DNA of 21,139 bases, taken from positions 1 to 21,139 of IMG/VR virus record IMGVR_UViG_3300029319_000628; one strand, written 5' to 3'. The translations under genes were made by a program, and so were the position numbers. The stretch is from a virus. The notes below the pieces were generated by a model. It worked only from the letters and a program-made list of their open reading frames with translations, did not search any database and was not told the DNA's origin. This document shows, piece after piece, positions 1-21,139 of this stretch (the first letter of the stretch is position 1; the number at the start of each line of letters is the position of its first letter).

Positions 1-690
1 CTTCCAATACCATCCCAAATCAATGATCAAAGTTCAGTTAATTATCAAGACAGTGGATTGAACTTTATGCAGGAACAAGGTGTGGGTGCAGTTAAAGATG
101 TAATTGGTTCTGGTGGAATTGGAGAATTCTTTGGAAATACTGCAGGAGCAATTGGAAATGCATTAGACACGGCAGGTGAAAATAAGCAATTAATTAATAA
201 TTTTATTGCAAAATCTGCTGTTAATGCAATCGGTGGAAATATAACTGTAGATCAATTGACTGCAAGAACTACAGGTCAAGTAATAAATCCAAATATGGAA
301 CTGCTATTTTCGGGTCCAGTGCTTAGAGAATTTAATTTCACGTTCAAGTTTACTCCGAGATTTAAAAAAGAAGCCGACGTAGTTAGAGATATTATAAAAG
401 TTTTCAAACGTAACATGAAACCTAAAGGTTCTGGTGGTGACTTTTTAACAACACCAAATGTTTTTAGAATTAGGTATATGATGGGAGAAGAGGACCACAA
501 ATTTTTAAATAAATTTAAGATCTGTGCTTTAAAATCTGCAAGTGTCAATTACACTGCCGATGGTGTATATGCAACATATCATGATGGAACTCCAATTTCA
601 ATGGAGTTGCAATTAACTTTTGGTGAATTGACTCCAATTTATAACGAAGATTATGATGAATATGGAAACGATACTGGAGTAGGATTCTGA
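1..690 (+). CDS. gp48: Baseplate tail tube cap protein gp48, 5'-truncated by the window edge
   Basis: Frame 1 is open from the first base to the TGA at 688-690, giving 229 visible residues; the true start lies left of the window. The first start-like codon inside is a TTG at 58, but coding clearly continues upstream, so that should not be taken as the start. In T4, gp48 (about 364 residues) caps the central baseplate hub and nucleates the tail tube. The visible part has a Gly/Ala-rich helix-like stretch followed by a tube-like beta domain (FNFTFKFTPRF, then FKICALKSASVNYTADGVYA) and an acidic Tyr-rich end, as I recall for cyanophage gp48. The stop overlaps the gp53 start by one base (TGATG). 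gp54, a related tube-initiator protein, is the main alternative. Confidence 0.8.
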   Translation, partial: LPIPSQINDQSSVNYQDSGLNFMQEQGVGAVKDVIGSGGIGEFFGNTAGAIGNALDTAGENKQLINNFIAKSAVNAIGGNITVDQLTARTTGQVINPNMELLFSGPVLREFNFTFKFTPRFKKEADVVRDIIKVFKRNMKPKGSGGDFLTTPNVFRIRYMMGEEDHKFLNKFKICALKSASVNYTADGVYATYHDGTPISMELQLTFGELTPIYNEDYDEYGNDTGVGF

Positions 691-1352
691 TGGGTTACTT
701 TAGAGAATTACCAAACATAGAATATCAATCATTCTTGTCCGATGCAGTTTCATCTCAAGACTATCTGACAGTAAAAAACTTGTTCAGAAGGAACAAGTTA
801 CGTGATGACTTGCAAAATGTCTTTACAATGTTTGATAAGTATGAAATTGTACAAGGAGCAAGACCTGATACTGTTGCCGAAGAATTTTATGGCAGAGAAG
901 AACTTGATTGGGTTGTTCTGTTGACTGCAGGAATAATCAATGTAAGAGATGAATGGCCTCTTTCAAACTATGAACTTTATAAGTATGTTGAAAAGAAATA
1001 TGGAATAGAGGGATTGAACTCTAACCATCACTTTGAAACTATTGAAATAAAGGATTCAAGCAATAGAGTGATCCTTCCTGCAGGCAAACAAGTTGACTCC
1101 AATTTCACCTTTAAATATAGTGACAATGGAATCAGTCAAGAAAAAACTGGTTCTGAAGTAAGAATCGGTGTGTCAAACTGGGAATACGAAACTGTATTGA
1201 ACAATAAAAAATCCTCGATTTATTTACTAAAACGAGAATTTTTACAGCAGTTTTTAAATGATATGAGAGAAATAATGACTTATGGATTGTCCTCGGAATA
1301 TGTCAACGAATCGACAGTGAAAACCGAGAACACCAAAGTCAAGATTCTTTAG
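690..1352 (+). CDS. gp53: Baseplate wedge subunit gp53
   Basis: This 220-residue protein resembles T4 gp53 (about 196 residues), a late component of the baseplate wedge that helps join wedges around the hub. The N-terminal half carries the pattern typical of the family: a FRELPNIEYQS opening, then DTVAEEFYGREELDWVVLL, followed by INVRDEWPLS. A more variable C-terminal half follows. ATG at 690 shares one base with the gp48 stop, so the two are probably translationally coupled. The stop TAG (1350-1352) overlaps the stop of gp32 on the opposite strand, leaving no room for a terminator between the convergent operons. Confidence 0.85.
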   Translation: MGYFRELPNIEYQSFLSDAVSSQDYLTVKNLFRRNKLRDDLQNVFTMFDKYEIVQGARPDTVAEEFYGREELDWVVLLTAGIINVRDEWPLSNYELYKYVEKKYGIEGLNSNHHFETIEIKDSSNRVILPAGKQVDSNFTFKYSDNGISQEKTGSEVRIGVSNWEYETVLNNKKSSIYLLKREFLQQFLNDMREIMTYGLSSEYVNESTVKTENTKVKIL

Positions 1353-2302
1353 TCGTTTGCAAGAGCAGCAAAGTATGAAAGAGTATCATCGTCATCATTA
1401 GAAGACGGTGTGATATCAGGATCATTGAAACCACCACTGCTACTGGACAGGGAGTTCAGTTCTTCCTTCATGGACTGAGGCATAGGATTGCTTTCACCAC
1501 GATTCTGACGACGGAACTCTTCTTCCTCTTCAACAGTCTCTTGGTCCTGGAACTTAGGAGTGCCCTTGATGCCAAGAACATAGTCAAGACGCTTCTTCAG
1601 ATCATCATAGGACTTGAACTGGTCAGCAGCAACAAACTCTTCGAGAGAGTATTCCTTCTTCCAGATTGCTTCCATTGCATCATCATCTTCAAGCAGTGCA
1701 TCCTGACGTGCAAACTCAGAAGAGTCGTAATTACGATAACCGGCAACGTTCTTTGCCTTCAGTTTGAAGTTGGCACCTTGCCAGAAGTCGAACGGATCGA
1801 TTGCTTCCTCGTCCTCAAACTCAGGTTGCATTGCAGCAGTGATCTTGTCAAAGATCTTCTTACCGAACTTGTACAACATCACCCGTCCTTCGTTGGCAGG
1901 GTTAGCAGGGTCTTTGACAACATAGATGTTAGCAATGTAAGTCAGTTTGCGTTTCTGCTTACGTGCGGCATCCTTGCCAGCATCGGTGCCGTTGTTCCAC
2001 AGCATCGTATTGTATTCAGACACAGGATCCTTCTGACCCAGAGTGGTCAGAGAGTTTTCGATGTACCAACCACCAGGACCCTGGAAAGCATGAGAGTACA
2101 GTTTGACGAAGGGAAGATCTTCACCGTTGGGGGCAGGCAGGAAACGAATAACGGCATAACCGTTGCCACCTTTGTCTACTTCAAGTTTCCACAGACGATC
2201 ATCGCCTGAACTACCTGCGTTATTCATTTTTTCGACTTCCTTGACCAGTTTTTGGGTCAGGGAGCCCAGTTTGGATTGCTTCTTAAGATCAGCAAAAGAC
2301 AT
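1349..2302 (-). CDS. gp32: Single-stranded DNA-binding protein gp32
   Basis: The 317-residue protein is about the size of T4 gp32 (301) and aligns with it: a basic N-terminal cooperativity segment (KKQSKLGSLTQKLVKEVEK), the OB-fold core with WKLEVDKGGNGYAVIRFLP (about 38-56), IANIYVVKDPANPANEGRV (about 123-141) and YKFGKKIFDKI, and an acidic Ser-rich C-terminal tail. gp32 coats ssDNA in replication and recombination and binds gp59 and the polymerase through its tail. Unlike T4 gp32 it contains no cysteine at all; only the His of the zinc site (H71, in YSHAF) is kept, and the cysteine positions read S/D/S. The start has GAGG eight bases upstream. It has its own sigma-70-like promoter overlapping the DUF1825 gene. 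Confidence 0.93.
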   Translation of the reverse strand: MSFADLKKQSKLGSLTQKLVKEVEKMNNAGSSGDDRLWKLEVDKGGNGYAVIRFLPAPNGEDLPFVKLYSHAFQGPGGWYIENSLTTLGQKDPVSEYNTMLWNNGTDAGKDAARKQKRKLTYIANIYVVKDPANPANEGRVMLYKFGKKIFDKITAAMQPEFEDEEAIDPFDFWQGANFKLKAKNVAGYRNYDSSEFARQDALLEDDDAMEAIWKKEYSLEEFVAADQFKSYDDLKKRLDYVLGIKGTPKFQDQETVEEEEEFRRQNRGESNPMPQSMKEELNSLSSSSGGFNDPDITPSSNDDDDTLSYFAALAND

Positions 2303-2347
2303 TTGGATTACCTCGGATTTGTTTGGATTTGGGAGATTTACTCGGAT
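2303..2347 (-). promoter_or_regulatory. gp32 mRNA leader with imperfect direct repeat (candidate autogenous operator)
   Basis: The untranslated leader is nearly free of strong pairing. It contains two related segments, ATCCGAGTAAATC and ATCCGAGGTAATC; the second overlaps the Shine-Dalgarno GAGG. AAATCC also recurs. T4 gp32 represses its own mRNA by binding cooperatively to an unstructured leader next to a pseudoknot. The repeat here could play a similar part, but no pseudoknot was identified, so this is inference from position and composition. Confidence 0.3.
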
Positions 2348-2376
2348 AGTATAACAGTGTTGGTCTCAGGCGTCAA
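2348..2376 (-). promoter_or_regulatory. Sigma-70-like promoter for gp32
   Basis: On the minus strand TTGACG (2371-2376) is followed by a 17-base spacer and TATACT (2348-2353), a good match to the bacterial housekeeping consensus. It lies across the 3' end of the DUF1825 gene, about 45 bases upstream of the gp32 ATG. It would let gp32 be made independently of the long upstream operon, as expected for a protein needed in stoichiometric amounts. Confidence 0.7.
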
Positions 2377-2698
2377 CGTAATCCCTGAGAGATTTGATTG
2401 TAGCACTCATACTATTGAATAAGGATTGCATGTTGGTATCTGCGGGTAGACCCATCAGAGAGACCGACTTGCGAAGATTCTCTTTCATTTCGACCGCTTG
2501 TGGGTCATCTGAAAGAGATAATCTAGTATACATCACTTGCTGCTTTTCTAGCAAGTCTGTTAGCAAATCAATATGTTCAAGTTTTTCTTCACGAGACATG
2601 GAACCAAAAGTCAGCATACTTCCGTATATCTTCTCTTGGAGTTTGTTGATTTCGTTCAGTTCTTCTTTAATAATATCGGATTCGAAAAATTCACTCAT
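2366..2698 (-). CDS. DUF1825 family protein (cyanobacterial-type small protein)
   Basis: This 110-residue protein matches the pattern I know for DUF1825, a family found mainly in cyanobacteria and their phages and of unknown function: an FFESDI opening, a SREEKLEHIDLLTDLLEKQ segment, YTRLSLSDDPQA in the middle, and a C-terminal LPADTNMQSLFNSMSATIKS. It appears fully alpha-helical with no cysteine, signal or membrane segment. It overlaps the gp59 end by 8 bases and sits between gp59 and gp32, so it is co-expressed with the replication machinery. A role around ssDNA or the host RNA polymerase would fit but is not shown by the sequence. It was probably shared with the host lineage. Confidence 0.75.
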   Translation of the reverse strand: MSEFFESDIIKEELNEINKLQEKIYGSMLTFGSMSREEKLEHIDLLTDLLEKQQVMYTRLSLSDDPQAVEMKENLRKSVSLMGLPADTNMQSLFNSMSATIKSLRDYVDA

Positions 2699-3287
2699 CT
2701 AAAATGTCCCTTAAAATATTTTTGTACTTGAATACGTCAATATTTAGGAACGGACTGTACTTCTTGATTTTTAGACTGACGGTTTCCCACACAGGATCAT
2801 CCAACTTCTTGTCAAAATTCTTACTAAAAGAAAAAATTCTGTCAAAAATTACAAGAGTCTCAAGGTTTACGTTTCCACCAAGATACTTTTTTAGAATGAC
2901 TGGATGACCTTTCGAACAATCGAATAGACTCTCTAATTCGTTGTCCGATAGTAATTCGTTGCTTTGTTCTTTGAACAAGTACGTCAAACTCTGCTGTCGT
3001 TTTGTCCACTCGGCGTAGGTCCTTTCTCCAGAATTGATAATTTCTCCAATCCATAGGTTTTGTGGGTTATCGGCAGCAGCAAAGTTTGATACAAGAAATT
3101 TAAGAACTTCTTGATTCGAATATTTACGAGAGGTCTTTTCAAACCAATACTTATCTTTCCTCTTATTAAAAGAAGTTATCGAAGCACGGGATCTGCCTCG
3201 ATATTTAAAGAAATTGTATTTGGGATTCGTAAAATGATTTTTAAGTGACAAATAATGTTGATATGTTTCAAAAGGAGTCACGATCAT
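2691..3287 (-). CDS. gp59: Loader of replicative helicase gp59
   Basis: At 198 residues this is close to T4 gp59 (217), which loads the gp41 helicase onto gp32-coated forks. Shared features are an early YNFFKYRGRSRAS segment, the KRKDKYWFEKTSRKY motif (about 42-56), LKFLVSNFAAADNPQNLWIGEI, and a C-terminal all-helical domain with DDPVWETVSLKIKKYSPFLNI (T4 has DNLVWNNYSIKLKAYRKILNI at the matching place). The ATG overlaps the gp33 stop as ATGA, indicating translational coupling. It is preceded by AAAGGAG, a good ribosome binding site. Confidence 0.88.
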   Translation of the reverse strand: MIVTPFETYQHYLSLKNHFTNPKYNFFKYRGRSRASITSFNKRKDKYWFEKTSRKYSNQEVLKFLVSNFAAADNPQNLWIGEIINSGERTYAEWTKRQQSLTYLFKEQSNELLSDNELESLFDCSKGHPVILKKYLGGNVNLETLVIFDRIFSFSKNFDKKLDDPVWETVSLKIKKYSPFLNIDVFKYKNILRDILDE

Positions 3288-3544
3288 AGGGGCAGTTTTG
3301 CTCTCGAAGTACGTTTCATGAAGTTAAGTCTTGTAGCATCCCACTTAAGTTTTTCCTTGAGTGGTTTAGACACTAACTTCGTTACCGATTCTACCTCAAG
3401 TTCATTGACTTCGCAATAGTGTACGATTGCGTCAATGTAATTGATTTTTTCTTCGGCAACAATCTTCTCAATTTCTAATGCGAATTTGGAAGGTGTCAGA
3501 AATTTTTTCTCTATTGCCTGTTCTAGTTCTTTATTAGGTTCCAT
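3284..3544 (-). CDS. gp33: Late promoter transcription coactivator gp33
   Basis: The 86-residue reading from ATG at 3544 matches the central region of T4 gp33 (112 residues): KKFLTPSKFALEIEKIVAEE, then INYIDAIVHYCEVNELEVESV, parallel to T4 FIIEKMVEEFGMSYLEATTAFLEENSIPE. gp33 binds the beta-flap of host RNA polymerase and couples late transcription to the sliding clamp. The frame is open up to 3643, but a start there would overlap the exonuclease gene by 110 bases; the internal ATG overlaps it by only 11 and has GGAA upstream. The C-terminus (RTSRAKLPL) is basic and lacks the acidic-hydrophobic clamp-binding end known in T4. Confidence 0.82.
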   Translation of the reverse strand: MEPNKELEQAIEKKFLTPSKFALEIEKIVAEEKINYIDAIVHYCEVNELEVESVTKLVSKPLKEKLKWDATRLNFMKRTSRAKLPL

Positions 3545-4211
3545 AGAATTCCAGTTTATCTCTAACAAACTTTCCAATATATTCGGTAAGAAGTTTGATG
3601 TACTTTGATTTGTCTCGTTCTTCATAGACGACGCATTCTCCATTTTCGCAAGCCATAATAATTACAAGTTTTTTGACTGAAATACCAGTCAATTCGTACA
3701 GCATACAACCATATGCCATGCACTGTACAAAATAGTGATCGATCCACTCTCGTGGTTTCGGTTTCTTTGAAGTCTTAAAGTCAATTATTGCTAATTCGCC
3801 ATCGTATTCGGCAATACAATCGACGGTCCCTGCAATCCCTAACTGTTTACTATATAGGGAACCTTCCAGGGCGTGTATATTATTTATATTTTTTAATTTG
3901 TTTTTAGAAATCTTAAATAAGAATTCTGATATTGGTCGAACCTTAGGAAGATCTTCGTTCTTTAGAAAGTGCTCAGTTAGAATGTGCATATCCGTGCCAC
4001 GACCTGTGGCAGCTTTAGTAACACGATCTGCTTCTTCGTTTCCTACCTTCTTACGCCACTTCTCAAAAATGTGCTTATTAAAATGACTGGTCACCGAAGT
4101 GATGGAGACCAGTCTGAGAAGTTCTTCTTCATCGGGAACAGAATAAAATCTGACCCCATCAATAGTCTCCCTCTGAAGTTGAGGGAGATCAACATCAACA
4201 TGATTAAACAT
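3534..4211 (-). CDS. PD-(D/E)XK exonuclease, MGME1/RecB-like
   Basis: This 225-residue protein has the core of the PD-(D/E)XK nuclease superfamily as in the mitochondrial exonuclease MGME1: RGTDMH (H76), HALEG (E116), GIAGTVDCIA (D131), then AIIDFKTSKKPKP with D144 and K146 as predicted metal-binding and catalytic residues, and the helix motif WIDHYFVQCMAYGCML with the conserved Gln. It probably degrades single-stranded or flapped DNA during phage recombination or host DNA breakdown. It sits directly after phoH, with ATG sharing one base of the phoH stop (TAATG), and before gp33, so it belongs to the replication/recombination operon. A late-promoter-like octamer lies inside it at 3881-3888. 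Confidence 0.82.
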   Translation of the reverse strand: MFNHVDVDLPQLQRETIDGVRFYSVPDEEELLRLVSITSVTSHFNKHIFEKWRKKVGNEEADRVTKAATGRGTDMHILTEHFLKNEDLPKVRPISEFLFKISKNKLKNINNIHALEGSLYSKQLGIAGTVDCIAEYDGELAIIDFKTSKKPKPREWIDHYFVQCMAYGCMLYELTGISVKKLVIIMACENGECVVYEERDKSKYIKLLTEYIGKFVRDKLEFYGT

Positions 4212-4972
4212 TAGAAACCTGATTCCATTTTTGCTGTAAGATACTCTTTGACAAGACCAGAACGAACGATATCATCAATCCCAAATTCAATTATATCAAA
4301 TGACTCCATTTTACGCAATACGTTCATAAAGTCAACGATACCATTTCTTTCATTTGCTTTATTCAAATCAGACTGACGTGCATCACCACAGAAACAAATG
4401 CGTGTATTTTCACCAACACGAGTGATAATACTATCAAGTTCGTGAAAGTTTAAGTTCTGGAACTCATCAACAATCACAATCGCATTATCAAGTGTAGTTC
4501 CACGCAGGAAGGATGTAGACCAGAACTTGATTGATTCTTGTGCCTTGAGATTACCATAGAGCATCTCAAAGTCTGCATCACTAGGCATCTGGAACATGTA
4601 CTTCACCATATTCTTATAAGGAATCTGGTAAATATCTGCCTTATCCTCATGAGATCCAGGTAGGAAACCAATCTCTCTGGTTGCTACAAGAGAACGAACA
4701 AGATAGATTCTCTCATATGGAGTGTTTTCATCTAAAACATCTCTCAGTGCATTGAATAGTGTGATAAAGGTTTTACCAGTACCAGCACATCCATAAGCAA
4801 CTAGATGTTTTCCTTCTTTATAAGAATCAAATAATTGTTTTTGATTGTCTGTAAGTGGATCAATCTCCACCAAGTATCCAGAACTCAGTGGTTTCTTTCG
4901 TTTCATCTGCTTTGTAGTGAGACCAACTCCAATGGGTTGCTCAACTGCAGATGCTCTTTTTCTTCTTGCCAT
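4211..4972 (-). CDS. phoH: PhoH-like ATPase
   Basis: The 253-residue protein has a PhoH-type P-loop ATPase core: Walker A GCAGTGKT (61-68), an RSLVATREIGFLPG segment (about 93-106), Walker B AIVIVDEFQNL (about 164-174) and the sensor-like CGDARQSDL (about 195-203). The lysine/arginine-rich N-terminus precedes the ATP-binding domain. phoH is widespread in marine phages. In bacteria it belongs to the phosphate-starvation regulon and is thought to act in RNA metabolism; its phage role is not settled. No obvious Pho box is seen. ATG and stop both share single bases with neighbouring genes, so expression is likely tightly coupled in the operon. Confidence 0.92.
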   Translation of the reverse strand: MARRKRASAVEQPIGVGLTTKQMKRKKPLSSGYLVEIDPLTDNQKQLFDSYKEGKHLVAYGCAGTGKTFITLFNALRDVLDENTPYERIYLVRSLVATREIGFLPGSHEDKADIYQIPYKNMVKYMFQMPSDADFEMLYGNLKAQESIKFWSTSFLRGTTLDNAIVIVDEFQNLNFHELDSIITRVGENTRICFCGDARQSDLNKANERNGIVDFMNVLRKMESFDIIEFGIDDIVRSGLVKEYLTAKMESGF

Positions 4973-5223
4973 TACTTAATCTTCAAATTACGTGCTCCTG
5001 GTGCCTGAGATGCTTTTCCAAGCACATCATTCCATCCTGGATTTCTAGCAACTAGTTTATTCTGCCAGTCACCAACTTCTCCCACTCCTGGGCAAGTAGT
5101 AGGATCTGAGTAATCTCTTGTCCAATCAGGATTATCCTCTTTCCACTGATCCCAGTCATGAACGCTCATTTTTACGTCTTTAGTTTCACCAGTTTTTGTA
5201 TTAACTACGGGATATGTTGCCAT
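4972..5223 (-). CDS. Conserved small cyanophage protein (FmdB-like N-terminus)
   Basis: This 83-residue protein opens MATYPVVNTKTGETKDV, followed by MSVHDWDQWKEDNPDWTRDY and a C-terminal DWQNKLVARNPGWNDVLGKA. From memory, relatives in cyanophages are often labelled FmdB-like regulatory proteins. The zinc-ribbon cysteines that define FmdB are missing: there is only one Cys, at TTCPG. The regulatory label is therefore weak. It ends by overlapping the phoH start by one base, and a TCTAAATA element lies 22 bases upstream of its ATG. Function unknown. Confidence 0.7.
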   Translation of the reverse strand: MATYPVVNTKTGETKDVKMSVHDWDQWKEDNPDWTRDYSDPTTCPGVGEVGDWQNKLVARNPGWNDVLGKASQAPGARNLKIK

Positions 5224-5247
5224 TGTTAAAAGTCCAAGATAATTTAT

Positions 5248-5883
5248 TTAGACCCACTCAAGGGCTTCTGCACAGGTCGGGAACTGCTCAATGAAGATCT
5301 TCTTACAACCCTCTGCAAGGTCCATATGCTCCTTCTGAGTGCCATTAGCAGTCCTCAGATTGATATAATGGATCCATGACCTGCAAGATCCCGACATATA
5401 GATTCTGGTGGGTGTGGCGAGGGGAAGTACAAAACGAGCACACTCCTTTGCGATTCCAGAATCAAGCATAGATTGATACAAGACCATTGCTTCATCGAAG
5501 TGCCGACGAACCTTGATTTCAAACTCTTGCTTCACGAATGGGTCAACGTCATCAATAGAGTTTTGACGATTCTTAGTGTCTTGACGACGAAGGTCAAACA
5601 TAGGAACTTGGTCTGCCAACATGGAACTATCAGCATACCGTTGTGAAAATTCTTGATATGTGAACGAACGGTGGCGCAGCACTTGAGCTGCCACACCTCT
5701 AGTAGTCTCTAGTTCCAGAGTCATGAATGATTGCTCAAACACAGACCAGTGGTTGTGCTTAATACAGTAACCCAACAACTTCGCATAGTTGGGATTTTCC
5801 TGATTATTGGGGTTCGACACACGAGCAACGTATGCCATCATCTTCTCCGCATCTGGAGTGACACTGATCAATTTTACACTCAT
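5248..5883 (-). CDS. thyX: FAD-dependent thymidylate synthase ThyX
   Basis: At 211 residues it has the usual ThyX length. The signature RHR-7x-S is intact as RHRSFTYQEFS (70-80), followed by QRYAD; NHWSVFEQ near 44-51 is the conserved HxSxFE-type segment, and the C-terminal half has ARFVLPLATPTRIYMSGSCRSW. ThyX makes dTMP from dUMP using methylenetetrahydrofolate and reduced flavin, feeding phage DNA synthesis; marine cyanobacteria also use ThyX. The ATG overlaps the upstream small gene's stop as ATGA. A gap of 24 bases separates it from the next gene. Confidence 0.95.
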   Translation of the reverse strand: MSVKLISVTPDAEKMMAYVARVSNPNNQENPNYAKLLGYCIKHNHWSVFEQSFMTLELETTRGVAAQVLRHRSFTYQEFSQRYADSSMLADQVPMFDLRRQDTKNRQNSIDDVDPFVKQEFEIKVRRHFDEAMVLYQSMLDSGIAKECARFVLPLATPTRIYMSGSCRSWIHYINLRTANGTQKEHMDLAEGCKKIFIEQFPTCAEALEWV

Positions 5884-6074
5884 TTACCAAATCCTTTAGA
5901 ATTTTCTTTTTCGTACTCAGCAACTTGCTGCTTTACTGTGTTGAGATAGTTTTTCATCTCTTTAATATTTTCCTGAGAATAGAGATGATCTTGCTTGATT
6001 AGACGTTCAAGCAACTTTATAAGTTCTTTTGTTTTTTTAATCGGGGTATCCATCGTCATCATTAAATACTTCAT
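5880..6074 (-). CDS. Small coiled-coil protein upstream of thyX
   Basis: The frame encodes up to 64 residues, strongly charged and helical (KKTKELIKLLERLIKQDHLY, then NLYLNTVKQQ-like heptads ending KENSKGFGK). No family recognised. Several start codons are possible; ATG at 6053 (57 residues) overlaps the previous gene by 17 bases, whereas 6074 overlaps by 38. Neither has a convincing ribosome binding site. The ATGA overlap with thyX supports it being translated, probably coupled to its neighbours. Confidence 0.6.
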   Translation of the reverse strand: MKYLMMTMDTPIKKTKELIKLLERLIKQDHLYSQENIKEMKNYLNTVKQQVAEYEKENSKGFGK

Positions 6075-6213
6075 CGTAGTCTTTCATTCCCGGAAATTGA
6101 CTTTTGTCAACGGATGTTTTGTATGCATCTACGTCAGAATACACTTCTGCTTTTAGGGAATCAACAAGCAGTTCAAGGTTTCGGACGATAAGTTTTAGTC
6201 GTTCTTTCTCCAT
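6037..6213 (-). CDS. Small acidic protein of unknown function
   Basis: The reading from ATG at 6213 gives 58 residues: a helical start (MEKERLKLIVRNLELLVDSL) and an acidic end (YDEVFNDDDGYPD). The frame extends to 6264, but that part contains the promoter -10 element and reads as a hydrophobic, unlikely leader, so the internal ATG is preferred. It is the first gene after the promoter at 6235-6264 and overlaps the next gene, so it heads the thyX-phoH-gp33-gp59 operon. No family recognised. Confidence 0.6.
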   Translation of the reverse strand: MEKERLKLIVRNLELLVDSLKAEVYSDVDAYKTSVDKSQFPGMKDYDEVFNDDDGYPD

Positions 6214-6234
6214 AATACTGTACTGTTTCACTAT

Positions 6235-6264
6235 ATTATAACATAAAAAAAAGAGGGTGATCAA
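6235..6264 (-). promoter_or_regulatory. Sigma-70-like promoter heading the thyX-phoH-gp33-gp59 operon
   Basis: On the minus strand TTGATC (6259-6264), an 18-base spacer and TATAAT (6235-6240) form a good housekeeping-type promoter about 22 bases upstream of the ATG at 6213. Its spacer contains the T-run of the preceding candidate terminator, so stop and restart signals are superimposed. Confidence 0.6.
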
Positions 6265-6268
6265 CCCC
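6245..6268 (-). terminator. Short candidate terminator at the end of the 59-residue gene
   Basis: Minus strand GGGT-TGATC-ACCC followed by C-T and a run of eight T residues resembles a short rho-independent terminator. The stem is only four base pairs, so strength is doubtful. The stop codon of the upstream gene lies within the loop. Confidence 0.35.
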
Positions 6269-6440
6269 CGTCGTCTAATAGAATTCTGCAGATTCGCTTA
6301 CATGTACCTTGGTCTTCTTCGCATTCAATTAAACAGTCGAAATAATCGTTAACCAGATCTAACTCGTCATTACATCGGTCTAGGTTTGCTTCAATATGAA
6401 CCCATTCTGCTAATTGATTGCGAGATAAGAGATTGTGCAT
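6261..6440 (-). CDS. Small cysteine-containing acidic early protein
   Basis: The ATG at 6440 gives 59 residues (MHNLLSRNQLAEWVHIEANL...). A GTG two codons upstream is also in frame, but GGAGG lies seven bases before the ATG, which decides the start. The protein is helical and acidic and has four cysteines in its second half (DRCND, FDCLIECEED, TCKRICRILL: five counting all positions), suggesting a small metal-binding or disulfide-linked fold. No family recognised. It has its own candidate promoter about 110 bases upstream and ends inside a short hairpin-T-run element. Confidence 0.65.
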   Translation of the reverse strand: MHNLLSRNQLAEWVHIEANLDRCNDELDLVNDYFDCLIECEEDQGTCKRICRILLDDGG

Positions 6441-6550
6441 CTTCACACCTCCAACGCAATTTTACAATAACGTAGAAAACATAGTAAAGATAGAATTTCA
6501 GAGCATAAGCGGAATCCTTAATTCTGAACTATCTATAATAGTTTATGTAA

Positions 6551-6579
6551 CTTATAATACATTTGTGTACTTTTTACAA
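6551..6579 (-). promoter_or_regulatory. Candidate sigma-70 promoter for the 59-residue gene
   Basis: TTGTAA (6574-6579), a 17-base spacer and TATAAG (6551-6556) on the minus strand, just downstream of the strong terminator at 6585-6613. This would give a leader of roughly 105 bases with no gene in it. The match is moderate (4/6 and 5/6). Confidence 0.4.
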
Positions 6580-6584
6580 AACTA

Positions 6585-6613
6585 CAAAAAAAGAGAGGTT
6601 TTGAAACCTCTCT
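6585..6613 (-). terminator. Strong rho-independent terminator ending the small-gene operon
   Basis: On the minus strand AGAGAGGTTT pairs perfectly with AAACCTCTCT (6604-6613 with 6592-6601) around a tiny loop, and is followed at once by a run of T residues (6585-6592 read as A on the plus strand). It lies six bases after the stop of the 30-residue gene. Confidence 0.85.
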
Positions 6614-6618
6614 CTTAA

Positions 6619-6711
6619 TTATTTGGTGAGAACTTTAATCTCCCCATATATCAGTGAAAGGAATGCTACAGAACCTAGGGATACGATCCCAGCAATTTGT
6701 AGTGCTTCCAT
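6619..6711 (-). CDS. 30-residue single-span membrane peptide
   Basis: ATG at 6711 to TAA at 6619-6621 encodes 30 residues, starting MEALQIAGIVSLGSVAFLSL and ending GEIKVLTK. Nearly the whole length is one hydrophobic helix with a charged C-terminus, the size and style of small subunits of photosynthetic complexes (PetL, PetM, Psb small subunits), though I do not recognise it as any of them. The start is separated from the previous gene's TGA by one base (TGATATG), so translation is probably coupled. It is the last gene before a strong terminator, which supports it being a real gene. Confidence 0.6.
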   Translation of the reverse strand: MEALQIAGIVSLGSVAFLSLIYGEIKVLTK

Positions 6712-6712
6712 A

Positions 6713-6877
6713 TCACTTTACATAAGTGCGACCACGATAGCAGAAAGTGCCGTGAGACTCTTTTACTGCTTTATGAACTTCACACTTTACACCACGATAT
6801 GCGGTGTGAGTGATCTGTGCATCGTGAAGAGCAGATGCTTTGTTGATCTGCTTCTTGATGAGTTGTAAGGTGTTCAT
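6713..6877 (-). CDS. Small YRG-motif protein (DUF4278-like)
   Basis: The 54-residue reading starts MNTLQLIKKQINKASALHDA and has two YRG motifs, TAYRGVKCEVH and CYRGRTYVK, the latter at the C-terminus. Paired YRG(V)xY motifs are the hallmark of DUF4278, a small family in cyanobacteria and cyanophages of unknown function. AGGAG lies seven bases before the ATG, a strong ribosome binding site. Two cysteines, one in or next to each motif, could pair. It is the third gene of the small early operon and is coupled to the membrane peptide. Confidence 0.72.
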   Translation of the reverse strand: MNTLQLIKKQINKASALHDAQITHTAYRGVKCEVHKAVKESHGTFCYRGRTYVK

Positions 6878-6919
6878 TTGTCTTACTCCTAAAGTAGTTG
6901 GATTTTTAGGCCCGTTCCT

Positions 6920-7087
6920 TTAGTCGTTTGCGTCCCAGTAACACTCAGGTTCGGTTGCTTCCCTTACGGTCTCAACCAACTCAATCTTTACCTTAGGTGG
7001 TAAAGATTCATGTCTAGCGATCCTGAGCATAATCGCATCAGAATCTTGACAATTGAGTGTAGCGTATAGAAGTGATTCTATTAGCAT
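6920..7087 (-). CDS. Small hypothetical protein, 55 residues
   Basis: ATG at 7087 to TAA at 6920-6922 encodes 55 residues, beginning MLIESLLYATLNCQDSDAIM and ending EPECYWDAND. It is helical, mildly acidic, with two cysteines; no family recognised. GGAG lies ten bases upstream. The start region is almost identical to that of the next gene upstream (CGTTCATCnCATGCT), suggesting a shared translation control or a duplicated start. It is the second gene of the operon starting near 7341. Confidence 0.6.
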   Translation of the reverse strand: MLIESLLYATLNCQDSDAIMLRIARHESLPPKVKIELVETVREATEPECYWDAND

Positions 7088-7122
7088 GGGATGAACGCTC
7101 CGTTCCGCGACTTACTTGCGTC

Positions 7123-7323
7123 TCATGTATATATCCCATCGCATTGACCTTCTACTTTTGACTTAAGATATCCTATTAGATTCAACTTTGACCGAAGGTC
7201 AAGATTGAGATCTGCTTGGATTTCCACTCGTCTCTGTAAGAACCTTTCACAAGACATATGCCACCCATATGGATTGCCGTCATCATGATGGGCAAGGGTC
7301 AATGCCAGTAAGATACTGAGCAT
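7123..7323 (-). CDS. Small cyanophage protein, possible secreted or membrane-anchored, 66 residues
   Basis: It starts MLSILLALTLAHHDDGNPYG and continues WHMSCERFLQRRVEIQADLN, ending KSKVEGQCDGIYT. The short hydrophobic start followed by HHDDG could be a signal sequence or a membrane-associated helix. Two cysteines flank the charged helical body. I believe similar proteins occur in other cyanophages but know no function. It is the first gene after a near-consensus promoter, which implies strong expression immediately after infection; the leader is only about 12 bases long. Confidence 0.65.
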   Translation of the reverse strand: MLSILLALTLAHHDDGNPYGWHMSCERFLQRRVEIQADLNLDLRSKLNLIGYLKSKVEGQCDGIYT

Positions 7324-7340
7324 GAGATGAACGTACAGGT

Positions 7341-7369
7341 ATTATATACCTTATGAAGTATATAGTCAA
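7341..7369 (-). promoter_or_regulatory. Near-consensus sigma-70 early promoter
   Basis: Minus strand TTGACT (7364-7369), a 17-base spacer and a perfect TATAAT (7341-7346). This is the best housekeeping-type promoter in the window and drives the small-gene operon 7323 to 6619. Two ACATGT palindromes lie just upstream of the -35 box. Confidence 0.85.
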
Positions 7370-7370
7370 G

Positions 7371-7388
7371 CACATGTGTAACATGTGA
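7371..7388. promoter_or_regulatory. Paired ACATGT palindromes next to the early promoter (candidate operator)
   Basis: CACATGTG and AACATGTG lie in tandem with a single base (T) between them, immediately upstream of the -35 element. Each core, ACATGT, is its own reverse complement, so the pair reads alike on both strands. The position fits an activator site or repressor operator. No known regulator is assigned. Confidence 0.35.
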
Positions 7389-7397
7389 TACAATTTG

Positions 7398-7413
7398 AAA
7401 AAACCTTAGAGGT
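7398..7413 (-). terminator. Weak candidate terminator after the 86-residue gene
   Basis: On the minus strand ACCT-CTA-AGGT is followed by six T residues. With a four-base stem it is weak, but it lies in an AT-rich gap between the gene ending at 7453 and the early promoter, where a stop signal would be expected. Confidence 0.3.
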
Positions 7414-7452
7414 CAAAAATTTTGGGGAATTTTTTTTCCGATATTTTTGGAA

Positions 7453-7713
7453 TCACTTCCGCTTTTTGGTTTCGGGTGGTTTTACACCGTATAACTTGGG
7501 ATTGATTCTACCCTCAGTCTGATTCATGGTTACGAAACCTTTTTTATACCTATCATAGTAGTGATCAAAGATTTCGGATTGCTTTGCTGCTGCCGCAATA
7601 TCATACGAACTAGGAGCACCTTCATCCACTTTATATTCGACTAGAAATGAATTGTTGGGCAGTTCACGATCATCTGCTCTTTCTGGATCGCAATTTTCAA
7701 ACAGAATTTTCAT
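7453..7713 (-). CDS. Conserved cyanophage protein of unknown function, 86 residues
   Basis: From ATG at 7713 the protein reads MKILFENCDPERADDRELPN, then SFLVEYKVDEGAPSSYDIAA, and ends in a basic PPETKKRK tail. I believe close relatives start at this MKILFEN. The frame also has an ATG at 7737, which would overlap the DUF6433 gene by 19 bases. From 7713 the gene begins five bases after that gene's stop. It looks soluble, with a mixed alpha/beta start. Function unknown. Confidence 0.7.
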   Translation of the reverse strand: MKILFENCDPERADDRELPNNSFLVEYKVDEGAPSSYDIAAAAKQSEIFDHYYDRYKKGFVTMNQTEGRINPKLYGVKPPETKKRK

Positions 7714-7718
7714 AAGAT

Positions 7719-8300
7719 TCACGAACGACCTCCCCATACCATATCCGGATATGCTTCAGAAATAAGTTCTTTCGTAATCTTATACCTATCAGAAAGTTTC
7801 TTATCTTTGACTAAACAAATAATTTCCGCTTCCAGTGGGTGAAGTCCTTCAAGAATATTGATAAACATTGTCTCTCGACGGATGTTATTTAATCCGTTGT
7901 TACCACCTTTTACGAAGTGATAAAAGTTTTTATATTCTCTACGGATAGTGGTGTGACCTTGCTTGTCACTGCTACCCATAGAAAATGATCCTGTGTTATG
8001 CATCTTACGAACTTCTTCACTAATTTTAGTGGTCAAAGTTCCACTTGAAGTAGTTTGCTCTTCATATCCAGAGTATGGAACCTCACCCTCAGGTAACATT
8101 GAGATCACAGAATCATCAAAATTCCAAATAAACAAAACTTTCAGAGAAACATGTTCATATTTGCGTAGAACTTCAATCTTCTTAGCTTTGCTTCTCTGCT
8201 TAGATACAAGATCCAAAACCTCAAATGCAAACGGATTGTTTGGTAGGTTTGGAATGGGAGAAGATTTACTCTTCGTCGGGGCTTTCTTCGTTGTCGTCAT
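7719..8300 (-). CDS. DUF6433 family protein
   Basis: From ATG at 8300 (193 residues) the protein has a basic Thr/Lys-rich start, then NPFAFEVLDLVSKQRSKAKK, LKVLFIWNFDDSVISMLPEG, and the C-terminal block RRETMFINILEGLHPLEAEI followed by CLVKDKKLSDRYKITKELIS and EAYPDM. That C-terminal pattern (RRExLFIxxLExLHPxEAxxxxxVKDKxL) is how I recognise DUF6433, common in T4-like cyanophages and of unknown function. An upstream TTG at 8312 is also possible. Either start overlaps the membrane-protein gene by 35-47 bases, and no good ribosome binding site is seen, so coupling to that gene is likely. Confidence 0.72.
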   Translation of the reverse strand: MTTTKKAPTKSKSSPIPNLPNNPFAFEVLDLVSKQRSKAKKIEVLRKYEHVSLKVLFIWNFDDSVISMLPEGEVPYSGYEEQTTSSGTLTTKISEEVRKMHNTGSFSMGSSDKQGHTTIRREYKNFYHFVKGGNNGLNNIRRETMFINILEGLHPLEAEIICLVKDKKLSDRYKITKELISEAYPDMVWGGRS

Positions 8301-8493
8301 AATAGTTTTCAAAATTGAATGCGATTACTTCATCGGGAATAAGATTTCCCTGCTCATCAAACATTTCGGGATGAGGTCTTGGTACTTCCCGATAATTCAT
8401 CATATACTCTCTAGCAGTCCAACCAACCACTGTGCCCAGGATCAAAAACAAAATGGTTAGGAATGATCCAAAAACTAAACTAACTGCTAACAT
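8266..8493 (-). CDS. Small single-span membrane protein with acidic tail
   Basis: The 75-residue protein has one strong hydrophobic helix (about 3-25, VSLVFGSFLTILFLILGTVV), then REYMMNY and HPEMFDEQGNLIPDEVI, and a very acidic end (DDNEESPDEE). It is likely an inner-membrane protein; topology cannot be settled from the sequence alone. AGGAG lies seven bases before the ATG and overlaps the end of the preceding frameshifted gene. I recall similar proteins at this place in other cyanophages; no function is known. Confidence 0.75.
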   Translation of the reverse strand: MLAVSLVFGSFLTILFLILGTVVGWTAREYMMNYREVPRPHPEMFDEQGNLIPDEVIAFNFENYYDDNEESPDEE

Positions 8494-8498
8494 TGCTC

Positions 8499-8681
8499 TT
8501 ACTCCTGGAGACTACTATTTTCCTTGTTTTTATAGAAAACTCGAAATAAATGGTAACCTCCCGTCTTAGAAAGCAAACCATCTTTTCGAAGATGATATGA
8601 AATGGTTGAACTTGCTTTCTTTTACCTCCATTAAGTAAAAAATCAATACCACGATTTACGTGATCTTCATTTTTATTTATG
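8499..8681 (-). pseudogene. Frameshifted small gene (broken, or read by -1 frameshifting)
   Basis: Two frames carry parts that look like one protein. The frame through 8659-8615 reads VNRGIDFLLNGGKRK; stepping back one base at the AAG codon (8615-8617) gives 38 residues, ASSTISYHLRKDGLLSKTGG then YHLFRVFYKNKE, ending at TAA 8499-8501, five bases before the next ATG. Without the shift the frame continues to 8480 as an unlikely Cys/Ile/Val-rich tail. The joined sequence resembles a small winged-helix-like protein. The obvious ATG (8670) hits TAA after four codons and would need a second -1 shift to enter VNRGID, which favours decay or sequence error over a programmed event. No family assigned. 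Confidence 0.45.
8569..8619 (-). other. Bulged hairpin at the frameshift site
   Basis: 8569-8575 pairs with 8613-8619, 8576-8579 with 8604-8607, and 8580-8584 with 8589-8593 around a four-base loop: 16 base pairs with one-sided bulges. The A_AAG shift candidate (8615-8618) lies in its outer stem, and an SD-like GGAGG (minus strand) lies at 8625-8629, before it in reading order. Such elements accompany known -1 frameshift sites, but the pairing may be fortuitous. Confidence 0.4.
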
Positions 8682-8924
8682 TTAAGATTTGATGACTTGT
8701 CGTTCTCTGAGGAATTTAATTGTGTCAACACAGCCTCCTAATTTTTTATCATCACATACTACTTGAGGGAAGGTAGATCCTTTGCCAAACTTGGCATAAA
8801 ATTCTTCCCGTGTAAAATCTTCCTCAAGAGTATAAGATTCAAACTCTGTGCCAGTCATTTCTAGCACTTGTTTTACCTTATAGCAATAAGGACAATTGTT
8901 TTTTGAATATACAATAAAGTTCAT
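8682..8924 (-). CDS. grx: Glutaredoxin
   Basis: The 80-residue protein is a short glutaredoxin: YSKNNCPYCYKVK with the CPYC dithiol active site (C11, C14), STFPQVV with the cis-proline loop, and LGGCVDTIKFL with the Gly-Gly that binds glutathione. It would reduce disulfides using glutathione; in phages the usual proposed client is ribonucleotide reductase, whose genes are not in this window. It starts four bases after the carbamoyltransferase stop, so it is co-transcribed with it. T4-like phages often carry one such protein. Confidence 0.93.
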   Translation of the reverse strand: MNFIVYSKNNCPYCYKVKQVLEMTGTEFESYTLEEDFTREEFYAKFGKGSTFPQVVCDDKKLGGCVDTIKFLRERQVIKS

Positions 8925-8928
8925 AGAA

Positions 8929-10611
8929 TTACTTTTTTACTACAAAATAGTTACCAATTACAAGATAATCCAAATCGATATTCTTAAAAGTTTTAATAGC
9001 ATCTTTTGGAGTTTCTACGATTGGTTGACCATTATCATTGAAAGATGTATTCAGAAGGACAGGACATTTGGTCTCTTCATTATACTTTTGTAGAAGTGTA
9101 GTGACTTCTGGGTGCAACTCTTTATTTACAGTTTGGATTCTACAAGAGAAATCTTTATGTGTGATTGCTCCAAGTTTCTTCCTTTGATGTGGTCTTACAA
9201 TCAGAGAGTATAGCATATATTCGTTTGGATATGTGTCCATGAAGTACTCTTCTTGGTATTCCTCAAGCATAATGCCTGCAAAAGGACGCCATTCCTCTCT
9301 GTGTTTGATGCGAGTATTTATTGTCTCCTTATTTTCTTTCGGTGTTGGATTCATCAAAATAGATCTGGAACCCAATGCTCTTGGTCCAAACTCTGAACGG
9401 TTCTGGAACCATCCGACAATCTTATTGTCGGCAAGAACCTTCACAGTTTCATCACACAGTTCCTCAAAGTTATCAAACTTCTTATAGTCTGTTCCTTCAA
9501 GTGCTTCCTCAATTTCTTCATCACTATAAGTGCGTCCGAGAAGTGAAATGTTATGTGGAAGAGTTACCTTTTCCTTTGACTTGAATACACCATAACATGC
9601 CGCACCGAATGAGAGTCCTGTATCATCAGGGAATGGTGGGATATGCATGTTCTCCGCAATAGCATTCTTACGAATCACAGAGTTTGCAAGGATATTAAGG
9701 AAGACACCACCAGCAAGACAAAGATTATCTTCAATGTATCCCTTCTCTTTAAGTTCTTTCATCCATTCAAGCATCGCATTTTCAAAGTTATATTGAAGTT
9801 GCTTTGCTTTGTTTTCGGCAGAAAGATTGCCATAGTTAAAGTCACGTCCAGGGAAGGACTCTAGTGCTACCTGAGGAATACCTTCAAAATGAAGTCTCCA
9901 GTCTTTTTTAAGTTCCTTTGTGTTTCCATAAGCAGAGAGACCCATCACCTTACCACAGAAAGTCTCACGATACTTTGGATCAGTAAGATTAATATTCTTC
10001 TGAACCATCTGACAATAAATGTTGTGTGCCCACAACCAATAATAGTTTCCAAGATTATTAGTCATTGGAATACCAGCATGATACCTGAAGATACCTTTCT
10101 CTTTATTGAAATATCCAAATGAGTGATTCTCACAAGCAAAGATACTTCCGGCAGTGTCAAACAAGATAGATCCGGCATTATCTAATGTAATGAAAGATCC
10201 TTCATTGTGATCGCAGGAGAACACAGAAGAATATGCATGGCACATGTGATGCGATACAATCTCTACCTTTGCTTTTGGAAAATATCTTTTAACTTTCTTC
10301 TCAACAGTTTTGTTGATGTAATTCTTATAGAAATTTTGATTAGCCATCGATGGAACAATGACTACATCAATATCTTCTTTAGAAAGATTGCTTGCGGACA
10401 AACAATATTCTATTGACTTGCGTGGAAAGTTCCCATCATACTTAATACCACTGAGTCTTTCCTCACTGATACTTGCAATATGATTTCCATCAGAGAAAAG
10501 AGTCACACTAGCACCGTGTGTCCAACTGTCCTCTGATTGCTGACGAAGTTTTGGATTGTCTGAAATCAAAACATTCCAACCAATCGCACCATAAAGTCCA
10601 ATTACATTCAT
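8929..10611 (-). CDS. Carbamoyltransferase, NodU/CmcH family
   Basis: The 560-residue length is normal for the family, which transfers a carbamoyl group from carbamoyl phosphate via carbamoyl-adenylate to a sugar or other hydroxyl. Visible motifs are HGASVTLFSDG (about 32-42), SEERLSGIKYDGNFP (about 49-63), the metal-binding SHHMCHAYSSVF (120-131) and LAGGVFLNILANSV (about 298-311) of the N-terminal Kae1-like domain, and the C-terminal-domain signature WFQNRSEFGPRALGSRSILM. The ATG overlaps the glycosyltransferase stop as ATGA. The acceptor is probably a sugar placed by that enzyme, but this is inference. Other cyanophages carry carbamoyltransferases of unknown target. Confidence 0.9.
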   Translation of the reverse strand: MNVIGLYGAIGWNVLISDNPKLRQQSEDSWTHGASVTLFSDGNHIASISEERLSGIKYDGNFPRKSIEYCLSASNLSKEDIDVVIVPSMANQNFYKNYINKTVEKKVKRYFPKAKVEIVSHHMCHAYSSVFSCDHNEGSFITLDNAGSILFDTAGSIFACENHSFGYFNKEKGIFRYHAGIPMTNNLGNYYWLWAHNIYCQMVQKNINLTDPKYRETFCGKVMGLSAYGNTKELKKDWRLHFEGIPQVALESFPGRDFNYGNLSAENKAKQLQYNFENAMLEWMKELKEKGYIEDNLCLAGGVFLNILANSVIRKNAIAENMHIPPFPDDTGLSFGAACYGVFKSKEKVTLPHNISLLGRTYSDEEIEEALEGTDYKKFDNFEELCDETVKVLADNKIVGWFQNRSEFGPRALGSRSILMNPTPKENKETINTRIKHREEWRPFAGIMLEEYQEEYFMDTYPNEYMLYSLIVRPHQRKKLGAITHKDFSCRIQTVNKELHPEVTTLLQKYNEETKCPVLLNTSFNDNGQPIVETPKDAIKTFKNIDLDYLVIGNYFVVKK

Positions 10612-11504
10612 CCTACTGCTTCTACGATTTTATCAAAGTCAAAGATCTCTTCATCCTCATCTACATAAGGATACTCTGCTTCCACACCAGTGAAATCAAA
10701 GTCAAACAAATAACTATTTGGAAGTTTGAAGTTTGCTGGTTTGATTGCCTGAACATTGGTGTGCATATCCCATCCAAAGACCTTTGGACTAGTACCATTC
10801 CACAATACCACAGAAGGGAGTTTGAGTGCTGCTGCAGCGTGTTGTAGGCAACTGTCAATAAGAATCCTCTTATCACTATTAAGTAGTGTGCTCACCAATT
10901 CCATGTTAGACATAGGATCTTGAATCACTTCTACACCGTCCAGTGCCTCACTAGATGCCTTTTTGACCTGGAAGATATGATAATCATCAGAATAGTGGTC
11001 AACGAGTCTCTGTGCCAGTGCTACAGGCATATCTCGTGCCCACAGATAAGGTCTCTGCTCTTGATACAATCCACCATTGGTCTGAAGAAGCATAATGGGT
11101 TTGCCATTAGCACGACCAGTCCAAAACTCTTTTGCAATCTTTTTCTGCAAAGGATTGAACTTGATCTCAGGCATTTCACCACGATATTCCAACCCATACA
11201 TCTTAGCCCAAGTCTGAACTAGAGGAAGTTTCTTGTGAATATGATCTGTGGTGAAGTATGGTTCGTTTGCAAATAACAGAGAGTCTTGATTCTCCACGTA
11301 AGTTTGATAAAAGTAACTGGTATTACCCAATTGATACACTCTATCTACAAATGGAAGATTCTGAAAGATCTCTGTCCAAACACCAACAACAATAAGTTGT
11401 CTACCTGGATGATTGTTTTTGATGCACTTGGCTACTGCTGTTGCGGCAACATGTTTTCCAAACCCACCTTGAACATGAAATATAGAATACTTAGTTTTTG
11501 CCAT
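10608..11504 (-). CDS. GT9-like (heptosyltransferase-type) glycosyltransferase
   Basis: The 298-residue protein fits a GT-B fold like ADP-heptose transferases: an N-terminal HVQGGFGKHVAATAVAKCIK with the Gly-rich loop, RQLIVVGVWTEIFQNLPFVD, and a C-terminal nucleotide-sugar-binding region LIDSCLQHAAAALKLPSVVL followed by WNGTSPKVFGW (family D-S-x-x-x-H-x-A-x-A-L and W/F-G-x-T-x-P). It ends with an acidic tail. The donor cannot be deduced. The stop overlaps the carbamoyltransferase ATG, so the two are made together and probably act on one glycan. It begins four bases after the preceding gene's stop. Confidence 0.7.
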   Translation of the reverse strand: MAKTKYSIFHVQGGFGKHVAATAVAKCIKNNHPGRQLIVVGVWTEIFQNLPFVDRVYQLGNTSYFYQTYVENQDSLLFANEPYFTTDHIHKKLPLVQTWAKMYGLEYRGEMPEIKFNPLQKKIAKEFWTGRANGKPIMLLQTNGGLYQEQRPYLWARDMPVALAQRLVDHYSDDYHIFQVKKASSEALDGVEVIQDPMSNMELVSTLLNSDKRILIDSCLQHAAAALKLPSVVLWNGTSPKVFGWDMHTNVQAIKPANFKLPNSYLFDFDFTGVEAEYPYVDEDEEIFDFDKIVEAVG

Positions 11505-11508
11505 AAAA

Positions 11509-11856
11509 TTACCAAGGAAGTGCTTTATCTACTGTAGCAGGTGCGGGGGGAGTGAGAACAGAGTTAATCCATGCAGTATGACCTTCTTGAGCACGGGTTT
11601 CTGCATCCGTAAGTTCAGAACCTAACCAACCCTCTACGACTGCTGCGGTCAAACTTCCGAATGCAACCCATCCTTCCGAAGAAGATGATCTACCGTCAGT
11701 TCCAAGGTCAAACGTTTGATTAGAAGTAATAGTTGTTCCCTCTTGATCAGAGTCATCATAAGAAGTGAACTCAACTTCTACTTGACATACAACGTCAGTA
11801 TCTCCTGAATTCAGAACCTCAAGGTTTGTAATGGTTCTAGAATGTTGAATTGCCAT
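11509..11856 (-). CDS. Small conserved cyanophage protein ending in PW (DUF7936-like)
   Basis: The 115-residue protein starts MAIQHSRTITNLEVLNSGDT, has a beta-rich middle (CQVEVEFTSYDDSDQEGTTI), then WVAFGSLTAAVVEGWLG and a C-terminal NSVLTPPAPATVDKALPW. The plan of beta strands, an LT-x(4)-V-x-x-W helix and a Pro-rich tail ending in PLPW/ALPW recurs in small proteins encoded near cyanophage tail-fiber genes, and I link it tentatively to DUF7936. Function is unknown; a structural or fiber-associated role is suggested by context. AAGGAG lies about ten bases before the ATG, and TCTAAATA, near a late-promoter consensus, lies at 11882-11889. Confidence 0.65.
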   Translation of the reverse strand: MAIQHSRTITNLEVLNSGDTDVVCQVEVEFTSYDDSDQEGTTITSNQTFDLGTDGRSSSSEGWVAFGSLTAAVVEGWLGSELTDAETRAQEGHTAWINSVLTPPAPATVDKALPW

Positions 11857-11880
11857 TGTTAATTATTCTCCTTAACTTTT

Positions 11881-12711
11881 CTATTTAGAGGTCCAGAACT
11901 CAAGTGATTGTTTGTTCTGTTTATAAAGATCAAAGATCTCTTTTGGCAAAACAGACTCTGGAGAACTAGAAGTTTTCTCTAGTTTAGAATGAACTTCGTG
12001 CATATCACCAAGTCCATAAGTGTTTAGATCATTCTCCCTATGAGGATTGGAGAGATCATCAAACGTGTGTTCATAATATTCTTCTCCTAAGAAGTCATAG
12101 ATATCCTCCATAACTTGCTCAGGATTACTCACCATATCATTATAGTCTATAAAATGCATTTTGTCACGCATGTTCTGTTCAAGTCCCAACTTGACCGCAT
12201 TCAATGACTCATATACAATGCCATCAGGATTTAATAGATGAGTGCATCTATTATAATCATTAATGGGTTGATTTGTTTTTACCAAATATTCATCAACAAA
12301 ATTAATTCTATCCTGTCCCTCTTGGAAAGGATTACGATGAATCATTGAAAGAACGGACGTAAGAATCTCATCCACTCGACGAACGGGAACAAGAATCTTT
12401 GCCTGCTGTTTAATATATTGTTCAATGTAGGGCACTCTTGCCGTCCATGCACGATTCTTATCAAAGACAATAGGTTCTTCTACATCACTATAAAAATGAT
12501 GAGGGACACTACCAATGAGTTCTATTACTTGGTCTGGTTTTGGATATCCAGTATACAGTTCATTTGTAGTGAAGTTCTCCTCCAGTGCATACATTGCACC
12601 AAGCACAGGACTTGATGGACCAGAATAAAATCTTGGGTTTTGATTTAGAATAGACGAAAGCAAGGTACTACCCGACCTGGGTAGTCCAGCCATAAAATAA
12701 AATGTCTTCAT
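11881..12711 (-). CDS. Sulfotransferase family protein
   Basis: The 276-residue protein opens MKTFYFMAGLPRSGSTLLSS; GLPRSGSTLL (9-18) is the 5'-phosphosulfate loop that binds the sulfate donor PAPS. The likely 3'-phosphate-binding segment is ILVPVRRVDEILTSVLSMIH. A later VMEDIYDFLGEEYYEHTF resembles the helix-rich C-terminal part of sulfotransferases, including protein-tyrosine types. It would move sulfate from PAPS to a hydroxyl on sugar or protein. Substrate unknown. It lies between small unknown genes in the glycosyltransferase and fiber cluster. Related P-loop kinases are less likely given the motif. Confidence 0.82.
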   Translation of the reverse strand: MKTFYFMAGLPRSGSTLLSSILNQNPRFYSGPSSPVLGAMYALEENFTTNELYTGYPKPDQVIELIGSVPHHFYSDVEEPIVFDKNRAWTARVPYIEQYIKQQAKILVPVRRVDEILTSVLSMIHRNPFQEGQDRINFVDEYLVKTNQPINDYNRCTHLLNPDGIVYESLNAVKLGLEQNMRDKMHFIDYNDMVSNPEQVMEDIYDFLGEEYYEHTFDDLSNPHRENDLNTYGLGDMHEVHSKLEKTSSSPESVLPKEIFDLYKQNKQSLEFWTSK

Positions 12712-12727
12712 ACCAAACGATCTAAAA

Positions 12728-13114
12728 TCAAAGTGCGTTCAATGCGTTCTGTGCTTCCGTATCTTTTGCATCTGCAGCAGTGTTTTTAGTTGCTGCAGTG
12801 TCAGTATCTCCACTTTCTTCGGCAGTTCTTGCCTCTTCACGGAGAGTTGCTGCTTCATCAAGAGGTGTCTTAACAGAATTAAATTGCGTTTCGGTCAGTT
12901 CGATGACAGCATTCTTAGATCCTACTGCAATTGTAGAAATTGCAGTACCGTCAGGAACTTTAGAAAGACAGACATCAACACCATCAGAATCATGCATCCA
13001 GATATTTACATCCAAACCAGGATAATCTGCTTCTGGGTGATGCTGCTCTACTTGGTTAGAAGTAGTCAACCAACTACCATTTTTCTTCCAATAATGTTTT
13101 AAATATTTTGTCAT
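12728..13114 (-). CDS. Hypothetical protein with helical Ala/Glu/Thr-rich C-terminus
   Basis: The 128-residue protein has a globular first half (MTKYLKHYWKKNGSWLTTSN, then YPGLDVNIWMHDSDGVDVCL) and a long alanine-, glutamate- and threonine-rich second half (TLREEARTAEESGDTDTAAT) likely to form a coiled coil. No family recognised. The design would suit a small virion or fiber-associated protein. A perfect TATAAATA late-promoter octamer lies 21 bases upstream of its ATG, supporting late expression. Confidence 0.6.
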   Translation of the reverse strand: MTKYLKHYWKKNGSWLTTSNQVEQHHPEADYPGLDVNIWMHDSDGVDVCLSKVPDGTAISTIAVGSKNAVIELTETQFNSVKTPLDEAATLREEARTAEESGDTDTAATKNTAADAKDTEAQNALNAL

Positions 13115-13134
13115 TTTCTTGAAATGTTTTCAAA

Positions 13135-13142
13135 TATTTATA
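13135..13142 (-). promoter_or_regulatory. Candidate T4-type late promoter TATAAATA
   Basis: The minus strand carries the exact TATAAATA octamer recognised in T4 by gp55 with gp33, 21 bases before the ATG at 13114 and overlapping the stop codon of the oxygenase gene. gp33 is encoded in this window, so late transcription of this type is expected. AT-rich sequence makes chance matches possible. Confidence 0.5.
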
Positions 13143-13800
13143 CCACAGGAACTCCGTATTGTTGTGACAACTGACGATTGATATCATCCATACTTGGTTG
13201 ACCTTTCACAGTAGCCCAACACACAATACTATATCTTTTACCTCTTGTCACTGGTTCTACTCCGTGCATATAGTAATGACTAGATGGGAAACAAACCATC
13301 ATACCAGGTTCGGGTCTCACACGGATGTGATGTTCTGGAAAAATAAAATCACCACCTTCAAAATCATCATTCAGATAGAACACCATTGAGATATCTCTAT
13401 CGGTAGATTTCTTCCAAATATGTTCTCCCTTTGGTGTGACCCAGATACTCTCTCCATCAATGTGAGGTTTATAGTGTCCACCAACACCATAAGATAAAAC
13501 CTGTGGAACTTCACTACTATCAATTTCAATGCCATAAAAAGGATTAATGATTTCTTTTACGGCATGACGAAGAAGTCCTTCGATCTTGGGGAACAATGGT
13601 CCCATGGGAACAATCTGAGTATCTCTTGTCTTCTTATCAACCTGCCATGAAGTCTCTCCGGTTCTATTTGTAGTCTCCGCATCAAACACAGAAAGATCTT
13701 CACAAGGAGATCTCTTGATATGATCAACCATCTCCCGAATACCTTCGGGAGAAATTACATTAGGTCGAATTAAAATGTGAGTCAGTGGATTATCAATCAT
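13138..13800 (-). CDS. 2OG-Fe(II) oxygenase, prolyl-4-hydroxylase-like
   Basis: The 220-residue protein has the 2-oxoglutarate/iron oxygenase core: LSYGVGGHYKPHIDGES with H113 and D115 of the HxD motif, RDISMVFYLNDDFEGGDFIF (strand and G-G-x-F pair), PEPGMMVCFPSSHYYMHGVE with the distal iron ligand H179, and PVTRGKRYSIVCW with the basic residue that binds 2OG (R189 or K188). This is the layout of the P4H/PKHD group common in cyanophages. It hydroxylates an unknown target. It starts 30 bases after the giant repeat gene, with an extended -10 promoter between; its position suggests the fiber as a possible substrate. Confidence 0.88.
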   Translation of the reverse strand: MIDNPLTHILIRPNVISPEGIREMVDHIKRSPCEDLSVFDAETTNRTGETSWQVDKKTRDTQIVPMGPLFPKIEGLLRHAVKEIINPFYGIEIDSSEVPQVLSYGVGGHYKPHIDGESIWVTPKGEHIWKKSTDRDISMVFYLNDDFEGGDFIFPEHHIRVRPEPGMMVCFPSSHYYMHGVEPVTRGKRYSIVCWATVKGQPSMDDINRQLSQQYGVPVV

Positions 13801-13818
13801 ATATTCAGTGTTTTGTTT

Positions 13819-13827
13819 ATTATAGCA
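13819..13827 (-). promoter_or_regulatory. Extended -10 promoter candidate before the oxygenase gene
   Basis: TGC-TATAAT on the minus strand is a perfect extended -10 element, 18 bases upstream of the ATG at 13800 and just after the stop of the giant repeat gene. No -35 box is recognisable, as is usual for this promoter type. It would uncouple the downstream genes from the giant fiber gene. Confidence 0.5.
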
Positions 13828-13829
13828 TA

Positions 13830-16800
13830 TTATTGGGGAAGTCCATGGGCTGCTGCTGACATTCCTCGATGGTCTAATCTAAAGTGCTTCATTGGTCCTT
13901 TTAATACTGCTGTATTAGTATCGTTAGCATAATCAAGACGATGCACCTGCGAATTTCCAGAAGGACTAGGACCAGGATCACCACCAGTAAAATAACCAAA
14001 GGAAGCATTGCCTGTTGCTCCCATTCGTTCCTTCGAAGATGCTAATGGTCCTCTTGATAATGCCGTTGCAGTGTCATTAGAATAATCTACACGAGATAGA
14101 GTGCTCCTAGAAGGATAACCACTACCAAAGTAACCAAAGGAACCATTACCGGTTGCTGTAAGACGACCAAGCTCTAGATGTAAAAATCCTTTTGCTGCAG
14201 CTGTGGCAGTGTCATTAGAATAATCAATACGGTCTACTGTTGACATGTACACCCATCCACCACCAAAGTAACCAAAGCTTTGATTACCTGTTGCTGCCAA
14301 CCTATTTCTAGCAACAGTCAATGGGCCTTTTGGTGATGCCGTTGAAGTATCAGTAGAATAATCAAGACGATCTACTGTTGATGCTGTACTCGGAGCATCT
14401 CCACCACCAAAGTATCCAAAGGAAGCATCACCTGTTGCTGCAGCATATTTTCTACCAACACTTAATGGTCCTCTTGCTAATGACGTTGCAGTGTCATTAT
14501 TAAAATCAATACGATCTATTGATGTAACATCAGCACCTGCTGGGAAACTGTATCCACCAGCCACATAACCAAAACTACTATTATTAGTTGCACCAGCACT
14601 ATATTCTCTTTCTGCAACACTCAATGATCCTTTTTCTACTCCCGTTACAGTATCATTATTGAAGTTAATGCGATCAAGAGATGATTTTGCCGGAGTGCTT
14701 GAAGGACCAGTAGTCCGAACATTTCCACCACCAAAGTATCCAAAAGATGTAATTGGATATGTTGGAATCAAACGATTTTCAACCACTGCTGGACCCAATA
14801 TATTATCGAATCCATTTTCTCTGGCACCTGTTGCTCCCATATAATGTCTGCCAACAGATAAGTTACCTCTTGGTGATGCCGTTGCGGTATCATTGGAATA
14901 ATCAACACGGTCAACGGTCGAACCGTTCGAGTGGCCAGCAAAATAACCATGAGTGGAAGTGCCTGTTGCTCCCATGTAATTTCTGCTACCCGTTAATGGT
15001 CCCTTAGGTGATGCCGTTGCGGTATCATTGGAATAATCAATACGATCTACTATCGATCTTGGAGTGCTATTATAACCACCACCAAAGTATCCAAAGGAGG
15101 CATTGCCTGTTGCTCCATTGACACCATATCTAGCTAGACTCAGTGGTCCCTTTACTACGGACTGTGCACTATCATTAGAATAGTCAATACGATTTACTGT
15201 TGATATTGCACCACTAATGTAACCACCAGCAACATAACCAAAGTCTTGATTACCTGTTGCACCATGATAAATGGAAGTACTTGACAGATTACCTCTTTCT
15301 GATGCCGTAGCGGTGTCATTTGCATAATTAATACGGTCTACTATTGTCCCAGCAGCAGGAGAACCACCAACCGTATATCCAAAGTCTTTATTACCCGTTG
15401 CTGCTACATATTGTCTAGCAAGACTCAATGGTCCTCTTGGTGATGCCGTTGCAGTATCATTCAAGTAATCAATACGTTGAACTAATGAGAGATTTGAAGG
15501 AGATGAAGCTGGATTTTCTCCACCCATGGCATAACCATGAGTACCACTACTTACTGCACTATTTCGTTGCGTCCTAGTTTCCAATGATCCTTTTGCCACT
15601 GCTGTTGCGGTATCATTGGAATAATCAATACGATCTACAATTGATTCCCAGTTAGGATTTGTCGCAGTTTGTCTACCAGCAACAAAGTAACCCATGTTAG
15701 AAGTTCCATAAGTTCCTGCTGCATAATTCACTGTTCTTACTTCTTTTAGAGGAAGTGCATTTGCCCGAGGACTTGCTGCTGCTAACATATTCCTGGCAAC
15801 ACTCAATGGTCCTTTTGATGCTGCTGTCGCAGTATCATTAGAATAATCAACACGTTCTACTGTTGATTTTGCTGGACCAGGAGCACCACCACCAAAGTAA
15901 CCAAAGTCAGCATTACCTGTTGCTGTAAGTTCTTTTCTCGTTGCACCAAGAGGTCCTTTGGATGCTGCTGTTGCGGTGTCATTGGAATAATCAACACGGA
16001 ATATCGAACTAGTCACACTTCCAAGATGATTCGAACCACCACCAAAGTATCCAAAGTTAGCATTACCTGTTGCTCCATGAGAATGCTTCTGTTGACCCAA
16101 AACACCTTTTGGTGATGCTGCTGTGGTATCACTAGAATAATCTAAACGATCCACAACAGAATATTGAGCTAGTGCTGGATTTCCCCCACCACCAAAGTAA
16201 CCAAAGTTAGTATTACCTGTTGCTGCTACAAAACGTCTACCAACACTTAATGGTCCTTTTGCTACTGCCGTTGCGGTGTCATTAGCATAGTCTACGCGGT
16301 CTACTGTTGTTACGTAAGCAGAACCACCGGCAGGACCTAAACGTCCACCACCAAAGTAACCGAAAGAAGAAGTTCCCGTGGATCCAAGGTATCTTCTAGC
16401 ACTAGATAATGGTCCTTTAGGTGATGCCGTTGCCGTATCATTAGAATAATCAATACGGTCCATTCTTGATGCCGCAGGATTACGACCACCAAAGTAACCA
16501 AAGTCCTGATTTCCTGTTGCTGATAATCCCGGTGCAGGACCACTCAATGGTCCCTTGACTGCTGCCGTTGCGGTGTCATTAGAATAATCAGTACGGTCTA
16601 CTGTTGTTTTTGAAGGACTACCACCACCAAAATAACCAAAGTCAGTTCCGACAGAAGTAAGACTGGTAACACTAAAAGCACCGAATGATGTTGCTACTAC
16701 TAAAGGTCCAGGTCCTTTGAGTGGATTACCATTCATTCTAGAACTTGATCCTGAGTGTTGCTGTCTCGATTGAACTAATGGTCCTTTGACTGCTGCTGTT

Positions 16801-19634
16801 GCGGTGTCGTTAGAGTAATCCAAACGATCTACTGTTGTTACATCAGGATTACCACCTCCACTCCAATATCCAAAATCAGCATTACCCATTGCTCCCTTAC
16901 CATACTTAGAGGTAGCTAATGGTCCTCTTGCCAATGCCGTTGCGGTGTCATTAGAGTAATCAATACGATCTATATTTGAAACATCACCACCATATCCACC
17001 ACCACCAATGTATCCAAAGTTAGCATTACCTGTTCCTGCCGTAAATCCATTACCGTAATCAGTTCTTGGAAGCATATTTCCTTTTGGTGATGCCGTTACG
17101 GTGTCATTCGAATAGTCAACTCTACTTATTGTTGTTAGACTAGTCCAAGCACCAGCAAAGTAACCAAATGATTGATTACCCATTGCCGCAAAATAAAAAT
17201 GAATAGCTGACAAATTACCTTTTGCTGCTGCCGTTGCAGTATCATTAGAATAATCAATACGGTCTACTGATGATATTGCAGATGAAGTATTTCTTCCACC
17301 ACCAAAATAACCAAAGTCAGTATTACCTGTTGCTGCCCCGCCATATCTTACGTCGGTTAATGGTCCTTTTGGTGATTTCGCGGCGCTATCGTTAGAATAA
17401 TCAAGACGGTCTACTGATGATTTGCCTGTAGTAGGAGAAGCACTATAATCCTGCCCTCCAGCAAAATATCCATGAGAGGCACTACTTGCTGCTAACCCAC
17501 GATAAATCTCAGGAGTTGTTGGTCCTCTTCCTGTTGCCGTTACGGTATCATTAGAAAAATCGATACGTTGTAACTGCTGAGAAGTTCCTGGCGTTCCACG
17601 ATCATAGTATCCAAAGTCAGTTCCTAGTGGTACTATATTATCTCTAGCATCGTCTGCTGAAAAAAGTGCAGTTAAAAGACCAGTGTTAGTAGAAAGTGCA
17701 TTTGCTGCTGCACTTGATGCTGCCAATTGACTTCTAGCAACACTCAATGACCCTTTTGCTACTGCGGTTGCCGTATCATTAGAATAATCAATACGATCTA
17801 CTAATGATACTACAGAGGGAGATTCACCACCACCAAAGTATCCAAAAGAACTATTTCCTGTTGCTGCCAAATCTTGTCTACCACCACTTAAAAGACCTTT
17901 AAGTGATGCGGTGGCAGTATCATTAGAATAATCAATACGATCTACTGATGATTTGTAACTAGGACCACCACCACCAAAGTAACCAAAGTCACTATTACCT
18001 GTTGCTGCAATGTGTCCTCTAGCAACACTCAATGGTCCTTTAGGTGATGCTGTAGAAGTATCACTTGAGTAATCTATACGGTCTACTGTTGTTCTATATG
18101 AAGGTCTTCCACCACCAAAGTATCCAAAGTTGGTATTACCCGTCGATCCAAGAAGACTTCTAGCTTCACTTAATGATCCCTTTGTTGCCGCAGTTGCTGT
18201 ATCATTAGAATAATCAATACGATCTACTGTTGATAGTGAACCAGGAGCTCCACCACCAAAGTATCCAAAGGAAGAATTACCTGTTGCTGCCAAATATGAT
18301 CTAGCAGAACTCAATGGACCTTTTGGTGATGCTGTAGAAGTATCACTTGAGTAATCTATACGGTCTACTGATGATTTATTAGGAGTATAACCACCACCAA
18401 AGTAACCAAAAGAACTATTACCTGTTGCTGCTAAGAATCCTCTAGCACTAATTAATGGTCCTTTTGTTGATGCCGATGCAGTATCATTAGAATAATCAAT
18501 ACGATCTACTGTTGTTTTATACGAGAACGCACTAACTTCACCACCACCAAAATAACCAAAGTTAGTTGCTACTGGTGATATGTTTGAAGTATCAGGAAGT
18601 CCTTGTTCTTTACGACTTAGTGCTGCAGAATCATATCTTGAAGTACTACCACCATAACCATTTGAAAGTCTTCCTCCTGCTACTGCTGCATTTGCAGTGT
18701 CATTAGAATAATCAATTTTAGACAATATTCCTTCACTATAACCCGCATGATATCCAAAGTTTTGATTACTTGTTGCGCTATGATACTGAAAGTAAATATT
18801 ATTATTGTTTATTGGACCTTTAGTTGATGCCGTAGCAGTATCATTAGAGTATTGAATCCGAGTTACCGTGGTTGAAAAACTGTTGGAAGGAGTGCTACCA
18901 CCAGCAAAATAACCAAAAGAACTATTGGATGATGCATTATGACCATGTAGAGGAACACTGAGTGGTCCTTTTGGTGATGCCGTGGCAGTATCATTACCAT
19001 AATCAATACGGATTACTGTTGATCTTGCACTAGGAATGGAGCCTCCACCAGTAATGTAACCAAAACTTTGATTACCTGTTGCTGTCAAATAATCTTCTGA
19101 TTCGCTTAATGGACCTTTTACTACTGGTGTTGCGGTGTCATTACCATAATCAATACGGCTCACTGTTGATATACTACCACTAACATATCCACCAACAACA
19201 TAACCAAAGTTAATATTTCCTACAGATGAATGCGTGTATATACTATAACTTAGTGGTCCTCTAAGTGACATTTGTGACGTATCATTAGAGAAATCAAGAC
19301 GTTGTACAAATGATCTTGTACCAGGAGTGGTATCAGAACCACCAGTAAGATAACCGAAAACAGAACTACTAGTTGCTGCGTGTTTCTCAACACTAGAGTT
19401 AAATGATCCCTTTGATAATGTATCTGCACTATCATTAGAAAAATCAAGACGATCTATCGTGGTTATACCAGCTGATTCAGTGCTAGGATTTCGACCACCA
19501 GTCCAATATCCAAAAGGAGCAGGACTAGATGCAAAAAAAGGACTCGGAGTTAACCAAACATCACCTCTCGTGGACCAAGTTCCAGAGAGTTGCTCTTCGT
19601 ATACTTGCTTTAATCTAAATATTCCCCTAGACAT
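13830..19634 (-). CDS. Giant 36-repeat protein, predicted six tandem six-bladed beta-propellers (fiber/adhesin)
   Basis: This 1934-residue protein is 40 N-terminal residues (MSRGIFRLKQVYEEQLSGTW...) followed wholly by 36 repeats of 46-57 residues (longer where a linker follows). The consensus is FGYFGGG, a variable 4-13 residue loop, STVDRIDYSNDTATA, S/A-x-KGPL, then AATGNxx. The Gly-Gly after hydrophobics and the periodic strands resemble kelch-type blades. After blades 6, 12, 18, 24 and 30 the repeat ends in a longer linker, dividing the protein into six blocks of 318, 315, 325, 315, 317 and 304 residues. No enzyme motif, signal or chaperone domain is seen. The short N-terminus is the likely virion attachment. 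The start overlaps the DUF6445 gene by 8 bases. Role in host recognition or decoration is inferred. Confidence 0.85.
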   Translation of the reverse strand: MSRGIFRLKQVYEEQLSGTWSTRGDVWLTPSPFFASSPAPFGYWTGGRNPSTESAGITTIDRLDFSNDSADTLSKGSFNSSVEKHAATSSSVFGYLTGGSDTTPGTRSFVQRLDFSNDTSQMSLRGPLSYSIYTHSSVGNINFGYVVGGYVSGSISTVSRIDYGNDTATPVVKGPLSESEDYLTATGNQSFGYITGGGSIPSARSTVIRIDYGNDTATASPKGPLSVPLHGHNASSNSSFGYFAGGSTPSNSFSTTVTRIQYSNDTATASTKGPINNNNIYFQYHSATSNQNFGYHAGYSEGILSKIDYSNDTANAAVAGGRLSNGYGGSTSRYDSAALSRKEQGLPDTSNISPVATNFGYFGGGEVSAFSYKTTVDRIDYSNDTASASTKGPLISARGFLAATGNSSFGYFGGGYTPNKSSVDRIDYSSDTSTASPKGPLSSARSYLAATGNSSFGYFGGGAPGSLSTVDRIDYSNDTATAATKGSLSEARSLLGSTGNTNFGYFGGGRPSYRTTVDRIDYSSDTSTASPKGPLSVARGHIAATGNSDFGYFGGGGPSYKSSVDRIDYSNDTATASLKGLLSGGRQDLAATGNSSFGYFGGGESPSVVSLVDRIDYSNDTATAVAKGSLSVARSQLAASSAAANALSTNTGLLTALFSADDARDNIVPLGTDFGYYDRGTPGTSQQLQRIDFSNDTVTATGRGPTTPEIYRGLAASSASHGYFAGGQDYSASPTTGKSSVDRLDYSNDSAAKSPKGPLTDVRYGGAATGNTDFGYFGGGRNTSSAISSVDRIDYSNDTATAAAKGNLSAIHFYFAAMGNQSFGYFAGAWTSLTTISRVDYSNDTVTASPKGNMLPRTDYGNGFTAGTGNANFGYIGGGGYGGDVSNIDRIDYSNDTATALARGPLATSKYGKGAMGNADFGYWSGGGNPDVTTVDRLDYSNDTATAAVKGPLVQSRQQHSGSSSRMNGNPLKGPGPLVVATSFGAFSVTSLTSVGTDFGYFGGGSPSKTTVDRTDYSNDTATAAVKGPLSGPAPGLSATGNQDFGYFGGRNPAASRMDRIDYSNDTATASPKGPLSSARRYLGSTGTSSFGYFGGGRLGPAGGSAYVTTVDRVDYANDTATAVAKGPLSVGRRFVAATGNTNFGYFGGGGNPALAQYSVVDRLDYSSDTTAASPKGVLGQQKHSHGATGNANFGYFGGGSNHLGSVTSSIFRVDYSNDTATAASKGPLGATRKELTATGNADFGYFGGGAPGPAKSTVERVDYSNDTATAASKGPLSVARNMLAAASPRANALPLKEVRTVNYAAGTYGTSNMGYFVAGRQTATNPNWESIVDRIDYSNDTATAVAKGSLETRTQRNSAVSSGTHGYAMGGENPASSPSNLSLVQRIDYLNDTATASPRGPLSLARQYVAATGNKDFGYTVGGSPAAGTIVDRINYANDTATASERGNLSSTSIYHGATGNQDFGYVAGGYISGAISTVNRIDYSNDSAQSVVKGPLSLARYGVNGATGNASFGYFGGGYNSTPRSIVDRIDYSNDTATASPKGPLTGSRNYMGATGTSTHGYFAGHSNGSTVDRVDYSNDTATASPRGNLSVGRHYMGATGARENGFDNILGPAVVENRLIPTYPITSFGYFGGGNVRTTGPSSTPAKSSLDRINFNNDTVTGVEKGSLSVAEREYSAGATNNSSFGYVAGGYSFPAGADVTSIDRIDFNNDTATSLARGPLSVGRKYAAATGDASFGYFGGGDAPSTASTVDRLDYSTDTSTASPKGPLTVARNRLAATGNQSFGYFGGGWVYMSTVDRIDYSNDTATAAAKGFLHLELGRLTATGNGSFGYFGSGYPSRSTLSRVDYSNDTATALSRGPLASSKERMGATGNASFGYFTGGDPGPSPSGNSQVHRLDYANDTNTAVLKGPMKHFRLDHRGMSAAAHGLPQ
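18043..18088 (-). repeat. 46-base exact repeat, copy in blade 10
   Basis: These 46 bases match 18325-18370 exactly, coding the blade core around DRIDYSSDTSTASP. The copies are 282 bases (two blades) apart, pointing to recent duplication or gene conversion inside block 2. Confidence 0.9.
18325..18370 (-). repeat. 46-base exact repeat, copy in blade 8
   Basis: Identical to 18043-18088, while flanking bases and the intervening blade 9 differ. The identity includes synonymous positions. Confidence 0.9.
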
Positions 19635-20160
19635 TTTGTATTAACAGCTTCTGGTATATCATTGAGTTATTTAGTTGGTCACCAAAACCATCCCCATATG
19701 AATGCCACAAATCTGCACTGAATAATACAATACGATTATACTTTACATATACATTAGAATATTCTTTCCACTCTTCTTTATTATTGGGATCAAATGTTCT
19801 CATAATATCTTCTTGCGTCTGAATGCCATGCAACTGACAAGCATACTCATCCGGGAATGAGTCAAATCCAGTCTTTAGATGACTATAAAAACTCATACCT
19901 CTCTTTGATACACAATCACCGGGCATTGTTAAGTAGATGACTGCAATCCAATCACAGGCAACATTAGCAGTGATTGGATTTGGAGTATTCTTGAGAGAAA
20001 CTTCATTAAATAAGTTCTCTGCTTTTATCTGACGACCCAGAAGGTGTGAAATCTTCTGGGGTGCCTCGTCAGTAAAAATTGGTTCACCTTCGATGATACC
20101 TTTAAGATATGCATGTGCCATATCATAAAAGTCATCGGCAACAATAATCTTTTGATTCAT
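19627..20160 (-). CDS. DUF6445 family protein (possible 2OG-oxygenase-like fold)
   Basis: The 177-residue protein has the pattern I know for DUF6445: KIIVADDFYDMAHAYLKGII at the start, CDWIAVIYLTMPGDCVSKRG, then MSFYSHLKTGFDSF, and NRIVLFSADLWHSYGDGFGD near the end. Families of this kind are distant relatives of cupin-type 2OG oxygenases; two histidines in equivalent strands (in SHLKTG and LWHSYG) fit, but a full HxD...H triad is not evident, so catalysis is uncertain. It starts three bases after the upstream gene's stop with AGGG in front, and its stop overlaps the giant repeat gene. That tight coupling hints it acts on, or with, that protein. Confidence 0.65.
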   Translation of the reverse strand: MNQKIIVADDFYDMAHAYLKGIIEGEPIFTDEAPQKISHLLGRQIKAENLFNEVSLKNTPNPITANVACDWIAVIYLTMPGDCVSKRGMSFYSHLKTGFDSFPDEYACQLHGIQTQEDIMRTFDPNNKEEWKEYSNVYVKYNRIVLFSADLWHSYGDGFGDQLNNSMIYQKLLIQNV

Positions 20161-20163
20161 TTA

Positions 20164-21003
20164 TCAACCCTGAAGTTTCTTCTGCTCCTCTTCTGGAGAA
20201 CCTGCAATCATACCAAGATTTTCTCCGGTGACTTCTTGAATACCAGTGAGAACTTTCTTCTGAAGATCATTGAGGAAGTCCATCTTACCTTGAGGACTTT
20301 CAATGAGTTTATTCAGAGGCAGATAACCTTCGGGAAGTGTGTTTCTCTGGTCAACAATTGAAGGTGCAGAAGCACGACGCATACTGTGCAGGTTACCAAT
20401 AGAGATACCAGTCTGTGCAGCAACCATTTCGTCCATTGCCTGGTCAGCAAAACGACGTTCCCAATAAGCACCATCAGACTCAAGGAACTGCTCTCTGGTG
20501 ACTGGTTTGCCACCATTCTGTTCCAGAAGCTTCTCAAGAATCTTATCTAAGTGCTCCATCTGATGCAGACGATCACGAATTTCAAGTTCACAAGACTTCA
20601 GGTAATGAGTCAATGACAGTTCATCCAAATCAAACCAGCACAGTTTTTTAGATCCGCCACCTGGTCCACCCTCTTCCCAGAAGATTGGTTGACTACGATC
20701 CTTATCTGCCCACTTGAATTCAAACTCACGAACCTTTTGCTTCATCTCAATGAGTTTGTACATGTAACCCTCTGCCATCTGACGACGAGACTTCAGAGTG
20801 TTCTCGAAAGCAACTGGAAGTGTATGAGTTTCAAGGAGTGCAAACTTTTCCAACTGGAAGTTAGTTCTACCTTGTGCAAGTTCCTTATCACTCTCCTCCC
20901 ATCTCAGAACATTAGCAAATGCCTGCTGGAGATATTCATCGTCCATCACTGCCTGCTCAGAAGTGACTGGAGTGTAAGACAGTGCAGTGTTTTTATTAGT
21001 CAT
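20164..21003 (-). CDS. Conserved cyanophage protein of unknown function, 279 residues
   Basis: The protein is soluble and mostly helical: SEQAVMDDEYLQQAFANVLR, WEESDKELAQGRTNFQLEKF, a long charged central part with WEEGGPGGGSKKLCWFDLDE, then ELEIRDRLHQMEHLDKILEK and a C-terminal LPEGYLPLNKLIESPQGKM. I believe it is conserved in T4-like cyanophages; no function is known. A structural or assembly role is only a guess. GGGAG lies five bases before the ATG at 21003, supporting that start. However, the same frame stays open without a stop to the window edge, so a longer fused product is possible. Confidence 0.75.
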   Translation of the reverse strand: MTNKNTALSYTPVTSEQAVMDDEYLQQAFANVLRWEESDKELAQGRTNFQLEKFALLETHTLPVAFENTLKSRRQMAEGYMYKLIEMKQKVREFEFKWADKDRSQPIFWEEGGPGGGSKKLCWFDLDELSLTHYLKSCELEIRDRLHQMEHLDKILEKLLEQNGGKPVTREQFLESDGAYWERRFADQAMDEMVAAQTGISIGNLHSMRRASAPSIVDQRNTLPEGYLPLNKLIESPQGKMDFLNDLQKKVLTGIQEVTGENLGMIAGSPEEEQKKLQG

Positions 21004-21139
21004 GGGTTCTCCCTTTACAATTTTAGTAATCAGTTTTTTCCACTGTTGTGCAATTTTTTTCCAGTCACACTTCTGTGAGATGTGATTGGAAAGAGATTTT
21101 GAGATTTGATTATAATATGTTCTGTCCCCTTCAAAATAA
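21004..21139 (-). CDS. C-terminal end of an upstream gene, open in frame with the 279-residue protein
   Basis: Codons from 21138 down to 21004 contain no stop and read YFEGDRTYYNQISKSLSNHI followed by SQKCDWKKIAQQWKKLITKI and VKGEP, then the ATG of the next gene in the same frame. The other two minus frames contain stops. The CDWKKIAQQWKKLI ending resembles the last helix of GT-B glycosyltransferases, so this may be the tail of a group-1 glycosyltransferase that has lost its stop. Too little is visible to be sure. It contains no ATG, GTG or TTG in frame, so it must begin outside the window if real. Confidence 0.4.

Follow-up and report, generated by a model that had tools for sequence, protein, structure and literature searches.

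Predicted propeller gene and repeat organization

The sequence analyzed (the window) is 21,139 nt and represents a fragment of a T4-like cyanophage near Synechococcus phage S-SKS1; in parts of the gp32/gp59/thyX region the two are 79% identical. The main feature is a gene read from the minus strand, position 19634 down to 13830, which encodes a protein of 1934 aa and lies next to enzyme genes (Table 1). A motif parse of the protein reveals 36 repeats. They are arranged in six blocks that start at residues 41, 359, 674, 999, 1314 and 1631 and are 318, 315, 325, 315, 317 and 304 aa in length, respectively. The same 36 domains are found with a blade HMM made of ordinary repeats, which is independent of the motif parse. 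The repeat start-to-start distance is 46–57 aa inside blocks and increases to 66–78 aa only after repeats 6, 12, 18, 24 and 30. Each block terminates in a closing motif, i.e., RKEQGLP, SAAANALS, RMNGNPL, PRANALP, RENGF and SAAAHGLP for blocks 1 to 6; the consensus in the family is approximately A(T/S)SxRANALP. An initial annotation of this DNA had described exactly 36 repeats, these six block lengths, long extensions at repeats 6, 12, 18, 24 and 30 alone, and a related closing motif at every block end. Both parses confirm the repeat number, the lengths are reproduced exactly, and the spacings and the six motifs agree with the remaining two statements.

Table 1. Features of the window around the gene with kelch-like repeats; propellers are predicted
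Feature	Position	Strand	Basis or remarks
Whole gene, 36 kelch-like repeats in six blocks, 1934 aa	13830..19634	(-)	motif parse and blade HMM
N-terminal 40 residues, class A, putative attachment segment, conserved RGIFxLxxVYExQLxGxWSxKxDVWLxPSPF	19515..19634	(-)	N-termini of relatives aligned; function inferred
Propeller 1, repeats 1–6, residues 41–347	18594..19514	(-)	repeat parse and block alignment
Linker 1, residues 348–358	18561..18593	(-)	repeat parse, comparison with relatives
Propeller 2, repeats 7–12, residues 359–648	17691..18560	(-)	repeat parse and block alignment
Linker 2, residues 649–673	17616..17690	(-)	repeat parse, comparison with relatives
Propeller 3, repeats 13–18, residues 674–972	16719..17615	(-)	repeat parse and block alignment
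Linker 3, residues 973–998	16641..16718	(-)	repeat parse, comparison with relatives
Propeller 4, repeats 19–24, residues 999–1295	15750..16640	(-)	repeat parse and block alignment
Linker 4, residues 1296–1313	15696..15749	(-)	repeat parse, comparison with relatives
Propeller 5, repeats 25–30, residues 1314–1609	14808..15695	(-)	repeat parse; AlphaFold2 model
Linker 5, residues 1610–1630	14745..14807	(-)	repeat parse, comparison with relatives
Propeller 6, repeats 31–36, residues 1631–1934, end = closing motif SAAAHGLPQ	13833..14744	(-)	repeat parse and block alignment
F1, DUF6445-like, 8-nt overlap with start of propeller gene (same in most class A relatives)	19627..20160	(-)	
F0, 2OG-Fe(II) oxygenase, immediately downstream of propeller gene	13138..13800	(-)	
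F2, small protein, function unassigned, at 34 loci	12728..13114	(-)	
F3, sulfotransferase, P-loop PRSGST; in relatives directly precedes class B propeller gene	11881..12711	(-)	

The 40 residues that precede block 1 contain a motif that is conserved among relatives, as seen in an alignment of N-termini. A search for this segment in other phage proteins gave chance matches only (best E about 0.2), and it has no match outside the propeller proteins at the loci; it therefore shows no tie to any known docking domain. The window protein has no recognizable trimerization domain or known anchor. On the basis of gene context and the conserved motif, it is plausible that the segment is a virion anchor.

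Predicted fold of the blocks

An AlphaFold2 model of block 5 (window positions 14787–15716, cut at the proposed block boundary) was obtained with 150 homologous blocks aligned and has a pLDDT of 92.6 and a pTM of 0.92. Comparison by VIA-align with the designed six-bladed protein SAKe6AC gives a Z of 38.2 and 1.8 Å over 271 of 277 residues. The Z for Keap1 is 37.5, with model residues 7–298 on Keap1 326–609, and this superposition extends over the entire closed domain and takes in the C-terminal strand with which blade 1 is completed. Foldseek also relates the model to Keap1 (E 6e-20). The superpositions are the sole basis of what is said here on blade geometry.

When a profile of the 150 blocks was compared with 177,635 PDB sequences, only KLHL12 (2.9e-6) and the designed SAKe (5.4e-5) matched. 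The whole window protein has no match in Pfam and matches PHROG 19111, whose function is unassigned there; Kelch_3 of Pfam is matched by 9 of the 150 blocks (best 2e-7). A di-glycine follows strand B: of about 1115 repeats, 987 have G at repeat position 6 and 1022 have G at position 7. The classical kelch motif has a Tyr/Trp pair; in the phage repeats Tyr or Phe is conserved at position 21, and the consensus lacks the Trp further on. A kelch-type fold had been suggested before for the blocks, and it is what both the superpositions and the PDB profile return: the predicted fold of block 5 is a six-bladed kelch-type beta-propeller, a fold whose ring is made up of 5–8 four-stranded blades in general. 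Blocks 1–4 and 6 have 44–53% identity to block 5, so the same fold is expected of them. Because the confident model covers one block, cut at the proposed boundary, we infer closure of the rings in the intact chain from the multiple-of-six rule of the family described below; repeat counts and linkers in the family are all in phase with six-repeat blocks.

Relatives and repeat number

Three scans of IMG/VR yielded about 100 loci, many of which overlap one another on a shared contig. Removal of 95% duplicates left 65 intact phage homologues. The repeat count is a multiple of six in all 65 (6 repeats in one protein, 12 in 18, 18 in 18, 24 in 12, 30 in 10 and 36 in 6), a rule already present in a first set of 49 relatives. 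The median spacing is 72 (55–100) at the 160 block boundaries and 48 (36–59) for the 1125 spacings within blocks. In one group of two-propeller proteins the linkers are short (55–61) and still occur at the sixth repeat. Linkers at other repeat numbers, which had been named as evidence against closed six-bladed units, are not found among the 65 relatives. Since every relative in this set obeys the rule and spacings within blocks stay at or below 59 aa, chance is excluded as the source of the 36-repeat pattern.

Apparent odd counts (25, 17, 16 and 11 repeats) result from broken frames, from a final repeat that is truncated or, probably, from diverged repeats missed by the HMM. For example, a class B propeller gene at L019 (7336–12058) is split into two overlapping frames; one has 6 and the other 25 partial repeats, which in sum agree with 30. 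Eleven further ORFs with an N-terminus of about 140 aa have 12 repeats each (L094, L098, L100, L102–L105, L109, L110, L112 and L113); this N-terminal region has no PHROG match in the two members tested. A scan of 84,980 bacterial and archaeal genomes revealed no relative.

Sequence comparisons indicate that gain, loss and exchange involve entire propellers. Between the window protein and that of L001, blocks 1, 5 and 6 are 89, 84 and 70% identical, while blocks 2–4 are only 67, 54 and 52% identical. There are only five blocks in the protein of L015, where linker 1 is a fusion of the closing motif of window block 1 with the latter half of linker 2 of the window. This fusion implies the loss or gain of exactly one propeller, from linker to linker, in L015 relative to the window and L001. 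A single six-repeat propeller is also found embedded in two adhesin-like proteins that are unrelated in their other parts: at L059 (7099–10218) a glycine-rich domain precedes it, and at L048 (884–2521) a lectin-type sequence precedes it and a Laminin_G_3 match follows. Together with the block 5 model, the PDB profile match and the multiple-of-six rule, the whole-propeller indel and the embedded single propellers support the earlier proposal of six closed six-bladed propellers on a string.

Up to three distinct propeller genes are present per phage. Of 17 pairs of genes on the same contig, 10 agree in the number of propellers, compared with an expectation of 4.0 (p 0.002, with no correction for ancestry); shared ancestry may be the source of this agreement. 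Examples are L045 (18/18/18 repeats), L056 (24/24) and L026 (36/36).

Loop variability

A comparison of 1125 repeats shows a near-invariant core and two variable segments, positions 8–13, which follow GGG and contain the main length variation, and positions 36–41. By comparison with kelch domains these correspond to the BC and DA loops. Their entropy is 2.4–3.9 bits, and between close relatives they differ 2.4–3.0 times more often than the core. The substrate-facing surface of the kelch protein KLHL20 is made up of these two loop sets (PMC6720452).

Gene neighborhood

In longer relatives the gene order is a gp9-connector-like gene (phrog_677 match, 7e-21), tail-fiber genes, a class C propeller gene, F7, F5 (glycosyltransferase), F1, a class A propeller gene, F1/F3, a class B propeller gene and F0; the location in a tail-fiber module holds for these longer relatives, the 21 kb window being too short. 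The classes A, B and C are our own grouping by N-terminal motif, and some diverged members fall outside it. An overlap of 8 nt with F1 is present in most class A genes and one of about 14 nt with F3 in most class B genes, while class C genes come directly after the tail-fiber-like F13. In F0, the iron and 2OG ligand residues H113, D115, H179 and R189 are kept in 30 of 30 members, and in F3 the PAPS loop is kept. Enzyme genes (2OG oxygenase, DUF6445-like, sulfotransferase, glycosyltransferase) are consistently interleaved with propeller genes in the window and at L001, L006, L019, L026 and L045. A carbamoyltransferase-like gene, F9, is present at 20 loci and lies downstream of the propeller region in the window (8929–10611); its Pfam match comes from the L006 member. 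With so many enzymes in the neighborhood, not every neighboring gene is structural.

Possible function

The protein is likely to be a string of separately closed six-bladed kelch propellers that serves as a side or tail fiber, or adhesin, of a T4-like cyanophage. Its location in the virion, its attachment by the N-terminus and its receptor binding are all putative. The chain would consist of the short N-terminal segment and six closed propellers joined by linkers of 11–26 residues. Each block would begin with blade strand B and end with a C-terminal strand A and the closing motif, an arrangement that suggests 3+1 ring closure as in Keap1. The N-terminus would attach the chain to the virion, and the invariant propellers would form a rod of about 20–30 nm (an estimate), in which they serve both as spacers and as the heads that bind. 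Multivalent contact with host surface molecules may be made through the hypervariable BC and DA loops, which lie on a single face of each propeller. A multivalent adhesin fiber is proposed because the variation is in these loops, which are the substrate surface of kelch domains; a modular, multi-headed host-binding fiber is probable in that the number of complete propellers ranges from one to six in the relatives, whose genes are located among tail-fiber genes.

A propeller string could also be part of the virion and yet be passive, i.e., a whisker, spacer or decoration fiber in which the loop variation reflects loose constraint and not receptor choice. The kelch protein CBB_552 is a virion structural protein of jumbo phage CBB, which has tail whiskers (PMC5259590), matches in BFVD include proteins of PhiPA3 and Noxifer named virion structural protein, and the number of propellers varies freely. 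Loose constraint, however, does not account well for variability that is concentrated in two loop sets of the kelch ligand face over a near-invariant core. The presence of up to three distinct genes per phage among tail-fiber genes, and the combination of a single propeller with LamG or glycine-rich domains, likewise make a passive fiber unlikely.

An intracellular or secreted scaffold that acts during infection would account for the overlap or contact of propeller genes with DUF6445, sulfotransferase, 2OG oxygenase and glycosyltransferase genes in nearly all loci. Such a scaffold might, e.g., assemble the linked glycosyl-, sulfo- and carbamoyltransferases together with the oxygenases for the remodeling of sugars on the host surface, and kelch domains are often protein-binding platforms. 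The longer clusters, however, begin with gp9-connector-like and tail-fiber genes, class C genes are placed directly after tail-fiber-like F13, mosaic members join adhesin-type domains, and propeller size and number fit a fiber better, so that a non-virion role appears improbable.

A continuous beta-solenoid is very improbable: its basis, a model of residues 1–998 (three blocks) that matched beta-helix proteins, was discarded, and the matches mean little since it has a pLDDT of 44.8 with nine sequences, whereas with 150 sequences a block models as a closed kelch propeller, and a solenoid would not need repeat counts in multiples of six.

A more elaborate form of the host-binding fiber brings in the neighboring enzymes. 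Each propeller class would be paired with an enzyme of its own that is co-translated with it (the DUF6445-like protein in class A, the sulfotransferase in class B), which together with the shared 2OG oxygenase and glycosyltransferases would hydroxylate, sulfate or glycosylate near-invariant blade residues (DYSNDT), resulting in a chemically modified multi-propeller fiber. This extension is regarded as doubtful.

Comparison with known systems

In the usual picture, a phage fiber is a trimeric rod, beta-helical in structure, that carries a receptor tip. The family from environmental viromes described here consists of whole predicted kelch propellers, one to six per chain, with variation on the ligand face. 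Reach and specificity could be altered in modular fashion by addition or swapping of complete propellers, and these proteins may represent a natural counterpart to designed symmetric propellers.

The phage blocks resemble Keap1, KLHL12 and SAKe6 in the six four-stranded blades, 3+1 closure, GG motif and variable BC/DA loops. Eukaryotic kelch domains usually occur singly on a chain, with BTB partners; in contrast, the phage proteins chain one to six propellers and have no BTB domain. Several six-bladed propellers on one chain are also present in the LRP/LDL-receptor, a multi-ligand receptor. Those propellers are eukaryotic, belong to the YWTD and not the kelch family, and have EGF modules between them.

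Kelch folds are already known in phages. The jumbo-phage proteins (CBB_550/552/554, PhiPA3, Noxifer, PS119XW) are likewise kelch propellers, some annotated or detected as virion structural. Many of their BFVD entries are propeller-sized (280–320 aa) with about 10–20% identity, and no integer-propeller string was found described for them in the literature covered. Chained propellers in cyanophages, or a family of fibers with an integer number of propellers, were not found described in the open-license literature, and the family appears to be new.

S-SKS1 (Llyrvirus; PHROG 19111) is the only cultured near relative found and makes the fiber interpretation testable. It has the same repeat, a sulfotransferase gene upstream, the same N-terminal segments (RGIFGL, DVFGL and AIFSL types) and, in three genes, the linker SGGASERIKGSRT after repeat 6. 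It differs in that there are apparently two propellers per gene, annotated as hypothetical or not at all. The three S-SKS1 propeller genes are split by frame breaks in the record (L009, L011, record ends), which may represent sequencing errors in the repeats or decayed genes.
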